NCBI GenBank assembly: GCA_028284125.1
Contig: JANQSI010000013.1
Location: 310,001 to 374,000, forward strand
Direction of reading: 5' to 3'
Source of the DNA: Cyclobacteriaceae bacterium
GTDB taxonomy: Bacteria > Bacteroidota > Bacteroidia > Cytophagales > Cyclobacteriaceae
DNA: 64,000 nucleotides
This document shows positions 1-64,000 of this stretch, in pieces. A model generated the notes under the pieces. The model did no database searches and was not told the DNA's origin. It saw only the letters and a program-made list of their open reading frames with translations. Position 1 is the first letter of the stretch. Each line of letters begins with the position of its first letter. The position numbers and the translations under genes were made by a program.

Positions 1-166
1 GATAACTAGGTTGAAAAGTAGGTTGTCGAGATGGCTCATAAGTCTGCAGTGAGTCAGTTTCTGTAGTGTCTTGAGGTACTTGCTGAAAAAACAGTCCTTC
101 CGCTTCTGCCTGGAAGGCAAAGCCAAAGAGTGAACAAAGGACTAGTATATAGGCGTGAATTTTCAA
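1..166 (-). CDS. sprA: N-terminal fragment of probable gliding/T9SS protein SprA (cut by window edge)
   Basis: An open frame runs off the left edge. It starts at a TTG (complement 166-164) and encodes a signal peptide (KIHAYILVLCSLFGFAFQ) followed by an acidic, Gln/Thr-rich stretch. Only about 55 residues are visible, so homology cannot be read from the fragment itself. The name rests on synteny: in Bacteroidota sprA, the huge outer-membrane translocon of the type IX secretion system, commonly lies directly downstream of ruvA and near maeB, exactly as here. The T9SS substrate at 16.5 kb fits. It could be another exported protein. Confidence 0.6.
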   Translation of the reverse strand, partial: MKIHAYILVLCSLFGFAFQAEAEGLFFQQVPQDTTETDSLQTYEPSRQPTFQPSY

Positions 167-187
167 AAAAATCTCTACTCGATTAGG

Positions 188-781
188 TTATGCCCGTTTG
201 AGTGCCTGCTTAATCAATTCTTCCAGCTTAATCTCTTCACCATACTCCTTCATAATCGAATTGATCGTTTTATCCGCTACAGACTTGTTTATACCCAAAG
301 TGGTTAAGGCTGATAACGCCTCATTTTTCAAGGTATTATCAAAATTCGGAGCTATTTCCGTTGTTTTGTCCAAAAGACCCTCTTTTTTCATCTTATCCTT
401 CAATTCAAGGACAATTCGTTGCGCCGTTTTGCCACCAATACCCTTTACCCGCTGAATAGTAGCGACATCCTCTTGGGCGATAGCGGCTTGAAGTTCTTTT
501 GCGTCCAAGGAAGATAAGATCATCAGTGCAGTGCTGGGTCCCACTCCGTTGATTGAAAGCAGATCTAAAAATCGCTTTTTTTCAGATTGCTCGTAAAATC
601 CAAACAGGGTATGCGAATCTTCTTTGACGTGTAAATACGTGTTGATTAGAAGGTCTTCCTTGTCTTTGATTTGTGAGTAGGTATTTAAGCTGATTTTCAC
701 TTCGTATCCAACTCCACCTACATCTACAATGACGTGCGTGGGATCTTTGTAGGCGAGTTTTCCCTTTAGGTAGGTAATCAT
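188..781 (-). CDS. ruvA: Holliday junction branch migration protein RuvA
   Basis: RuvA binds the four-way Holliday junction and loads the RuvB motor during recombinational repair. The 197-residue product opens with the usual RuvA N-terminus (MITYLKGKLAYKDPTHVIVD), an OB fold, followed by helix-hairpin-helix motifs (FLDLLSINGVGPSTALMIL; IQRVKGIGGKTAQRIVLELK) and a C-terminal three-helix domain. The open frame extends upstream to 841, but family length and the N-terminal motif favour the ATG at 781. A TAnnTTTG-like box (complement of 787-794) just upstream of that ATG would give an almost leaderless transcript; this is tentative. ruvB is not in the window. Confidence 0.96.
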   Translation of the reverse strand: MITYLKGKLAYKDPTHVIVDVGGVGYEVKISLNTYSQIKDKEDLLINTYLHVKEDSHTLFGFYEQSEKKRFLDLLSINGVGPSTALMILSSLDAKELQAAIAQEDVATIQRVKGIGGKTAQRIVLELKDKMKKEGLLDKTTEIAPNFDNTLKNEALSALTTLGINKSVADKTINSIMKEYGEEIKLEELIKQALKRA

Positions 782-898
782 GGACCCAAATCTATTTAAT
801 TCAGGGGATTTTGCTAATTCAAGCAGCGATTTTGAATCCAAAAGAGAAACTCCGAGATTCGTGACCTCTAGGAAAGGTCAGCACTAATTAATTCATCA

Positions 899-1666
899 AT
901 GAGAAACTTGATCGACCGTATTTATGATACCATAAAGGCGAAAAAGAAAATCAAGCCCAAGCAAGAACCAAACATCAATTCAGGCGATGCTGACGTGATA
1001 GGAAAAGAGTTTCTGAACTATTTCATCAAGTTGGGAGAATTAAAAAGTACAGATCAAGTTTTGGACGTTGGTTCAGGTTATGGAAGGATGGCTGTTGCTC
1101 TAAGCAGTTTTCTGTCTTCAGAAGGCTCCTATGAAGGAATTGAAATCATTCCAAAAGGAGTTGATTGGTGCACTAAAAACATCACACCAAATTTCAAGAA
1201 TTTCCATTTTCAATTAATCGATGTAAAAAACGATCGGTATAACCCCGCTGGCAAACAAAAAGCTTCTCAATTCAAATTTCCATTTGAGGACGCATCGTTT
1301 GATTTCATTTTTCTCACTTCGGTTTTTACTCACATGCTTCCAGCTGATCTTGAAAATTACCTTTCTGAGATTTCAAGGGTTTTAAAAAAGGGTGGAAAAA
1401 CATTCATTACCTATTTTCTTCTGAATGATAAATCAAAAGAACTCATATCAGAAGGCGAGAGCCTTCATAAGCTGCCTTTTGATTATGAAAATTGTCGGAT
1501 AGAATATCAAGAAGACCCAGAACACATCATTGCCTACGAAGAAACGGATGTGATAAACTTGTATACCAAATATGGTCTTGATTTCTCCTCCACTCATTAC
1601 GGAAATTGGTGTGGAAGAGAAGATTTCGTTTCCCATCAAGACATAGTGATTGGCACTAAGTATTAA
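899..1666 (+). CDS. Class I SAM-dependent methyltransferase
   Basis: This 255-residue protein has the glycine-rich SAM-binding motif I (VLDVGSGYGRMAVAL) at about residues 60-74 and an acidic motif near FPFEDASFDFIFLTSVFTHM, typical of Methyltransf_11/25 enzymes. A lysine-rich N-terminal extension of about 40 residues precedes the fold. The substrate cannot be predicted. The gene is divergent from ruvA and ends 8 bp before the convergent maeB stop, so it is probably transcribed alone. Confidence 0.85.
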   Translation: MRNLIDRIYDTIKAKKKIKPKQEPNINSGDADVIGKEFLNYFIKLGELKSTDQVLDVGSGYGRMAVALSSFLSSEGSYEGIEIIPKGVDWCTKNITPNFKNFHFQLIDVKNDRYNPAGKQKASQFKFPFEDASFDFIFLTSVFTHMLPADLENYLSEISRVLKKGGKTFITYFLLNDKSKELISEGESLHKLPFDYENCRIEYQEDPEHIIAYEETDVINLYTKYGLDFSSTHYGNWCGREDFVSHQDIVIGTKY

Positions 1667-1674
1667 AATTCGGT

Positions 1675-3954
1675 CTACAACTTCTCCTTATCTGTCACTC
1701 CAGCATCGACCACCGCGATTGTTACCATATTGAAAATTTCACGGACTGAGCTTCCAAGTTGAAGTACTTGTACAGATTTTTTCATTCCCATCAATATCGG
1801 ACCAATCACTTCAGCTCCACCCATTTCCATCATCGTTTTATAGGCTATGTTTCCAGACTGTAGATCGGGAAAAATAAGTGTGTTGACCTGGTGTCCAGCT
1901 AAATCACTAAATGGATAAAGCTCTTCCAACAATTTCTTGTTCAATGCAATATTTGCCTGAATATCTCCATCAATAATTAAGTCCGGCCATCGTTCTTTGG
2001 CAAGCTTGACCGCTTTTGAAACCTTCTCAGGAATTGCGCCTCTTGAAGATCCAAAATTGGAATAGGAAAGTGCTGCCATTTTCGGTTCGGTATCAAAAAA
2101 TTTGACCGATCTGCTGGTTAGGCCAATAATTTCAACCAATTCCTCTGAAGTTGGATTGACATTGACACTGGTGTCTGCAAGGAAGAAATTCCCTTTCGAA
2201 GTGTTCACGATGTACATGCCTGCCACTTTGTTGACACCTTCCTCAACGCCAACAATATGGATGGCTGGCAAGACAGTTCGTGGATAGTCATTGGAAAGAC
2301 CTGAAATCAAAACATCGGCTTCTCCTTTTTCAACCATCATCATTCCAAAGTAGGTGCGGCTGGTCATGGCTTTTCGAGCCATGTGTAAGGTCATACCTTT
2401 TCTTTGTCGCATCAAGGCGTAGGTTTCAGCAAACTCATCAACCTTATCCGGGTGTTCATGTGGATCAATGATTTCGCAATCACTAATCGCATCTAAATCA
2501 TTTTCCTTGATGAGTTTATCTATTACTGCCCGCTTACCCATCAGGATCGGTTCCCCGATACCTGTATCCAGTGTCATTTGTGCAGCTTTCAGAATGTTGA
2601 CATGGTCAGCTTCCGCAAAAACCACCTTCTTAGGATTTTGCTTAGCTCTGTTCACCAATCGAGAAACCAACCGTTGATCAATGCCAACACGCTCAAGCAG
2701 TTCTTCTTCGTATTTCTTCCAATCCGAAATTCCGTCACCAGCTACGCCTGAATCCATTGCGGCTTTGGCAACAGCCGGTGAAATGGTGGTTATCAGACGT
2801 GGGTCCATTGGCTTTGGAATCAGGTATTCCTTTCCAAATTTTATGTTTTTAGCCCCGTAGGCCTTGAGAACCATGTCTGGTACCTGTTCTTTGGTAAGGT
2901 CTGCAATTGACTTGACTGCCGCCAACTTCATTTCTTCATTGATTTCAGTAGCACGAACATCCAAGGCACCTCGGAAAATGTAAGGGAATCCAAGCACATT
3001 GTTTACCTGATTTGGATGATCAGATCTACCTGTTGCCATTACCACATCATCTCTTGTTTTCATGGCCAAATCATAAGCAATCTCCGGATCCGGATTAGCT
3101 AAAGCGAAAACAATTGGATTCTTCGCCATGGATTTAAGCATTTCGGGAGTGACAATATTGGCGATGGACAAGCCCAAAAACATGTCAGCTCCTTTGAGTG
3201 CCTCGGAAATGGTATCGCACTTAGTATCTACCGCATACCTGGCTTTGATTTCATCCAGTGCTTCCCGATTCTTGTTAAGAATTCCTTTGCTATCGGCCAT
3301 CAAAATATTTTCCTTCTTCGCTCCGAGGCTGACATACAGGTCTGTACATGCGATTGCTGCTGCCCCTGCTCCACTAACTACAATTTTTATGTCCTCGATT
3401 TTCTTTCCTACAATCTCCAAAGCATTAATCAATGCTGCACTTGAGATGATAGCTGTTCCATGTTGATCATCGTGCATGATCGGAATGTTCATCTCTTTCC
3501 GAAGGGTTTGCTCGATTTTGAAACTTTCAGGTGCTTTTATATCCTCAAGGTTGATGCCTCCAAACGTTGGCTCCAAGGACTTGACAATTTCTATGAATTT
3601 GTCTGGATCTTCTTCGTTGATTTCAATATCAAAAACATCAATTCCAGCGAATTTTTTGAAGAGAACACCCTTACCCTCCATCACCGGTTTGGATGCTTCA
3701 GGACCGATATTACCAAGTCCAAGGACTGCCGTTCCATTGGAAATAACTCCGACGAGATTTCCTTTAGCGGTGTATCGGTAAACATCTTCTGGAGTATCGG
3801 CAATGGCGAGGCAGGGCTCGGCAACTCCCGGAGAATAAGCTAACGCCAAATCATGCTGACTGCTAACAGACTTAGTGGAGTTGACTTCAATTTTACCTGG
3901 CGGCTTGTTTTCGTGGTATTCAAGCGCCTCTTTGCGTCGGATCTTAGAACTCAT
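1675..3954 (-). CDS. maeB: NADP-dependent malic enzyme with C-terminal phosphotransacetylase-like domain
   Basis: It catalyses oxidative decarboxylation of malate to pyruvate, linking the TCA cycle to pyruvate and NADPH supply. The 759 residues split into the malic N-terminal domain (about 15-155, with the conserved stretch HDDQHGTAIISSAALINALE), the NAD(P)-binding domain (about 160-410, IVVSGAGAAAIACTDLYVSLG) and a PTA/PTB domain (about 430-755, TSRTYFGMMMVEKGEADVLI). That is the full MaeB architecture, in which the PTA-like part is regulatory rather than catalytic. Its position beside ruvA and sprA is common in Bacteroidota. Confidence 0.96.
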   Translation of the reverse strand: MSSKIRRKEALEYHENKPPGKIEVNSTKSVSSQHDLALAYSPGVAEPCLAIADTPEDVYRYTAKGNLVGVISNGTAVLGLGNIGPEASKPVMEGKGVLFKKFAGIDVFDIEINEEDPDKFIEIVKSLEPTFGGINLEDIKAPESFKIEQTLRKEMNIPIMHDDQHGTAIISSAALINALEIVGKKIEDIKIVVSGAGAAAIACTDLYVSLGAKKENILMADSKGILNKNREALDEIKARYAVDTKCDTISEALKGADMFLGLSIANIVTPEMLKSMAKNPIVFALANPDPEIAYDLAMKTRDDVVMATGRSDHPNQVNNVLGFPYIFRGALDVRATEINEEMKLAAVKSIADLTKEQVPDMVLKAYGAKNIKFGKEYLIPKPMDPRLITTISPAVAKAAMDSGVAGDGISDWKKYEEELLERVGIDQRLVSRLVNRAKQNPKKVVFAEADHVNILKAAQMTLDTGIGEPILMGKRAVIDKLIKENDLDAISDCEIIDPHEHPDKVDEFAETYALMRQRKGMTLHMARKAMTSRTYFGMMMVEKGEADVLISGLSNDYPRTVLPAIHIVGVEEGVNKVAGMYIVNTSKGNFFLADTSVNVNPTSEELVEIIGLTSRSVKFFDTEPKMAALSYSNFGSSRGAIPEKVSKAVKLAKERWPDLIIDGDIQANIALNKKLLEELYPFSDLAGHQVNTLIFPDLQSGNIAYKTMMEMGGAEVIGPILMGMKKSVQVLQLGSSVREIFNMVTIAVVDAGVTDKEKL

Positions 3955-4006
3955 TGGTTACGGTTGATAATCAACCAAAGGTCATGAACAAATAGAGAAT
4001 AAAAAA

Positions 4007-5092
4007 CTATGCGTTAGGTTTTTCTTTTTCTATGTCAGATGGAGTCTTGAATGTACCTAATATTGCCTCTATCTCTCTGATAAAATTCTTCTTTTTCGTT
4101 CCCGGAGAATAAACATAGCCCTCTATGTAATAGATCATGCCTTGTTTTTCATCTACTATTGTATAGCTCAAGAAAGGTCCTCCTCCGGAGTTGTCACTTA
4201 CTCGCCAAAGGCTCCTGGCTTCTACTGCAAAATTTCCATTGAAGTTGACTCGCTCAGTGAAGACATTAATGATTTCCTGTCTTGCGATATACAGCGACGG
4301 CTTTTCACTGTCTCTTAAGTTGGTCTGGGTTATTCGATCTCTAAATGCTCCAATGTCGTTGAACATATTTCGGTCTCGATACGGCTCATAATAGATGAAA
4401 ACACTTTGTTCTGTTTGATCACCCAGCTTTCTGAACCATACGAAATTCCTTAGGTCTTTTGCTCGATCCCATCCATATGGAATAGACATTTCGACTCCAT
4501 GGTTTTCTTTCAACTGTCTTTCGAGCCCGCTTTCTCTTTTGTTGAAAATCTTTTGCTGCACAATTTTTTTCGCTGATCCTTCAAAAAATTCACGGATCTG
4601 GGCTCGATTGTACCTGATTTTTTCAGCTAAAAATTCTTCTGATGCACCAAAAAGAAACATCACGTTTTGTCCTTTTGCAAACTCATCTTTCCGGATACGC
4701 ATGAAGATCGTTGTGTCTCGTTTGATTTGATTCAACGCCTGCGCAGTGAAATACTTTTGGAGTGCTCGGCTATCTTGGGTTCTGCTGTCGAGAGTAGTCA
4801 CAAATACCATATTAGTGGCAGATTTCAAGGTGGTGTTCAGTCGTCTTGGACTGACTTTACTCACATTAAAAAGTGGCTCGTCCTGGGGCAATCCACGCAT
4901 CGCAGCGAGGAATGTTCGTTTCACCTCCAACCCAAGCCCGACCGTATCTGCCCATTGGGTTGAGTCCATTACAAGAATGATTTCATCTGGTTCACCGCGT
5001 GCATTCTTTTGGTAACTGGACTTTCCATTGCTATCGGTATCTCCACAGGCAAACAGAAATAATGCAAGAAGGGCAAACAAGTATTTTGACAT
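4007..5092 (-). CDS. DUF4837 family lipoprotein
   Basis: The protein has 361 residues with a lipoprotein signal peptide; the lipobox ends at Cys16 (FALLALFLFAC). The remainder resembles the Bacteroidota-specific DUF4837 family, for which I know no biochemical function. It is a soluble periplasmic or surface-facing domain with no membrane segments after the signal. It sits immediately downstream of the LysM lytic transglycosylase on the same strand, with a 70-bp gap, so a role at the cell envelope is a reasonable inference, nothing more. Confidence 0.8.
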   Translation of the reverse strand: MSKYLFALLALFLFACGDTDSNGKSSYQKNARGEPDEIILVMDSTQWADTVGLGLEVKRTFLAAMRGLPQDEPLFNVSKVSPRRLNTTLKSATNMVFVTTLDSRTQDSRALQKYFTAQALNQIKRDTTIFMRIRKDEFAKGQNVMFLFGASEEFLAEKIRYNRAQIREFFEGSAKKIVQQKIFNKRESGLERQLKENHGVEMSIPYGWDRAKDLRNFVWFRKLGDQTEQSVFIYYEPYRDRNMFNDIGAFRDRITQTNLRDSEKPSLYIARQEIINVFTERVNFNGNFAVEARSLWRVSDNSGGGPFLSYTIVDEKQGMIYYIEGYVYSPGTKKKNFIREIEAILGTFKTPSDIEKEKPNA

Positions 5093-5162
5093 GATGTCTG
5101 ATTTTAGGCTAAAGTTGCAACAAAAATTATTCCCAGAATTCGTGATTTTGTATTCCCAGGGA

Positions 5163-6545
5163 TTATTTGACTGGAATTACCAGGGATTGGCCTGGTTGTA
5201 TCGTATTGGAAGCAAGTTTGTTGGCTGTTTTCAGCTTTTCGATGGTCGTGTTGTTTTCCTTGCTGATACTCCACAATGAATCTCCGGAACGTACTTTGTA
5301 GATCTGTTGGCCATCTTTTACAACTACCTTATCTTCATTCTTCACCGCCTCAGGAAGATCAACCGTGTAAAGTTTTTTGGTTTGTTCGCTGTAAGTAGGA
5401 AGAACCCAAATGTTCAGTCTTTGCCCGATTCGAATCATGCTTCCCCTGATTCCGTTCCAAGCTCTCAAATCTGAAACTCGGACATGATATTTTCTTGCGA
5501 TTGTTCCTAAGACATCTCCACTTCTTACTCGGTAAGTCAATTTCTTTCGTCCATACGTACTTCCGGGAGTATTTCTCGCCAAGTATTGCAATTCCTTTTT
5601 CCCAACCTTTGAAGCCGTGTCGTAGAGGAATTTTCGATTGGCTACAACTTCTGCTTTTATGTCTTCAGGTATCCGAAGTGCGAAATCTCGTGTTCCTTCC
5701 GGAAGTGCACCTCGTTTTATTTGAGGATTCAATTTCAAGAGATCATCCAAGCAAGCGTCTACTTGTACTTGATTGCTGAATGTTTCCAAATGGAAATACT
5801 GACTTACCATTATCGTGTCCCACCTTGGACTGAACTCTTCTGGTTCTTCCTGGAAGTTATGAAGGTCTAGATGATTGAACAGGTAAGTAATGGCCACAAA
5901 TTGTGGAACATACGATCTTGTTTCTCTTGGAAGGTATCGATAAACCTCCCAGAATTTTCTTTTATACCCGCTTCTTCGAATGGCTTTTCTAACGTTACCT
6001 GGGCCACAGTTGTAAGCTGCCAATGCCAATTCCCAACTGTCAAACATTCGATACAAATCCTTCAAGTGTCGGCAGGCCGCATCCGTCGCTTCATATGGGT
6101 CCATTCGCTCATCAACATACCAACCATTTCTCAATCCGTACATTTTCCCGGTTGAGGAAATGAATTGCCATAGTCCAACTGCATTTGCCCTAGAAATGGC
6201 ATTAGGACGTAATCCCGACTCAACAATTGATAAATATTTCAACTCATCAGGAAGTCCGTGTCTTGCGAGTGCTTCCGAAAAGATTGGAAAAAACAATTCC
6301 TTCCTCTTAATAATGTCTCTGGTGTATTCTCTGTTTCTCACGGAGAAATAGTCGACAAAGGCCATCACCCGTTGATTGAAGTTCAAGGGGATTTCTCCTT
6401 CAATACACTGGATTCGATCCGCAACTTCTTCGTAGGTGTTGTCTGGAATGAAGTCAACAACTAGTTCCTCGTCTTGTGCCCATAAGCACATGGAAGTGCT
6501 GATGAACAACACGTATGTTATTTTCCGTAAAAGATCTGAAGTCAT
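5163..6545 (-). CDS. mltD: MltD-like lytic transglycosylase with two LysM domains
   Basis: The 460-residue enzyme would cleave peptidoglycan glycan strands with 1,6-anhydro product formation. After a signal peptide (about 1-23) an SLT/GH23 domain spans about residues 90-230: the catalytic glutamate is Glu109 in KYLSIVESGLRPNA, followed by AVGLWQFISSTGKMYGL and the ALAAYNCGPGNVRKA motif. Two LysM peptidoglycan-binding repeats follow at about 338-383 (YRVRSGDVLGTIARKY) and 414-460 (YKVRSGDSLWSISKEN). This is the canonical MltD layout. Neighbours tatA and the EnvC-like gene place it in an envelope cluster. Confidence 0.93.
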   Translation of the reverse strand: MTSDLLRKITYVLFISTSMCLWAQDEELVVDFIPDNTYEEVADRIQCIEGEIPLNFNQRVMAFVDYFSVRNREYTRDIIKRKELFFPIFSEALARHGLPDELKYLSIVESGLRPNAISRANAVGLWQFISSTGKMYGLRNGWYVDERMDPYEATDAACRHLKDLYRMFDSWELALAAYNCGPGNVRKAIRRSGYKRKFWEVYRYLPRETRSYVPQFVAITYLFNHLDLHNFQEEPEEFSPRWDTIMVSQYFHLETFSNQVQVDACLDDLLKLNPQIKRGALPEGTRDFALRIPEDIKAEVVANRKFLYDTASKVGKKELQYLARNTPGSTYGRKKLTYRVRSGDVLGTIARKYHVRVSDLRAWNGIRGSMIRIGQRLNIWVLPTYSEQTKKLYTVDLPEAVKNEDKVVVKDGQQIYKVRSGDSLWSISKENNTTIEKLKTANKLASNTIQPGQSLVIPVK

Positions 6546-6574
6546 AAATCAGATAGGGTGATTAACGAAATGTA

Positions 6575-6805
6575 TTAAGACTTAGGTTCTTCTTTGACCC
6601 CTTCGTCAATTTCGTTCTTTATTTCTTTGGTAGCATCCTTGAACTCCCTGATTCCTTTTCCCATTCCCCGTGCTATTTCAGGAATTTTCTTGGCTCCAAA
6701 AAACACTAAAATAAAGAGTGCGATAATCAGCATTTCCCAACCACCGGGCATCCATAATAGTACTGTCTGCATTGCTTTAATATTTAGAAGATCAAAGATA
6801 GGCAT
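6575..6805 (-). CDS. tatA: Sec-independent translocase subunit TatA/TatE
   Basis: A 76-residue protein with one N-terminal transmembrane helix ([20 protein letters not shown]), the FGxKKxPE hinge and an amphipathic, charged helix, all typical of TatA, which oligomerises to form the Tat pore for folded proteins. The first ATG gives an 11-residue extra N-terminus; the ATG at 6772 ([12 protein letters not shown]) is closer to the family length and is also possible. TatC is not present in the window, so the partner lies elsewhere. Confidence 0.92.
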
Positions 6806-6839
6806 ATAAAAACGGACATTTACTGCCCTTTGTTAACAA

Positions 6840-8033
6840 TTATTTCAGTGCAAGCCATTTTTCAGGGTCCAATTTGGTGCGCTCTTTCCACACCTGGAAT
6901 TCCAATTCTGATATTCCATCCTTGTTGGTGTAAACTTCTCCGATAATGTCATCGGCGCTTACTCTTTGGCCTTTGGTTACGTTCACAGATTTTAGCCGAG
7001 CATAAACGGTGTAGTAATCTCCGTGTCGAACGATCACAATATTATGCATGCTTTCAATCACAGCTATTTGAGTAACCACTCCTTCAAATACGGCTTTTAC
7101 TTTGGTGTCTTTTTCCGTTTGAATACCTACTCCATCGTTGATAATGGTTATTCTTTTCAGAACAGGATGTTGCTGTTTTCCAAACTTGGACGAAATAAAA
7201 CCCGAACTGACCGGCCAGGTCATTTTCGTTTTGTTTGATTCAAACAAACGAGATAGTTCTGCCTCACTTGCAGAAACTGCAGTTGAGACATTTTTCGATT
7301 TCTCTACTTCTGATTCGACAATACTGGCAATCAATGTATTCAACTTTTCAATCGCCTTCTTCCTGTCATTGACTTCTTTTCTGAGTTGCCGTTCTCGTTT
7401 ACTTAGCTGAGCAATGAGTGCGGATTGTTTTTGTTTGGAATTCGCCAGTTTCCGACTTTCTCGTACTTGTTGATTGAGCAAGATCTGCTGTTCGGATCGT
7501 TTCGCCTGAACCTGACTTCTCTGCACGCTCAACTCTTTGGTTACTTCGTCAATTTGTTGAGCTTGTAAACGTCTAGCTTCGCTGTATTGCTCGAGGTACT
7601 TTAGACGCTGCAGCAATTGATTGAAGTTCTTGGCAGAGAAGAGAAACATCAACCTGCTGTTGCCTTTATTGGATTTATAGGAAGCATAAATCTGATCAGC
7701 ATACTCTTGCTTGAGGTTTTTTAAATCGTTCTGAAGTGCGGATACAACAATACTGAGATCAGAAATTTCACCATCCAAAATCTTTATTTCCGATGCGATG
7801 GAATTGATCAAGGATTGTCTTGCCTTGATCTGCTGATTGAGTGCTTGCAACTGGCCAAGCGTAACTTGCTTTTGAGATGCGGTTTCTTCAAGAATTCGTT
7901 CAGCTTCAGCAATTCTCCTTAAGTTTTCTTTTTTCTCTTGTTCTAATTCGCTTTTGGATTTTTGAGCGGTGGAGAGAGCAGGAATAAGTAAAAGGAAAAC
8001 CAGAAATAGACCGAAGATCTTATTTCCTAACAT
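6840..8033 (-). CDS. EnvC-like murein hydrolase activator (degenerate M23 domain)
   Basis: The protein has 397 residues from the ATG at 8033, chosen because a clear signal peptide follows (MLGNKIFGLFLVFLLLIPALS); the longer frame to 8159 lacks one. Residues about 25-260 are a long coiled coil and the last 110 residues a LytM/M23 fold. The zinc ligands of active M23 peptidases are missing: the usual HxGxD is INDGVGI and the HxH motif is ELEFQV. This is the pattern of EnvC-type proteins, which activate amidases at the division site instead of cutting themselves. The gene overlaps the end of the DUF4292 gene by 14 bp, implying translational coupling. Confidence 0.88.
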   Translation of the reverse strand: MLGNKIFGLFLVFLLLIPALSTAQKSKSELEQEKKENLRRIAEAERILEETASQKQVTLGQLQALNQQIKARQSLINSIASEIKILDGEISDLSIVVSALQNDLKNLKQEYADQIYASYKSNKGNSRLMFLFSAKNFNQLLQRLKYLEQYSEARRLQAQQIDEVTKELSVQRSQVQAKRSEQQILLNQQVRESRKLANSKQKQSALIAQLSKRERQLRKEVNDRKKAIEKLNTLIASIVESEVEKSKNVSTAVSASEAELSRLFESNKTKMTWPVSSGFISSKFGKQQHPVLKRITIINDGVGIQTEKDTKVKAVFEGVVTQIAVIESMHNIVIVRHGDYYTVYARLKSVNVTKGQRVSADDIIGEVYTNKDGISELEFQVWKERTKLDPEKWLALK

Positions 8034-8760
8034 ACCGACTTGGAACTTTGAACGGAAACGATAGTGGTATTTGCTCGATAACGAGCTTGTTGTAAGATAT
8101 GTCGACTTCTGTATTAGGCCTGAGTTCTGATTCATAGTCAATAACCGCGGATATTTCATTCGGAAATACCTCCTGGTCTACCATCACAAAATCACCGTAA
8201 TTTACGGAAATTGTATTTTTTGTCGAATCGTCGGAAACTTCTACTTTTTCCAGCTTGTGTGATTTGGCACCTATGAAATTGCTGAAATTGAATTGGCCTT
8301 TCTTCGTTTGGTATGAGAAATAACCATTGTCTTTTTCCAATTTTTGATTTCTGTAAGGCTCAGATAGATTACCTAAAATCACCGATTGGATCATATCAAA
8401 GCTGAAGTCAAATCCATATTTTTCGGAAAGCTCGTTGAAGTTGTACTCATAATATTCTTTATCCAGCTTGTTAATAACAAGAACACGGTTTCTGTCAACA
8501 AGAACGCGGGCAGCCTCTAACCCAAGTCCTGGCGTGATCGATATCCAAATGACACTGTCTTTTTGTATTCTGAAGTTTGCCGTTGCAGAAACTTTCTTGT
8601 CTTCATGATCAAATTTGAATTTGGCTTTTGAAGTCAAGTACTCAAATTCAGGATCTATAATCTCTAATTTTTCTTTTCCTCCGGATAAAAATGCTTTGTT
8701 TCTCTTGCAAGAAGAAAGGATGAGCAAACTTAGAAGAGAGAGAAGCAATAACTTATTCAT
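8020..8760 (-). CDS. DUF4292 lipoprotein
   Basis: A 246-residue protein with a lipoprotein signal (LLSLLILSSC, Cys18) and a DUF4292-type beta-rich body containing ISITPGLGLEAARVLVDRNR. The family is reminiscent of LolA/LolB-like lipoprotein carriers, but I infer no confirmed function. It overlaps the TPR gene upstream by 8 bp and the EnvC-like gene downstream by 14 bp. The order flippase - nucleotidyltransferase - TPR - DUF4292 - M23 is a recurring Bacteroidota arrangement. Confidence 0.82.
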   Translation of the reverse strand: MNKLLLLSLLSLLILSSCKRNKAFLSGGKEKLEIIDPEFEYLTSKAKFKFDHEDKKVSATANFRIQKDSVIWISITPGLGLEAARVLVDRNRVLVINKLDKEYYEYNFNELSEKYGFDFSFDMIQSVILGNLSEPYRNQKLEKDNGYFSYQTKKGQFNFSNFIGAKSHKLEKVEVSDDSTKNTISVNYGDFVMVDQEVFPNEISAVIDYESELRPNTEVDISYNKLVIEQIPLSFPFKVPSRYVRK

Positions 8761-10462
8761 AGAGCTTTTTATCAGCTATTTTTTTGTCAATATTTTCTGA
8801 GGCTCCCCCTAAAGTTCTTGCTTTTTCCCATTGAATAATTGCACCTTCTATATCACCCAATTGAAAAAGAACATCTCCATAGTGCTCAATAATTGTAGCG
8901 TCATTATCTAATGAAGCTGCCTTCTCCAAGAATTTCTTAGATTCTTTGTATTGGCCAGCCGTATATAAAACCCAACCGTGGGTATCCAAATAGGTCGGAT
9001 TTTCCGGGTGTTGTTCTACAAGTTTTGAAGACATTTTCAATGCTTTGTCTAAATCCTTTTTTCGAAGTGAAAGGAAATAACTGTAGTTGTTTAGGACATG
9101 GTCATTATTGGCCTTATTTTCCAAGGCCTTTTCATACGACTGGTCTGATTTCTCATGATCCTCTAGTCCATTGTAAGCATCACCGAGTTGACCGTAAAAA
9201 ACGGTCAATAAATCTGGATCAATCGTATACTTCTTTCCTTGCTCAAGTGTCCTGATTGATTTTTTATAATCGTTGTTAATCAAATGTCCAGTTCCGGCGA
9301 AGTAGTATAGCATTGCTTGATTAGGGAAATACTCTAATGCTTCTTCAGCATGGACAACTACACTATCGTATTCATTGAGCTCAGCTTCGACATTTATAAT
9401 ATTCTGCCAGACTGAAAAATTGGATGGGCTTATTCGAATGGCTTTTAGGTAATAGTTAATCGCTCCCCGCTTATCTCCACTTTGATAAAGCAAATCTCCA
9501 ACAAAAGCCTGAGCCTTATATTCACCAGGATGTCCATCCGCCAGGCTCTTCGAAATTGCTGTGATTCTTTCTTTGTCTTCCGGTCTGGAGGACATGGAAA
9601 GATAATTGGTCAGTATTTGGAATTTGGTCTGGAAATCCAATGCACTGGTTTCGAAAGCTTCATTCAATAAATTAAACGCCTTTTCTCGATCTCCAGACAT
9701 CCAAGCTAACTCGCTCTTAAGAAGAGTTATTCTCGAGGAAGATGGTTTGTCTTTCTCGTAAATTTCAATTTCCCTGCTCGCTTGTTCTGTTCGTTTATTT
9801 TGAATCAAAAAATCAATGAGCTCAATCGCGTATGCATTTTCATTAGGGTAAGCATCAATGAGTTTCTTGTATTCTGCAATCACGCCATCGAGATCTTTGT
9901 TCTTCATCAGAATTCGCTGACGCTCTCTGACAATTTCGAGCTTGACTCCAAGTTGCTCTTCGATTTTGTCAAAAGTCTTGAACATATCTTCAACACGACC
10001 TAAGTTTTGATAGAGCTCTGCTAGCTCATAAAGTGTTGATTCATCAGATGGGTATTTCAGTAAAATCTTTTCGTATGTTCTGGTGGCGTCAACAAAATAT
10101 CCCACACTTTGATAGAGTCTTGCCAGAGCTAAACGATAGTACTTGTTGTCTGGCGCCAACTCAATTGACTTCAGGCTATATGGAATCGCTTTTTCTCCTT
10201 CCTTGCTCTTGGTTAAAACCTCAGCAATCTTATAGTTGACTGCAGCACTTTGAGCATTCATTTCTAATGCCTTCATAAAGCTCTCGAGCGCCTTGGCGTA
10301 GTTCTCCAGAATCAGTTGTTTTTCAGCTTCTACTATTACTGCTTCAAACTGTACAGAGTCTTCTTGACTCTGAGGAATAATCGAAATCTCCCTAGACTTT
10401 TTCTTCTGAGCAATCGCAGAAATTGAAAGGATTAAAACTGAAAAAAATACTATAAATCGCAT
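8753..10462 (-). CDS. Tetratricopeptide repeat protein
   Basis: About 569 residues from the ATG at 10462 (MRFIVFFSVLILSISAIAQ, a signal peptide); an ATG four codons further up at 10474 would overlap the previous gene. The mature part is almost entirely TPR helices, with recognisable repeats such as AVNYKIAEVLTKSKEGEKAI and YELAELYQNLGRVEDMFKTF. Such proteins act as periplasmic scaffolds. Coupling to the DUF4292 gene (8-bp overlap) suggests the two work together, but no specific partner can be named. Confidence 0.85.
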   Translation of the reverse strand: MRFIVFFSVLILSISAIAQKKKSREISIIPQSQEDSVQFEAVIVEAEKQLILENYAKALESFMKALEMNAQSAAVNYKIAEVLTKSKEGEKAIPYSLKSIELAPDNKYYRLALARLYQSVGYFVDATRTYEKILLKYPSDESTLYELAELYQNLGRVEDMFKTFDKIEEQLGVKLEIVRERQRILMKNKDLDGVIAEYKKLIDAYPNENAYAIELIDFLIQNKRTEQASREIEIYEKDKPSSSRITLLKSELAWMSGDREKAFNLLNEAFETSALDFQTKFQILTNYLSMSSRPEDKERITAISKSLADGHPGEYKAQAFVGDLLYQSGDKRGAINYYLKAIRISPSNFSVWQNIINVEAELNEYDSVVVHAEEALEYFPNQAMLYYFAGTGHLINNDYKKSIRTLEQGKKYTIDPDLLTVFYGQLGDAYNGLEDHEKSDQSYEKALENKANNDHVLNNYSYFLSLRKKDLDKALKMSSKLVEQHPENPTYLDTHGWVLYTAGQYKESKKFLEKAASLDNDATIIEHYGDVLFQLGDIEGAIIQWEKARTLGGASENIDKKIADKKLYE

Positions 10463-10467
10463 CCGAA

Positions 10468-11466
10468 TTACCATTCACTATAATCGCCCAAGCTTACTGA
10501 TTTGGGCGCACCGGTCAGTTTAACGAAGTTTCCAATCATCGAGTTAGCAAAATTAACGTCTTCTAGCTTAGCGTTATTTTGTATTAATGACTCTGAAATG
10601 GATGAATTTGTTACGAGACAATCAGATCCAATGGAAACATTTGGTCCAATTTTAGAATTCTTTATAACGGTATTTTTTCCTATAAACACAGGCTGAAGTA
10701 TTTCGCTATTTTCAATTTGAACGGATTCATCAATCAAGTCTTCCTTCGATAGAAAACCCAAATACCTTGAATTTGATTCCACGGTAATGTTTTTATTTCC
10801 ACAATCAAGCCATTCATTTACTGTGCCAATTTTGAAATTGGTCCCTTTTTCCTTCAAATTTTCTAAAGCCATCGTCAATTGAAACTCTCCACCCCCGCGG
10901 ATATTGTTCTTGATCAGGTGATCAATTTCTGCTCGAAGGTCTTCTCCTTTTTTGAAATAATAAATTCCAATGATTGCCTGATCGGAAACGAATTCTTGTG
11001 GTTTCTCAATGAAGTCGGTGATGACACCAGCGTCCGAAGTTTTCACCACGCCAAAGGCACTCGGGTCATCTACTTGTTTCGTCCAAATGATTCCATCGTC
11101 TTCCGGATCCAAGCTAAAGTCTGCCCGGAAAAGCGTATCTGCAAAAGCAACCGTGACTTTACCTTCCAAGATATCATTTGCACATGCAATTGCGTGTGCG
11201 GTTCCTTCGGCTATTTCCTGGACATGAAAAGAAGCTTCAGCTCCAATTCCTTCTGCGATATCACGTAATTGTTGTTTAACATTTTCGCCAAAATCACCAA
11301 TCACAAACCCAATTTTTTCAATTTTCTCCGGAACAACCTCAGCAATATCTTCAACCAGTCTTTGAACAATGGGTTTACCGGCAACTGGAATCAAAGGCTT
11401 AGGTGTGGTGAGTGTATGCGGCCGCAGACGTTTGCCCATTCCGGCCATAGGTATGATTAAGTTCAT
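10468..11466 (-). CDS. Sugar-phosphate nucleotidyltransferase
   Basis: A 332-residue enzyme with the nucleotide-binding signature MAGMGKRLRPHTLTTPKPL at the N-terminus (GxGxRLxPxTxxxPKPL) and a C-terminal left-handed beta-helix tail with hexapeptide-like repeats (SVQIENSEILQPVFIGKNTV). It would activate a sugar 1-phosphate to an NDP-sugar for cell-wall or surface polysaccharide synthesis. The family covers glucose-1-phosphate thymidylyl-, mannose-1-phosphate guanylyl- and MurU-type enzymes, and I cannot choose between them from sequence. It lies 10 bp downstream of the flippase gene. Confidence 0.88.
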   Translation of the reverse strand: MNLIIPMAGMGKRLRPHTLTTPKPLIPVAGKPIVQRLVEDIAEVVPEKIEKIGFVIGDFGENVKQQLRDIAEGIGAEASFHVQEIAEGTAHAIACANDILEGKVTVAFADTLFRADFSLDPEDDGIIWTKQVDDPSAFGVVKTSDAGVITDFIEKPQEFVSDQAIIGIYYFKKGEDLRAEIDHLIKNNIRGGGEFQLTMALENLKEKGTNFKIGTVNEWLDCGNKNITVESNSRYLGFLSKEDLIDESVQIENSEILQPVFIGKNTVIKNSKIGPNVSIGSDCLVTNSSISESLIQNNAKLEDVNFANSMIGNFVKLTGAPKSVSLGDYSEW

Positions 11467-11476
11467 GTGATTTTAG

Positions 11477-12952
11477 CTATCTGCTTGCTCTTAAGGTTCT
11501 AAAAGCTTGTCTTTCCAAAAGAAAGCCCAAAATTAGAAAGAATAGAATGATCAACAGAGCTGAAACGAGAGATTCTTGAAGCCAGTAATTCAGGAGTATT
11601 CCGAAGCTCGCTAGAGCTAAATAGAATAGAACTTTGCCGACATTGTATGGAACTGGATAATGTTTTCTTCCCCAAAAGAATGAGATAAGCACCATTGAAA
11701 AATAGGAAGCAAATGTGGCAAAGGCACTGCCCATGTATCCATAAATGGGAATCAATACCCAATTAAGAACCAGTGTAATCAATGCGCCTGTCACACTAAT
11801 TACCGCCCCATATCGAGTTTTATCTGTCAACTTGTACCAAAGCGAAAGATTGTAAAAGATTCCGAGAAATAGTCCACCACCCAACAACCATGGTACTGCG
11901 TCCAACGCTTGTAAGTAACTCGCTTGTCTTAGGAAAATTGGTGCGAAATACGGAAGCAATACAGTTACTGCCAACCAGCTGAATGAAGTGAAAATTACAA
12001 ACCAGGTCATCACTTTGCTGAACAGTTCTGGTGAGTCTTTATCTGAAGCTTTGGTGAAAAAAAATGGTTCGAATGCATATCTAAAAGCCTGAACTGCCAA
12101 CGTCATGAAAATGGACAATTTGTAGCAAGCTCCAAAAATTCCCAGTACTTCCAAATTTGAATAGCCATCATAAAATCCTTCAGGAAGTCTATATTTAAGA
12201 ATGGCTCGACTAAGCATTTCATTGGTTACACCCGCAAATCCAATGATTAGAATTGGCCAGGCATAATTCATCATTCGCTTCCATTCTATTGGTCGGATCA
12301 ATAGTCGAGTTTTCGTCCACGTTTTTGAGAAAAAAAGTAGATAACAGCCGTTGGCAATCAAATTCGAAAGGAAAACATATCCAACGCCCAAGTCAGGATC
12401 ATAAACGGCATTTAGAAAGTGATCAGAATTTCCATCTAAGAACCATGGACAGAAAACCAGGAAAAACAGATTCAGGCCAATGTTTAATGAAATATTCGAG
12501 AGCTTGAAAATTGCAAATGTTTTGGCCTTGCCTTCGTGCCGAAGTTGAGCGAACGGAATAGCAACAATTGCATCAATAGCCAGAATCAATGCCATCCATT
12601 TGATGAAATTTCCGTGCTCGGGATAATTGAGAAGTCCAGCAATCTCATTGGAGAATAAATAGAGAAGTCCGGAAAAAAGTACTGAAGTAATCAAAATGCT
12701 CGTAAAGGCTACATTGTAAGCGTTTTGATCTGATGCTTTTGAGGTGAACCTGAAATAAGCAGTTTCCAGTCCGTAGATGTAAAGAATGTTCAAGAAAGCG
12801 ACGTACGCATAAAGCTCCGTTACAACACCATATTCGCCTGGGGCAAAGACAGAGGTATAAAGAGGAACAAGAAGATAATTGAGCGTTCTTCCTAGTACAC
12901 TACTTAACCCATAAATCGCTGTTTGTCCGGCTAGCTTTTTGAGTAACGACAA
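11477..12952 (-). CDS. Polysaccharide flippase (MOP/Wzx-like)
   Basis: A 491-residue integral membrane protein with about 12-14 hydrophobic segments and the N-terminal pattern of oligosaccharide flippases (GQTAIYGLSSVLGRTLNYLL). It would move a lipid-linked glycan across the inner membrane. The start is a TTG at 12952, four bases after the stop of the crotonase gene; no in-frame ATG precedes the conserved N-terminus. Pairing with the nucleotidyltransferase next door supports surface glycan or cell-wall precursor work. Confidence 0.88.
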   Translation of the reverse strand: MSLLKKLAGQTAIYGLSSVLGRTLNYLLVPLYTSVFAPGEYGVVTELYAYVAFLNILYIYGLETAYFRFTSKASDQNAYNVAFTSILITSVLFSGLLYLFSNEIAGLLNYPEHGNFIKWMALILAIDAIVAIPFAQLRHEGKAKTFAIFKLSNISLNIGLNLFFLVFCPWFLDGNSDHFLNAVYDPDLGVGYVFLSNLIANGCYLLFFSKTWTKTRLLIRPIEWKRMMNYAWPILIIGFAGVTNEMLSRAILKYRLPEGFYDGYSNLEVLGIFGACYKLSIFMTLAVQAFRYAFEPFFFTKASDKDSPELFSKVMTWFVIFTSFSWLAVTVLLPYFAPIFLRQASYLQALDAVPWLLGGGLFLGIFYNLSLWYKLTDKTRYGAVISVTGALITLVLNWVLIPIYGYMGSAFATFASYFSMVLISFFWGRKHYPVPYNVGKVLFYLALASFGILLNYWLQESLVSALLIILFFLILGFLLERQAFRTLRASR

Positions 12953-12955
12953 AGT

Positions 12956-13744
12956 TTACTCTCCTTTAAAATTCGCTGGGCGCTTGTTCAAAAAGGCATC
13001 AACACCTTCTTTGAAATCTTCTGTTGCAAAACATCTGGCAAATGAATTAGCCTCTGTTTGATAACCATTTGATCCATCTTCGAAGTTGGCATTGACTGAA
13101 TCGACAACTAGTCCGATAGCAACAGGTGCTTTGGTAGCAATTTTATTGAGGATCTCTTTTGCTTTAGCAAGCGCAGAATCAACATCTTCCTCGACATAAT
13201 TGACCAATCCATACTCCAACGCGCTTTCAGCAGAAAGCATATCAGCACTCATCAAGTATTCGTACGCTCTTCCTTTACCAATTAGTTGAGTTAGTCGCTG
13301 AGTCCCACCATAGCCTGGAATCAAGCCAAGGTTAACTTCAGGCTGTCCAAATTTGGCCGATGTTGTAGCCACTCGCATGTGAGCTGACATAGCCAATTCA
13401 CAACCTCCACCAAGAGCAAATCCATTGACAACTGCAACTACTGGTGTATGACAAGATTCAATGGACTGAAAAATTTCCTGGCCTTCTTCCGCGTATTTTC
13501 TTGCGTTTAACTCATTCAAGCCCGTGAACTCACTTATGTCAGCGCCAGCAACAAAGGCTTTTTCTCCCGCTCCTTTTAAGATGACTCCTCGAACGTCTTT
13601 AGGATTGTCGTATACATAGTGAAATGCTTCACCAATCTCCCTCATCGTTTCCTGGTTGAGGGCATTCATTTTACTCTCTCGATTGATAGTAATGGTTAGA
13701 ATCCCTTCTGATAGATCCAGAAGAAGGTTATTATAGCTGTTCAT
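12956..13744 (-). CDS. Enoyl-CoA hydratase/isomerase (crotonase)
   Basis: A 262-residue crotonase-fold enzyme, normal family length. It carries the CoA-binding and oxyanion-hole stretch (AFVAGADISEF; NGFALGGGCELAMSAHMR) and both catalytic glutamates, in GGGCELAMS and in QPEVNLGLIPGYGGTQRL, so hydration of trans-2-enoyl-CoA is likely. The substrate chain length is not deducible. The stop lies 3 bp before the flippase start, suggesting cotranscription without an obvious functional link. Confidence 0.92.
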   Translation of the reverse strand: MNSYNNLLLDLSEGILTITINRESKMNALNQETMREIGEAFHYVYDNPKDVRGVILKGAGEKAFVAGADISEFTGLNELNARKYAEEGQEIFQSIESCHTPVVAVVNGFALGGGCELAMSAHMRVATTSAKFGQPEVNLGLIPGYGGTQRLTQLIGKGRAYEYLMSADMLSAESALEYGLVNYVEEDVDSALAKAKEILNKIATKAPVAIGLVVDSVNANFEDGSNGYQTEANSFARCFATEDFKEGVDAFLNKRPANFKGE

Positions 13745-13786
13745 GGTTGGTTAGTTAAATCGGACGGAAAGAAAAGCAAAATTGCC

Positions 13787-14734
13787 TTAATCGAAAACGA
13801 TTTCTCGCTTTAAGTGGGTAATCATTGTCTCTACCAATTCAGACAAACCGTAGGCATTTTTCCATCCCCAATCCGCTCTAGCAATACTATCGTCAATCGT
13901 TGATGGCCAGCTTTCTGCTATTTCTTGTCGAAAATCAGGAGCATACTTTATAGAAAAATTTGGGTAGAATTTCTGAATTTCTGAAGCGATTTCAGCTGGG
14001 GAAAAACTCATGGCAGACACATTGTAACTGCTCCTAACTTTTATGTTTTCTGAAGGCGCTTCCATCAAGTCAATAGTAGCTTTGACCGCATCATCCATAT
14101 ACATCATTGGCAAAGAGGTGTCCTCCTTTAGAAAACACTCGAAGGAGTCACCTGCTATCGCTTTGTGAAAAATATCCACTGCGTAATCTGTCGTTCCTCC
14201 ACCAGGTAGCGATTTATAACCAATTAGCCCCGGATACCTCAAGCTTCTCACGTCCACTCCATATTTCATGTAGTAATATTCACACCATCTTTCTCCAGCC
14301 AGTTTACTAATTCCATAAACTGTGTTCGGATCCATGATCGTATTTTGTGGAGTGTTCTGTTTTGGTGTGCTTTGTCCAAAAACTGCGATAGAACTTGGCC
14401 AGTAAATCTTTTTAAGAACATCTTTTCCCGCTTCCAAAACCGTCATCAAACTTTCCATGTTCAATCGCCAGGCAAACTGCGGATCTTGTTCTCCTTTTGC
14501 CGAGAGAACTGCGGCTAGATGGTAAACCTCCTTTATCTCATGTTTTTTGATGAGTTCATGAAATTGAGACTTGTCAAGAATATCAAGCTTTTCAAAAGGT
14601 CCATCAGCGATGAGATCCACAGGTCCTCGAAGGTCAGTGGCTACTACATTGTCTTTGCCTTTTAACTCTCTCAGCTTAATCGTCAATTCCGTTCCTAGCT
14701 GACCACAAGCACCGACAATAAGGATTTTATTCAT
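13787..14734 (-). CDS. tdh: L-threonine 3-dehydrogenase (SDR/epimerase type)
   Basis: It oxidises L-threonine to 2-amino-3-ketobutyrate with NAD. About 315 residues from the ATG at 14734 (MNKILIVGACGQLGTEL); the glycine-rich NAD motif is GACGQLG and the catalytic Tyr/Lys pair sits in VYGISKLAGER. The region around FGQSTPKQNTPQNTIMDPNT and RSLRYPGLIGYKS matches the short-chain epimerase-type TDH rather than the zinc type. The divergent kbl gene 0.5 kb away encodes the enzyme for the next step, which strongly supports this assignment. Confidence 0.92.
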   Translation of the reverse strand: MNKILIVGACGQLGTELTIKLRELKGKDNVVATDLRGPVDLIADGPFEKLDILDKSQFHELIKKHEIKEVYHLAAVLSAKGEQDPQFAWRLNMESLMTVLEAGKDVLKKIYWPSSIAVFGQSTPKQNTPQNTIMDPNTVYGISKLAGERWCEYYYMKYGVDVRSLRYPGLIGYKSLPGGGTTDYAVDIFHKAIAGDSFECFLKEDTSLPMMYMDDAVKATIDLMEAPSENIKVRSSYNVSAMSFSPAEIASEIQKFYPNFSIKYAPDFRQEIAESWPSTIDDSIARADWGWKNAYGLSELVETMITHLKREIVFD

Positions 14735-14800
14735 GGGGTAATGTTGTTGCAAGCAAAATTAAGTAGTCTCAGGAATTCCACTTCAGTTAAATTTGTCGAA

Positions 14801-15247
14801 ATGGACGCTGAGTCAAATTCAGGACAGGATTTCGCTTCTTACTTGCGGTCAAAAAAAATTGATCCGCAAAAGTTTATGACTGCTGAAAAAGAAAAATTCA
14901 GTGAATTTGAACAACTGTTCAACCAAGTTCATCCGGATAGCTTCACTCAACAAAAATTGTTTCTCATTAATAAGATTAGGAGAACCTATCACTATGAAGC
15001 AATCCCGTCTGAAGAAAAAACTTCAGAAGTAGCAAGTGAAAAAAAGACAGTCTCTAATCCTAAACCCAAAATTCAGACTAAAGCTGCTGTTAAACCTAAA
15101 GTCCAAGCTAAGCCGAAAATTAAATCGGATTCAGAAGATGCACCCAAGGTTCAAGCGAAACCTAAAATTCCATTAAAGCCAAAAATTCAGGCTAAGCCCA
15201 AGATCCAGGCCAGGCCCAAAATTCAACCCAAACGCAAATCAGAATAA
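14801..15247 (+). CDS. Small protein with Lys/Pro-rich repeat tail
   Basis: From the ATG at 14801 (MDAESNSGQDF) the protein has 148 residues; an in-frame ATG at 14741 would overlap the tdh start region. The first 75 residues look like a folded helical domain (FEQLFNQVHPDSFTQQKLFL). The rest is a tandem of units like PKIQAKPK, PKVQAKPK and PKIQARPK, strongly basic and disordered. I do not recognise a family. It ends 3 bp before kbl and is probably cotranscribed with it. The basic tail could bind nucleic acid or membranes; this is a guess. Confidence 0.75.
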   Translation: MDAESNSGQDFASYLRSKKIDPQKFMTAEKEKFSEFEQLFNQVHPDSFTQQKLFLINKIRRTYHYEAIPSEEKTSEVASEKKTVSNPKPKIQTKAAVKPKVQAKPKIKSDSEDAPKVQAKPKIPLKPKIQAKPKIQARPKIQPKRKSE

Positions 15248-15250
15248 CTT

Positions 15251-16438
15251 ATGTATACCTCTTTGAAAGCCAAATTAGAAAAAGAAATTGCCGGCATCCA
15301 TGAAGCTGGATTGTATAAGAAGGAACGCATTATTGCTTCTCCTCAGGCAGCGGATATCAAACTAGACGATGGTTCTGAGGTCATTAATTTCTGTGCCAAT
15401 AACTACCTCGGATTATCTTCTCACCCAAAAGTGATTGAAGCTTCCAAGCAAGCGATTGATTCGCACGGATATGGAATGTCATCGGTTCGATTCATCTGCG
15501 GAACTCAGGATATACATAAGGAATTGGAGCAAAAAATCTCAGATTTTCTCGGAATGGAGGACACTATTCTATACGCTGCGGCATTTGATGCCAATGGTGG
15601 CGTTTTCGAGCCATTGCTTGGTCCGGAAGATGCAATTATTTCTGATGCTTTAAATCACGCTTCAATTATTGATGGTGTTCGTTTATGCAAAGCGCAACGG
15701 TACCGATACAATAACAACGACATGGAAGATTTGGAAGCTAAGCTTAAAGAAGCCAGTAATGCCAAATGTAAGATCATTGTGACTGACGGAGTTTTCTCTA
15801 TGGATGGTAACATTGCTCAGTTGGATAAGATTTGTGATTTAGCTGATAAATATGATGCGGTGGTGATGACTGATGAATGTCATTCCACGGGCTTCATGGG
15901 AAAAACAGGCCGAGGTGTTCATGAATATCGTGATTGCATGGATCGGGTTGACATTATTACCGGGACCTTAGGAAAAGCATTAGGTGGAGCATCAGGTGGA
16001 TTTACGTCTGGCAGAAAAGAGATCATCGACATTCTTCGTCAACGTTCACGACCGTATCTATTTTCCAATACGGTAGCCCCTTCAATTGTTGGAGCTTCGA
16101 TCGCAGTGATCGATATGTTGAGTGAAACAACGGAGCTAAGAGACAAGCTTGAAAATAATACCAAATATTTTCGTGAGAAAATGACTGAAGCTGGGTTTGA
16201 CATCAAGCCTGGAGAACACCCGATTGTCCCTATCATGTTGTATGATGCGGTGCTTTCCCAACAAATGGCAGCCAAATTATTGGAAAAAGGTATCTACGTT
16301 ATCGGCTTTTATTTTCCAGTGGTTCCGAAAGGGCAAGCCAGAATTCGGGTTCAGCTTTCTGCTGTTCATGAACAGCATCATTTAGATAAGGCGATTCAAG
16401 CATTTACCGAAGTTGGTAAAGAATTAGGCGTTATTTAA
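15251..16438 (+). CDS. kbl: Glycine C-acetyltransferase (2-amino-3-ketobutyrate CoA ligase)
   Basis: A PLP enzyme that splits 2-amino-3-ketobutyrate with CoA into glycine and acetyl-CoA, completing the threonine route begun by tdh. The 395 residues match family length. Conserved stretches are [35 protein letters not shown] and the PLP-lysine motif [13 protein letters not shown]. The gene follows the Lys/Pro-rich protein by 3 bp and is followed by a hairpin terminator. Confidence 0.96.
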
Positions 16439-16444
16439 CGCAAA

Positions 16445-16469
16445 AAGGCGACTCCCTTGGAATCGCCTT
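16445..16469. terminator. Hairpin between convergent kbl and giant T9SS gene
   Basis: AAGGCGA (16445-16451) pairs with TCGCCTT (16463-16469) around an 11-nt loop, 7 bp downstream of the kbl stop. A-rich on the left side and without a strong T run on the right, it may serve the minus-strand gene as well as kbl. Confidence 0.55.
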
Positions 16470-16482
16470 AACTTTCCCTATC

Positions 16483-16496
16483 CCGATAGCTATCGG
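16483..16496. repeat. Palindrome CCGATAGCTATCGG
   Basis: A perfect 14-bp palindrome in the 71-bp convergent intergenic region, embedded in TCCCGATAGCTATCGGAATGGG. It is the same kind of short CCCGA-type palindrome seen in the tRNA-like fragments near 53.1-53.7 kb, and as far as I recall such palindromes are dispersed in Cytophagales intergenic DNA. Only one copy of this exact form is seen here. Confidence 0.5.
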
Positions 16497-16509
16497 AATG
16501 GGAGCTGCC

Positions 16510-19500
16510 TTAGTTAGCTTTTACAAATCTTGTGTGGAAGGTTTCTGATCCACTCATAATTTCAATTAGGTACATTCCCGATTTTAGCTGAGTTAAATCA
16601 ATCTTATTTGCAGTATCAGTTTGATTGAAAACTAACTTCCCATTTAATTTGTAGATCTTCACTCCAATTTGCCCATCCATTTGAATCCACAGGTAATCTT
16701 GCACTGGGTTGGGATAAATCACAATTGCCTCTTGATCATCCAATCCGAGCGCTGGTTCATCTGTTACTTCAAAACTGATTTGCTCCTCAGCGCTGTTGTA
16801 GTTTTCATTTCCGGCTTGAGCAACAGTAACTGTGACAGTTCCGACTGTACCATCCAAAGTGATTGCTTGTCCTGAAATAGAAGCCGGTCCTGTAACTGAA
16901 TATGTAAGCGGGAGATCGCTATCAACCTCCGCAACAACATCAAATGGGTCTGCGTCCACAGTTTTATCCTCGATTGCAGTGATTGTGATCGTTTGATCGG
17001 CTTTGTTTACCGTTAAAATTTGTTCTACATCAGTTGCTGCCAGGTATTCGGAATTGCCAACTTGTGAAGCTGTGATAGTAGTAGATCCAGCCCCTATTAT
17101 CGTCACTTCACTTCCATCAATTGTTGCAACTGTTTCATCTGAACTTGAATAAACTACTGCGAGTCCTGAAGAGGAAATGGCAGTTAGATCGAATGGCTCG
17201 TCTCCAAAGGTTTTTTCATCGAGTTCCGCAAATGTTATTGTCTGCGATGATCTATTTGATACAACTAAAACTCGTTCAATTGATACAGCGGCATTGTAAT
17301 TTTCATTTCCTTCTTGAGAAGCCGTTATAGTTGTTTCACCTTCTCCAACAATAGTTACTGTGCCAGCTGAAATTGTTGCAACAGAGGCATTAGAGCTGGA
17401 ATAAGTGATCGCCAAATTGCTAGTCGAAGTAGCATCTAAATTAAAAGGAGCATCGTTTACATTTTTTTCATCGATGCTTTCGAAAGTGATGGCTTGATCG
17501 GCTTTATCAACCGTAAGTACCTGAGAAACACTTGATGCCGGTTGAAAATCATCATCGCCATCTTGAATTGCTGTTATTGTTGTTGCGCCAGCTCCCACTA
17601 TAGTGATCACTTGACCAGAAACTTCAGCAACCGATTCGTCTGAGCTGGTATAACTCACGATCAATCCGGAAGATGCCGAAGCTGATAAATCAAAAGGTTC
17701 GTCTCCAAAGGTTTTCGTAGCAATCGGATCAAACGTGATCGTTTGAGTTTGTCGCTGATCCGTAACGGTTAGCTGGAAATCTTCTTCTGCAAAACCTCCT
17801 AGTCCATCGTCAGCTCGAAGGACAATCATGTAGACACTCGCATCACTACTTGTAGGAGTTCCACTATAATTTCGAAGTGAACCACTAAAGGATAGCCAAT
17901 CCGGAAGGCTTGCCCCCCCATCAAGGAACGAAGTATAAGTCAATTCATCTCCATTGGAATCCGAAAATGTGTTCTCTGGGAAAGTGAAAGAATAAGATTC
18001 ATTTATTTCAATACTTTGATCATCAATTTGATTTTGAACGACAGGCGCATTGTTACCCGATATTACGGTTATGTCAAACACATCACTTACAGATTCAACA
18101 TCTGGATCCGTCGCAAAAAGTTCTACTGAAATGGTCCCTAAATCACTAATTGTTGGAGTTCCAGAAAACGTAATGGTGGTGGGATCAAAACTTAACCAAG
18201 ATGGAAGTGGTGATCCATCATCAAGCAGAGCAGAATAAATCAATACATCTCCATCTTCATCATCAAATGTGGCTGCATCTACCTGGAAAGAAAACAGATT
18301 GTCAGAACTTGCATTTTGATCTATAATCCCCATAAGCAAAACCGGGGCATCATTAACTGCTTGTACTTCCAATTCAAATTCATCGCTACCTGTAGCACTT
18401 GCAGCATCTGTTGCGCTGACTTTAATATTGATTGTACCTACATCACTTTGAAGTGGAGTACCACTAAATTTTCTAAGTGTTGCATCAAACGAAAGCCAGG
18501 ATGGGAGTGCACTATTATCAGAAAGTGAAGCTGAATACGTAATTGCATCTCCATTAGGATCAGAGAAAGTGTTTTCATCAAAAACAAATTCAAATAATTG
18601 ATCTTCCAGAGCTACCTGATTTGCAATTGGATTGTCTACGACCGGAGCTTCGTTCGTAAAAACTACTTCAATTTCAAATTCATCATTTGCAGTACCCCCA
18701 TTTCCGTCATCGGCTATCACCTTAACTGTTAAAGTTCCAACGTCAGTATTGGCTGGAGTCCCATTAAAAGTTCTGGTTGAACCAGTAAATGTCAACCAGG
18801 TTGGAAGCGAAGAGCCATCACTCAATTCAGCGGTGTATGTCAATGCGTCTCCATCTTCATCGGAGAATGTGTTTTCATCGAAAGTGAAAGTGAATTCCGT
18901 CAAAGCAACAGCCGTCCTATCTGGTATAGCAGCATCCAACATTGGATCATCGTTGGTATCCATCACTTCTAAATCAAATTGATCCGTGGAAGTGCCACCA
19001 AGTCCATCATCAGCGGTTAACTTAATGATAATTGTAGCGACATCATCCATTGTTGGAGTACCGCTAAACTCTCTCAAGCCTCCATCAAAGCTCAACCAAG
19101 TAGGGAGGGCAGAGTCATCCGATAAAGTCGCTGTGTAAATCAATTCATCTCCATCTGCATCTGAAAACGTATTTGCAGGGAAAGTAAAACTGAACGCTTG
19201 ATCTTCATTGGCATCTTGATCTGCTATTGGATTATCTAAGGTAGGAGCGTTGTTTGGTCGGTTTTCGAACCAGATCACTTCATCATCTTCAAACGATCCG
19301 GATATTATGTCAAGGTCCAAGTCTCCATCAATATCTGCAGCAAAAACATGAAAAACTCTTTCTACATCGCTTGCAATTAGCTTTTCTGTGAAAGACTCAC
19401 TCCCATCATTTTCATACCAAAAAATAGAATTGCTGTTTTCTGCGGCAGCATACACATCGATATCTCCATCTCCATCCAAATCAGCAGCATGAACAAATTT

Positions 19501-22500
19501 TGCTCCATCAGCATTCGTTGAGATGTTATGTTGTGAGAATTGTTCACTCCCATCATTTTCATACCAGGCGATTTTGTCATCTTCAGATGAAGAGGTTAAA
19601 ACGTCCATATCCCCATCTCCATCCAAGTCAATGGCAAATACAGCCGTCTCATTATCCGCATCCGTTGTGATTGTATTTTTTGAAAAATTCTGTAGTCCAT
19701 CATTTTCGAACCAACCCAATCCTTTCGCAGTGAGAAGATCTATATCTCCATCTGAATCAACATCCGCCGCAAAAACAGATGGTGCCAGACTTGCAGTTCC
19801 AACAAAATGAGATGTAAAACTCTCTGATCCGTTGTTTTCGTACCAACGAATCGAAGCATCTGTCGTTGAGGCCGAAGCTATATCGAGATCGCCATCGCCA
19901 TCAATATCAATCACATAGACATCTGATGCTCCATTGATGTTATCAGCAACCAAATGTTCGGTGAAATTTTCTGATCCATCATTTTCAAACCACGCAATTT
20001 CATTATCAAATTTTAAGGAAGCTACGAGATCAAAATCCCCATCTCCATCCAAATCGACTGGATAAACATCAGAAATTCCTGTAGTAGCGCCAGAAAGTGT
20101 TGTGGGTGAGAAATTTTCTGATCCGTCATTTTCATACCATACAATTCCACCTCCTTGCAATGCAGAAAGGATATCAACGTCTCCATCTTCATCCAGATCA
20201 ATAGCATTACTTGCAAGTACTGAACTCGCGCTTGAGGAAACAAGTGGTTGTCTGGCAAAGATCGCTGATCCCGTACCGCTTTCAGTTAAAAAGCTATACG
20301 TATTGTTTGTTGCCAAAATGGAACCATCTTCTCCCGTTAAATCATCGGTTAGCGTAACAACTACTAATTCATTGGGTTGAAAATCAGCTGTTGGATTAAA
20401 TGTGATTGTTGTAGTTCCACCGCCGCTATAAGCCCCGGCTATTACTCCGGATTTATCTCCTTGAATCACAATAATCGAAGATGAAATGGTCCCCGCATCG
20501 ATTGTTTTGTCAAATACAATATCAATGTTGGTATTGGCAGCAACCCCATTAGAGTTAGTAGCTGGTGTGATTCCAGTAACAACCATCAATGGTGGCTGAG
20601 CAATAACAATATCGAATTCATCAGATGCAGATGCACCTGCAGGATCGGTTGCCGTCACTTTCACCGTAATGGTGCCAACATCATCAGGATCTGCGGTACC
20701 GGTGAACTGTTGACTCGCGTCATCGAAATTCAGCCACGCAGGAAGAGGTGAGTCATCGGACAGTGTAGCAGTAAAAGTCAAGAACTCATTCCCGTCTGGA
20801 TCATCGAACGTGTTTTGAGGCACGGTAAAAGAAAACGCGATGTTAGCAATGGCATTTTGGTCAACAATTGCATTAGCTACAGATGGTGAAGTGTTCGGCT
20901 TGTTTATGTACCATTCTACCGTGTTTGAATACGTTGAGAAAAGATCCAAATCATCATCTCCATCTATATCAGCTATGAAAACGGAAGTAACGGCATTCAC
21001 TGATTCCGCGACCAGTCTTTTGGTGAATGACTCAGATCCGTCATTTTCCAGCCACCAAACTTCGTCACCTTGATTTGCTCCAACAGCTATGTCCAGATCG
21101 CCATCTCCGTCCAAATCGCCTGCGTAAACAGACCTTGCTCCATTAATATCTGTTGCCACAACCGCTGGGGTGAAATTCTGAGATCCATCGTTTTCAAACC
21201 AACGTACTCGATCGTCACCGTATTCAGCTGAAAGGAGGTCCACATCTCCATCATCATCCAGATCAATGGCAATAACAGATTCAGCAGCGTTTGCATCCGT
21301 TGAGATTGTAATTGGAGTAAAATTGCCAGCACCATCATTTTCATACCACACAATTTTGTCATCAGACCAAGAGGCAGATAGGATATCTATATCCTGATCG
21401 CCATCCACATCAGCAGTGTAGACGGACTTAACCAAGTCAACATTGGTAGCGATCACTTGAGCCGTGAAATTTTCACTACCATCGTTTTTGTACCACGCCA
21501 CTTTGTCATCATCCTGTGATGCGGATACAACGTCCAGGTCGCCATCCCCATCAAAATCCGCAGCTTTTACACTTCGAACATCAGCGGCATTATCACCTAT
21601 GACATGCTTTGTGAAACTTTCGGAACCATTGTTCTCCATCCAAACTACCTCTGCTGTGTTTTCAGTACCAGTGATTACATCCAAATCACCATCCTGATCA
21701 AGATCAACTGCAGCAACCGCTGTTGGCCGACCTCCGACGTTTGGAATCTGAATTCTTGTGAAAGATTCACTTCCATCATTTTCATACCAATCAAGTCTTA
21801 GACTTGAACCGGAAGCGACAATTGCATCCATGTCTCCATCACTATCCAGATCTGCAGCGACAAGTTCTGTTGCACCACTTGCCACCGAACTCAAAGCTTC
21901 TTCCTGTACTATCAAAGCTGGTGAAGTTGGAGCTAAAGCACTGAAGGTAGTGAAATGGTAGCTCTTTGAACCTTGCAAAATACTTCCGCCCGTGCTTTCA
22001 AGATTAGTAGTCAATGTGACTGAGATGGTTTCGCCAGCCTTAAAATCGTTGGTTGGATTGAAGGTGATTGTCGATGTTCCACCTCCACTCCAGGCTCCTG
22101 CAATAATTCCTGTTTGGCTTCCTTGAATGACAACATTTGTCGAATTCAGGGTGCTATTTTCAATAGACTCGCTAAATGTGAACTGAATGTTTGAGTTTTG
22201 ACTTACATAATTCTCAAATGCTGCAGGGCTCGATGAACTGACTGTCATCAATGTAGGCACCGTGATGGTAATGTCGAAAATATCTGAAACTGTTGCTCCA
22301 TTGGGATCTTCGACAGTTACCTTAACAGAAGCGGTTCCAGCGTCCCCGGCAGAAGCGGTTCCACCGAATGATAAGGATTCATCGTTGAAAGAAAGCCAAG
22401 TTGGCAATGGAGAATCGTCAGACAGTGTAGCCGTATAAGTCAGCAATTCTTCTCCATCAGGATCACTAAATGCATCCGCTGGAATAGCAAATGAAAATGG

Positions 22501-23955
22501 AACGAAAGCTAGTGCAGCTTGATTTGAGATTGGGTTGTCTAATTGTGGTGATTCATTCAGTTTGTTTTCATACCAGGCTACTGTTTTATCGTCAATTGTG
22601 GTTGTAATTAAATCGAGTCTTCCATCCGAGTTAATATCAGCTGTTCGAACACTTGATGGGTTATCTAGTTCTCCAGTAATCAAATTTTCTGTGAAATTTT
22701 CATTTCCATCATTTTCGTACCAAAAAAACTCGTCATCTATAGATGTGACGATAATATCCAAATCTGAATCTCCATCCAGGTCTCCACTTGTTACACGAGT
22801 CGCATCTCTAATTCCTGTGGCAATAACATGTTGAGTGAATATTTCAGAACCATCATTTTCATACCATGCTATTTCATCATCTTTATCTGAGCTTATCACA
22901 TCTACGTCCCCGTCCTCATCCAGGTCAACTGCTTCAATCCACACAGGATTATTGGCAAAAGTGGAAACAGTTTGCTTGGTAAAATTTTCCGAGCCATCGT
23001 TTTCCAACCAGATTATCTCATCTCCAAATTCCGAACCAGCGAGAACATCAATGTCTCCATCCAGGTCAATATCTATTGCTTGAACGCTCCTAGAAGGATT
23101 AGCTGTGAACGTATAAATTTCATTTTCAGTAAAATTCTCTGACCCATCATTTTCAAAATATCTTATTTTTCTATCGTTGGCTGATAAGGAAATGATATCC
23201 AACCATCCATCTCCATTTACATCAGCAACGGACAAATCCCTAAATCCATCTGCAGATGTAGTTAACACATGTTGAGTGAAATTTTCTGAGCCATCATTTT
23301 CTAACCAGTACACATTGTCAAGAGAAAAATGACCGGCAACAATGTCCATGTCCGAGTCATCATCAATATCAGCTGCGTAAACTGCGTCTCCATTAAATGT
23401 CCCAATTTGATGCGCAGTGAAACTTTCTGATCCATTGTTCTCATACCAGTACATTCGGAAGCCGGATATCGAGATCATATCCATATCACCATCGCTATTC
23501 ACGTCAGCTGCAACTACATTCTGAGGGCTTACTGATGGAGTATGTACTTCTCGTTTGGTAATAGTAGGTGGATCATTGTACGCGGCTGTCGTTATTGTTT
23601 GAAATTCAAAGCTTTGATCTGATCCCAGCGCTACTGCGCCGGTGCTTTGGACTCCTGTTGTTACCGTTAGGAAAATTTTCTCTCCAAACAAGAAATCATT
23701 GGTCGGGTCAATTGTAATGACGGCTGTCCCAGCCCCACTTGTAGAAAAAGAAAGTAAGCCGGTTTGTTCTCCTCGAAGTATAATATTTCCTGCAAGAGAA
23801 GTACCGTCAATGGAAGCATTAAAAGTGAGTTGAATGTTTCCATTTACCGCAAGCGAAGTACTACTTGCATCCGGACTTATTCCGGTTATTGAAATTTGTG
23901 AAAAAACTATTTGCGATAGGCATATAGTTAATGCGATTAGCAGTGACTTTTTCAT
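16510..23955 (-). CDS. Giant secreted FG-GAP/cadherin-like repeat protein with T9SS sorting domain
   Basis: 2481 residues from the ATG at 23955, where a signal peptide begins (MKKSLLIALTICLSQIVFSQ). The order is: three modules, each of one Ig-like Big_5/SbsA-type domain, one FG-GAP (VCBS) propeller and one dystroglycan/cadherin-like domain (about residues 20-565, 566-1121, 1122-1665); four more cadherin-like domains (about 1666-2066); four BID_2-like units of about 83 residues starting with QxITF and containing FGDEPFDL-type motifs (about 2067-2395); and a C-terminal T9SS type A sorting domain (IVIYPNPVQDYLWIQMDGQ to the end). Each propeller has seven blades with the Ca-binding DxDxDGxxD pattern (for example AVDLDQDGDLDV). 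The protein is surely exported through type IX secretion to the surface and likely binds calcium; an adhesive role is inferred. No enzyme domain is visible. Confidence 0.93.
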   Translation of the reverse strand: MKKSLLIALTICLSQIVFSQISITGISPDASSTSLAVNGNIQLTFNASIDGTSLAGNIILRGEQTGLLSFSTSGAGTAVITIDPTNDFLFGEKIFLTVTTGVQSTGAVALGSDQSFEFQTITTAAYNDPPTITKREVHTPSVSPQNVVAADVNSDGDMDMISISGFRMYWYENNGSESFTAHQIGTFNGDAVYAADIDDDSDMDIVAGHFSLDNVYWLENDGSENFTQHVLTTSADGFRDLSVADVNGDGWLDIISLSANDRKIRYFENDGSENFTENEIYTFTANPSRSVQAIDIDLDGDIDVLAGSEFGDEIIWLENDGSENFTKQTVSTFANNPVWIEAVDLDEDGDVDVISSDKDDEIAWYENDGSEIFTQHVIATGIRDATRVTSGDLDGDSDLDIIVTSIDDEFFWYENDGNENFTENLITGELDNPSSVRTADINSDGRLDLITTTIDDKTVAWYENKLNESPQLDNPISNQAALAFVPFSFAIPADAFSDPDGEELLTYTATLSDDSPLPTWLSFNDESLSFGGTASAGDAGTASVKVTVEDPNGATVSDIFDITITVPTLMTVSSSSPAAFENYVSQNSNIQFTFSESIENSTLNSTNVVIQGSQTGIIAGAWSGGGTSTITFNPTNDFKAGETISVTLTTNLESTGGSILQGSKSYHFTTFSALAPTSPALIVQEEALSSVASGATELVAADLDSDGDMDAIVASGSSLRLDWYENDGSESFTRIQIPNVGGRPTAVAAVDLDQDGDLDVITGTENTAEVVWMENNGSESFTKHVIGDNAADVRSVKAADFDGDGDLDVVSASQDDDKVAWYKNDGSENFTAQVIATNVDLVKSVYTADVDGDQDIDILSASWSDDKIVWYENDGAGNFTPITISTDANAAESVIAIDLDDDGDVDLLSAEYGDDRVRWFENDGSQNFTPAVVATDINGARSVYAGDLDGDGDLDIAVGANQGDEVWWLENDGSESFTKRLVAESVNAVTSVFIADIDGDDDLDLFSTYSNTVEWYINKPNTSPSVANAIVDQNAIANIAFSFTVPQNTFDDPDGNEFLTFTATLSDDSPLPAWLNFDDASQQFTGTADPDDVGTITVKVTATDPAGASASDEFDIVIAQPPLMVVTGITPATNSNGVAANTNIDIVFDKTIDAGTISSSIIVIQGDKSGVIAGAYSGGGTTTITFNPTADFQPNELVVVTLTDDLTGEDGSILATNNTYSFLTESGTGSAIFARQPLVSSSASSVLASNAIDLDEDGDVDILSALQGGGIVWYENDGSENFSPTTLSGATTGISDVYPVDLDGDGDFDLVASLKFDNEIAWFENDGSENFTEHLVADNINGASDVYVIDIDGDGDLDIASASTTDASIRWYENNGSESFTSHFVGTASLAPSVFAADVDSDGDIDLLTAKGLGWFENDGLQNFSKNTITTDADNETAVFAIDLDGDGDMDVLTSSSEDDKIAWYENDGSEQFSQHNISTNADGAKFVHAADLDGDGDIDVYAAAENSNSIFWYENDGSESFTEKLIASDVERVFHVFAADIDGDLDLDIISGSFEDDEVIWFENRPNNAPTLDNPIADQDANEDQAFSFTFPANTFSDADGDELIYTATLSDDSALPTWLSFDGGLREFSGTPTMDDVATIIIKLTADDGLGGTSTDQFDLEVMDTNDDPMLDAAIPDRTAVALTEFTFTFDENTFSDEDGDALTYTAELSDGSSLPTWLTFTGSTRTFNGTPANTDVGTLTVKVIADDGNGGTANDEFEIEVVFTNEAPVVDNPIANQVALEDQLFEFVFDENTFSDPNGDAITYSASLSDNSALPSWLSFDATLRKFSGTPLQSDVGTINIKVSATDAASATGSDEFELEVQAVNDAPVLLMGIIDQNASSDNLFSFQVDAATFDDEDGDVLIYSALLDDGSPLPSWLSFDPTTITFSGTPTISDLGTISVELFATDPDVESVSDVFDITVISGNNAPVVQNQIDDQSIEINESYSFTFPENTFSDSNGDELTYTSFLDGGASLPDWLSFSGSLRNYSGTPTSSDASVYMIVLRADDGLGGFAEEDFQLTVTDQRQTQTITFDPIATKTFGDEPFDLSASASSGLIVSYTSSDESVAEVSGQVITIVGAGATTITAIQDGDDDFQPASSVSQVLTVDKADQAITFESIDEKNVNDAPFNLDATSTSNLAITYSSSNASVATISAGTVTIVGEGETTITASQEGNENYNAAVSIERVLVVSNRSSQTITFAELDEKTFGDEPFDLTAISSSGLAVVYSSSDETVATIDGSEVTIIGAGSTTITASQVGNSEYLAATDVEQILTVNKADQTITITAIEDKTVDADPFDVVAEVDSDLPLTYSVTGPASISGQAITLDGTVGTVTVTVAQAGNENYNSAEEQISFEVTDEPALGLDDQEAIVIYPNPVQDYLWIQMDGQIGVKIYKLNGKLVFNQTDTANKIDLTQLKSGMYLIEIMSGSETFHTRFVKAN
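18960..23890 (-). repeat. Three tandem ~1.65-kb modules inside the giant gene
   Basis: Three consecutive coding modules (about 23890-22260, 22260-20595 and 20595-18960) encode the same domain order: Ig-like, seven FG-GAP blades, cadherin-like. The junctions are marked by matching phrases (PTLMTVSSSSP; PPLMVVTGITP). Within each propeller the blade unit of about 47 codons repeats with the phrase WYENDGSENFT. The copies have diverged, so they are old duplications. Confidence 0.9.
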
Positions 23956-24053
23956 GGCAGCTATAGTTTGATTTGAAATCTTAAATTCCAATAAACTTTT
24001 AGCGCTTACTAGCCTTCTCTAGTGAACGACGGAAAAACTAAAGTGAATGACGA

Positions 24054-24758
24054 TTAGAGTATAGAAAGGTCTTTTAGCAAGTTCTCACGATACGACCTTC
24101 CAACAGGAATCTTGATCTCCCCGATGAATAAATAGCCTTCAGATATGCTTGAGATTTTTCTGAAATTAACGAGGTATGATTTGTGACTTCTCATAAATCC
24201 TCGGCCTTGCAACTTTTCTTCTACACTTTTCAATGTATGGGTAACCACGTATTTTCTATCCTCAGCAAAAATGTTAGAATAATTATTATCACTTTCTGCA
24301 TAGAGGATATCGCTGGTTTCAATGGCTTTTAATTCTCCTTTATCTCGGACAAAGAACTTCTCTTCTGATGTGGTTGGTTTTGATTTGCTTTTGGAAAGTG
24401 CTAAATGAATGTTGGCTACAAGGTCTCCCTCATCGTAAGGCTTCACAATGTAACCCCATGGATGGGTTTCCTCAGCACGACTTAGTGTATCCTTATCATA
24501 GTAGGAAGTGAGAAAAATAAACGGCTTTTGAAATTGTTTATTCACTTGATTGGCCAACCAAATCCCATCTCGATCTCCTTCAATGTTTACATCTAGCAAC
24601 AATAAATCAATAAAGTTACTTTCTAGATGGTCAATGGCGTCAAGTGCATTGTCAACTATATCGCTGATTGAATGGCCATTTTTTTCAAGGATCATAGCGA
24701 TATCATCAGCGATGATGGGCTCATCTTCAACAATGAGAATAGTGGCAGCCGTATTCAC
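24054..24758 (-). CDS. LytTR-family response regulator
   Basis: A 234-residue regulator: receiver domain at about 5-125 with acidic pocket VEDEP, phosphoacceptor Asp56 (LLLLDVNIEG) and the conserved lysine in YIVKPYDEGD, then a LytTR DNA-binding domain at about 135-234 (ETSDILYAESDNNYSNIFAE; FMRSHKSYLVNF). Such regulators bind imperfect direct repeats at promoters. It lies 9 bp downstream of the histidine kinase gene on the same strand, so the two form an operon and most likely a pair. Confidence 0.94.
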   Translation of the reverse strand: MNTAATILIVEDEPIIADDIAMILEKNGHSISDIVDNALDAIDHLESNFIDLLLLDVNIEGDRDGIWLANQVNKQFQKPFIFLTSYYDKDTLSRAEETHPWGYIVKPYDEGDLVANIHLALSKSKSKPTTSEEKFFVRDKGELKAIETSDILYAESDNNYSNIFAEDRKYVVTHTLKSVEEKLQGRGFMRSHKSYLVNFRKISSISEGYLFIGEIKIPVGRSYRENLLKDLSIL

Positions 24759-24767
24759 ATGTTGAAT

Positions 24768-26660
24768 TTAAGCAACAAGCTTGTAATTCTTGATTTTCAT
24801 GGAGATTTCTGTGCCTTCTTCATTATTTATTAACACATCAGCTTTCAGCTTTCTCGAAAGGGATTTCACCATTTTCCACCCGTAAGAATTTCCACTTTCC
24901 AATTTTTCTTCATCCAAGCCAGGCCCATTGTCTTTTAATTGAAGTTCAAGCGCATCTGAGTTTTTGTGAAGTGTAAGCGAGAGTATTCCTTCGCCGTTGG
25001 GAAAGGCATACTTGAGTGAGTTACTTACGAGTTCATTGAGGATCAGGCCGAGTGGAATCAGCGTGTCTATATCTAACTTAAGTTTCTCGACACTAAGCTC
25101 CGTTTTGATTCTTTCAGTATCTACACCAAACGAATGAAACAAGGTGTCGGTCAGGTTTTTTACGTAATCGTCCACCTCAATTCCAGACAAATTATCGTTT
25201 TGATACAAGTTCTCATGGATAAGGGCCATTGACTTGACACGATTCTGTCCTTCTTTGACTGCATCAATTGCCACCTCATCATCAAGTGATCCGGCTTGTA
25301 AATTCAAAAGGCTGGAAATGATCTGTAAGTTGTTTTTGACCCGGTGATGGATTTCTTTCAGAAGTGTTTCTCGTTCAAGAAGTGATTTTCTTTTTTGTCT
25401 GAACAGCACAAAAAACAGCACCGCCAGCATTACTACTAAAATTGAAATTGCAATCAATACATTTCGTTCTTGTTGGCTTTTTTCAATGGTCAAAGTATTC
25501 AAGTCCTGCTCGGCATTAAGTCTGGCAATCTCAGCCTCTCTCTTCTCCTTTTCATAAAGCTGTTCTAGCTCTGTCGTTTTTTCCAATACCTCGTTATCAA
25601 ATATACTTTCACGGATATCAAATGCTTTTTGCAAAGCTGTATAAGCATTTGAGTTTTGTCCCGTGGCTTTATAGTATCTGGAAAAAGTTAAATAGTGGTT
25701 CATTTGAACATCTAGCTGATCTTCAGCTACAAGGTTCTCTACTAAGTCCAAGTATTTTTTAGCTTTCACAAGTTCTTTCTGGTCGACGTAGAAATTGCTC
25801 AGTTGATGAAAAACCTCCGTTTTGAAAATGAACGGACTATCTTCATCCAACATTCCTGCTGCCTCTTCATAAAGTGAAAGTGCTCGTGATTGGTCGTCCG
25901 TTGCTATATAAATCTTTCCTAGGTTAATTAACTCAGCGAGGTATGCCCCACTGTTGTTTTGTTCTTTCGCTATACTTAATACTTCATTGGAAGCAACTTT
26001 AGCTTGTTCATAATTCTCCAAAAATTGATAGATCGTACTCAAATTGGTCAACGTATTCATGATCCCATTGACATCTCCCCGTTCCCGTTTAATTGTTAAG
26101 GATTTCAAGTAAAAGTCTTTGGCTAAATCGTATTTCTTGGTGTTTTTATAGATCAATCCAAGATTATTATACAATACTCCTAAATTTCGTTGATCATCTA
26201 TTTCAAGGTAGGATTTTTCAGCTTCCAGGTAATTATCAATGGCTTTTTCCATTTGCCCTGAGTAATAATAAACCACCCCAATATTGAAAGTGGAAATAGC
26301 TATACCTTTCCTGTATCCAATTTCTTCAGCAAGTTCCTGCGCCTTGGTGTAATAATGAATGGCACTGTCAAATGCATACTGATAATCGTGAGCTAAACCT
26401 TGAGCAGAGAAAGCTTGGAAAATCAGAATAGAGTTATCAGATGAAAGAGCAATCTCCGACATCTGATTGGCATGATACATTGCTGAGTCGAAATTGTATG
26501 CCGCCCACTGGTAGCATAGCTCGTAATGATACGCTACCCGAATACTATCATTTGTTGCTTGCCGAGCCCCTTGCAACAAAGAATCAAGTACCGTTTGATT
26601 CTGACTGTACGAATCAAAGGAAATAGTAACTAGAAGTACTAGGGCTAACAGGCGATGCAT
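24768..26660 (-). CDS. TPR-containing sensor histidine kinase (HisKA_2 type)
   Basis: A 630-residue kinase with signal peptide, about seven TPR-like repeats in the exported N-terminal half (ISTFNIGVVYYYSGQMEKAI), a coiled coil, one transmembrane helix near residues 402-421 (VLIAISILVVMLAVLFFVLF), a HisKA_2 phosphorylation segment (LLKEIHHRVKNNLQIISSLL, about 435-455) and an HATPase_c domain (IPLGLILNELVSNSLKYAFP; LKDNGPGLDEEKL). The signal sensed by the TPR domain is unknown. It is coupled to the LytTR regulator downstream. Confidence 0.93.
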   Translation of the reverse strand: MHRLLALVLLVTISFDSYSQNQTVLDSLLQGARQATNDSIRVAYHYELCYQWAAYNFDSAMYHANQMSEIALSSDNSILIFQAFSAQGLAHDYQYAFDSAIHYYTKAQELAEEIGYRKGIAISTFNIGVVYYYSGQMEKAIDNYLEAEKSYLEIDDQRNLGVLYNNLGLIYKNTKKYDLAKDFYLKSLTIKRERGDVNGIMNTLTNLSTIYQFLENYEQAKVASNEVLSIAKEQNNSGAYLAELINLGKIYIATDDQSRALSLYEEAAGMLDEDSPFIFKTEVFHQLSNFYVDQKELVKAKKYLDLVENLVAEDQLDVQMNHYLTFSRYYKATGQNSNAYTALQKAFDIRESIFDNEVLEKTTELEQLYEKEKREAEIARLNAEQDLNTLTIEKSQQERNVLIAISILVVMLAVLFFVLFRQKRKSLLERETLLKEIHHRVKNNLQIISSLLNLQAGSLDDEVAIDAVKEGQNRVKSMALIHENLYQNDNLSGIEVDDYVKNLTDTLFHSFGVDTERIKTELSVEKLKLDIDTLIPLGLILNELVSNSLKYAFPNGEGILSLTLHKNSDALELQLKDNGPGLDEEKLESGNSYGWKMVKSLSRKLKADVLINNEEGTEISMKIKNYKLVA

Positions 26661-26703
26661 AATTGAAGTTAATCAATGCATGCCAGAAAAACATATTAAG
26701 AAT

Positions 26704-27594
26704 TTAAGCTAATTCGCCGCTGATTTCTTCGTTCTTTTCAACGGAAACTTCTTGTTGAGATTCTTCTTTCTTCTCGGCTTCCTTCTTTGCCTCTTTTGGC
26801 TCGTGTAGATAAGTATTGATTTGTTTCCGTAATTCCTGAGAAGAAATGTTATGAGAAACTGCTCCATTCTGCATACTGGAGATTTGTCCGGTTTCTTCTG
26901 AAACAGCTATGATGAACGACTCGGTGTTTTCAGACATTCCGAGACCAGCTCTGTGTCTTAGTCCGTATTGGGCAGGAATATCGTCTCTTTCGGTAACTGG
27001 CAAAATACATCTAGCCGCCACAATTCTGTTTTTGTGAATGATCACTGCTCCGTCGTGTAATGGGCTGTACTTGTTGAAGATCGCCATCAGCAAACGTTTC
27101 GAAACAATGGAATCCATTGCATCTCCTGACTCGGCATAAAATTTCAAAGGTGAATCCGAAGAAATAACAATAAGCGCTCCGGTGCTGGAACCAGCCAATG
27201 ATTTTACTGCTTCCGTGATTGGGGTGATATTCGCTCGTTGAGCCCTTCCACTCTGCGACCAGAATTTTACATTTTTCCACCAACTGCCTTCTTCAGAAAA
27301 TCCAGTTTTTCCAACCAGGAGCAAAAACTTTCTGATTTCTTGTTGGAATAATATAATCGCCGCAAGAACTCCAACACCCATGAATTGTCCCAGAATTGTA
27401 CTCAACAATTCCATTTGCAGGGCATTGACTACCAAATAGATTAAATAGAGAAAGAGAAAGCCGACAAAGACTTTTATTGCCACGCTTCCCCGCATCAACT
27501 TGTAGACCTGAGACAATAGGATAGTTACCAAAAGAATATCAAAGACATCCTTAAGTCCGATATCTAAAAACCCTATTTGAAATCCTAAAATCAA
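26704..27594 (-). CDS. cdaA: Diadenylate cyclase CdaA
   Basis: It makes c-di-AMP from two ATP. The 296 residues comprise three N-terminal membrane helices (about 1-85) and a DAC (DisA_N) domain with both signature motifs, DGA in PLHDGAVIIH and RHR in GLRHRAGLGMSE. A charged C-terminal tail of Lys/Glu follows. The start is a TTG at 27594 overlapping the folP stop (TTGA); no ATG precedes the first membrane helix. The folP-cdaA pair is conserved in Bacteroidota, so coupled translation is expected. Confidence 0.95.
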   Translation of the reverse strand: MILGFQIGFLDIGLKDVFDILLVTILLSQVYKLMRGSVAIKVFVGFLFLYLIYLVVNALQMELLSTILGQFMGVGVLAAIILFQQEIRKFLLLVGKTGFSEEGSWWKNVKFWSQSGRAQRANITPITEAVKSLAGSSTGALIVISSDSPLKFYAESGDAMDSIVSKRLLMAIFNKYSPLHDGAVIIHKNRIVAARCILPVTERDDIPAQYGLRHRAGLGMSENTESFIIAVSEETGQISSMQNGAVSHNISSQELRKQINTYLHEPKEAKKEAEKKEESQQEVSVEKNEEISGELA

Positions 27595-28424
27595 GACAGT
27601 TGATTAACAAGTTTCACCACCTCCACAGCCTCCTTAATATCATGTACACGCAAGATGCTTGCACCCTTAAACAAAGCTAAAGTATTTAACGTGGTTGTAC
27701 CATTTAACGATTCACCAGCGGTAATATTTAGTGATCGGTAAATCATTGATTTTCTGGACAATCCAACCAACAGTGGTTTTTCAAGCTGTTTGAAATATTC
27801 CAGATGATTGAGCAAATGAAAATTTTGCTCAATGGTTTTTGCAAATCCAAATCCTGGATCAAGAATCAGGTCATTAATCCCATGTCTTTTGCACGCTTCA
27901 ATCGTATCTGAAAAATAAGATGCAATCTCTGTGATCAGGTCTCCATAATCCGTGAGTTCTTTCATGGTTTGAGGAGTCCCGCGCATGTGCATAGCAATAT
28001 ATGGAACGTCCAAGCTTCCAACAGTTTCAAGCATTTTTTCGTCAAGATGCCCAGCAGAAATGTCATTGACCATCGTTGCTCCTGCATTTACGGCCTCTCT
28101 AGCAACTTTTGCTCTGAACGAATCAATTGAAATAATTGCATTTGGAAATTCTGAGATAATGAGCTCAATGCTTCCGACAACTCTTCGAATTTCTTCTTCC
28201 ACCGGAATGTCATCTGCTCCAGGTCTTGAGGAATAACCACCAACATCCAGGAAATCTGCTCCATCTTCCAGCATTTTACCCGCCTTACTCAAAAGATCAG
28301 CTTCTGATTTTGTTCTGCCCCCCTCGTAAAAAGAATCTGGCGTCACGTTGATGATTCCCATCACTTTTGGCGATGAGAGATCTAGAATTTCTCCCTTGAT
28401 TTTGATGGTGTGTTTGAAATCCAA
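27591..28424 (-). CDS. folP: Dihydropteroate synthase
   Basis: The enzyme joins p-aminobenzoate to dihydropterin pyrophosphate in folate synthesis and is the sulfonamide target. The 277-residue TIM barrel has the pterin signatures VMGIINVTPDSFYEGG and FLDVGGYSSRPGADD, plus ATMVNDISAGHLDEKM and ILDPGFGFAKT. Length is normal. The last four bases overlap the cdaA start. Confidence 0.97.
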   Translation of the reverse strand: MDFKHTIKIKGEILDLSSPKVMGIINVTPDSFYEGGRTKSEADLLSKAGKMLEDGADFLDVGGYSSRPGADDIPVEEEIRRVVGSIELIISEFPNAIISIDSFRAKVAREAVNAGATMVNDISAGHLDEKMLETVGSLDVPYIAMHMRGTPQTMKELTDYGDLITEIASYFSDTIEACKRHGINDLILDPGFGFAKTIEQNFHLLNHLEYFKQLEKPLLVGLSRKSMIYRSLNITAGESLNGTTTLNTLALFKGASILRVHDIKEAVEVVKLVNQLS

Positions 28425-28444
28425 TGGGTTAGTTTTGTGTTTTA

Positions 28445-28535
28445 AGTTGATAGTCGACAGTCTATAGTCGACAGTTGGTAGTTATGATCCAAAGGTAACT
28501 ATCGACCACCAACTATCGACTGTCAACTGTGGACT
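28445..28535. repeat. Long imperfect inverted repeat built from GTCGACAGT-like words
   Basis: Two 40-bp arms (28445-28484 and 28496-28535) are inverted copies with 29 of 40 positions matching, separated by 11 bp. Within the arms short words recur, such as ATAGTCGACAGT twice on the left and ACTATCGAC twice on the right. It fills nearly all of the divergent folP/DUF1599 intergenic region, so it must overlap both promoters or 5' leaders. Confidence 0.7.
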
Positions 28536-28547
28536 ATGAACTAACGC

Positions 28548-29093
28548 ATGAATACTGAGACCGAGCATCAATATTTAGAAATCATTTCTGATTGCAAGGA
28601 TATTTTCGCCAAGAAGACCAAAGATTATGGAACAGCCTGGCGGATTCTTCGACTTCCATCTATTACTGATCAGATTTTGATAAAGGCTCAGCGCATTCGA
28701 TCCATTCAGGAAAAAGGAGAGCAAAAAGTTGGAGAGGATATTGGTAATGAATTCAAGGGAATCATTAACTATTGCATCATCGCACTGATTCAAATGCAAA
28801 TGAATGGCTCTGAAGAGACTGAAATTCCTTTTTCAGAATTGGAACCAATGTACGACCAGGCTTCCAAGGAGACACTTTCGTTATTAGCCAATAAAAATCA
28901 CGATTACGATGAGGCATGGCGAGATATGCGCGTTAGTTCTATGACCGACATTATCTTGATGAAACTCATGCGCGTGAAACAAATTGAAGACAATGCCGGT
29001 AAAACATTGATCTCAGAAGGAGTTGACGCCAATTACCAAGACATGATCAACTATTCTGTTTTTTGTTTGATAAAATTGAAAGAAGAGCAATGA
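28548..29093 (+). CDS. DUF1599 (MazG-like) protein with duplicated domain
   Basis: A 181-residue protein made of two similar halves. Each contains the DUF1599 pattern of an acidic/His-rich helix followed by a conserved Trp-Arg: KTKDYGTAWRILRLPSITDQ in the first and KNHDYDEAWRDMRVSSMTDI in the second. The fold belongs to the MazG-like all-alpha nucleotide pyrophosphohydrolase group; the substrate is unknown. It overlaps the downstream DoxX gene by 4 bp (ATGA). Confidence 0.85.
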   Translation: MNTETEHQYLEIISDCKDIFAKKTKDYGTAWRILRLPSITDQILIKAQRIRSIQEKGEQKVGEDIGNEFKGIINYCIIALIQMQMNGSEETEIPFSELEPMYDQASKETLSLLANKNHDYDEAWRDMRVSSMTDIILMKLMRVKQIEDNAGKTLISEGVDANYQDMINYSVFCLIKLKEEQ

Positions 29094-30178
29094 ATATAAT
29101 CAGGGAATTTGCCCGCTACGCCGTTGGTGGACTTTTCATTTTTTCAGGTCTGATCAAGGTGAATGATCCTGCAGGAACTGCGATCAAGCTGGAAGAATAC
29201 TTCGAAGTGTTTGCTTACGATATTGCTCCATTCTTTGAGTGGTTCGTTCCTGCAGCGCTCTTTCTAAGCGTATTTCTTAGTGTATTGGAAGTTGTTTTGG
29301 GAGTGGCTTTGATCTTGGGCTATCGAGTGAAAATTACTGCCTGGGTATTACTGGGAATAATCGTGTTTTTTACCTTCCTGACCTTTTACTCCGCGTATTT
29401 CAATAAAGTCACCGATTGTGGTTGTTTTGGGGATGCAATCAAACTCACTCCGTGGCAATCCTTTTACAAGGACATCATTTTGCTAGTTTTAATCGCTCTA
29501 ATCTTCTGGAAAAAAGACGAATATACTGGTTGGCTGAAGCCAATGATACGAGAAATAAGTGTAGGAGGAATAACAGTTATAATGACTGGAATCGCCATTT
29601 ATGCGATTATGCACCTGCCCTTCATTGATTTCAGGGCTTACAAAATCGGTGGACACATCCCAAGCCTAATGGAAGCCTCTGAACCTATCCGAACTGAATA
29701 TACAGTTGAAAAAGACGGGAAACGATACAAGTTTGAAAAGTATCCTACGGAGCCTGGCTATACATTCATCAAATCACGGACATTGAATCCTTGGGCAGAA
29801 CCAAAGATCACAGACTTAAGTGTCTGGAATGATGACGGTGAGTTCACCGATGATCTGTTGACCGGGAATAAACTAATCATTGTCATTCACGATGTGGAAA
29901 AGACATCAACCAAGAAAATTGATCGACTCAGAAATTTGACATTCAGAAATCCAAGTTTCGAAACCTGGATTTTGACATCTTCCGGATCGGCAGCTTTTGA
30001 AGAATTCAGACACAAACATCAGTTAGGGGCTCCTTACTTTTATGCTGATGCAACAGTCCTTAAAACCATAGTTCGATCTAATCCAGGCGTTTGGCTGATC
30101 AAAGATGGAATAGTCATAGACAAATGGCACTACAACGATACGCCACTCTCCGATGAGGTAGCAGAACTTCTTTTATGA
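29090..30178 (+). CDS. BT_3928-type DoxX/MauE membrane protein
   Basis: About 362 residues from the ATG at 29090, which overlaps the previous stop. Four membrane helices fill residues 1-145, with the conserved redox-like stretch VTDCGCFGDAIKL between them, and a fifth helix lies near 165. The C-terminal 180 residues look thioredoxin-like but lack a CxxC. Members of this family (annotated BT_3928) are Bacteroidota-specific, and the DoxX/MauE part suggests quinone- or thiol-linked redox work. aroK starts inside its stop codon. Confidence 0.82.
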   Translation: MNIIREFARYAVGGLFIFSGLIKVNDPAGTAIKLEEYFEVFAYDIAPFFEWFVPAALFLSVFLSVLEVVLGVALILGYRVKITAWVLLGIIVFFTFLTFYSAYFNKVTDCGCFGDAIKLTPWQSFYKDIILLVLIALIFWKKDEYTGWLKPMIREISVGGITVIMTGIAIYAIMHLPFIDFRAYKIGGHIPSLMEASEPIRTEYTVEKDGKRYKFEKYPTEPGYTFIKSRTLNPWAEPKITDLSVWNDDGEFTDDLLTGNKLIIVIHDVEKTSTKKIDRLRNLTFRNPSFETWILTSSGSAAFEEFRHKHQLGAPYFYADATVLKTIVRSNPGVWLIKDGIVIDKWHYNDTPLSDEVAELLL

Positions 30179-30645
30179 TTCAAAAGATCTTTTTGATTGG
30201 TTTACCAGGTGCAGGGAAAACCTTTATTGGAAAAAGGCTTGCAGCAGAAATTGATTTTCCATTCATTGATCTCGATGAAGAAATTGTGAAGTCAGAAGGA
30301 AGATCGATTCCTGAAATTTTTGAGAAAAGTGGCGAAAATCATTTTAGGGAACTGGAAAAAAAGCTTCTGAAAAAAGTTATCCAAGAAAAAAACCAATTCA
30401 TTTTAGCTGCAGGTGGCGGAACTCCATGCTTTTTTGACAACATGGATATCATGAATGACAATGGCGTCACCATTTTTATCAATACTTCAATTGAAGAAAT
30501 TCAAGAAAGGTTGAAAGGTGATGAAACAAGACCCTTAATGAAAAATAATAGTCTTGAGGAGCTATTGGAAAAAAGGAAACCGTGGTATGAAAGAGCTCAT
30601 CACACGGTTTCAAGCTACGCTCAAATAAGAAATCTTATTACTTAA
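30175..30645 (+). CDS. aroK: Shikimate kinase
   Basis: It phosphorylates shikimate in the aromatic amino-acid pathway. The 156 residues, slightly shorter than typical, show the P-loop GLPGAGKTFIGKRLA, the shikimate-binding FIDLDEEI and FRELEKKLL, the AAGGGTP loop and the lid DETRPLM. It overlaps the DoxX-type gene by 4 bp, so the three genes from 28548 are one operon. It converges on the outer-membrane gene with a 4-bp overlap. Confidence 0.95.
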   Translation: MIQKIFLIGLPGAGKTFIGKRLAAEIDFPFIDLDEEIVKSEGRSIPEIFEKSGENHFRELEKKLLKKVIQEKNQFILAAGGGTPCFFDNMDIMNDNGVTIFINTSIEEIQERLKGDETRPLMKNNSLEELLEKRKPWYERAHHTVSSYAQIRNLIT

Positions 30646-32174
30646 AAGGTCAAACCAAAAGTGACAGAAACGGAAGTGTTTCTAATATCCGTTTCAACGA
30701 TTGGTTGATCATTTGTAATTTCATAAGGAGTATACAGGGCAGCCGTTTCACTATTCACAACTGCAAAATCAAGGAAGTAATCTCTGGTTCTGTATCCAAA
30801 TCCAAAAGTAAGATTCGTCCGATCCTCAAGATCTGATCCCTTATATGGACTTGGGAACAATGCATATCCTGCTCTCAACCTGAAATTATCTATCCGGTAT
30901 TCCCCTCCAACCCGAACATTCATCACAGAAGTATAAATGTTATCAATGACGTTGTTATCCGCTGATTCAGAGAAATCATTGGAATTGATTTGTGCGTTGG
31001 AATAGTCTACGAACTCCAAATCTCCAGAAAGAAATCCATTGTTCCCAATAAACAGAGCTGTCCCAACAGACAGTCTCGAAGGAGTTCTCAGTCGATATTC
31101 CGAAACAAATAGATCACTACGGTAAGGATCAATCGTACTCAAATCAATGGTTGTTTCATCTCCGTTGACATCCGTTTCTGTAAACTCAGTACCCGCTTTC
31201 CAATTAGCATCTACATCGAAGAAGCTTTCTTCATCCAATGAAATAAAGGAAGGTGAAGTATAGCTAACCCCAATGGTCATGAATTCAACTGGTCGTATGA
31301 TTGTACCAAAATTGAAGTCAATTCCTGCTCCACGGACATCCAAGTCATCCACTAGCGAAATGCTGTTGATAAATGGTGCCGGCTCAAACTGATCCTCTAG
31401 AAAATTTCTTCTCATTCGATAGTTGAGGATTTGAACACCCATTCCACCTCCAAAATAAAGTTTGTCATCATAGTTGCCACCCCAGGCAATGTTCAACTGG
31501 TAGTGTGAACCTGATTCTCGCAATGTTTCGGACTGAACTGGAAATCCGGTAATAAATGAGTCGTAACCAGTAACATTATCATTTGTATCAAATGTCGGGT
31601 TTATCAAGTATTGATCATATGCTCCAAGCTCAAATCCACCCAAATCATTAGGATCGATTTGTCCAACATTTCCTAAAAATGAATCAATGACAGAGTTGTA
31701 GTCGTTGATTCCCTCGTAATTTCTTACCAATCGAAATCCATTTCTTCTGTTCAATGAAATACCAAGCGAGCCCCCTTTGAACTTATCATTGGTGTAATCA
31801 CCTTTTGTGAAATTGATGACTGTACCAATATTTGAAAAATTAAAGTTGTTCTTGAAAGACTCTTCCGAAGATCCGAAAAATCCTTGACTAGGAATGGTGA
31901 ATCTGGAATCTGTCGTATTGAAATCAAGAGAAGGAGTTACGGTAAACACACTTCGGTTAAAAAATCCCAATCCGGCGGGATTCGTCGCTATTGAACTCAA
32001 ATCGCCACCCAAAGCAGTCGCTGCACCACCAATTCCCTGAATCCTTGCCGTGCTTCCGTTCAGTGTATTTGACTGACTAAAGATCAACGCATCCTGGTAG
32101 TAACCGAATGGTCCTTGCTGAGCATTGGATACAACGGAATATGATATTAGAATGACTACTAGTAGCTTTTTCAT
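30642..32174 (-). CDS. Outer-membrane beta-barrel protein (OmpP1/FadL-like)
   Basis: A 510-residue protein with signal peptide (MKKLLVVILISYSVVSNAQ) and an N-terminal plug-like stretch rich in Gly/Ala (GSTARIQGIGGAATALGGDL, TNPAGLGFFNRS) that resembles the FadL/OmpP1 hatch. The rest is alternating aromatic beta-strands ending in a strand with terminal Phe (SVSVTFGLTF), the usual BAM signal. Transport of hydrophobic compounds is plausible; no substrate can be stated. Confidence 0.85.
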   Translation of the reverse strand: MKKLLVVILISYSVVSNAQQGPFGYYQDALIFSQSNTLNGSTARIQGIGGAATALGGDLSSIATNPAGLGFFNRSVFTVTPSLDFNTTDSRFTIPSQGFFGSSEESFKNNFNFSNIGTVINFTKGDYTNDKFKGGSLGISLNRRNGFRLVRNYEGINDYNSVIDSFLGNVGQIDPNDLGGFELGAYDQYLINPTFDTNDNVTGYDSFITGFPVQSETLRESGSHYQLNIAWGGNYDDKLYFGGGMGVQILNYRMRRNFLEDQFEPAPFINSISLVDDLDVRGAGIDFNFGTIIRPVEFMTIGVSYTSPSFISLDEESFFDVDANWKAGTEFTETDVNGDETTIDLSTIDPYRSDLFVSEYRLRTPSRLSVGTALFIGNNGFLSGDLEFVDYSNAQINSNDFSESADNNVIDNIYTSVMNVRVGGEYRIDNFRLRAGYALFPSPYKGSDLEDRTNLTFGFGYRTRDYFLDFAVVNSETAALYTPYEITNDQPIVETDIRNTSVSVTFGLTF

Positions 32175-32196
32175 GAGTCTTGAAATTTATCTGCTT

Positions 32197-33600
32197 TTAA
32201 TTGCCTCGTCTGCTTGAACTTCTTGAACTTGATCGGCTACTTGACCTTCCGGAAGATCTGCTTGAAGAGCTTCGAGAAGAAGACCTAACTGAGCCTGAGC
32301 TTCTAGAAGGTGAGGAAGACCTATAAGATCCCGAACTACTCCTACTTCTGGAAGAACCAGATCTGTAAGAGCCAGAGCTACTCCTACTTCGAGATGAATT
32401 CGAACGGACTGAACCTGAACTGCTTCTACTCCTGCTCGACCCTGACCTTACATTCCCAGAACTACTTCTAGAAGAGTTAGACCCTCGAACGGAACCAGAC
32501 CTGTTTCTTGAGCTCGATCCATTTGAATTCGGAGTATACGATCTATTTCTAGAATTAGAAGTTCCACTATACCTGCTGGAATTTGATCGGTTGATTCCAT
32601 CTGAAATCGTCCGATTTCTTGAAGCATTTGTACTACTAACTCTTCCATCGGAATTGGAAATTCTTGAATTCCTTCTGGACTGCTCCAAATATCTAGCTTG
32701 AGTTCTACTATAATCTCTCGTGTCAATCGAACTCTCACCTGCGACACCTCTCACATTCCTGGTACGGCCAGAAGATGAAACTGCACCTCCACGAGAATTT
32801 CTCGGACCTCTCACCACATTTCTTCCTATCCGCTCACTTCTCAGGTAGGTTCTATGAAATCGATTTCCATAAAATCCTCCATAAAAAGCCCCTGCAAAAC
32901 GATTACCGTAGAAAGGAGGGCACCAAAACGGATCGTAAAATCCACCCCAGCCAAATCCTGCATTCCATGGATTGTTCCAGCCCCAGCCAAAACCTCCGCC
33001 CCAGAATGGGTCCCAGAAAGGATCATAGAATCCTCCACCCCAGCCGAATCCTCCGCCCCAGCCGAACGAATTCCAACCCCAGCCCCAACCAATTGATAAG
33101 GAAAGTCCCGGTCTAAAGCCCCAAGGTCTAAATCTATTCCAGTTGTTAAACCTCCAAGGGTCATCGTAATAGTAGTTATTTACGACAACTGGCTCTTGTT
33201 GAAAACCATCATCGTAATACTCTTGCTGATAAGTATCTTGAGGATTCGAAAAATTCGCGTTCGATTGAACCGCGTTTGCATTAGGTGCATCCTCTGTATT
33301 TCTATATCGATCAATTGCCTCTTGACTAACCTCATCAGTATAATCTTCCGACAATGTGCTGTTTTGAGCTATCTGTCTACTCAAAAAAGAAGACGACTGC
33401 TCTTGAGCTGGAGAAGATGATTGCAATGGTGCCAAAGAAGGCGACTGCACTGGTGCTGTGAGAACTTCTTCTTTCTCAACAGGCTTTACTTTTTTTCTGT
33501 CCTTTTTCGAGAAATACAAGTCATCGTATTCCTGCGCATTAGATGCAAAAGCAGCTGTGATTAGGACAGTTAGAATAAGGAGTTTGCTGTAAGTTCTCAT
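32197..33600 (-). CDS. Secreted low-complexity protein: Gly/Trp core and Arg/Ser tail
   Basis: About 467 residues from the ATG at 33600 after a signal peptide (ILTVLITAAFASNAQ). Residues about 30-150 are Gln/Ser/Asn-rich, about 150-250 form a Gly/Trp/Phe block (repeats like FGWGGGFYDPFWDPFW), and the last 200 residues are an Arg/Ser/Gly repeat (SRSRSSSGSVRSGSS). I recognise no domain; similar proteins occur in Bacteroidota without known function. The basic tail and aromatic core suggest a structural or surface protein. Composition is unlike its neighbours. Confidence 0.8.
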   Translation of the reverse strand: MRTYSKLLILTVLITAAFASNAQEYDDLYFSKKDRKKVKPVEKEEVLTAPVQSPSLAPLQSSSPAQEQSSSFLSRQIAQNSTLSEDYTDEVSQEAIDRYRNTEDAPNANAVQSNANFSNPQDTYQQEYYDDGFQQEPVVVNNYYYDDPWRFNNWNRFRPWGFRPGLSLSIGWGWGWNSFGWGGGFGWGGGFYDPFWDPFWGGGFGWGWNNPWNAGFGWGGFYDPFWCPPFYGNRFAGAFYGGFYGNRFHRTYLRSERIGRNVVRGPRNSRGGAVSSSGRTRNVRGVAGESSIDTRDYSRTQARYLEQSRRNSRISNSDGRVSSTNASRNRTISDGINRSNSSRYSGTSNSRNRSYTPNSNGSSSRNRSGSVRGSNSSRSSSGNVRSGSSRSRSSSGSVRSNSSRSRSSSGSYRSGSSRSRSSSGSYRSSSPSRSSGSVRSSSRSSSSRSSGRSSSRSSSRSSSRRGN

Positions 33601-33747
33601 AATCACCAGATTTTAATTATTAAACCATTCTTAAAGACGATCAGTTTCATACCTGAACTTATATTTGCCGTCTTTTAGATACTATACTGGCATAAATGCA
33701 AACACTATACCAAAATCTGAAATTGATCTTTAAATACTAAAATAAGA

Positions 33748-33786
33748 TCAAAAAGTCTGCTCAAAGTGCTGGTATGGACTTTTTGA
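33748..33786 (+). promoter_or_regulatory. Perfect inverted repeat in the proS leader
   Basis: TCAAAAAGTC (33748-33757) and GACTTTTTGA (33777-33786) are perfect 10-bp arms separated by 19 nt, ending 16 bp before the proS ATG. The transcript could fold into a hairpin with U-rich right arm, a possible attenuator or protein site. Confidence 0.45.
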
Positions 33787-33802
33787 AGAAAAAAATTAAA
33801 AA

Positions 33803-35272
33803 ATGGCTAAAGCAATTCCTACTCGTGACGAGGACTATTCACTTTGGTACAATGAGCTTGTAAAAAAAGCCGGGTTGGCTGAAAATTCACAAGTTCGTGG
33901 GTGTATGGTCATCAAGCCGTATGGTTTTGCCATATGGGAAAAAATGCAGCGTCAACTTGATCAGATGTTTAAGGACACTGGACATGAAAATGCTTATTTC
34001 CCATTGTTCATCCCCAAATCATTTTTGAGCAGAGAAGCCGATCACGTGGAAGGTTTCGCTAAAGAATGTGCTGTTGTCACTCATTACCGACTGAAAACGG
34101 ATGAGGACAAAAAAGGAGTAGTCGTTGATCCGGATGCCAAGCTTGAAGAAGAGCTGATTGTGAGACCTACTTCTGAAACGGTCATTTGGGATTCGTACAA
34201 AAACTGGATCCAGTCTTATCGAGATCTTCCATTGAAAATAAATCAGTGGGCCAATGTGGTGCGCTGGGAACTACGTACTCGTTTGTTCCTTCGAACGGCC
34301 GAATTTCTCTGGCAAGAAGGTCATACCGCTCATGCTACCCAACAAGAAGCGGTTGAAGAAACAGAGCAGATGCTTGGAGTCTACGCAGACTTTGTAGAAA
34401 ACTTCATGGCGGTCCCAGTTATTAAAGGAGTGAAAACGCCAAGTGAACGTTTTGCCGGTGCGGTTGAGACGTATTGTATTGAAGCGATGATGCAAGACAA
34501 AAAAGCGCTTCAGTCTGGAACTTCTCATTTCTTGGGACAAAATTTCGCGAAGGCTTTTAATGTGACTTTTGCATCCAAAGAGGGAAAAGAAGAGTTTGTT
34601 TGGGGCACCTCGTGGGGAGTAAGTACCCGACTAATGGGAGCTTTGATCATGGCGCACTCTGACGATGATGGTTTGGTGCTACCTCCAAAGTTGGCTCCAA
34701 TCCAGGTTGTGATTGTTCCTATTTATAAGACAGATGAGGAACTATCCAAAATCACCGAGGTGGTTGACAAAATATCTTCTGACCTTAAGGCGAACGGAAT
34801 TTCTGTAAAATTCGATGACAGAGATACGCACAAGCCAGGATGGAAATTTGCGGAGTACGAACTGAAGGGAGTTCCCGCTCGAATTGCTATTGGCCCAAGA
34901 GATTTGGAAAATGGAACTCTTGAAATCGCACGAAGGGACACCAAAGAAAAATCAATTGTTGAATTAGAAAATGTGCTGAATTATATCAAGGATTTACTTG
35001 ATGAAATGCAGAAATCTATCTTCAATAAAGCATTAGATTTCAGAAATGAAAATACCTATGAAGCTAACTCGTATGATGAGTTCAAAGAGTTGGTAGAAAA
35101 AGGGTTTGTTTATGCACATTGGGACGGGACGGACGAAACCGAAGAAAAGATAAAAGAAGAGACGAAAGCAACAATAAGATGTATCCCATTGGATCAAAAA
35201 AAAGAGGATGGAAAATGCGTTTTTTCAGGAAATCCATCAATAGGCAGGGTACTTTTTGCAAAAGCATACTGA
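33803..35272 (+). CDS. proS: Prolyl-tRNA synthetase (short, type 3)
   Basis: It charges tRNA-Pro. The 489-residue length and lack of the bacterial editing insertion identify the short archaeal/eukaryote-like ProS used by most Bacteroidota. Class II motifs are visible: [40 protein letters not shown] (motif 2) and [15 protein letters not shown] (motif 3). A C-terminal zinc-ribbon-like end ([20 protein letters not shown]) is partly degenerate. A 202-bp leader precedes it. Confidence 0.96.
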
Positions 35273-35321
35273 AAAACTTAGATCAAACAGATAGCTTTGG
35301 CTATCAAATTTTGAAAACATT

Positions 35322-35792
35322 TTGGATTGGATCACGGTTATAGGACTCGTTCTCTTCGGCATTATCTTAGTAGTTGCTGAGGTCATCTTTGTGCCCGGGA
35401 CTACTATAGTAGGGATTCTTGGAGTCTTATTTAGTGGTTATGGAATTTACCTTGGGTATCAAAATTTTGGGGCCACAACTGGGACTATCTTTCTGGTTTC
35501 AACGCTCCTGTTAAATACAGTTGCGTTGGTAGTTGCTTTTAAAGGAAAATCCTGGGAACGATTTTCGCTGAAAAGTTCTATGACGGGAAAATTCAATCAA
35601 GATCAGAACCTTAGCTTAAAAGCGGGTGATAAAGGCATGTCTATTTCCTCATTAAAGCCCATAGGAAAGGCCTTATTTGATAACGAAGAGGTCGAAGTGA
35701 GTTCCAATGGCGGCTATATCAACGAAAATGTTGAAATTGAAATTTTGCGAATCGAATCGAAAAAAATATTTGTACAACCTGTAAATCAGTAA
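35322..35792 (+). CDS. NfeD-like membrane protein
   Basis: A 156-residue protein with three hydrophobic helices at the N-terminus ([18 protein letters not shown]) and a C-terminal OB-fold domain, the short NfeD layout without protease. It is followed 4 bp later by floA; NfeD-flotillin pairs organise membrane microdomains. The start is probably the TTG at 35322. Confidence 0.88.
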
Positions 35793-35796
35793 TGTC

Positions 35797-36816
35797 ATGG
35801 GAAGCAGTATGATGCTTATTCTTTTAGTTTTTGGGGGGATTATTCTCTTTTTTATCTTTCTCTATTTCGTACCAGTCAATCTCTGGATCACAGCCGTTTT
35901 CTCAGGCGTGAGAGTGGGGCTTCTAGAGTTGGTATTCATGCGAATCAGAAAAGTTCCTCCGTCGATTATTGTGAACTCCTTGATCAACGCAACCAAAGCG
36001 GGACTTTTGACAGTAGAAGAGGAAGGTGGTACTCGGCGACAGTTCAAAACACAAGAATTGGAAGCACATTACCTAGCAGGTGGAAACGTCCCCCAAGTCA
36101 TTACTGCTTTGATATCAGCAGACAAAGCCAATATTGAATTAACCTTTAAACAAGCAACCGCAATCGATCTAGCAGGTCGTGATGTATTTGAAGCTGTACA
36201 GGTATCTGTGAACCCAAAGGTAATCAACACACCCTCTGTTGCAGCTGTAGCGGCTGATGGCATCCAATTGGTAGCCAAAGCAAGGGTTACTATCCGAGCC
36301 AACATCAAGCAGCTGGTTGGTGGTGCCGGTGAAGAGACCATCTTAGCAAGAGTTGGGGAAGGTATTGTAACCTCTGTTGGTTCAGCGGCTACACACAAAG
36401 AAGTCCTCGAAAATCCTGATAAGATTTCTAAGCTGGTATTACAAAGAGGACTTGATGCGGGAACTGCATTCGAAATCCTTTCCATTGATATTGCAGATGT
36501 TGACGTGGGAGCAAACATCGGAGCAAAACTTCAGACCGATCAAGCTTCTGCCGACTTAAAAGTTGCAGAAGCTAAAGCTGAGGAGAGAAGAGCGATGGCG
36601 GTTGCTGAAGAGCAAGAGATGTTAGCAAAAGCGCAGGAAGCGAGAGCGAAAGTAATTTTGGCTGAAGCTGAAGTTCCAAAAGCAATTGCAGAAGCATTCA
36701 GAGGTGGTAATTTGGGAATTATGGATTACTACAAATTCCAGAACATTGAAGCTGACACGGATATGAGAAGTTCGATCGCTGGTACTGGAAAAAAAGGTGG
36801 CAAGAAAAAAGATTGA
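35797..36816 (+). CDS. floA: Flotillin-like protein FloA
   Basis: A 339-residue membrane scaffold protein: an N-terminal hydrophobic hairpin ([20 protein letters not shown]), then the SPFH/UPF0365 domain with typical phrases ([38 protein letters not shown]-like region at about 165-185) and an Ala/Glu-rich C-terminal coiled coil ([20 protein letters not shown]). It forms detergent-resistant membrane patches with NfeD. A strong terminator follows. Confidence 0.95.
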
Positions 36817-36837
36817 GTTTTGATGAGAATTAGTTTG

Positions 36838-36864
36838 AAGCCTTGAGAGATCAAGGCTTTTTTT
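36838..36864 (+). terminator. Rho-independent terminator of nfeD-floA
   Basis: AAGCCTTG (36838-36845) pairs with CAAGGCTT (36852-36859) around a 6-nt loop and runs into a T tract to 36864, 22 bp after the floA stop. Confidence 0.85.
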
Positions 36865-36890
36865 GTGGCCCAGTAAATAATAAGTCACAT

Positions 36891-36963
36891 GTCATGCTGA
36901 ACTTGTTTCAGCATCTTCAATAGATAACTGCACTGGAAGACCCTGAAACAAGTTCAGGGTGAT
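36891..36963. repeat. Dispersed-type inverted repeat CTGAACTTGTTTCAG
   Basis: Arms at 36891-36918 and 36936-36963 are inverted copies around CTGAACTTGTTTCAG, with about five mismatches in 28 bp and a 17-bp spacer. As far as I recall this CCCTGAAACAAGTTCAGGGT sequence is a widespread intergenic element in Bacteroidota. No gene lies in it. Confidence 0.65.
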
Positions 36964-36995
36964 GGGGTGGTGATTATTCGGCCTGTGGAAAGGGA

Positions 36996-37034
36996 CGTCA
37001 AGATTCCTTCGCTCTTTTATCGCTCGCAATGACG
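36996..37034. repeat. Short intergenic repeat with CGTCA/TGACG ends
   Basis: A 39-bp segment bounded by CGTCA and TGACG contains TTCCTTCGCTC and GCTCGCAATGACG, similar to a second dispersed intergenic element common in Bacteroidota. It sits 17 bp downstream of the DinB-family gene stop. Confidence 0.45.
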
Positions 37035-37050
37035 CAAGTAAATATCTAAG

Positions 37051-37668
37051 TCAATCGTCCCAGGTGAAATCGCCTTCTTTTTCTATGGCTTGCTTAATGT
37101 GAGCTAAATGATGATTGGAGTGCCAGGCGTATAAACCAATCAACCAACTCAAGGTCAGACTTCCCTCATATTCTGGATGACGAAATGTTCGATTCCAGTC
37201 ATCAGAAATGGTATCTCTTAAAAGGATATTCAAACGTTCGTGAACTCCATCTAAAATCATAAGTGAAGTGGAAACTTCAGGATTGTTGGCATCTGGCATT
37301 TCCGCCCACAGTTTTTCGTCGAATGGACGAACTGTGGGGTTTTCCTCTGTCATGATCAACTTGAATCGCGAAAAACAATTCATATGGCTATCTGCCAAAT
37401 GATGAACTACTTGCTTGATCGTCCAACCTTTTGGACGATAGGCCCAATCCAGGCATTCGTACGAAAGATTTTCAACGAGCTTTCTTAGCTTCTTCGGAAG
37501 GTTTTCCAATGCATCCATCCACTCGGTGATAATTTCTTGATCAATTACTTCCGGAGTTCGGTATTTCCCCTCCGGATACTTAAGTTGTTCTAATTCCACA
37601 AATGGTTTGTTTGCTTCGAAATTACTTCGGTTTTTTGAAGATGGGAACGGTACTACACGGTTCTCCAT
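37051..37668 (-). CDS. DinB-family putative metal-dependent hydrolase / thiol transferase (YfiT-like)
   Basis: A four-helix DinB_2 protein of 205 residues from the ATG at 37668; a GTG at 37599 would remove the 47-bp overlap with DUF2480 and start nearer the conserved region (ELEQLKYPEGKYRTPEVI). Metal-binding histidines are present in VHHLADSH and in WHSNHHLAH. The family includes bacillithiol S-transferases such as YfiT. No toxin or thiol pathway gene lies nearby to specify the substrate. Confidence 0.85.
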   Translation of the reverse strand: MENRVVPFPSSKNRSNFEANKPFVELEQLKYPEGKYRTPEVIDQEIITEWMDALENLPKKLRKLVENLSYECLDWAYRPKGWTIKQVVHHLADSHMNCFSRFKLIMTEENPTVRPFDEKLWAEMPDANNPEVSTSLMILDGVHERLNILLRDTISDDWNRTFRHPEYEGSLTLSWLIGLYAWHSNHHLAHIKQAIEKEGDFTWDD

Positions 37669-38131
37669 ACATCAGGCTGGAAACTTTTGGTAGCAGTGCG
37701 TTGGTAAGTTGAGTGTAGGCATATTCTTTGTTTTCTACCGATCCACATCCTTTGATCACGACCTTGGCATTTTCAAAATCCTGACTCTCCATGCATTTTT
37801 CTATCGCCTGATCAATTCGCTTTTTCTCAATCTCCTCTTCATCTCCAAAAACCACCAAATTGGTGTAATCCTTTAATGTGGAAGCCAATAACATATAGGC
37901 CCAGATTGGAACGATCGCATCACTAGAGCAAACTAAACCCACATTCTTATTTTCATAAGACGCCCAGTCATTTGTTTTGATAAAATCTCTGAAATCCTTT
38001 TCTTTCAAAATCAGCCCTTGGAACAAAACATCTTTTAGATCGAAAATTCTATTCTCCCCATTGTGCAAAAATTCCTCCAGGTCAATGGAAACAAGCGGAC
38101 TCTTGGCTACTCGATTGACTATCTCTTCCAT
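37622..38131 (-). CDS. DUF2480 family protein
   Basis: A 169-residue soluble protein with recognisable DUF2480 features (SPLVSIDLEEFLHNGENRIF at the start; VVIKGCGSVENKEYAYTQL near the end). The family is Bacteroidota-specific and uncharacterised. It is one base from the tsaB stop and overlaps the DinB gene, so tsaB-DUF2480-DinB form one transcription unit. Confidence 0.85.
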   Translation of the reverse strand: MEEIVNRVAKSPLVSIDLEEFLHNGENRIFDLKDVLFQGLILKEKDFRDFIKTNDWASYENKNVGLVCSSDAIVPIWAYMLLASTLKDYTNLVVFGDEEEIEKKRIDQAIEKCMESQDFENAKVVIKGCGSVENKEYAYTQLTNALLPKVSSLMYGEPCSTVPIFKKPK

Positions 38132-38132
38132 T

Positions 38133-38813
38133 TTACAGTAACTGCTTCTTTGGCGTAGTAGTTCGCCATTCTTTCAAATAATTTGGCTCAAAGTAAGCAA
38201 CATCTTCAAATTTAGATTGCTGATATTTTTCAAAAGCTAGTCCTCCCATAAATTTCGCATCAGGGACTATTTCGTCAATGAAGATTAGATTCTCTTGATT
38301 TGAAATGTCTCTGAATTTCGGCATCCCATTTCCAAAAATGTAGGTAGTCTCTTGAATTTCTTTAAATGAAGATTCATCTAAGATCTTAGCTTGAAGTGGC
38401 CAAATTTCCTCTAAGTCCTGACTAACGATTTTTGTATAGACTTCCATTCTTCTGGCGTCTAGCATGGGACATAGTAGGTACTCGCCTTTGAATTTTCCAG
38501 CAACCGCAGCAGTGAAAATATCAAGCGTATCAACCGAGATCAGCGGAATTTCCATTGAAAAACAGAATCCTTTTACTGTCGTAATTCCTATACGGAGGCC
38601 CGTATACGATCCAGGACCAGCAGAAATAGCGACCGCATCTAAATCTTTGAACTTTTTATCTATTTCTTCTAAAATCTCACCAGCAATTCCTGGTAGAAGG
38701 GATGAATGAGATTTCTCGATTTGATGGATCTGGCTTGCTAGAAGTTCTCCTGATTCATGTAGGGCGACAGAGCAAACATCTGTAGATGTCTCTATGCTTA
38801 GTATGAGTGCCAA
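38133..38813 (-). CDS. tsaB: tRNA threonylcarbamoyladenosine synthesis protein TsaB
   Basis: TsaB partners TsaD and TsaE in making t6A37 in ANN-decoding tRNAs. The 226 residues keep the ASKHA-fold start (ILSIETSTDVCSVALHE) and the conserved ISAGPGSYTGLRIGITTVKG. The start is a TTG at 38813, one base after the S41 peptidase stop. TsaD and TsaE are outside the window. Confidence 0.94.
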   Translation of the reverse strand: MALILSIETSTDVCSVALHESGELLASQIHQIEKSHSSLLPGIAGEILEEIDKKFKDLDAVAISAGPGSYTGLRIGITTVKGFCFSMEIPLISVDTLDIFTAAVAGKFKGEYLLCPMLDARRMEVYTKIVSQDLEEIWPLQAKILDESSFKEIQETTYIFGNGMPKFRDISNQENLIFIDEIVPDAKFMGGLAFEKYQQSKFEDVAYFEPNYLKEWRTTTPKKQLL

Positions 38814-38814
38814 G

Positions 38815-40470
38815 CTATTGCCTGTTCAAAAGTTTAGCGTAGCGTTCCTCGTCTCGAATCACACTGACGGCTTCCAATATATCCGGGTCTTTATTGAAAG
38901 TGGACTCAATCAGACCTCTTTGAAGGAAGTATCTACTAGCAATTTCTTGCTCTAATAGCATTGTTATCTCCTCCTTGAAAGTCATCAGGTCTCGATCTTC
39001 GTCATGCCGAGAAGCTTTATCTAATTGATCTAACTGGCTCTTGAGCAAGTCATATTTCTTCTCGCTCTTCGCAGTTTCAATCAGGCGATCAACTCCTTTT
39101 TCGAAGTTAGTGACATAGTCAAACTCCTTGTCTCCAAGCCATTTCACAAAATCATCGTACTCAGTATCTGAAAGCCTAAGCTTACGTGGATCTTCGTTTT
39201 CACGTTCAGGATTTTTATAATAATACTCAGTCGCATAGAAGAAAATATGGTTCTTCTTAAGCAAGCTGTAGGTGATCGGAGCAAAATCAAAATCATCAAC
39301 TTTGACATCTGGATCAATTCCTCCACCATCATAAACCAATCGTCCGTTCGTTGTTCTGAATTCCGTTTTTAGCGAATCCGGAATTTTTCCCACACTTCCA
39401 TCCGGATTTCGATGACTATAATCAATGGCCTGAATGCACCTTCCAGTTGGTGTGTAATATTTGGCTGTTGTAATCTTAACTACCGCATCGTACGATAATG
39501 GTCGTTCCACCTGAACCAACCCTTTTCCAAAGGTCTTTCTTCCAACCAAAACTCCTCGATCATAATCCTGAACTACTCCAGACACAATTTCAGACGCTGA
39601 TGCACTTCCATTGTCAGTTAATACTACTAAAGGAATATCGGTATCCACAGGGTCATTCAATGAATTGTACGTCCAATCATTGGCTCTTACTTTTCCTTTT
39701 TGGACAACTATCTTTTTGTCTTTTTCAATAAAAACGTTTGAGACATTTACAGCTTCATGCAAGAGACCACCTGGATTTCCTCGGAGATCAAGAATGATTC
39801 CTTTGGCACCTTGTTCCAGAAGATCTAACGTTTTTATTCCAACTTGTCTGCCCACATTCTGAGTAAAATTTGTCAACCGTACATAGCCAATATCATCCGT
39901 CACCATTCCAGCATATGGAACGCTTTCTACTGCAATTTTTTCTCGTTTCAGGGTCACGTCAAACATTTCTTCTTGACCGTAGCGCTTAATGGTCAACACG
40001 ATATCTGATCTTGATTGACCTTTTAATAAATAGCTAATCTCTTCTGATGATTTTCCTTCCAGAGAAATTCCACCAATCTTGTGTATCTCATCACCGGCTT
40101 TCAAACCTGCTTCATGTGCCGCAAATCCTTCGTAGGGCATGACAACCATTTGGACTCCATTTCTTCGTTCTACAATCGCCCCAATTCCTGAGTATTCTCC
40201 GGTGGTCATCATCCGGTAAGTTTCTATGTCATCTGCTGCGATGTAATTTGTATAGGGATCGAGCGATCCTAACATCTCATCGATTCCTTTTTTGATCAAG
40301 GTACTTGGATTCACCTCATCGACGTAGTGGGTATTCACCTCTTTAAAAAGTGTGGCGAAAATGTCAAGGTTCTTGAAAATTTCGAAGTACCTGTCAGTAT
40401 CCGTGAACTTGGCTGCTACACTTACTAACAGAATAAATGAAACTGGAATGATGAGTAATTTCTTGCGCAT
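38815..40470 (-). CDS. S41 family carboxy-terminal processing protease
   Basis: A 551-residue exported serine protease: signal/anchor helix (LLIIPVSFILLVSVAAKF), PDZ domain at about 85-170 (VMPYEGFAAHEAGLKAGDEI), and the S41 catalytic domain with the nucleophile serine in DNGSASASEIVSG and the general-base lysine in GRKTFGKGLVQ. A C-terminal helical extension follows. It cleaves C-termini of envelope proteins. It lies 2 bp downstream of rnpA. Confidence 0.93.
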   Translation of the reverse strand: MRKKLLIIPVSFILLVSVAAKFTDTDRYFEIFKNLDIFATLFKEVNTHYVDEVNPSTLIKKGIDEMLGSLDPYTNYIAADDIETYRMMTTGEYSGIGAIVERRNGVQMVVMPYEGFAAHEAGLKAGDEIHKIGGISLEGKSSEEISYLLKGQSRSDIVLTIKRYGQEEMFDVTLKREKIAVESVPYAGMVTDDIGYVRLTNFTQNVGRQVGIKTLDLLEQGAKGIILDLRGNPGGLLHEAVNVSNVFIEKDKKIVVQKGKVRANDWTYNSLNDPVDTDIPLVVLTDNGSASASEIVSGVVQDYDRGVLVGRKTFGKGLVQVERPLSYDAVVKITTAKYYTPTGRCIQAIDYSHRNPDGSVGKIPDSLKTEFRTTNGRLVYDGGGIDPDVKVDDFDFAPITYSLLKKNHIFFYATEYYYKNPERENEDPRKLRLSDTEYDDFVKWLGDKEFDYVTNFEKGVDRLIETAKSEKKYDLLKSQLDQLDKASRHDEDRDLMTFKEEITMLLEQEIASRYFLQRGLIESTFNKDPDILEAVSVIRDEERYAKLLNRQ

Positions 40471-40472
40471 AT

Positions 40473-40856
40473 CTATTTCTTATTCTCTACAACATTATCC
40501 AAACGTTCAAGACACTGAATTAGTTGGTCTTGGATCTCATTAAAATTCAAAATGTTTTTTGAAAGATAAATGAAAGCAATCGAATAGAATTTGTTTCTAT
40601 CTGGTTTTAGAATGATTTCCTTATTCAATCGGTAAGCTTCACGGATTCTGCGTTTCAAAAGATTTCGATCTACTGCTCGTTTGAAATTTTTCTTTGGAAC
40701 AGATATCAAAACCTGATGATTGTCTTCTTCTGAAGACGTGTATTTTACCTGAAAGTCTTGCAAATAAAAAGAGGAACCTATTCGGAATAGTCCCTCTATT
40801 TTTTTCTTTCGTGTGAGCTTCTCCTTTTTGGAAAAACCGTATTTAGACTGGCCCAT
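40473..40856 (-). CDS. rnpA: Ribonuclease P protein component
   Basis: The basic protein subunit of RNase P, which trims the 5' ends of pre-tRNAs. The 127 residues begin with the typical FSKKEKLTRKKKIEGLF and contain the RNR signature KRAVDRNLLKRRIREAYR. It is preceded by rpmH by 16 bp, the near-universal order. Confidence 0.96.
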   Translation of the reverse strand: MGQSKYGFSKKEKLTRKKKIEGLFRIGSSFYLQDFQVKYTSSEEDNHQVLISVPKKNFKRAVDRNLLKRRIREAYRLNKEIILKPDRNKFYSIAFIYLSKNILNFNEIQDQLIQCLERLDNVVENKK

Positions 40857-40872
40857 AGGCCTAGATTTTAGA

Positions 40873-41028
40873 TTATTTCTTATGCAGATCGTCAGAAACC
40901 GTCAGTCTCTTCCGGCCTTTTGCTCTTCTTCGAGCTAGCACACTCTGTCCGTTCGCACTTTCCATTCTTTTTCTGAATCCGTGCTTGTTAGTTTTCTTTC
41001 TTACTGAAGGTTGAAATGTCCTTTTCAT
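40873..41028 (-). CDS. rpmH: 50S ribosomal protein L34
   Basis: A 51-residue basic protein starting [20 protein letters not shown] and containing [20 protein letters not shown], an unmistakable L34. The ATG is at 41028. It heads the operon rpmH-rnpA-S41 peptidase-tsaB-DUF2480-DinB. Confidence 0.98.
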
Positions 41029-41061
41029 CGTGTCTTTTCTTTCGTCCTAAAAAACGGAGTG

Positions 41062-41093
41062 CAAAGATAGAAAAATCCTTTCCCTCTGTCCAA
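41062..41093 (-). promoter_or_regulatory. Bacteroidota-type promoter of rpmH
   Basis: On the minus strand a perfect -7 box TATCTTTG (complement of 41062-41069) lies 21 nt after a -33 TTG (complement of 41091-41093), matching the TTG/TAnnTTTG promoter of Bacteroidota. The predicted start near 41055 would leave a leader of about 27 nt before the rpmH ATG. Confidence 0.75.
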
Positions 41094-41155
41094 ATTTTGT
41101 AGAATTATTATTTCTAGTTACTGCCTTGAATGTTTTGATCAATAAATGTCAATAA

Positions 41156-42151
41156 TTAAGTCAATTGATGCATGATCTGTTGAATGTGTTCTTTGCTTAG
41201 CCTTGGACCAAACTTGCTAACCACTGTAGAACTCGCCAAACTCGCAAGTCTTCCAGCTTCGGCAAATGAATATCCATGGTTGATTCCATACAGGAAGGCT
41301 CCTGCAAACATGTCACCAGCACCTGTTGAATCAACCGCTTTTACTGGAAACGGCTCTATTTCAGAGAATATTTCTCCATCATAAGCAAGCGCACCTTCAG
41401 CACTTCGGGTGATCACAAACTGCTTTGCGTACTTTTTCATCTCCTCTTTCACATTTTCTAACCCTTCTATGCCCGTGAATAACTCTGCCTCATGGATGTT
41501 ACAGAAAAGCAAGTCAACACCATCTCCCACTACTTCTTGCATTTGATCTTTGAAATATTTTACCATAGAAGGATCAGAAAATGTGAGAGCAACTTTTACA
41601 CCGTTTTCTTGAGCAATTTTCTTTGCCTCCAGCATCGCCTGAAGTCCAGTTTCGGATGAAACCAAAAAACCTTCCATGAACAAATAGTTGGAATCCTTGA
41701 TAGCTTCAGCACTCAGTTCATTTGGTGAGAAATCGGTTGTTATCCCCAAAAACGTATTCATTGTTCTTTCAGCATCTGGTGTGATCATCACCAAGCATTT
41801 TCCAGTGGTTCCTTTCAACAGATCATTTCCATTCAAATTAGAATCAATTCCATACTCATTTAGATCTTTGACAAATAGGTGGCCATCTTCATCATTTGCC
41901 ACTTTACATGTGTAAAACCCTGAACCTCCAAAATCGCTCACTCCAAAAATGGTATTTGCGGCAGAGCCTCCCCCTTGCTTTTTCCTGATTCCATCTCCTG
42001 CTAGTTCCACGAGTTCTTTTTGCTTGTCATTATCGACCAAGGTCATAAGGCCTTTTTCTACGCCATTTTTTTCGAAAAACTCATCTGTCACTTCGATTTC
42101 ATAATCGATCAAAGCATTGCCAATGGCGCACACATCATATTTCTTGCTCAT
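41156..42151 (-). CDS. PfkB-family kinase, probably adenosine kinase
   Basis: A 331-residue ribokinase-fold enzyme: N-terminal GNALIDYEIEVTDEFF, glycine-rich KKQGGGSAANTIFGVSDFGG and the catalytic C-terminal motif DSTGAGDMFAGAFLYGINHG with the general-base aspartate. The sequence style (long acidic insertion, GNALIDYE start) is that usually annotated adenosine kinase in Bacteroidota, but nucleoside versus sugar specificity is not certain. It is 1 bp from the GDPD gene. Confidence 0.86.
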   Translation of the reverse strand: MSKKYDVCAIGNALIDYEIEVTDEFFEKNGVEKGLMTLVDNDKQKELVELAGDGIRKKQGGGSAANTIFGVSDFGGSGFYTCKVANDEDGHLFVKDLNEYGIDSNLNGNDLLKGTTGKCLVMITPDAERTMNTFLGITTDFSPNELSAEAIKDSNYLFMEGFLVSSETGLQAMLEAKKIAQENGVKVALTFSDPSMVKYFKDQMQEVVGDGVDLLFCNIHEAELFTGIEGLENVKEEMKKYAKQFVITRSAEGALAYDGEIFSEIEPFPVKAVDSTGAGDMFAGAFLYGINHGYSFAEAGRLASLASSTVVSKFGPRLSKEHIQQIMHQLT

Positions 42152-43045
42152 TTATTTTTCATTTATCAATTTCACAAGCCGATCCGGGTAATCCGTGATA
42201 ATCCCATCTACTCCCCAATCAATTAAATTCTTCATATCTGAAGTTTCGTTGATGGTCCATGGTATCACGTACATTCCGTTTTGCTGTAATTCTTCAATAA
42301 TCTCCCGCGAAAGTAATTGATAATAGCATGAATATATTTCTGGCGTGAAACCTAAAGAGTCGATGTTCTCTTGCCAAGGGAGCTCATTCGCTATTAACAA
42401 GGCTAATTTGACCTCAGGATAGTTTTCATCAAAGTATTGCAAGGTTCTAAAATCGAATGACTGAATAGTGGTTCTATTCAAAATACCCGCATCCTTGATT
42501 TCAGAGAAAACTATTTCAGAAAACACTTCCGGTGTTGGATGATAAATATCGTCAGTTTCAAGCGTTGTTTTGAGTTCAATGTTGTAGTTGATCTCGGGAA
42601 GCTCATTGCTTTTCGCAAAGCGTTCCACCGTGTCCAAAACTGTAGTGAGCTTGGGTTTATATACAGAAATTTTTTCTTGACCTGGAAACCTTGGATGCGG
42701 AATACTTCCACAGTCATATTGCACAATCTCTGCATATCTCATCTGATAGATATTGGTTTTTCTATCTTTTGAAATTCGTTCACCAGTCGTGTCCTGGCAG
42801 AAATCATGTGAGAAATAGGGTTCATGACTAACAACAAGTACAGAATCTTTTGTAACCGAGAGATCCATTTCCAGCGTGTTCACACCAAGCTTAACAGCTT
42901 TGATAAAGCCTGGAATGGAATTCTCCGGCATCAATCCACGTGCGCCTCGATGGCCCTGAATATCAATGGGTTTGTTTGGTTCTTGTTTGCAGGAAAATAA
43001 AAGAACGTGCGAAACACAAAAGGCTAATAGTAATGTACGATTCAT
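42152..43045 (-). CDS. Glycerophosphodiester phosphodiesterase lipoprotein
   Basis: About 297 residues from the ATG at 43045, where a lipoprotein signal starts (MNRTLLLAFCVSHVLLFSC). The TIM-barrel GDPD motifs are intact: IQGHRGARGLMPENSIPGF, LEMDLSVTKDSVLVVSHEP and a C-terminal WGVDGIITDYPDR. It would release glycerol 3-phosphate from phospholipid head groups in the periplasm. Confidence 0.92.
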   Translation of the reverse strand: MNRTLLLAFCVSHVLLFSCKQEPNKPIDIQGHRGARGLMPENSIPGFIKAVKLGVNTLEMDLSVTKDSVLVVSHEPYFSHDFCQDTTGERISKDRKTNIYQMRYAEIVQYDCGSIPHPRFPGQEKISVYKPKLTTVLDTVERFAKSNELPEINYNIELKTTLETDDIYHPTPEVFSEIVFSEIKDAGILNRTTIQSFDFRTLQYFDENYPEVKLALLIANELPWQENIDSLGFTPEIYSCYYQLLSREIIEELQQNGMYVIPWTINETSDMKNLIDWGVDGIITDYPDRLVKLINEK

Positions 43046-43127
43046 GATGATCTTGAGTGAAAACCACGAAGAAATAAAAAAACCTTTCAATTGAAAGGTC
43101 CTTTTGTGTTAAATTTTCAAGTACTTA

Positions 43128-43598
43128 TTACTCTAGTTCTTCAACTACAACCCAGTTATCGTCTGCTTTTTTCTTGTATCCATCCTGGTCGGTATTCCAC
43201 TCTTCTTTCAGGCTCCCTGTCAATGATGTCATCCAATCGTCATAAAACAGAAGAAGCTTTCCATCCTGAATTTGCCACATGGTTGGATCTGGTTCCATTT
43301 TTATTGAACTCTCTGCTACCGCGTAAGCACACCATCCGCCGTAGGCAGGAATGTATTTATCCGTATTTGAATCGAACAACCTTTTGTTATCTATGCTTGA
43401 AAATTGATAGGTAACTCCATCCACGATGGTAGCATATTGTGGATTGCCGAGTGTTGCTTCCGACTGCTCAAAATATGCCACAGGATCGTATCCACCAATA
43501 GCTGCTCCATTGGCTTCATAAACTTTTCCTTTTGGTCCTTCGGAAGATGAACCGCAAGCGGAAATTAGTAGGATAATGAGTATAAAATATGTTTTCAT
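43128..43598 (-). CDS. YHS-domain lipoprotein
   Basis: About 156 residues from the ATG at 43598 with a lipoprotein signal (MKTYFILIILLISAC). The body contains the YHS-domain pattern IGGYDPVAYFEQSEATLGNP, FSSIDNKRLFDSNTDKYIPAYGGWCAYA. YHS domains occur in metal-handling proteins; no metal can be assigned here. It is separated from the photolyase island by a 194-bp intergenic stretch. Confidence 0.85.
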   Translation of the reverse strand: MKTYFILIILLISACGSSSEGPKGKVYEANGAAIGGYDPVAYFEQSEATLGNPQYATIVDGVTYQFSSIDNKRLFDSNTDKYIPAYGGWCAYAVAESSIKMEPDPTMWQIQDGKLLLFYDDWMTSLTGSLKEEWNTDQDGYKKKADDNWVVVEELE

Positions 43599-43792
43599 GA
43601 TTAAGCTAGATTTCAATCTTGAACCAAAATTGGATAAATAAGTTTTAATCACTCCTATTAACTGAGACTTCAGGTCGTAAGCAGGACAATTTGAAATCTG
43701 TCTGAGAAGAGTGCTTATTATTTTGGTTAAAATCCAAACAATCCAACAAAGTGATGGTTTGACTTATTACCACGGATTAAAAAGTCAGGAAA

Positions 43793-43954
43793 ATGCGATT
43801 TTTCAAACAGAAAACCAAGATGGAAAAGCTGCAGAGTCGATACGAGAAACTTCTTAAAGAATCGTATGAGCTTTCTAAAGTAAATCGAAGCAAAAGCGAT
43901 GCAAAATTGGCTGAGGCAGATCAGTTGATTAAAGAGATGGAAGCGCTTGTTTAG
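43793..43954 (+). CDS. Lacal_2735 family small protein
   Basis: A 53-residue protein (MRFFKQKTKMEKLQSRYEKL to LIKEMEALV), almost entirely charged helix, matching the small Lacal_2735 family found in Bacteroidota photolyase clusters. Function unknown. It appears to head the photolyase operon: the next gene starts 23 bp later on the same strand. A TTTGG/CCAAA inverted repeat (about 43733-43750) lies roughly 50 bp upstream. Confidence 0.8.
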   Translation: MRFFKQKTKMEKLQSRYEKLLKESYELSKVNRSKSDAKLAEADQLIKEMEALV

Positions 43955-43977
43955 CTTCAAATTCATTAGCTATCATT

Positions 43978-44253
43978 ATGGATCTGACTAAGCCCGATGT
44001 AGACCGAATCATCGAAATGGCCTGGGAAGATCGAACTCCTTTTGAAGCGATTAAGTATCAATTTGGCCTGAGCGAAAGCGAAGTAATCACTTTGATGCGT
44101 CATGAATTGAAACGCTCAACTTTTAACAGATGGCGCAAGCGAGTAAACCAAAAAATCAGTCTCAAACATTTGGCAAAACGGAATCCTGAAATTGATCGGT
44201 TCAAAAGCTATCGTCAAAAGTCCATATCACATAACAGAATATCCAAACGGTGA
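43978..44253 (+). CDS. TIGR03643 family (DUF2805-like) small protein
   Basis: A 91-residue basic protein. The first half (DVDRIIEMAWEDRTPFEAIK, FGLSESEVITLMRHELK) looks like a helix-turn-helix. The family regularly travels with cryptochrome/photolyase genes, so a regulatory or DNA-binding helper role is inferred. It overlaps the FAD-binding protein gene by 4 bp (GTGATG). Confidence 0.82.
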   Translation: MDLTKPDVDRIIEMAWEDRTPFEAIKYQFGLSESEVITLMRHELKRSTFNRWRKRVNQKISLKHLAKRNPEIDRFKSYRQKSISHNRISKR

Positions 44254-45350
44254 TGTTCGAAACCAACTATGAGCTAATCAAGGCTCAATTAGATGCAATC
44301 GATCCGATTGATTACGGTCGAACGAGAAACTATCTGGACGGCAGTGTTACCCGATTGTCTCCTTACATTTCCAGAGGAGTAATATCGACGAAAATGGTCA
44401 TGCAGCATGTGCTTGATCAAGGACACTCCCTTTTCCAAATAGAAAAGTTTCTCCAGGAGCTGGCATGGAGAGATTATTGGCAGCAAATCTGGATTGAAAA
44501 AGGAGACTTAATCAATGATGACCTGAAACAGACTCAGCCTGATTATGAACACTTTGAAATGCCCCGTTCGATCATTGATGCCACAACTGGCGTTCAGGCA
44601 ATTGATCAAGCCATCAATCAGTTTTATATCGACGGCTATCTGCATAATCATGTTCGAATGTACATTGCCGCGATTGCTTGCAACATGGGAAAGAGTCATT
44701 GGAAGACTCCCGCGAGGTGGATGTATTATCACTTGTTAGATGGTGATTGGGCCAGCAACGCACTCAGTTGGCAATGGGTAGCCGGATCTAACTCCAACAA
44801 AAAATACTGGGCCAACCAAGACAATATCAACAAGTATTGTTACAGTGCACAACGAGGTACTTTTCTGGATGTGGAATACGAAGCATTTGACAAGATGTCG
44901 ATTCCGATCGAATTATCCTCAACTTCTGATTTTGTACTTAAAACCAAGCTTCAAGCGAAGGAAAAAGTAGTTATCGAAAGCAACAAACCGCTACTCGTAT
45001 ATAACTACTACAACCTCGATCCAAATTGGCACAAAGAACTTGACGCTAATCGAGTTCTCTTACTTGAACCATCGATTTTCAAAAAGTATCCTATATCTCC
45101 AAATGCAATCGATTTCATGATGGGGCTTTCTGGCAACATTCCTGGAATACAGATCTATGTTGGAGAATTCCAAGAGTTGAAAAAGGAGATAGAAGCCGAG
45201 GAAATTATTTTCAAGGAGCACCCACTTAATTTCAATTACGAGGGAATTGAAGAGCCCAGAGATTGGATGTTTTCAGTGAAAGGATACTATCCGTCTTTTT
45301 TCGGTTTCTGGAAAAAATGTAAAAAAGAACTCAAGCAGCTTGACCAGTGA
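44250..45350 (+). CDS. Photolyase-like FAD-binding protein lacking the N-terminal antenna domain
   Basis: 366 residues. The FAD-binding catalytic fold starts at once ([20 protein letters not shown]) and contains the photolyase signatures [35 protein letters not shown] and [20 protein letters not shown], with the FAD-proximal Asn and both Trp of the WQW motif present. The N-terminal alpha/beta antenna domain of normal photolyases is absent; instead residues about 245-366 form an alpha/beta stretch ([41 protein letters not shown]). It could be a permuted antenna domain or a distinct fold. It overlaps the next gene by 11 bp. Confidence 0.85.
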
Positions 45351-46797
45351 TCCTATAAATATCGTTTGGCTGAAGCGTGACATTCGCTCTCAAAACCATG
45401 CACCACTAAAGATCGCAGAAAATGAAGGAATCCCTTATCTGGTCATTTACATATTTGATGATGCATTGATCAACCATCCGGAGACATCAACAAGGCATCT
45501 CCAGTTTGTCTACCATTCAATCCTTGATTTGAATCAAACATGGACTCATCAGCGTCGAAAAGTGGAGCTATTTTATGGAAGTTCAGCTGAGGTCTTCAAT
45601 TACTTGCTACAAACTTATGATGTGAAAAAAGTCTTTTCTTATGCGGAGACTGGCGTTAAGCTTAGTTGGAAACGCGACAAAGAAGTCGCAAGAAGACTAA
45701 GTGGCAGTGGAGTTCAGTGGCAAGAGTTTCCAAGAGATGGAGTTGTGCGAGGCATCACTAACCGAAAAGGTTGGGACAAGCGCTGGTACGTGACCATGAG
45801 TGAACCTTTAATTCAGAATGCCTATTCAGACAATAAGCTGAAACCTTCAAACTATCTGTTCCAATTACCTTCGGAGTTTAAGCAATCCTTAGAAACTTAC
45901 CCATCTGATTTTCAACCAGCTGGAGAAACGAGTGCCTGGAAATACTTGCATTCATTTGTTGAGGAGCGTGGATTTCGATATCACTCACTGATCTCAAAAC
46001 CAGCTGAAAGCCGAACTTCTTGTTCGAGGATTTCTCCTTTTTTAGCTTGGGGCAACCTCAGCATCCAGCAAGCCTATCAATACGTAAGGAATCACCCAAA
46101 TCTTCAAACAAATAAACGGGCATTTCAAGGAATGCTTACAAGCTTGAAATGGCATTGCCACTTCATTCAAAAACTTGAAGTAGAGTGTGAATACGAGACA
46201 AAGTGCATCAATCGCGGATACGAGTCGATGGAAAGAAGCAACAATCCAGAACATCTGAAAGCCTGGGAAGAAGGAAAAACGGGATTTCCATTAGTTGATG
46301 CATGTATGCGGGCCGTTGTTGGAACTGGCTGGATTAATTTCAGGATGCGAGCCATGTTGGTTTCGTTTCTGTGCCATCATTTAGATCATGATTGGAGAAA
46401 TGGAGTTTATCATCTTGCCAACCAGTTTCTCGATTATGAGCCTGGAATTCATTATCCCCAATTTCAAATGCAAGCAGGTACTACTGGGATAAACACCGTA
46501 AGGATTTACAATCCAGTTAAACAATCAAAGGATCACGATCCGGAAGGAAACTTTATTAAACAATGGGTTCCTGAGTTAAGGAATGTTTCTAAAAACCATA
46601 TTCACGAACCTTGGAATATGACTGAACTAGAACAACAATTTTGTGGCGTAACTATTGGGAAAGACTATCCCTTTCCAATTGTAGATCTGGCTGAAAGTGG
46701 TAGAAAAGCAAGAACGAAAATCTGGGGACATAGAGGTCGTGCTGAAGTTAGAAAAGAAAGTCAACGAATATTAAAAACTCATACACGCAGAGGATAA
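45340..46797 (+). CDS. Deoxyribodipyrimidine photolyase / cryptochrome family protein
   Basis: 485 residues with an N-terminal DNA_photolyase (antenna) domain ([20 protein letters not shown]) and a C-terminal FAD domain ([70 protein letters not shown]). The segment that is WQW in classical CPD photolyases reads FQM here ([15 protein letters not shown]), so this is not a textbook class I enzyme; the [10 protein letters not shown] style resembles a separate bacterial/cyanobacterial subfamily. Repair of cyclobutane dimers or a cryptochrome-like signalling role are both possible. It shares its last base with the start of the flavin reductase gene. Confidence 0.88.
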
Positions 46798-47429
46798 TGT
46801 ATTTATCAAAATCAGATATAGAGCAAACAGAGCGAATTAAGCGCTTGAATATCATCAACGCCGTAACTGGCATCAAACCAGCAAACCTAATAGGAACTAG
46901 ATCAGAAGATGGTGAGGCTAATGTGGCGATCTTTAGTAGCGTTGTACACTTGGGAAGTGATCCAGCGTTACTAGGATTTGTGTTGAGGCCTCAGCATGAA
47001 AAACCACGAGATACTTACATTAACATCAAATCTTCAGGTGCTTACACGATCAACCACGTTCCGATAAGTCTGATTGAAAATGCGCATTTTACCTCCGCTA
47101 AATTTCCAAAAAAGATTTCCGAGTTTGAACGTTGTGGTTTTACAGAAGAATACCTTTTTGACTTTCATGCTCCCTTTGTTAAAGAGAGCTATCTGAAAAT
47201 TGGCCTGGAGCTGGTTGAAGAGATTCCCATTTCCTCAAATCGAACCATCATGATGATTGGACAAATCGTGCATCTAGAATTTCCAGATGAGGTAATGGGT
47301 GAGCACGGACATCTCGATCTCGAGAAACTAGAAACAGCGGGCATATCAGGAGTGGATAGCTACTACCAACTCAGGAAGAAAGATCAGTTTCCTTATGCTC
47401 ATGTAAAAGACGTTCCGGATTTCAAATGA
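46797..47429 (+). CDS. Flavin reductase-like domain protein
   Basis: A 210-residue split-barrel FMN-binding protein (KPANLIGTRSEDGEANVAIF, SGAYTINHVPISLIENAHFT) of the flavin reductase-like family. In this operon it may supply reduced flavin to the photolyases or act as a flavin-dependent oxidoreductase; this is inference from position. It overlaps the DUF2256 gene by 4 bp. Confidence 0.88.
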   Translation: MYLSKSDIEQTERIKRLNIINAVTGIKPANLIGTRSEDGEANVAIFSSVVHLGSDPALLGFVLRPQHEKPRDTYINIKSSGAYTINHVPISLIENAHFTSAKFPKKISEFERCGFTEEYLFDFHAPFVKESYLKIGLELVEEIPISSNRTIMMIGQIVHLEFPDEVMGEHGHLDLEKLETAGISGVDSYYQLRKKDQFPYAHVKDVPDFK

Positions 47430-47569
47430 AAAAGCAGAATATTCCATCCAAAATTTGCGTGGTTTGTGGACGGCCTTTTGATTGGAGAAAGAAATGGGAG
47501 CAAGCTTGGGACGAGGTAAAGTATTGCAGTGAGAGGTGTCGCCGAAACAGAAATAAAATGGTGAATTAA
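47426..47569 (+). CDS. DUF2256 zinc-finger-like small protein
   Basis: A 47-residue protein with Cys11-x2-Cys14 (KICVVCGRPFDWRKKW) and Cys34-x3-Cys38 (VKYCSERCRRNRNK), a small zinc-ribbon typical of DUF2256, a family that accompanies photolyase genes. It overlaps the flavin reductase stop by 4 bp and ends 4 bp before the PhrB-like gene. Confidence 0.87.
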   Translation: MKKQNIPSKICVVCGRPFDWRKKWEQAWDEVKYCSERCRRNRNKMVN

Positions 47570-47573
47570 CAGC

Positions 47574-49040
47574 ATGGAAGTTTCTCTCATTTTTCCGCAC
47601 CAACTTTTTGAAGATCATCCGTCAATCGGTGATGGACGAATGGTTTATCTAATTGAAGAATTCTTATTTTTCAATCAATACAAATTCCATAAACAAAAGT
47701 TGGCTTTTCATCGAGCTTCTATGAAATCCTATGCCCATTATCTCAATACAAAAGGATTTGAGATTAAATACATCGAGTCAACTGATGAAAGATCAGATAT
47801 CAGGAAGTTGGTTGAAAGTTTAAATGTCGCTAAAGTTCATTTCATAGATCCAGTTGATAACTACCTGGAAAGAAGATTGAAGAATAGTTGCAGGAAGAAT
47901 GGGATCGACCTGCATGAGTATGAGTCCCCAGCTTTTCTGAATTCCAGAAAGGAGCTTTATACTTTTTTCAAAGCTGATAAAAAGAAATTCTTCCAAACAG
48001 ACTTTTACAAACAGCAACGAAAGGTCAGAAGTATTCTCCTGGATGATACAGATCAGCCTGTAGGAGGAAAATGGACATTTGACGCAGAGAATAGGAAAAA
48101 ATATCCCGCCAAAAAGTCTCCGCCAACCATCACTTACCCCAAGGCAAGCAAGTTTTACGAAGAGGCAACAGAATACATAGAACTCCACTTTGCCAAAAAC
48201 CTCGGAGCTTTATCCGATGAACAATTATATCCGATAGATTTCGATTCAAGCAGGTCATGGCTTCAGCAATTTTTATCCATTCGATTTGCTGAGTTTGGAG
48301 ACTATGAGGATGCTATTGTTTCAACTGAAAGTATTCTTAATCACAGTGTACTCTCACCTCTCCTCAATGTTGGGCTTCTGACTCCCAATTATGTGGTTAA
48401 GGAAATCCTGAATCATGCTGATGAGTACAACATAGCAATCAACAATACGGAAGGTATCATTCGACAAATCATCGGGTGGCGAGAGTTCATCCGCGGCGTT
48501 TATGAGGTTAAGGGTTCGTACGAACGAAATCGAAACTATTGGAATTTTAATCGCAAGATTCCGGAATCCTTTTACGATGGAACCACGGGTATCGAACCTG
48601 TCGATATGACGATCAAAAAACTATTGAAGACTGGTTACAACCATCACATCGAACGGCTCATGGTTCTGGGCAACTTTATGTTGCTCTGTGAATTTGACCC
48701 AAATGAAGTGTACCGATGGTTCATGGAAATGTATATAGATGCCTATGACTGGGTGATGGTTCCGAATGTATACGGAATGAGTCAATTTGCTGACGGTGGT
48801 CTTATGTCAACCAAACCTTATATCAGCGGAAGCAATTACCTCCACAAAATGAGTGATTTTAAGAAAGGAAAATGGCAATCTATCTGGGATGGTTTGTTTT
48901 GGCGGTTTATGCATGTACACCGTGATTTCTTTTTATCCAATCCCCGCCTTGGAATGCTTATTCGCACATTTGACAAAATGAGTCCAGAAAAAAGAAACGC
49001 ACACTTGAAAATAGCTGAAGACTACTTATCCGATCTCTAA
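47574..49040 (+). CDS. PhrB-like cryptochrome/photolyase family protein without Fe-S ligands
   Basis: 488 residues of the bacterial (6-4) photolyase/FeS-BCP superfamily: N-terminal alpha/beta domain (SLIFPHQLFEDHPSIGD) and a FAD domain with HHIERLMVLGNFMLL, AYDWVMVPNVYGMSQFADGG and STKPYISGSNYLHKMSD. Classical members bind a [4Fe-4S] cluster through four cysteines, two in a CxxC right after the MSD motif. Here that segment is FKKGKW and the whole protein has only two cysteines (106 and 372), so no such cluster can be bound. Repair of (6-4) photoproducts is likely but the electron path must differ. Confidence 0.88.
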   Translation: MEVSLIFPHQLFEDHPSIGDGRMVYLIEEFLFFNQYKFHKQKLAFHRASMKSYAHYLNTKGFEIKYIESTDERSDIRKLVESLNVAKVHFIDPVDNYLERRLKNSCRKNGIDLHEYESPAFLNSRKELYTFFKADKKKFFQTDFYKQQRKVRSILLDDTDQPVGGKWTFDAENRKKYPAKKSPPTITYPKASKFYEEATEYIELHFAKNLGALSDEQLYPIDFDSSRSWLQQFLSIRFAEFGDYEDAIVSTESILNHSVLSPLLNVGLLTPNYVVKEILNHADEYNIAINNTEGIIRQIIGWREFIRGVYEVKGSYERNRNYWNFNRKIPESFYDGTTGIEPVDMTIKKLLKTGYNHHIERLMVLGNFMLLCEFDPNEVYRWFMEMYIDAYDWVMVPNVYGMSQFADGGLMSTKPYISGSNYLHKMSDFKKGKWQSIWDGLFWRFMHVHRDFFLSNPRLGMLIRTFDKMSPEKRNAHLKIAEDYLSDL

Positions 49041-49053
49041 GAAAGTCTGAGGT

Positions 49054-49422
49054 TTACTTCCTTGCACTCAGCGCCCACAATAGCAGCAAAGGGTGAATCA
49101 CGATCAACCGCAACCAGCCCACCCACTCTGGTACACACAGACCTCCATCGACACAGCTTCCTATTTGAATGAAGTAAACATGTGACGGAATAAAAGCTAA
49201 CAGCATTGCGAAGATTCCGAGAGCAGCGACTTTTCTTGTCTTGGTAATGAACAAACCCACACCAAGCAATATTTCAGCTACGCCTGAGAGATAGTTGATT
49301 AGAACAAAATTTCCAATGGCATGGGGTATCAGATCTAGATAGAAATCGGGATCAATAAAGTGATTGACTCCTGCGATCAAGTAAAAGCCGCCTTGGATCC
49401 GCGTACTGATCTTTCTTTTCAT
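49054..49422 (-). CDS. DoxX-like membrane protein
   Basis: About 122 residues from the ATG at 49422, giving four membrane helices (FYLIAGVNHFIDPDFYLDLI, VLINYLSGVAEILLGVGLF). The frame extends to 49485 but the first conserved DoxX segment begins at the chosen start. It overlaps the preceding membrane-protein gene by 4 bp. DoxX-like proteins are linked to quinone/thiol redox and oxidative stress, which fits the island. A loop containing two Cys (GSCVDGGLCVPEW) is odd. Confidence 0.82.
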   Translation of the reverse strand: MKRKISTRIQGGFYLIAGVNHFIDPDFYLDLIPHAIGNFVLINYLSGVAEILLGVGLFITKTRKVAALGIFAMLLAFIPSHVYFIQIGSCVDGGLCVPEWVGWLRLIVIHPLLLLWALSARK

Positions 49423-49820
49423 ATGAGTTGAAGATTTCCTGATCGACGAGCTTCCCGAAGAATGAGAATAAATGGTACCCACCAAATGAAATCATTTGTG
49501 ATCAGTGTATAGAAAAAAGCAAAAGGAACCTTATCGGTTAGGTAGTTCATCAAGAATCCTAGCGGTCCAAATATTTTACCAAGAAATCCTACAGCCACAA
49601 TTGGCCAGTGTACAACTGGATTTTGAGCTGCCCACCAATAACCAAGTCCGTAGACACCTATCACCATTCCCATTCCCTGCCAGATCATGATTTGAGTGGG
49701 GATTTCCATTCCTGTCAACTGGAAAAAATGATTTGGAAAAAGAACGACCCAAGCTCCCCACAATACATTGTAGATGCCGGCGATTCTAAGCGTCAAGGAC
49801 ATGGAATTTCTACTCATCAA
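49419..49820 (-). CDS. Small four-helix membrane protein
   Basis: A 133-residue hydrophobic protein with four helices (IYNVLWGAWVVLFPNHFFQL, WQGMGMVIGVYGLGYWWAA, IVAVGFLGKIFGPLGFLMNY). I do not recognise a named family beyond uncharacterised Bacteroidota membrane proteins. It is translationally coupled to the DoxX-like gene and divergent from the alpha/beta hydrolase, with only 51 bp between the two starts. Confidence 0.75.
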   Translation of the reverse strand: MMSRNSMSLTLRIAGIYNVLWGAWVVLFPNHFFQLTGMEIPTQIMIWQGMGMVIGVYGLGYWWAAQNPVVHWPIVAVGFLGKIFGPLGFLMNYLTDKVPFAFFYTLITNDFIWWVPFILILREARRSGNLQLI

Positions 49821-49871
49821 AATGATTATTTCTCATCATAACACTTTAAGCCTACAATTGTTAAATGATCA

Positions 49872-50660
49872 ATGAATTCGATCTTAAATTTCAAAACTCA
49901 TATTTTATCTCAAGACGCTGAGTGGCTTGTTTTCATCCATGGTGCAGGGGGAAGCATCAGCACCTGGAAGCGTCAAGAATTATATTTCTCCCGATACTTC
50001 AACATTCTCATGATTGACCTAAGAGATCATGGAAACTCCAAAAATATTTATCCTGAACATGAAAGCTACAAGTTTGAAATCATATCTAGTGACCTAAAGA
50101 AGGTTATTGATCACCATCAGATTCAAAGTGCACACTTCGTGACGCTATCTTTTGGTAGTGTCTTGATGCAAGATTTTGCCTCTCGTTATCCTGGTTATAT
50201 TGAAAAATTGGTTTTTATCGGGGCTGTCTTTAATGGTGATCTCGCATTGAAGGTTTTTGTGCGTTTGGCTAAATTTTTAAATCTCTTTCTGAGCTATCCG
50301 ACCATGTACAGGCTGTTTTCCTTCATTTTAATGCCAAGAAGAGAAAATCAATTCGCGCGAAGACTATATCGATCTCAAGCTAAAAAAATTGCGCAAGATG
50401 AATATATGAAATGGTTAGGCCTGTACCGTGAGTTTTTCAAATTACTAAAACAGTTCAGCGGACAAGTATTAGACGTTCCATCATTAATTATGATGGGAGA
50501 AAATGACTATCTATTCCTTCAGAGCGCCAGAGAATTCAACAAAAGCCATAAAACAACGGAATTGGTTGAGGTGGCGGGAGCTGGACACATTGTGAATATC
50601 GAGAAGCCTGATGCCTTCAATAGAATAACCCTTGACTTTTTAAGGTCGCATACAGACTAA
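49872..50660 (+). CDS. Alpha/beta hydrolase
   Basis: A 262-residue alpha/beta-hydrolase fold protein: oxyanion motif FIHGAGGSISTWKR, nucleophile elbow VTLSFGSVLMQDFAS (T-L-S-F-G, with Thr in the first Gly position), acid in IMMGENDYLF and histidine in VEVAGAGHIVNIEKPDAF, so the triad is complete. The substrate is unknown. Its 3' end overlaps the convergent membrane-protein gene by 44 bp. Confidence 0.87.
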   Translation: MNSILNFKTHILSQDAEWLVFIHGAGGSISTWKRQELYFSRYFNILMIDLRDHGNSKNIYPEHESYKFEIISSDLKKVIDHHQIQSAHFVTLSFGSVLMQDFASRYPGYIEKLVFIGAVFNGDLALKVFVRLAKFLNLFLSYPTMYRLFSFILMPRRENQFARRLYRSQAKKIAQDEYMKWLGLYREFFKLLKQFSGQVLDVPSLIMMGENDYLFLQSAREFNKSHKTTELVEVAGAGHIVNIEKPDAFNRITLDFLRSHTD

Positions 50661-51045
50661 TAAGAAAAACTAAGGACCAAAAAGCGGTTCTATACCAGTT
50701 AAGTTTAACTAATGCTTTTGCAGAATCTAACACCTGACTTCCATTAGCAATTTTTCTATGGAGAGGAACTGCAAAGATGAAAGTGTTAACCCATGTCATG
50801 CTGATAAGTACTACTGATATTAGGCGCCACCATTCAAAATCGAAATAGATACCAAGGAAATGGAGAAGTCCTTGTCCTAGCATTAATGGCATCACAAAAT
50901 AGAAGACTGCTGAAGTATATCGACCGTGCCATCTCACAAGATCTTCCTCTCGAAAAAAAGTGAAGCTTGGGTAGACGATTAATTGTGTCATCCAAATGAG
51001 GATGACGAGACCAAAATCAACGATCGTTGTTATGAAGATGAGCAT
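50617..51045 (-). CDS. DUF1772-like four-helix membrane protein
   Basis: A 142-residue integral membrane protein (TIVDFGLVILIWMTQLIVYP, VFYFVMPLMLGQGLLHFLGI, ISMTWVNTFIFAVPLHRKIA). The pattern of Tyr-Pro after helix 1 and PLHRK after helix 3 resembles DUF1772-type proteins. Function unknown. It converges on, and overlaps by 44 bp, the hydrolase gene. Confidence 0.72.
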   Translation of the reverse strand: MLIFITTIVDFGLVILIWMTQLIVYPSFTFFREEDLVRWHGRYTSAVFYFVMPLMLGQGLLHFLGIYFDFEWWRLISVVLISMTWVNTFIFAVPLHRKIANGSQVLDSAKALVKLNWYRTAFWSLVFLISLYATLKSQGLFY

Positions 51046-51091
51046 ATCTGTTAGGCCAACTTATGGATCAGGTCATTGATCACTATTCAAA

Positions 51092-51619
51092 TTATTGAGT
51101 AAACTCAATGAAGTCAATTTCCGCTTTAAAGCTTCCCTCTCGTTTGTCATTGGTTATGAATCCGAATCTAATAATTTCAGATAGCTTGCCTTGGTCAATC
51201 GATCTGCCAGTAGGCCTGCCAATTCTATACTCCTTAAAATCTTCTAGGGAGTAAGTAACTTCCTCCCATTTCATTTTTGTGTTGGGAAGTATCACTTTGT
51301 AATTAGGCAAATACCAGCGTTGATAATGATTCAAGACAAATCCTAAAGATTGCCCTTCACTTCTATAGCGAATTGTCACCGATGACCATTCAGTAAGATT
51401 TTTATTGAAGTAGTCGCTTCTCACTGAAGCAAACCCACCATTGTTTTCAAAGGAAATTTCTCCTTCAAGCCGAAGAAGATTTTCTTCATAGTTCACTAAA
51501 CCTATGGAACGACCCCCCATTACTCCATCATTGACAGAGATCCAGGAATTAGTTTTCCCTTGGCCGAAATCAATTAAAAGCGAGTCAGAGGTCATAAGAA
51601 ACAAGATTAACCAAAGCAT
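51092..51619 (-). CDS. CIA30 family protein
   Basis: A 175-residue protein with a short signal and a galactose-binding-like CIA30 domain, shown by ISVNDGVMGGRSIGLVNYEE and FENNGGFASVRSDYF. The family is named for a complex I assembly factor but bacterial members are uncharacterised. It is divergent from the fasciclin gene, sharing a 151-bp regulatory region. Confidence 0.85.
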   Translation of the reverse strand: MLWLILFLMTSDSLLIDFGQGKTNSWISVNDGVMGGRSIGLVNYEENLLRLEGEISFENNGGFASVRSDYFNKNLTEWSSVTIRYRSEGQSLGFVLNHYQRWYLPNYKVILPNTKMKWEEVTYSLEDFKEYRIGRPTGRSIDQGKLSEIIRFGFITNDKREGSFKAEIDFIEFTQ

Positions 51620-51693
51620 TCATTTAAAATTTGATGAAAAATGCACATTAAACTACGAAGCTGTTTAAAGAGAACTCTATGATTATTTTTTTG

Positions 51694-51729
51694 TTTTGTT
51701 TAACAAATTTAAAAAAAGATTAAACAAAA
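51694..51729. promoter_or_regulatory. Inverted repeat TTTTGTTTAA-N16-TTAAACAAAA
   Basis: Perfect 10-bp arms at 51694-51703 and 51720-51729 with a 16-bp AT-rich spacer, in the divergent CIA30/fasciclin intergenic region, 42 bp upstream of the fasciclin ATG. The left arm also forms a smaller palindrome TTTGTT-T-AACAAA (51695-51707). It has the look of a dimeric repressor operator, but no regulator gene is visible nearby. Confidence 0.5.
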
Positions 51730-51770
51730 TGAATCTTGTTCGGTTGTATTAGAAACTTAAAAAAACAGAA

Positions 51771-52259
51771 ATGAAAAAGAATGTAATTATCACACTAGGA
51801 CTTGTAGTAGCAATGTTTGCTGCGAACGTAACTTATGCTCAAAAAAGTGATATTGTGACACTTGCTGTTGGTAACGAAAACTTATCAACGCTTGTAGCTG
51901 CAGTAAAAGCAGCCGGACTTGTAGAAACATTGCAGGGAGACGGACCATTTACCGTTTTCGCACCTACTAATGAGGCATTTGCTGCATTGCCGGAAGGAAC
52001 TTTGGACAATTTGCTAAAGCCAGAGAACAAAGATCAATTGACTGCAATCCTAACTTATCATGTGGTTGGAGCAAAGGTTTTGTCTACAGACTTGAAAAAT
52101 GGTCAAAAAGCTGAAACAGTTAATGGAGCGTCAATTAATGTGAAATTGGCTGGAGGAAAAGCGATGATTAATGACGCAACCGTAGCAGCTGCAGATGTAA
52201 TGGCTTCTAATGGAGTTGTGCACGTGATTGACAAAGTGATTTTGCCACCAAGCAAATAA
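51771..52259 (+). CDS. Fasciclin-domain secreted protein
   Basis: A 162-residue protein: signal peptide ([20 protein letters not shown]) then one FAS1 domain with both conserved boxes, [17 protein letters not shown] (H1) and [18 protein letters not shown], and the end [16 protein letters not shown] (H2). FAS1 proteins mediate adhesion or surface coating and are often part of light-induced gene sets with photolyases in Bacteroidota; the latter link is from memory. It is followed by a strong terminator. Confidence 0.93.
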
Positions 52260-52280
52260 ATTTCATCTTACTTTTAATAG

Positions 52281-52311
52281 AAAAGTCTACTTCAAAAAGT
52301 GGACTTTTTTT
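52281..52311 (+). terminator. Terminator of the fasciclin gene
   Basis: A 12-bp stem, AAAAGTCTACTT (52281-52292) with AAGTGGACTTTT (52297-52308), CAAA loop, one G-T wobble, running into a T tract; 22 bp after the stop. Confidence 0.85.
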
Positions 52312-52331
52312 GTGTCTGAAAAATCCATTTC

Positions 52332-53060
52332 ATGAAAATTCTTAACGCAATCACACTCGTCGCAGTAATAACTGTAAATGCGCTAGCCAACATCCTGCCA
52401 ATCAATGGTGTGACCACCGGTGGAGTCTCTGCGAGGTACGATAATTATTTTACGTCTGCTGGGTTCACATTCAGCATATGGAGTGTGATTTACCTGGGAT
52501 TGACTGCTTTTGTCATTTACCAATTTTTTTCGAAATTTTTTAAACCAAGGGACATTGGATACTTTTTTGTCCTTAATGGAATTGCCAACATTAGCTGGAT
52601 TTTAGCATGGCATTATGGCTATTTGACCATGATCGTTTTCATCATGTTTTTGATCCTTTTAACGCTCATAAAAATTAATTTGAGAATTTCAGGATCAAGC
52701 TGGTGGGTGCGATTTCCATTTCAAATCTATTTAGGCTGGATATGTGTAGCTACCATTGCAAACATTGCCGTGTATTTTAAATTCCTTGACGTTGCAGTGT
52801 TAGGAATTGAAGAAGTCCACTGGGGAATTATCCTTGCCATTATTGCAGGTGGACTTGGGTTGATTATTCTTTTTAGGAAAGGGTGGACTGTTGCGACACT
52901 GGCTATTTCTTGGGGGTTATGGGGAATTTTTAACAAGCAAAATGATTTAGGACAAGAAGAAACCTATCAAGTAGTGTGCTTAGCCATAATAATAGTGCTT
53001 GTTCTTTCTACACTTTTCCAAAGAAGTTTAAAGAAGAAATTCCAACTAGCCCTTAATTAA
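52332..53060 (+). CDS. TspO/MBR-like tryptophan-rich membrane protein
   Basis: A 242-residue membrane protein with about seven hydrophobic segments. The N-terminal half has the TspO-like pattern VNALANILPINGVTTGGVSA, FTSAGFTFSIWSVIYLGLTA and later Trp-rich helices (NGIANISWILAWHYGYLTM). Longer than canonical TspO (about 160 residues), as in the larger Bacteroidota members. TspO proteins bind tetrapyrroles and respond to light and oxidative stress, which fits the photolyase island. It ends at the converging tRNA-like repeat. Confidence 0.83.
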   Translation: MKILNAITLVAVITVNALANILPINGVTTGGVSARYDNYFTSAGFTFSIWSVIYLGLTAFVIYQFFSKFFKPRDIGYFFVLNGIANISWILAWHYGYLTMIVFIMFLILLTLIKINLRISGSSWWVRFPFQIYLGWICVATIANIAVYFKFLDVAVLGIEEVHWGIILAIIAGGLGLIILFRKGWTVATLAISWGLWGIFNKQNDLGQEETYQVVCLAIIIVLVLSTLFQRSLKKKFQLALN

Positions 53061-53088
53061 AAAAAGACAGCCACATTGTGACTGTCTT
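53061..53088 (-). terminator. Second copy of the tRNA-Val terminator
   Basis: AAGACAG-C-CAC / GTG-A-CTGTCTT hairpin (53064-53088) followed on the minus strand by a T tract, nearly identical to the terminator at 53427-53456. It follows the tRNA-like remnant at 53092-53177 and abuts the TspO-like stop. Confidence 0.75.
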
Positions 53089-53091
53089 AAG

Positions 53092-53177
53092 TGGTGGGAC
53101 CCACTGGATTCGATCGCAGCGGCGAACCGCCCAGTGCCCCTCCCGACTTAATGGTCGGGATGCTCTGAACTCGCTGA
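53092..53177 (-). pseudogene. Degenerate tRNA 3' half downstream of the GIY-YIG gene
   Basis: Read on the minus strand this has tRNA pieces in order: GTTCAGAGC (D-arm side), a hairpin TCCCGACC-ATTAA-GTCGGGA in place of the anticodon arm, CACTGG and TCGAATCCAGTG (T arm, but split by an inserted GCGGTTCGCCGC-type segment) and an acceptor end GGTCCCACCA. It cannot fold as a normal tRNA. The GIY-YIG stop codon (53180-53178) immediately precedes it. Confidence 0.7.
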
Positions 53178-53537
<360 letters not shown>

Positions 53538-53558
53538 TTATTTTTCCTTTTCTTTTAT

Positions 53559-53610
53559 CAGTGACCCTCCCGACTTAGTCGGGATACTCTGAACCAACTG
53601 AGCTAAGATC
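53559..53610 (-). pseudogene. tRNA-like fragment 1 (D arm + CCCGA hairpin + T-arm start)
   Basis: On the minus strand GATCTTAGCTCAGTTGG and TTCAGAG match the D half of the tRNA-Val at 53460-53537, then TCCCGACTAAGTCGGGA replaces the anticodon arm, then GGGTCACTG matches the start of its T arm. No acceptor 3' end or CCA is present. Confidence 0.65.
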
Positions 53611-53623
53611 TCTTCTCCCTTTA

Positions 53624-53680
53624 CCAGTGACCCTCCCGATTAAAAATCGGGATACTCTGAGTTAACAGAGCTAAAATCCC
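53624..53680 (-). pseudogene. tRNA-like fragment 2
   Basis: A second, more diverged copy: GGGATTTTAGCTCTGTTAAC, CAGAGTA, hairpin TCCCGATTTTTAATCGGGA and GGGTCACTGG. It resembles fragment 1 and, less closely, the real tRNA. The order of the copies suggests repeated partial duplication. Confidence 0.55.
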
Positions 53681-53684
53681 AAGT

Positions 53685-53715
53685 AAAAAAATCACCTTGG
53701 CAATGCCCCGGTGAT
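53685..53715 (-). terminator. Terminator after the DUF2461 gene
   Basis: Minus-strand hairpin ATCACC / GGTGAT (53691-53696 with 53710-53715) followed by a T tract (complement of 53685-53690), 60 bp downstream of the DUF2461 stop. Confidence 0.7.
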
Positions 53716-53774
53716 CAAAAGGTTTGCAAATGTAGCACCCTTTTAGATATGCACAAATCCTTAGTGAAAGAATT

Positions 53775-54434
53775 TTAGCTAATTGCTTCTGCTAAGAATT
53801 GATTGAATGGAAAAAGGGTCTTGTACGCATTCACAGTCAGATCAACCATTTTATTTGAAGTAACTTCTTTATCCGAAATGTTGGTCATGAAAACGTAATG
53901 CTTCAGTTGAAGCAATTCAAGATCCGGATGGTCTTTCGGGTAGCCTTTTGGTGCAGTTTTTAGTTTATCCCCACTATGTGGTTCAGGATAGATTTTTTTG
54001 AAATTTTTGTCATCTATGATCTTATGAATCTTAGGACCATTGTAATCAATTTCTTGTCGTACCTTCTGTAAGGTCTGAGGCTCTGGCTGATACAATCCTC
54101 CACCAATGAAATTATTGCCTGGCTGAAGGTGCAGATAATAGCCAGGATTTCCCGATCGTCTGCCACCATCAACAATGGCAGCTCCAAAGTTGGTTTTATA
54201 CGGGTCTTTGTTTTTACTAAACCGAATATCACGATTGATTCTGAACAATGTTTTCTTGGGTTCAAGTCCAGCCAATGATTTGTCAAAAGCCGAGCTCTTT
54301 TCAATGACTTCTGCAACAAGGTCGATCACATACCCTTTCGCTTCATTGTAGCGCTTCTTGTTGTCGTCCATCCATTCTTTCTTGTTGTGCTTAGCCAAGT
54401 CGGTGAGGAAATCAAGTGTGAATTGTAAACTCAT
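53775..54434 (-). CDS. DUF2461 family protein
   Basis: A 219-residue soluble protein of the DUF2461/TIGR02453 family, recognised by FLTDLAKHNKKEWMDDNKKR at the start, KTLFRINRDIRFSKNKDPYK and YYLHLQPGNNFIGGGLYQPE. Its function is unknown. It overlaps murF by 4 bp (ATGA). Confidence 0.9.
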   Translation of the reverse strand: MSLQFTLDFLTDLAKHNKKEWMDDNKKRYNEAKGYVIDLVAEVIEKSSAFDKSLAGLEPKKTLFRINRDIRFSKNKDPYKTNFGAAIVDGGRRSGNPGYYLHLQPGNNFIGGGLYQPEPQTLQKVRQEIDYNGPKIHKIIDDKNFKKIYPEPHSGDKLKTAPKGYPKDHPDLELLQLKHYVFMTNISDKEVTSNKMVDLTVNAYKTLFPFNQFLAEAIS

Positions 54435-55693
54435 GGTTGTAGGTATTCTAGGATTGTTTCTAATTCGATCGAACGAGAAGCCTTTAAAAGGACAACCGTA
54501 TCTGCAAATGTTTGCTCTTTAAGATAACTAGTTAGTTTCTCTTTATCATCAAAATGAGTTCCGGTCAGGTTCGCTGGGCCAATCTTTTTCCCAATAGTTA
54601 TTATTGAAAGATTGAGATCTTTTGCATATCCGATCAGTTCTTGGTGTGCCCTCTCCGAATTTTCTAATTCATTCATGTCGCCCAGGATGGCCACTTTTTT
54701 TCCTTCCATTTTTGAAAGGCTACTTAAAGCCGCCTTCATCGAATCAGGATTTGCATTATAAGCATCAAGTATGATTGTGAGTGTTTCCCTTTTTATCACT
54801 TGAGATCGCGCATTTTCGGGAACATAGCGTTCAATGGCAGTCGCGATTTTTTCATCTTCTACCCCAAAATGCCTTCCTACTTTAACAGCAGAAGCTATGT
54901 TTCCAAAATTGTATCCACCAATCATATTGGTCTTGACCTCTTTGTCTTTCATAGAAAAGGAAACCAGAGGATTCGAGCTAAGCAATTTCACATCTTCATC
55001 AGGGAAGTGTTCCGGGTTATCAAAACGCTTCGACATATTTGAAAGAACAGAATCTTCATTATTTATAAATACTTGTCCGCCATTTTTCCTGAGGTAATCG
55101 AACAACTCACTTTTGCCTCTTATCACTCCTTCAATTCCACCAAACGTTTCAGTATGTGCATGCCCGATATTCGTGATCATGCCGTGCGTAGGTGCAGAGA
55201 TTTCGCTTAGTGCAGCAATTTCCCCAACATGATTAGCCCCCATTTCGATGATGGCAATTTCTACCTGTGGATGAATGTGCAACAGGGTCAAAGGCACTCC
55301 AATATGATTATTATAGTTCCCTTTGGTGGCATGGACGATATATTTCTCAGCAAGAACATTCGTAATTAATTCTTTAGTAGTGGTTTTACCGTTAGATCCG
55401 GTAATTGCAAAGACTGGTCTTTTAAATCGTGATCGGTGAAATCTAGCTAAATCTTGTAAGGCGGCAAGTGAGTTTTCGGCTAAAAGAATTCGTTCGTCCG
55501 TCACACACTCTTCGTTATCTACCACAGCATAAGTGGCTCCTTTTTCTAGCGCTTGAACCGCGAATTGATTGGCATCAAAATTTTCACCACTGATTGCAAA
55601 GAAAAGGTTTCCTTCTTCGAGCGTTCGTGTGTCAATGGAAACGCCATTACTCAACAAAAACCTAGAGTACAAAAACTCAATAAAGTCTCCCAT
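54431..55693 (-). CDS. murF: UDP-N-acetylmuramoyl-tripeptide--D-alanyl-D-alanine ligase
   Basis: It adds D-Ala-D-Ala to the peptidoglycan precursor. About 420 residues from the ATG at 55693, shorter than many MurF. Mur ligase motifs are clear: N-terminal GVSIDTRTLEEGNLFFAISG, P-loop FAITGSNGKTTTKELI, TKGNYNNHIGVPLTLL and AIIEMGANHVGEIA. The mur cluster is not otherwise present here. Confidence 0.95.
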   Translation of the reverse strand: MGDFIEFLYSRFLLSNGVSIDTRTLEEGNLFFAISGENFDANQFAVQALEKGATYAVVDNEECVTDERILLAENSLAALQDLARFHRSRFKRPVFAITGSNGKTTTKELITNVLAEKYIVHATKGNYNNHIGVPLTLLHIHPQVEIAIIEMGANHVGEIAALSEISAPTHGMITNIGHAHTETFGGIEGVIRGKSELFDYLRKNGGQVFINNEDSVLSNMSKRFDNPEHFPDEDVKLLSSNPLVSFSMKDKEVKTNMIGGYNFGNIASAVKVGRHFGVEDEKIATAIERYVPENARSQVIKRETLTIILDAYNANPDSMKAALSSLSKMEGKKVAILGDMNELENSERAHQELIGYAKDLNLSIITIGKKIGPANLTGTHFDDKEKLTSYLKEQTFADTVVLLKASRSIELETILEYLQP

Positions 55694-55787
55694 ATGTGGC
55701 AAAAGTAAGATGTCATTTCAAGTCAGCCGTGACATAAATCAGAATAATCTATTTCTTTGTACTCAAGTCATTTTCAACAAAAGGTAA

Positions 55788-55967
55788 ATGAATCCAAAAG
55801 CACTTCGTTTTTTCGCTTCGCTGGGAATTCTCCTTACACTTTTTCTAAGCGTTTGGTACTTGATGAAGACGTACCGAGAAGGAAACCCCAGATGGATTTT
55901 CTTGATCCTTGCAGTGGGTGTGGCAGTGCTACTTTCTCAAAATTTGGGCAGAAATAGAAGGCGTTAA
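55788..55967 (+). CDS. Small two-helix membrane protein
   Basis: A 59-residue frame starting [20 protein letters not shown] with two hydrophobic helices (the second [19 protein letters not shown]) and a basic C-terminus (NRRR). It starts 95 bp upstream-divergent of murF and its last 4 bases overlap the recR stop. Composition is protein-like, but I know no family. Confidence 0.55.
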
Positions 55968-56575
55968 CCTTCCTGGTTAAATAGTGTTCTTTTTGAAATG
56001 CTTCTTCCCAGTGTGATTTCATCAGCAAATTCCAATTCGCCTCCTACCGGGATTCCTCTTGCGATCGTAGTTACTTTGATGTCCAGCTCTTTCAAAAGTT
56101 TGCTTATGTAGAATGAAGTAGTATCGCCTTCCATCGTTCCACTCAGCGCTAAGATCACCTCCTTTATTTGATCATCATTTTTCAATCGGTTGACCAAGGA
56201 ATCGATATTGACATTTTCTGGTCCAATTCCATCCATTGGAGAAATCCTTCCTCCCAAGACATGGAAAAGTCCATTGTATTGACCGGTGTTCCGTATGGCC
56301 AAAACATCAGGTGTGTCTTCTACTACGCAAACAATGGAGGTATCTCGATACGCATTCTGACAGGTGCATTCTTCTGTGTCAGCGATGATGTGACAGGTTT
56401 TGCAGTACTTTATTTTTTCTCTAAGCTCTTCGAGAGAAATCGAAAGTTCTGTTGTGAATGCTTTAGGCTGTTTCAAAAGGTGGAGAACTAACCGAAGTGC
56501 GGTTTTCTTTCCAATTCCGGGAAGTTTAGCGATTTCTTCAACTGCTCGCTCTACGAGCTGCGATGGGTATTCCAT
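55964..56575 (-). CDS. recR: Recombination mediator RecR
   Basis: RecR works with RecO to load RecA at gaps. The 203 residues contain the helix-hairpin-helix [20 protein letters not shown], a zinc finger ([20 protein letters not shown]) and a Toprim domain ([38 protein letters not shown]). Normal length. It shares one base with the clpS stop. Confidence 0.95.
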
Positions 56576-56856
56576 CAGACAATGGAGGCTTTAATGCCTG
56601 CGGAAGAGATTCCTTCCCTCATTGGTTTCAGTTCTTCGTACATCCCCTTTTTCACTGAACATTTTCCTTTGTAATGAATCAAATAAGTACATTGCTCAGC
56701 TTGAGTCGTGTCGTGTTTACAAACCTTAATCAAGGTTTGAATGACGTGCTCGAAGGTGTTAAAATCGTCATTGAAAACCATCAAATCCCGAACTCCTTCA
56801 ATCGTGGTATCTTCTTCTACCTTGATTTCTTCCTCTATATCAAAATCTTCAGCCAT
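56575..56856 (-). CDS. clpS: Clp protease adaptor ClpS
   Basis: A 93-residue adaptor delivering N-degron substrates to ClpAP. The core is [20 protein letters not shown] and [19 protein letters not shown]; the acidic N-terminal 20 residues are a flexible extension. The order clpS-recR is compact (1-bp overlap). Confidence 0.93.
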
Positions 56857-56942
56857 CTCATTGGATTTGCTACAAAATTAAACATTGCAATAAAATCAGC
56901 CATGAAATGTAATTTGCAATTCGTTTTTAAACCCAAAATTGC

Positions 56943-58385
56943 ATGAACCCCGTCCTGGTAGGCAGCATTATTCTAGGCTATTTTCTTTTATTGATCCTGA
57001 TCTCATGGATCACAACTCGGAATTCGGCCGATAATGATTTCTATACCGCTAACCGAGAATCGAAGTGGTATTTGGTGGCGTTCGGAATGATTGGTGCCTC
57101 TCTTTCAGGCGTGACTTTCATTTCTGTTCCGGGCGAAGTAGCCAATTCCAATTTCTATTATTTCCAAGTAGTGTTGGGTTATTTGGTAGGCTATTTCGTG
57201 ATCGCTCGCGTGTTGTTGCCTTTATATTACCGACTTAACCTGGTTTCTATCTATACCTACTTGGAAGACCGATTTGGATTCTGGTCATACAAGTCAGGTG
57301 CCTTTTTCTTTTTGGTTAGCAGAGTCATTGGAGCATCCTTTAGATTGTTCCTCGTTGCTGGCGTTCTTCAAATTGCCTTTTTTGATGCTTACAATCTTCC
57401 CTTTTGGATTTCGGTCATGGCCACCATCCTGCTTATATGGCTTTACACTTTTCGTGGTGGTATAAAAACCATTGTTTGGACGGATACTTTGCAAACCACT
57501 TTTATGATTTTGGCGGTGATCATAAGCATTGTTTTCATCAAGGATGAGTTGAGTTTGACTTGGACCGAACTAAATGCAAATCTTTTCTCTGACGGCAGAA
57601 CCACCATTTTTAATTGGGAGTGGGAAAGCGGAAGGAATTTCTTCAAACAGTTTTTCTCGGGCGCGTTTATTGCCATTGTGATGACGGGATTGGATCAAGA
57701 TATGATGCAGAAAAATTTGACCTGCAAAAATATTGGTGAAGCGCAAAAAAATGTCTTTTGGTTTTGCATCGTCCTGGTAATTGTGAATTTTCTGTTTCTC
57801 AGTCTAGGGGTCTTACTTTATCAATTTGCAGAAGCAAAAGCCATTAGCCTCCCAACTCGAACGGATAATGTATTTCCGTTTTTAGCAGTCAATGAATTTT
57901 CGACGATCGCAGCAATTACTTTTTTACTGGGGATAACTGCGGCTGCTTATTCCAGCGCCGACTCAGCTTTGACGGCCTTGACGACTTCTTTCTGTGTGGA
58001 CTTCCTTGGATTCAAACCGGAGAACTATCATGAGAAAAAGAAATTGAGAATTTCCGTGCACATAGGTTTCTCTGTACTTCTCTTTTTTGTCATACTCATT
58101 TTTCAAGCCATCAACGATCAGAGCGTTATTAACTCTATTTTCATTGCGGCTGGTTATACCTATGGGCCTTTGCTTGGCCTTTTTGGTTTCGGAATCTTAA
58201 CAAAATTTAAAGTGAGTGACACATATGTTCCGTGGGTTTGTGTCGTTTCTCCTGTTATAAGTTATGTTATCAATTTGAATTCAGAGGCTTGGATGGGAGG
58301 TTATAAGTTTGGTTTCGAGATTTTGATCTTAAATGGACTTTTGACATTTATTGGCCTCTTTTTAATTCGTAAGAAGTCATTGTAA
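56943..58385 (+). CDS. Sodium:solute symporter
   Basis: A 480-residue SSS-family transporter with about 13 membrane helices. Family motifs include the helix-1 start ILGYFLLLILISWITTRNSA, DNDFYTANRESKWYLVAFGM and the sugar/solute pathway stretch FRLFLVAGVLQIAFFDAYN, plus GITAAAYSSADSALTALTTS in helix 8/9. The transported solute cannot be told. The downstream gene starts 10 bp later. Confidence 0.9.
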   Translation: MNPVLVGSIILGYFLLLILISWITTRNSADNDFYTANRESKWYLVAFGMIGASLSGVTFISVPGEVANSNFYYFQVVLGYLVGYFVIARVLLPLYYRLNLVSIYTYLEDRFGFWSYKSGAFFFLVSRVIGASFRLFLVAGVLQIAFFDAYNLPFWISVMATILLIWLYTFRGGIKTIVWTDTLQTTFMILAVIISIVFIKDELSLTWTELNANLFSDGRTTIFNWEWESGRNFFKQFFSGAFIAIVMTGLDQDMMQKNLTCKNIGEAQKNVFWFCIVLVIVNFLFLSLGVLLYQFAEAKAISLPTRTDNVFPFLAVNEFSTIAAITFLLGITAAAYSSADSALTALTTSFCVDFLGFKPENYHEKKKLRISVHIGFSVLLFFVILIFQAINDQSVINSIFIAAGYTYGPLLGLFGFGILTKFKVSDTYVPWVCVVSPVISYVINLNSEAWMGGYKFGFEILILNGLLTFIGLFLIRKKSL

Positions 58386-58395
58386 TTTTATTGTC

Positions 58396-59604
58396 ATGAG
58401 AAAATCATCACTTTCTATACTATTTCTTCTAGCCACGTTCGTTGGGCTTTCTCAAACGAATCTTCAAGTAACTGACTTGGTTTTCTCCAACAATCTTGAA
58501 GTCTCATCCAATATTAATTTTCCCAACTTTTTTACTGAAAATCCGGAAGGTTTTGAACAATTAAAATCTAGTCTGATTACTATTTTGAAGGAAAAGTATG
58601 ACGTGAATGAATCTTCATTTTATGGCCAAGGCATTTCCTTTATCAATAACGTTGATGGTTCGGGGAAAGCATTTAAGGAAAATCACAAAACACTGACCAA
58701 AAAAGGTGGTTTTGATTACTATTTTTTAGCATCTAGTGCCATTTCCCCAGATGATCAAGTTGATCGATATACGTTCAAAACGGAAGTGAAGCTTTCCAAT
58801 GAAAAAGGGAAGAAGGTTTTTAACAGCTCGGTAGAAATCCCTTTTTCAGCAAGTTTCAGGAACGACGAAGTGGCATCACGCGACCTGATCAGTAGTGAAG
58901 ATTTTTACACTATTTATAGTATGGCTATTTCAAAGGCCTTGGATGACTCAAAGGGGAAACCAGAATTACAATCCTATTATCGGCCTAAAGATTCGCAATT
59001 TGATGAGTTCATAGAAAATTCCAAACGATATTCCTTGAACGACTTTCTTTCGCTTAACCCTGTTTTAACTGGTGGTGACAGTGACGTGCCTATAAAAATC
59101 ATGAGTAGCAACGTATCAGAAATTGATATCACCAAAGCCAATGAAGGAATGCTCATGCGCGGACAAAGGATTGATAAGCCAATTGTTACCAGTTTTAGAA
59201 ACCCAATGTCAAGTAATTATTGGGTCACGCTTGTTCAAGGGAAAGAAAACAGTGGATTTGAAGACTTAAACCTCGCACCATCCGCTGATATTTTTCTTTC
59301 TTTTAATAGCCAACCTGGAGTAAGTGAAACACCACCGCTTTATTTCCGGCTGATCAATGGGAAGTTTACAGGAAAGATGGATTCGAAAACTTATCTAATT
59401 AGCTACGAGCCTGGCGCGAGTCTTCTCCGAATTTTTGTAGATCAAGAGTTGACGCTTTTATCACAGCCTTTAGAAACAGGAAATGGTAAAGATCTCAAAG
59501 TTTATTATTCAGGATCCCCTGAAGATTTTGCGAAAAACATCAATCTTCATGAAGTCTATCACCATTCCATCAATTCGATTAAGGCAAAATTAGGAGAGAA
59601 TTAA
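58396..59604 (+). CDS. Secreted protein of unknown function
   Basis: A 402-residue protein with a signal peptide (LSILFLLATFVGLSQTNLQ), otherwise soluble and beta-rich. I do not recognise a domain. Repeated aromatic/Phe-rich strands and the phrase YYFLASSAISPDDQVD suggest an exported, possibly outer-membrane-associated protein. It lies 10 bp after the symporter and converges on the alkyltransferase-like gene. Confidence 0.7.
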   Translation: MRKSSLSILFLLATFVGLSQTNLQVTDLVFSNNLEVSSNINFPNFFTENPEGFEQLKSSLITILKEKYDVNESSFYGQGISFINNVDGSGKAFKENHKTLTKKGGFDYYFLASSAISPDDQVDRYTFKTEVKLSNEKGKKVFNSSVEIPFSASFRNDEVASRDLISSEDFYTIYSMAISKALDDSKGKPELQSYYRPKDSQFDEFIENSKRYSLNDFLSLNPVLTGGDSDVPIKIMSSNVSEIDITKANEGMLMRGQRIDKPIVTSFRNPMSSNYWVTLVQGKENSGFEDLNLAPSADIFLSFNSQPGVSETPPLYFRLINGKFTGKMDSKTYLISYEPGASLLRIFVDQELTLLSQPLETGNGKDLKVYYSGSPEDFAKNINLHEVYHHSINSIKAKLGEN

Positions 59605-59933
59605 AGGCCTAGCTCTGCTACAGGATCCCAATAAATTTCTTTGAAGTTTACCACTTTATCATTTTTCACTTCTACGCCATCTTCTCTTAACAATTCTTCC
59701 ATTAGAGTTTCTGTAGCAAAATGATGTTTACCTGTCAAGAGTCCATTTCTATTTACAACTCTTTGTGCTGGAACTTCCGGATCGAGATGCGCCTGATTCA
59801 TCGCCCATCCAACCATTCGAGCTGAACTTTTCAATCCCAGGTAAGCTGCAATTCCGCCATAAGAAGTGACACGGCCTTTGGGAATCAATTTAGCCACTTC
59901 GAATACATCCTGAAAAAATGAAGTTTTGTCCAT
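59601..59933 (-). CDS. Alkyltransferase-like protein (ATL; MGMT without catalytic Cys)
   Basis: A 110-residue protein with the DNA-binding domain of O6-alkylguanine-DNA alkyltransferases (IPKGRVTSYGGIAAYLGLKS, ARMVGWAMNQ). The catalytic PCHRV is PAQRVVNRNG, with Ala in place of Cys, as in ATL proteins. ATLs bind O6-alkylguanine and pass it to nucleotide excision repair. Its 3' end overlaps the preceding convergent gene by 4 bp. Confidence 0.9.
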   Translation of the reverse strand: MDKTSFFQDVFEVAKLIPKGRVTSYGGIAAYLGLKSSARMVGWAMNQAHLDPEVPAQRVVNRNGLLTGKHHFATETLMEELLREDGVEVKNDKVVNFKEIYWDPVAELGL

Positions 59934-59934
59934 G

Positions 59935-60366
59935 TCAGGGTCTTGTGATTTTGCTGTTTTTCAAAACAAAGAAAAGCTGGTAAGGATTCTGATCGTTTAA
60001 TTCCAACTCCCCCTCTACTCTTATTCTCTTTTCGGTGAACGCAAATTCAACATCCGAAAACACCTCAGCAACTGTTTCTGGTCCGGCACCTCCACAAAAA
60101 AAACAGGATTGATAAGGGAACCTTGAGAGTACGAAATAATCTTGCGAGACTTCATTTCCAAGAGGAATCATGAATCCATCCAAGACAACTATCTGTCCCT
60201 CCAACGCTCTTATCGATGCTGAGAAAATGGGTTTCTCAATCTCTGAGCCAACAAACTCATCATATTCCTTGTTAATCTCAACCGAGGAAAGCAAATCCCA
60301 TCCGTAATTGGGTGTTTGAAACAGCAGTGACAGATAAATTAAAACCATAAACATGAAACATTTCAC
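59935..60366 (-). CDS. Exported protein with CxxC, DUF3299-like
   Basis: A 143-residue protein with a signal peptide (MFMVLIYLSLLFQTPN) and an OB-like domain: GQIVVLDGFMIPLGNEVSQD, then YQSCFFCGGAGPETVAEVF with CxxC. The fold resembles DUF3299, a periplasmic family sometimes tied to metal or copper handling. It is 1 bp downstream of the ATL-type gene in the same operon direction; no functional link is implied. Confidence 0.65.
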   Translation of the reverse strand: MKCFMFMVLIYLSLLFQTPNYGWDLLSSVEINKEYDEFVGSEIEKPIFSASIRALEGQIVVLDGFMIPLGNEVSQDYFVLSRFPYQSCFFCGGAGPETVAEVFSDVEFAFTEKRIRVEGELELNDQNPYQLFFVLKNSKITRP

Positions 60367-60397
60367 TAACCAAAACTATCTAAAAAACGTGTAGTCA

Positions 60398-60429
60398 TTG
60401 ATCGCAACACTCAAGATGTTTTACCTTAG
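60398..60429 (+). promoter_or_regulatory. Possible promoter of the ABC ATPase gene
   Basis: A TTG (60398-60400) and TACCTTAG (60422-60429), one base off TAnnTTTG, are 21 nt apart, 18 bp before the ATG at 60448. Spacing fits the Bacteroidota -33/-7 promoter. Confidence 0.4.
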
Positions 60430-60447
60430 CCAAACAAAATAAGTTAC

Positions 60448-61161
60448 ATGAGCAGTATTATATCCACCTCCGAAATAGCAAAGAAATATGTCATGGGAAG
60501 TGAGGTCATCATGGCCTTAAAGTCGATTTCCATAAACATTGATAAAGGTGAATATGTTGCCTTCATGGGACCTTCAGGATCTGGAAAGTCCACGCTAATG
60601 AATATCATCGGCTGCTTAGATACTCCGACAAATGGTACTTACATACTTAATGACAATGATGTCAGTGATCTAACGGAAAATGAGTTGGCTGAAATTAGAA
60701 ATAAAGAGATCGGATTTGTCTTCCAGACATTTAACCTACTTCCTCGGGCCACAGCTCTCGAAAATGTGGCGCTTCCACTTATTTATGCCGGCTTGAACAG
60801 CTCAGACCGTGAAGAAAAAGCTTTAGCGGCATTGGCCAATGTTGGTCTGGAAGATCGAGCTCACCACAAACCGAACGAACTTTCTGGTGGTCAAAGACAA
60901 AGAGTTGCGATTGCCAGAGCTCTTGTGAACGATCCAAGTATTATTCTCGCGGATGAGCCAACTGGAAACCTGGATTCTAAGACCTCTTATGACATCATGG
61001 ATCTTTTCCAAGACCTGCATGACAATGGAAATACCATCATCATGGTGACGCACGAAGAAGATATTGCTGAATATTCTCACAGAATCATACGGTTGCGCGA
61101 TGGATTGATCGAGTCTGATGAAGTCAATAAGAACGTTCGGAAATCTGAAGTGGTGGCATGA
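60448..61161 (+). CDS. ABC transporter ATPase (LolD/MacB type)
   Basis: A 237-residue ATPase with Walker [17 protein letters not shown]-loop [18 protein letters not shown], signature [15 protein letters not shown], Walker [14 protein letters not shown] and H-loop [10 protein letters not shown]. The [15 protein letters not shown] phrase is typical of the MacB/LolD group that works with FtsX-like permeases. No permease gene is next to it, so its partner is unknown. It overlaps the adenosyltransferase gene by 4 bp. Confidence 0.92.
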
Positions 61162-61718
61162 GTGCCAAGCTTTACACAAAAACAGGTGACAAAGGCACCA
61201 CATCCCTTCTGGGTGGAAAGAAAATCCCGAAATCCGATTTGAGAATTGAAGCTTATGGAAATGTGGATGAGCTCAATTCATTTCTTGGGATGCTGAAGGA
61301 TCAGGATGAGGTTGAAAATCGCTTGAAGCAACAGATTTATTGGATACAGGAACATCTATTCACCATTGGTAGCTTACTGGCAACAGAGCCTGGATTTACT
61401 GGATTTGAATTACCAAAAATCACTGATACTGAAGTAACTCAGTTAGAAGTTTGGATCGATAAATTTGATAGCGAACTTCCCCCATTGAAAAATTTCATTT
61501 TGCCAGGGGGCCATCAAGCCGTCTCACTCAGTCACGTTTGCAGAAGTGTTTGTCGTAGAGCTGAGCGATCAATCATTGCCTTAGGAAATGGAGAAGACAT
61601 TGACGAAGTGATAATACGTTTCGTTAACAGGTTGTCGGATTATTTATTCATCTTTGCACGTGTAATTGGGAAGCACCTAAATGTGCCAGAAACACCCTGG
61701 TCTCCCAATGAGGAATAA
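61158..61718 (+). CDS. Cob(I)alamin adenosyltransferase (PduO type)
   Basis: A 186-residue four-helix enzyme that makes adenosylcobalamin. The ATP-binding N-terminus [20 protein letters not shown] and the conserved [15 protein letters not shown] and [16 protein letters not shown] motifs identify the PduO/CobO2 family (MMAB type). It shares an operon with the ABC ATPase but their roles differ. AdoCbl is a cofactor of CarH-type light-sensing repressors, a link to the photolyase island that is only a conjecture. Confidence 0.94.
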
Positions 61719-61741
61719 GTAATAATAAACCGCTTTTGAGA

Positions 61742-62809
61742 ATGACTGAGGCCTTAGAAATTAAGATCACAAGAACTGAGGAATCCAAATTACAACATGT
61801 AGATTTCGAAAATCTAACTTTTGGACATACTTACTCAGATCACATGTTTATTGCTGATTTTGAGGACGGTGAGTGGAGAAACAATCGAATTATTCCTTAT
61901 CGAGATCTAAGAATAAGTCCGGCAAATGCTACACTACATTATGCTCAGAGCATTTTCGAAGGATTGAAAGCATTCAAAAACAGTGAAGGTGATATTTTGG
62001 CTTTTAGACCGGATGCCAATGCGCAACGCATGATCCGAAGTGCAGAACGGATGTGCATGCCTCCAGTCCCAGAAGAGCTTTTTCTAGGTGCCATTGAAGA
62101 ATTGGTGAAACTAGATAGAGACTGGGTTCCTGATCATGCTGGAACAGCTTTGTACATCAGACCTTTCCAATTTGCAACAGATCCTTACATCGGGGTTCGT
62201 CCATCAGACACGTACTCATTTATCATTATCACAGGACCGGTTGGAAGTTATTACTCCGAACCTGTGAAGGTTAAAATAGAGCAAGAATTTACGCGTGCTG
62301 CCAAAGGCGGAGTAGGTGCTGCTAAAACGGCAGGCAACTATGCGGCTTCCATTTATCCAGCCAAGAAGGCTCAAGAGCAAGGTTATCATCAATTGATTTG
62401 GACAGATGGTCAAACGCATGAGTTTATTGAAGAAGCCGGGACCATGAACATTATGTTTGTGATCAATGACACACTTTTGACTCCTCCTACAAGCGATTCA
62501 ATTCTTCCGGGAATTACCAGAGAAAGTGCTTTGACATTAGCACGAGATTGGGGACTTAATGTCGAAGAACGACCTGTCACCGTAAAGGAAGTGGTGGAAA
62601 GTCTTGAAAAGGGAACAATGACTGAAGCATTCGGTATTGGAACTGCCACTACCATTTCTCATATCAGTACGATTGGTCACAATGGAGTTGATTATGAGTT
62701 GCCCTCAGTCGAAACCAGAGAAATCTCTAATCGACTATTGGATTCGATTAACAAAATCCGTTACGGAGAAATCGAGGATAAATTCGGCTGGATCAGAAGG
62801 ATAGGATAA
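61742..62809 (+). CDS. ilvE: Branched-chain amino acid aminotransferase
   Basis: It transaminates Leu, Ile and Val with 2-oxoglutarate, using PLP. About 355 residues from the ATG at 61742; the upstream TTG at 61736 is less likely. Class IV aminotransferase features: LHYAQSIFEGLKAFKNSEGD, AKTAGNYAASIYPAKKAQEQ with the PLP-lysine, and VEERPVTVKEVVESLEKGTM. The KTAGNYAAS stretch is the usual BCAT-II type. Confidence 0.94.
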   Translation: MTEALEIKITRTEESKLQHVDFENLTFGHTYSDHMFIADFEDGEWRNNRIIPYRDLRISPANATLHYAQSIFEGLKAFKNSEGDILAFRPDANAQRMIRSAERMCMPPVPEELFLGAIEELVKLDRDWVPDHAGTALYIRPFQFATDPYIGVRPSDTYSFIIITGPVGSYYSEPVKVKIEQEFTRAAKGGVGAAKTAGNYAASIYPAKKAQEQGYHQLIWTDGQTHEFIEEAGTMNIMFVINDTLLTPPTSDSILPGITRESALTLARDWGLNVEERPVTVKEVVESLEKGTMTEAFGIGTATTISHISTIGHNGVDYELPSVETREISNRLLDSINKIRYGEIEDKFGWIRRIG

Positions 62810-62887
62810 AGCTCATAGGCTACGAGTCAAATTCATAACCATTAACCATGACTATTCTTTTTATCAAATGCTAATTATTTTAGCAAA

Positions 62888-63196
62888 GTGAAAGATTATG
62901 TCAATAGCAGGCCATCACATGGAGTGGCGTTCAAGCCGTGGGCTGATAGAATTCTGGAATTACTTAAGGAGCACGAATTGGAGATGCCCAAAAAGCACAA
63001 CCTTATTGCCTATTATCATGCGGACCTTTCTTATGAGGAAGTTCTTCATAAGGTTCAGTTCGGGAAGACCAAAAATGTCTGGATGGAGTTGAACGTTAAA
63101 CACGAACAGGGATTATTCAACAAACGATTCAACACTTCGGAGCAGGCCAAAGAATTCTTCAAGAAGTTTCCTGAGATAAGAGTAAAATTGGAGTAA
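62888..63196 (+). CDS. Hypothetical protein
   Basis: A 102-residue frame starting with GTG at 62888; no ATG is available near the conserved-looking start (MKDYVNSRPSHGVAFKPWAD). It is basic, soluble and rich in aromatic and Lys residues, with no recognised family. A 78-bp gap separates it from ilvE. Confidence 0.5.
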   Translation: MKDYVNSRPSHGVAFKPWADRILELLKEHELEMPKKHNLIAYYHADLSYEEVLHKVQFGKTKNVWMELNVKHEQGLFNKRFNTSEQAKEFFKKFPEIRVKLE

Positions 63197-63291
63197 GCGC
63201 CAAGCTCGGATTAACAGTAAAGTCTTATAGGCTTTGACTGAAAGTAGAATGGATGTTAGTACCATTAACTAGGACTAACAGTATTTCAAAC

Positions 63292-64000
63292 ATGGTTAAA
63301 AACGAAAGAGTTAACTCCGTTGATATTCTTAAGGGATTGGTCATGGTACTTATGGCGATTGACCATATCAGAGTTTATTCCGGGATATCTGCAGGAAGCC
63401 AGGAATTAGGTGAATTCCTTACCCGATGGATCACTCATTTTTGCGCGCCAGCTTTTGTATTTTTTGCTGGCACCAGTATATACTTTATGGGGCGCAAATT
63501 TGCTGATAAGGCCAAGCTATCAAAACAGTTGATCATTCGGGGGTTGCTGTTGGTTTTCATGGAGCTCACAGTACTGCGATTTTTTTGGACATTCAACCTC
63601 AACATCACAGAGTTTGTTTTGGCTGGAGTGATTTGGATGTTAGGTTGGTGCATGGTCATCATGGCGTTGCTTATCCGACTTAAGCCTAAGATCGTTGGAG
63701 CCATTGGTTTATTTCTGGTGTTTTTCCAGCATCTTTTTTCCAAAGTTCCTCCGTTAATTCCTGATTCAGTAAAAGGTGATCTAGTACCTTTCCTGCGATT
63801 CATCTATCCCACAGGATTTGAAAATCCGCGTGAGGATACCGTGGTTGTCCTTTATGTCTTAGTGCCTTGGATTGGAGTAATGGCCTGTGGCTATCTGTTT
63901 GGATCCATCTTTCAAATGACCAAAGAAGCCAGGAAAAAGTTGTGCGTTGGAATAGGCTCTGCTATGATAGTATTGTTTTTGGCCATTGGAATTTACGAAA
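63292..64000 (+). CDS. DUF1624/HGSNAT-like membrane protein (cut by window edge)
   Basis: An open frame starts at ATG 63292 (MVKNERVNSVDILKGLVMVL) and runs to the right edge, with six or more hydrophobic helices in 236 codons. The opening ILKGLVMVLMAIDHIR and APAFVFFAGTSIYFMGRKFA match DUF1624, related to heparan-alpha-glucosaminide N-acetyltransferase. Acetyl transfer across the membrane is plausible; the C-terminus is not visible. Confidence 0.85.
   Translation, partial: MVKNERVNSVDILKGLVMVLMAIDHIRVYSGISAGSQELGEFLTRWITHFCAPAFVFFAGTSIYFMGRKFADKAKLSKQLIIRGLLLVFMELTVLRFFWTFNLNITEFVLAGVIWMLGWCMVIMALLIRLKPKIVGAIGLFLVFFQHLFSKVPPLIPDSVKGDLVPFLRFIYPTGFENPREDTVVVLYVLVPWIGVMACGYLFGSIFQMTKEARKKLCVGIGSAMIVLFLAIGIYE

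Follow-up and report, generated by a model that had tools for sequence, protein, structure and literature searches.

The usual picture of a photolyase is of one protein that needs no partner. In a 64,000-nucleotide stretch of DNA from a Cyclobacteriaceae bacterium (the window), three unlike photolyase-fold proteins are encoded in one run of genes together with a flavin reductase and three small proteins, which raises the question of whether the run is a unit, where it ends and what the small proteins do in it. The earlier note on this DNA had described seven compact plus-strand genes, and all seven open reading frames were confirmed, tightly packed and with the families as named (Table 1).

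Table 1. Genes of the seven-gene run and of the region that follows it (window coordinates).
Gene product	Length (aa)	Position	Strand	Domains and matches
Lacal_2735-family small protein, first gene of the run	53	43793..43954	+	NF033487
TIGR03643/DUF2805 protein	91	43978..44253	+	PF10985, TIGR03643
G3, FAD-domain-first photolyase-superfamily protein	366	44250..45350	+	FAD_binding_7; alpha/beta C-terminal domain in model
PHR4, photolyase-like protein, TTG start	485	45340..46797	+	PF00875, PF03441
Flavin reductase, split-barrel FMN-binding fold	210	46797..47429	+	PF01613, PDB 3fge
DUF2256 protein	47	47426..47569	+	PF10013
DPRP, prokaryotic (6-4) photolyase family	488	47574..49040	+	PF04244, PDB family matches
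DoxX-like		49054-49485	-	Pfam match below cut-off
DUF4345-like		49419-49820	-	Pfam match below cut-off
DUF1772-like		50617-51045	-	No Pfam match at E 0.1
CIA30		51092-51619	-	Pfam-confirmed

According to the coordinates of the open reading frames, neighbouring genes overlap by 4 bases (TIGR03643 and G3), by 11 bases (G3 and PHR4, provided that the TTG start of PHR4 is correct), by 1 base (PHR4 and the flavin reductase) and by 4 bases (the flavin reductase and DUF2256), while DUF2256 and DPRP are separated by 4 bases. The suggestion that overlap ties the small genes to the run thus holds for TIGR03643 and DUF2256, but not for Lacal_2735, which lies 23 bases ahead of TIGR03643.

A comparison of gene order across relatives had been proposed as a check, and we compared the locus to those of the 80 nearest relatives of G3, the third gene of the run. 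At least two of the seven genes are present in 77 of the 80 loci, and the order of the window is kept in 74 of these 77 informative relatives. Conservation of order in the region 43793-49040 exceeds chance, and the three photolyase-fold proteins do belong together in one conserved run. The complete set of seven genes is found in 5 of the 80 relatives, and the combinations vary: TIGR03643 is on the strand of G3 in 49 loci, and Lacal_2735 is on that strand within 6.5 kb in 30. The median distances between the profile matches of successive genes are 2-27 bases, with the exception of the Lacal_2735 junction, where the median gap to TIGR03643 is 435 bases (29 relatives in which the two are successive). 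In 22 loci, a gene of one family sits between these two, the single scanned member of which is a DUF2452 protein. Scans for promoters and terminators gave no excess of predictions over shuffled sequence.

The last gene of the run, DPRP, matches PF04244 (188.5 bits) as well as PF03441, and eight PDB sequences of the (6-4) family with E-values from 7e-80 to 4e-68, of which 7ykn is matched over near-full length (E 7e-80) and 4dja, PhrB, at E 7e-75. By sequence, it is a member of the prokaryotic (6-4) photolyase family, homologous almost end to end to PhrB, FeS-BCP and CryPro, and (6-4) repair would be its predicted activity. Unlike the Fe-S prokaryotic (6-4) photolyases, it has none of the four Fe-S cysteines and falls outside the FeS-BCP subtype; cysteine-less forms are mentioned in passages of two papers on the family (PMC9178010, PMC9426592). 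These cysteines are absent from 58 of 58 readable DPRP rows from loci seeded with G3, the window included (one further row is incomplete), and present in 28 of 102 DPRP rows overall, every one of them from loci not seeded with G3. There are 21 relatives that have no DPRP at the G3 locus; a search of 14 of their genomes showed DPRP at another site in 12.

The gene upstream of DPRP encodes the DUF2256 protein (PF10013, 82.5 bits), and we examined the co-occurrence of the two in 148 genomes of the phylum of the window and in a second sample of 200 genomes. In the first sample, 46 genomes have both genes, as compared to 16.6 expected, 4 have DUF2256 only, 3 DPRP only and 95 neither (Fisher p 8e-30), and in the second sample 31 have both, as compared to 6.8 expected, 5 DUF2256 only, 7 DPRP only and 157 neither (p 2e-24); these p values are inflated because the tests count genomes as independent despite their kinship. 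The two genes do not lie within 3 kb of each other in 25 of the 46 genomes of the first sample that have both, so the earlier claim that the small proteins are tied to the operon extends, for DUF2256, to a genome-wide coupling with DPRP even where the genes are unlinked. All 14 genomes with G3 among the 148 carry both DPRP and DUF2256. Exceptions occur in both directions. Of the genomes that carry DPRP, 3 of 49 in the first sample and 7 of 38 in the second lack DUF2256, as does the control Haloferax volcanii; of those that carry DUF2256, 4 of 50 in the first sample and 5 of 36 in the second lack DPRP. Since DUF2256 occurs almost exactly where DPRP does, it may be an overlooked helper of DPRP. 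That prokaryotic (6-4) photolyases have in DUF2256 a subunit or maturation factor of their own, so far unrecognised, is a tentative proposal, about which we are nearly evenly divided but lean towards doubt.

Four cysteines and three tryptophans of DUF2256 are invariant across 21 aligned sequences, which come from Bacteroidota, Pseudomonadota and Deinococcota. The cysteines form two pairs, CxxC (C11, C14) and CxxxC (C34, C38), in the manner of zinc-ribbon and FCS-like zinc-finger proteins, and DUF2256 is probably a small four-cysteine zinc binder. The tryptophans W20, W24 and W28 are spaced i, i+4, i+8; that they form a helical ladder which passes electrons in trans to the flavin of DPRP is a highly improbable idea. 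A role as a stand-in for the lost Fe-S cluster was ruled out, because DUF2256 is found alongside four-cysteine and cysteine-less DPRPs alike. No significant match was obtained for the DUF2256 profile in the PDB and none in a phage collection, and no fusion to a photolyase was seen in the profile maps; several long DUF2256 frames from the genome searches are stop-to-stop frames. Among the open-access papers searched, we found none linking DUF2256 with photolyase; a 2025 survey lists it with other uncharacterised domains that often occur in proteins of <=50 residues (PMC11796252).

The co-inheritance could also arise if UV-tolerance genes that act independently have been brought together by mobility or selection, with DUF2256 and DPRP inherited together because each is of use in sunlit, aerobic habitats and their products not cooperating. 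The distribution is indeed patchy: G3 occurs in 14 of the 148 genomes of the phylum, and within the genus 6 of 10 genomes have it at E below 1e-150, that of the window among them, and the gene combinations vary as described above. DUF2256 or TIGR03643 is also carried by plasmids from several phyla. On three plasmids the grouping speaks for the operon instead: an Acinetobacter plasmid has TIGR03643, DUF2256 and DPRP side by side; TIGR03643, PHR4 and the flavin reductase are neighbours on a Vibrio plasmid; and DUF2256, TIGR03643 and PHR4 lie inside 6 kb on a Pseudoalteromonas plasmid. Some plasmid copies have no photolyase annotated nearby, as for DUF2256 in Erwinia, Spirosoma, Deinococcus and Hirschia. 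However, among genomes with a photolyase, DUF2256 is present in 46 of 49 with DPRP versus 3 of 37 without it (p 5e-17) in the first sample and in 31 of 38 versus 4 of 50 (p 1e-12) in the second, p values to which the same inflation by kinship applies. Shared habitat alone hardly explains the co-inheritance, because photolyase genomes without DPRP mostly have no DUF2256, and we regard a package of independent genes as unlikely.

The earlier note had extended the island over about 9.3 kb, so as to take in the membrane and redox genes that follow the run. Pfam confirmed CIA30, fasciclin and alpha/beta hydrolase, but the DoxX-like and DUF4345-like matches are below the cut-off, and for the DUF1772-like and TspO-like frames Pfam gave nothing at E 0.1. 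A larger photo-oxidative stress island is favoured by the recurrence near G3 of DUF1772-like (14 of 80 loci) and CIA30 genes (12 of 80), the sole recurring downstream genes, and by the lipocalin, desaturase and cyclopropane synthase genes that adjoin the Acinetobacter copy. However, the strand changes past 49040, the other downstream genes rarely or never recur around G3 (DoxX-like 1, DUF4345-like 1, TspO-like 0, fasciclin 3 and hydrolase 4 of 80), and CIA30 lies 6-8 kb upstream instead of downstream in some loci. We consider the larger island quite unlikely; the genes past 49040 are outside the run, as 4 of 7 are on the minus strand and 5 of 7 rarely or never recur.

G3 had been called an antenna-less FAD protein. 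The N-terminal antenna domain is indeed absent, with FAD_binding_7 matching residues 67-185, but a C-terminal alpha/beta domain, confident in the predicted model from about residue 235, was overlooked; by sequence and model, G3 is better described as an FAD domain followed by a small alpha/beta domain. In E. coli photolyase numbering, the equivalents of E274, W277, R278, N341, W359, D372, D374, N378, W382 and W384 are identical in 81 of 81 alignment rows. NewPHL/SPL photolyases reportedly have their domains in this reversed, FAD-first order too, and like NewPHL and Prochlorococcus Phr7, for which the relevant passages describe an N-terminal FAD domain and a C-terminal domain, G3 has neither an N-terminal antenna domain nor the Fe-S cysteine motif (PMC13274461, PMC9426592). 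Comparisons by hhalign of the G3 C-terminus with those of five short alphaproteobacterial proteins and with two from Deinococcus gave nothing significant, and in a small FAD-domain tree that excludes DASH and verified NewPHL sequences G3 is monophyletic (79) and not sister to the alphaproteobacterial set. A possible circular permutation of the antenna domain in G3 was examined by aligning the G3 C-terminus with the PHR4 N-terminus, which gave only a weak match (hhalign E 0.009, probability 4.5). Structural alignment rows (VIA-align) for the G3 model span the FAD half and barely cover the C-terminal domain.

PHR4 contains DNA_photolyase (PF00875) and FAD_binding_7 (PF03441) domains, and its flavin pocket is lined by non-canonical residues according to the alignment: the equivalent of N378 is His in 42 of 43 rows, that of W382 Phe in 40 and that of W384 Met in 42, with one row gapped. 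Photolyases require their flavin as FADH-, and the adjacent flavin reductase (PF01613, 62.9 bits; PDB 3fge, 180 bits) would probably provide or maintain it. The TIGR03643/DUF2805 protein (PF10985, 112.5 bits; TIGR03643, 113.5 bits) has weak HTH-like matches below the Pfam cut-offs, its profile has no significant match in the PDB, and its co-occurrence with DPRP is a weaker version of that of DUF2256. A photolyase-fold gene lies within about 8 kb in 16 of 40 DUF2805 regions, as judged by our own profiles, which other photolyase classes may escape. In a portion of a metagenome study, DUF2805 is grouped with translation genes and no photolyase appears there (PMC3597751). The Lacal_2735 family is assigned by NF033487 (64.8 bits, cut-off 32). 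The idea that PHR4 is a blue-light sensor governing the operon through an HTH-like TIGR03643, rather than a repair enzyme, draws on the HTH-like matches and on the flavin pocket, where the canonical residues at the N5 position and at the W382 and W384 equivalents are uniformly lost. It is very unlikely, given the sub-threshold scores, the PDB search without a significant match and the distribution of PHR4: 40 of 80 loci have no PHR4 on the strand of G3 within 6.5 kb (opposite strand in two), as compared to the 49 with TIGR03643.

On balance, we think it likely that 43793-49040 is one conserved photorepair operon with DUF2256 as the dedicated partner of DPRP, a reading for which gene order, domain identities and the co-inheritance of DUF2256 and DPRP in two samples argue. 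The genes would be co-transcribed, and the three photolyase-fold flavoproteins would probably divide labour. By analogy with NewPHLs, which reportedly repair CPDs in single-stranded DNA, G3 would act on CPDs, likely in single-stranded DNA, and DPRP would act on (6-4) photoproducts. DUF2256 would stabilise DPRP, help to load its cofactor or to load it onto DNA, or supply it with electrons, and TIGR03643/DUF2805 may be an associated nucleic-acid-binding or regulatory protein. A fourth photolyase, class I-like, is encoded elsewhere in the genome and may do much of the CPD repair. Grouped photolyase genes are also described, in part of a study on Synechococcus sp. PCC 7335, as a UV-B-inducible operon; there two genes are co-transcribed, unlike the longer run in the window, one of them for a bifunctional enzyme with affinity to class II, and the small proteins are not mentioned in that part (PMC9649867). 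For Dokdonia MED134, a bacterial cryptochrome and a DNA photolyase are given as light-responsive in a passage of PMC9040609.

If a protein of 47 residues follows a single photolyase family through two separate genome samples, a dedicated helper would be indicated. If true, the role as partner of DPRP would start to explain DUF2256, and the operon is convenient material for the question of why a single bacterium maintains four different photolyases.

The seven plus-strand ORFs proposed in the earlier note are present as claimed, and their family names are borne out, six by Pfam and Lacal_2735 by NCBIfam, all above curated cut-offs. The ORF coordinates show tight packing, with short overlaps at gene pairs 2/3, 3/4, 4/5 and 5/6. 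Named genomes were scanned with gene 3 (G3, a FAD-domain-first photolyase-superfamily protein) as seed, and the best 80 of 578 confirmed relatives were kept, so that the conservation counts describe the 80 nearest relatives of G3. The relatives are mostly labelled Bacteroidota, with a few labelled Verrucomicrobia, Opitutales, Gammaproteobacteria, Rhodobacteraceae or Balneola. On the same strand as G3 and within 6.5 kb, we identified DUF2256 in 61, the prokaryotic (6-4) photolyase family protein (DPRP, gene 7) in 59, TIGR03643 in 49, the photolyase-like protein PHR4 (gene 4) in 40, the flavin reductase in 35 and Lacal_2735 in 30 of these 80 loci, several of which end at contig ends and from which the neighbour profiles were themselves built, favouring detection there. 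The complete set was found in 5/80 loci; two or more of its genes were found in 77, and 74 of these follow the gene order of the window (exceptions: L060, L087 and L107). The seven genes are a conserved, predicted photorepair operon of a general kind already known. In 22 loci, an extra gene family that the window does not have is located just before TIGR03643, in many relatives between Lacal_2735 and TIGR03643; the only member scanned is a DUF2452 protein.

The suggested 9.3-kb photo-stress island, which included the membrane and redox genes after position 49040, shrinks to the seven genes, since the DoxX-like, DUF4345-like, DUF1772-like and CIA30 genes that follow are on the minus strand and few of the downstream genes recur at the 80 G3 loci. 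DUF1772-like (14/80) and CIA30 (12/80) genes do recur; the others are a hydrolase (4/80), fasciclin (3/80), DoxX-like (1/80) and DUF4345-like (1/80) genes, and the profile search recovered a TspO-like gene from 0/80. Only some of the family names proposed for this stretch have Pfam backing.

Features located in the window and in the compared loci (L), with G000 being the window's own genome, where the window spans C5:310001-374000, and C a contig
Feature	Location	Strand	Remark
YHS-domain (seleno)protein-family gene	window 43128-43652	-	adjoins operon start; in 1/80 relatives' loci
Seven-gene run	window 43793-49040	+
G3	window 44250..45350	+	366 aa
Fourth photolyase of the window's genome	G000:C6, L301:1398-2693		431 aa; class I-like active-site motifs by eye
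Extra family before TIGR03643	L083:8274-8678		21 other loci
nudC adjoining TIGR03643, DUF2256 and DPRP	L255:6989-10086		Antarctic Acinetobacter plasmid
TIGR03643	L257:7989-8243		Nostoc plasmid
Short FAD-domain proteins adjoining UbiB-family kinase genes	L263:5890-8492, L267:1602-4143		Alphaproteobacterial
Short FAD-domain proteins adjoining DUF3429 genes	L265, L266		Alphaproteobacterial

In a first sample of 148 genomes from the window's phylum, TIGR03643/DUF2805 was identified in 43, of which 37 have DPRP (14.2 expected) and 38 DUF2256 (14.5 expected). We inspected 40 DUF2805 regions, one per genome minus the window's own and two others, some ending at contig ends; within about 8 kb, our profiles detected a photolyase-fold gene in 16/40 and DUF2256 in 13/40. 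These neighbourhoods are comparatively loose. TIGR03643/DUF2805 adjoins DUF2256 and DPRP on an Acinetobacter sp. WY4 plasmid, has PHR4 and flavin reductase nearby on a Vibrio pelagius plasmid, and adjoins DUF2256, with PHR4 within 6 kb, on a Pseudoalteromonas sp. THAF3 plasmid. On the Nostoc plasmid, no photolyase is annotated near TIGR03643, the neighbours being partition genes and a FAD oxidoreductase. On these counts and neighbourhoods, the tie of TIGR03643/DUF2805 to photorepair is real yet non-exclusive. PMC6856373 lists a domain architecture of the DUF2805-NudC type. A divergent DUF2805 form (about 76-84 bits) occurs in G079 and G083, both of which lack DPRP, and as second matches in G115, G126, G141 and G199.

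The class I catalytic-site residues are identical in 81/81 aligned G3 rows, and Ile, Leu, Val or Met occupies the apparent site of the classical triad's outer tryptophan, the residue roles being those assigned in canonical enzymes. A structure model places the FAD domain first and a small alpha/beta domain second, the latter modelled with confidence and the FAD half with low confidence because the alignment held only nine sequences. A profile comparison of the G3 C-terminal domain with alphaproteobacterial or Deinococcus short proteins gave no significant match, and a small tree did not join G3 with the alphaproteobacterial ones. The FAD-first order resembles that of the NewPHL, SPL and Phr7 proteins, which repair CPDs in single-stranded DNA, according to excerpts of PMC13274461 and PMC9426592. 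PHR4 is full-length, with His, Phe and Met in place of the Asn, Trp and Trp of canonical enzymes. DPRP is similar to solved (6-4) photolyases over nearly its full length in a PDB sequence comparison, but the window's protein is without any Fe-S cysteine. The 102 aligned DPRP rows comprise 28 with four cysteines, 71 without any, 2 (from one gene) with a single cysteine within the segment tested, and 1 truncated row; all readable rows from G3-seeded loci are cysteine-less (n=58, window included). G3 and a four-cysteine DPRP share a genome in G137 and G175, outside the G3-seeded loci.

DUF2256 was identified in 50 of the 148 genomes (two matches being weak, G069 below and G139 just above the cut-off) and DPRP in 49, with both in 46 against 16.6 expected. 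General photolyase carriage fails to explain this link, since DUF2256 is present in 46/49 genomes with DPRP versus 3/37 (G069 included) with another clear photolyase-family match and no DPRP. Eleven genomes with weak PF03441 matches were set aside from this count; three re-enter as DPRP carriers, and DUF2256 was found in 0/8 of the others. A second sample took 200 genomes from the phylum to which a Gammaproteobacteria-labelled genome belongs; of these, 31 had both, 5 only DUF2256 and 7 only DPRP; among photolyase carriers, leaving out G385 with its PF03441 match below cut-off, DUF2256 was present in 31/38 with DPRP versus 4/50 without. Caulobacter vibrioides and Synechococcus elongatus, two of the named controls, carry both genes; another, Haloferax volcanii, carries only DPRP. 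Nor is operon linkage the only cause, as 25/46 first-sample genomes have the two genes on separate contigs or at a distance of over 3 kb. Relatedness by descent means that co-occurrence p values overstate the association. Mixed presence and absence inside single families, such as f25 (8 listed genomes with both, 6 with neither), argues for more than one origin of the pattern.

DUF2256 is remarkably uniform in sequence: an alignment of 21 proteins spanning Bacteroidota, Pseudomonadota and Deinococcota shows four invariant cysteines and three invariant tryptophans (positions 20, 24 and 28). The tryptophan spacing would fit one helix face, from which comes the boldest reading, that these residues might form an electron relay. 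We put forward as a new, testable claim from the genome comparisons that the prokaryotic (6-4) photolyase family would have DUF2256 as a partner.
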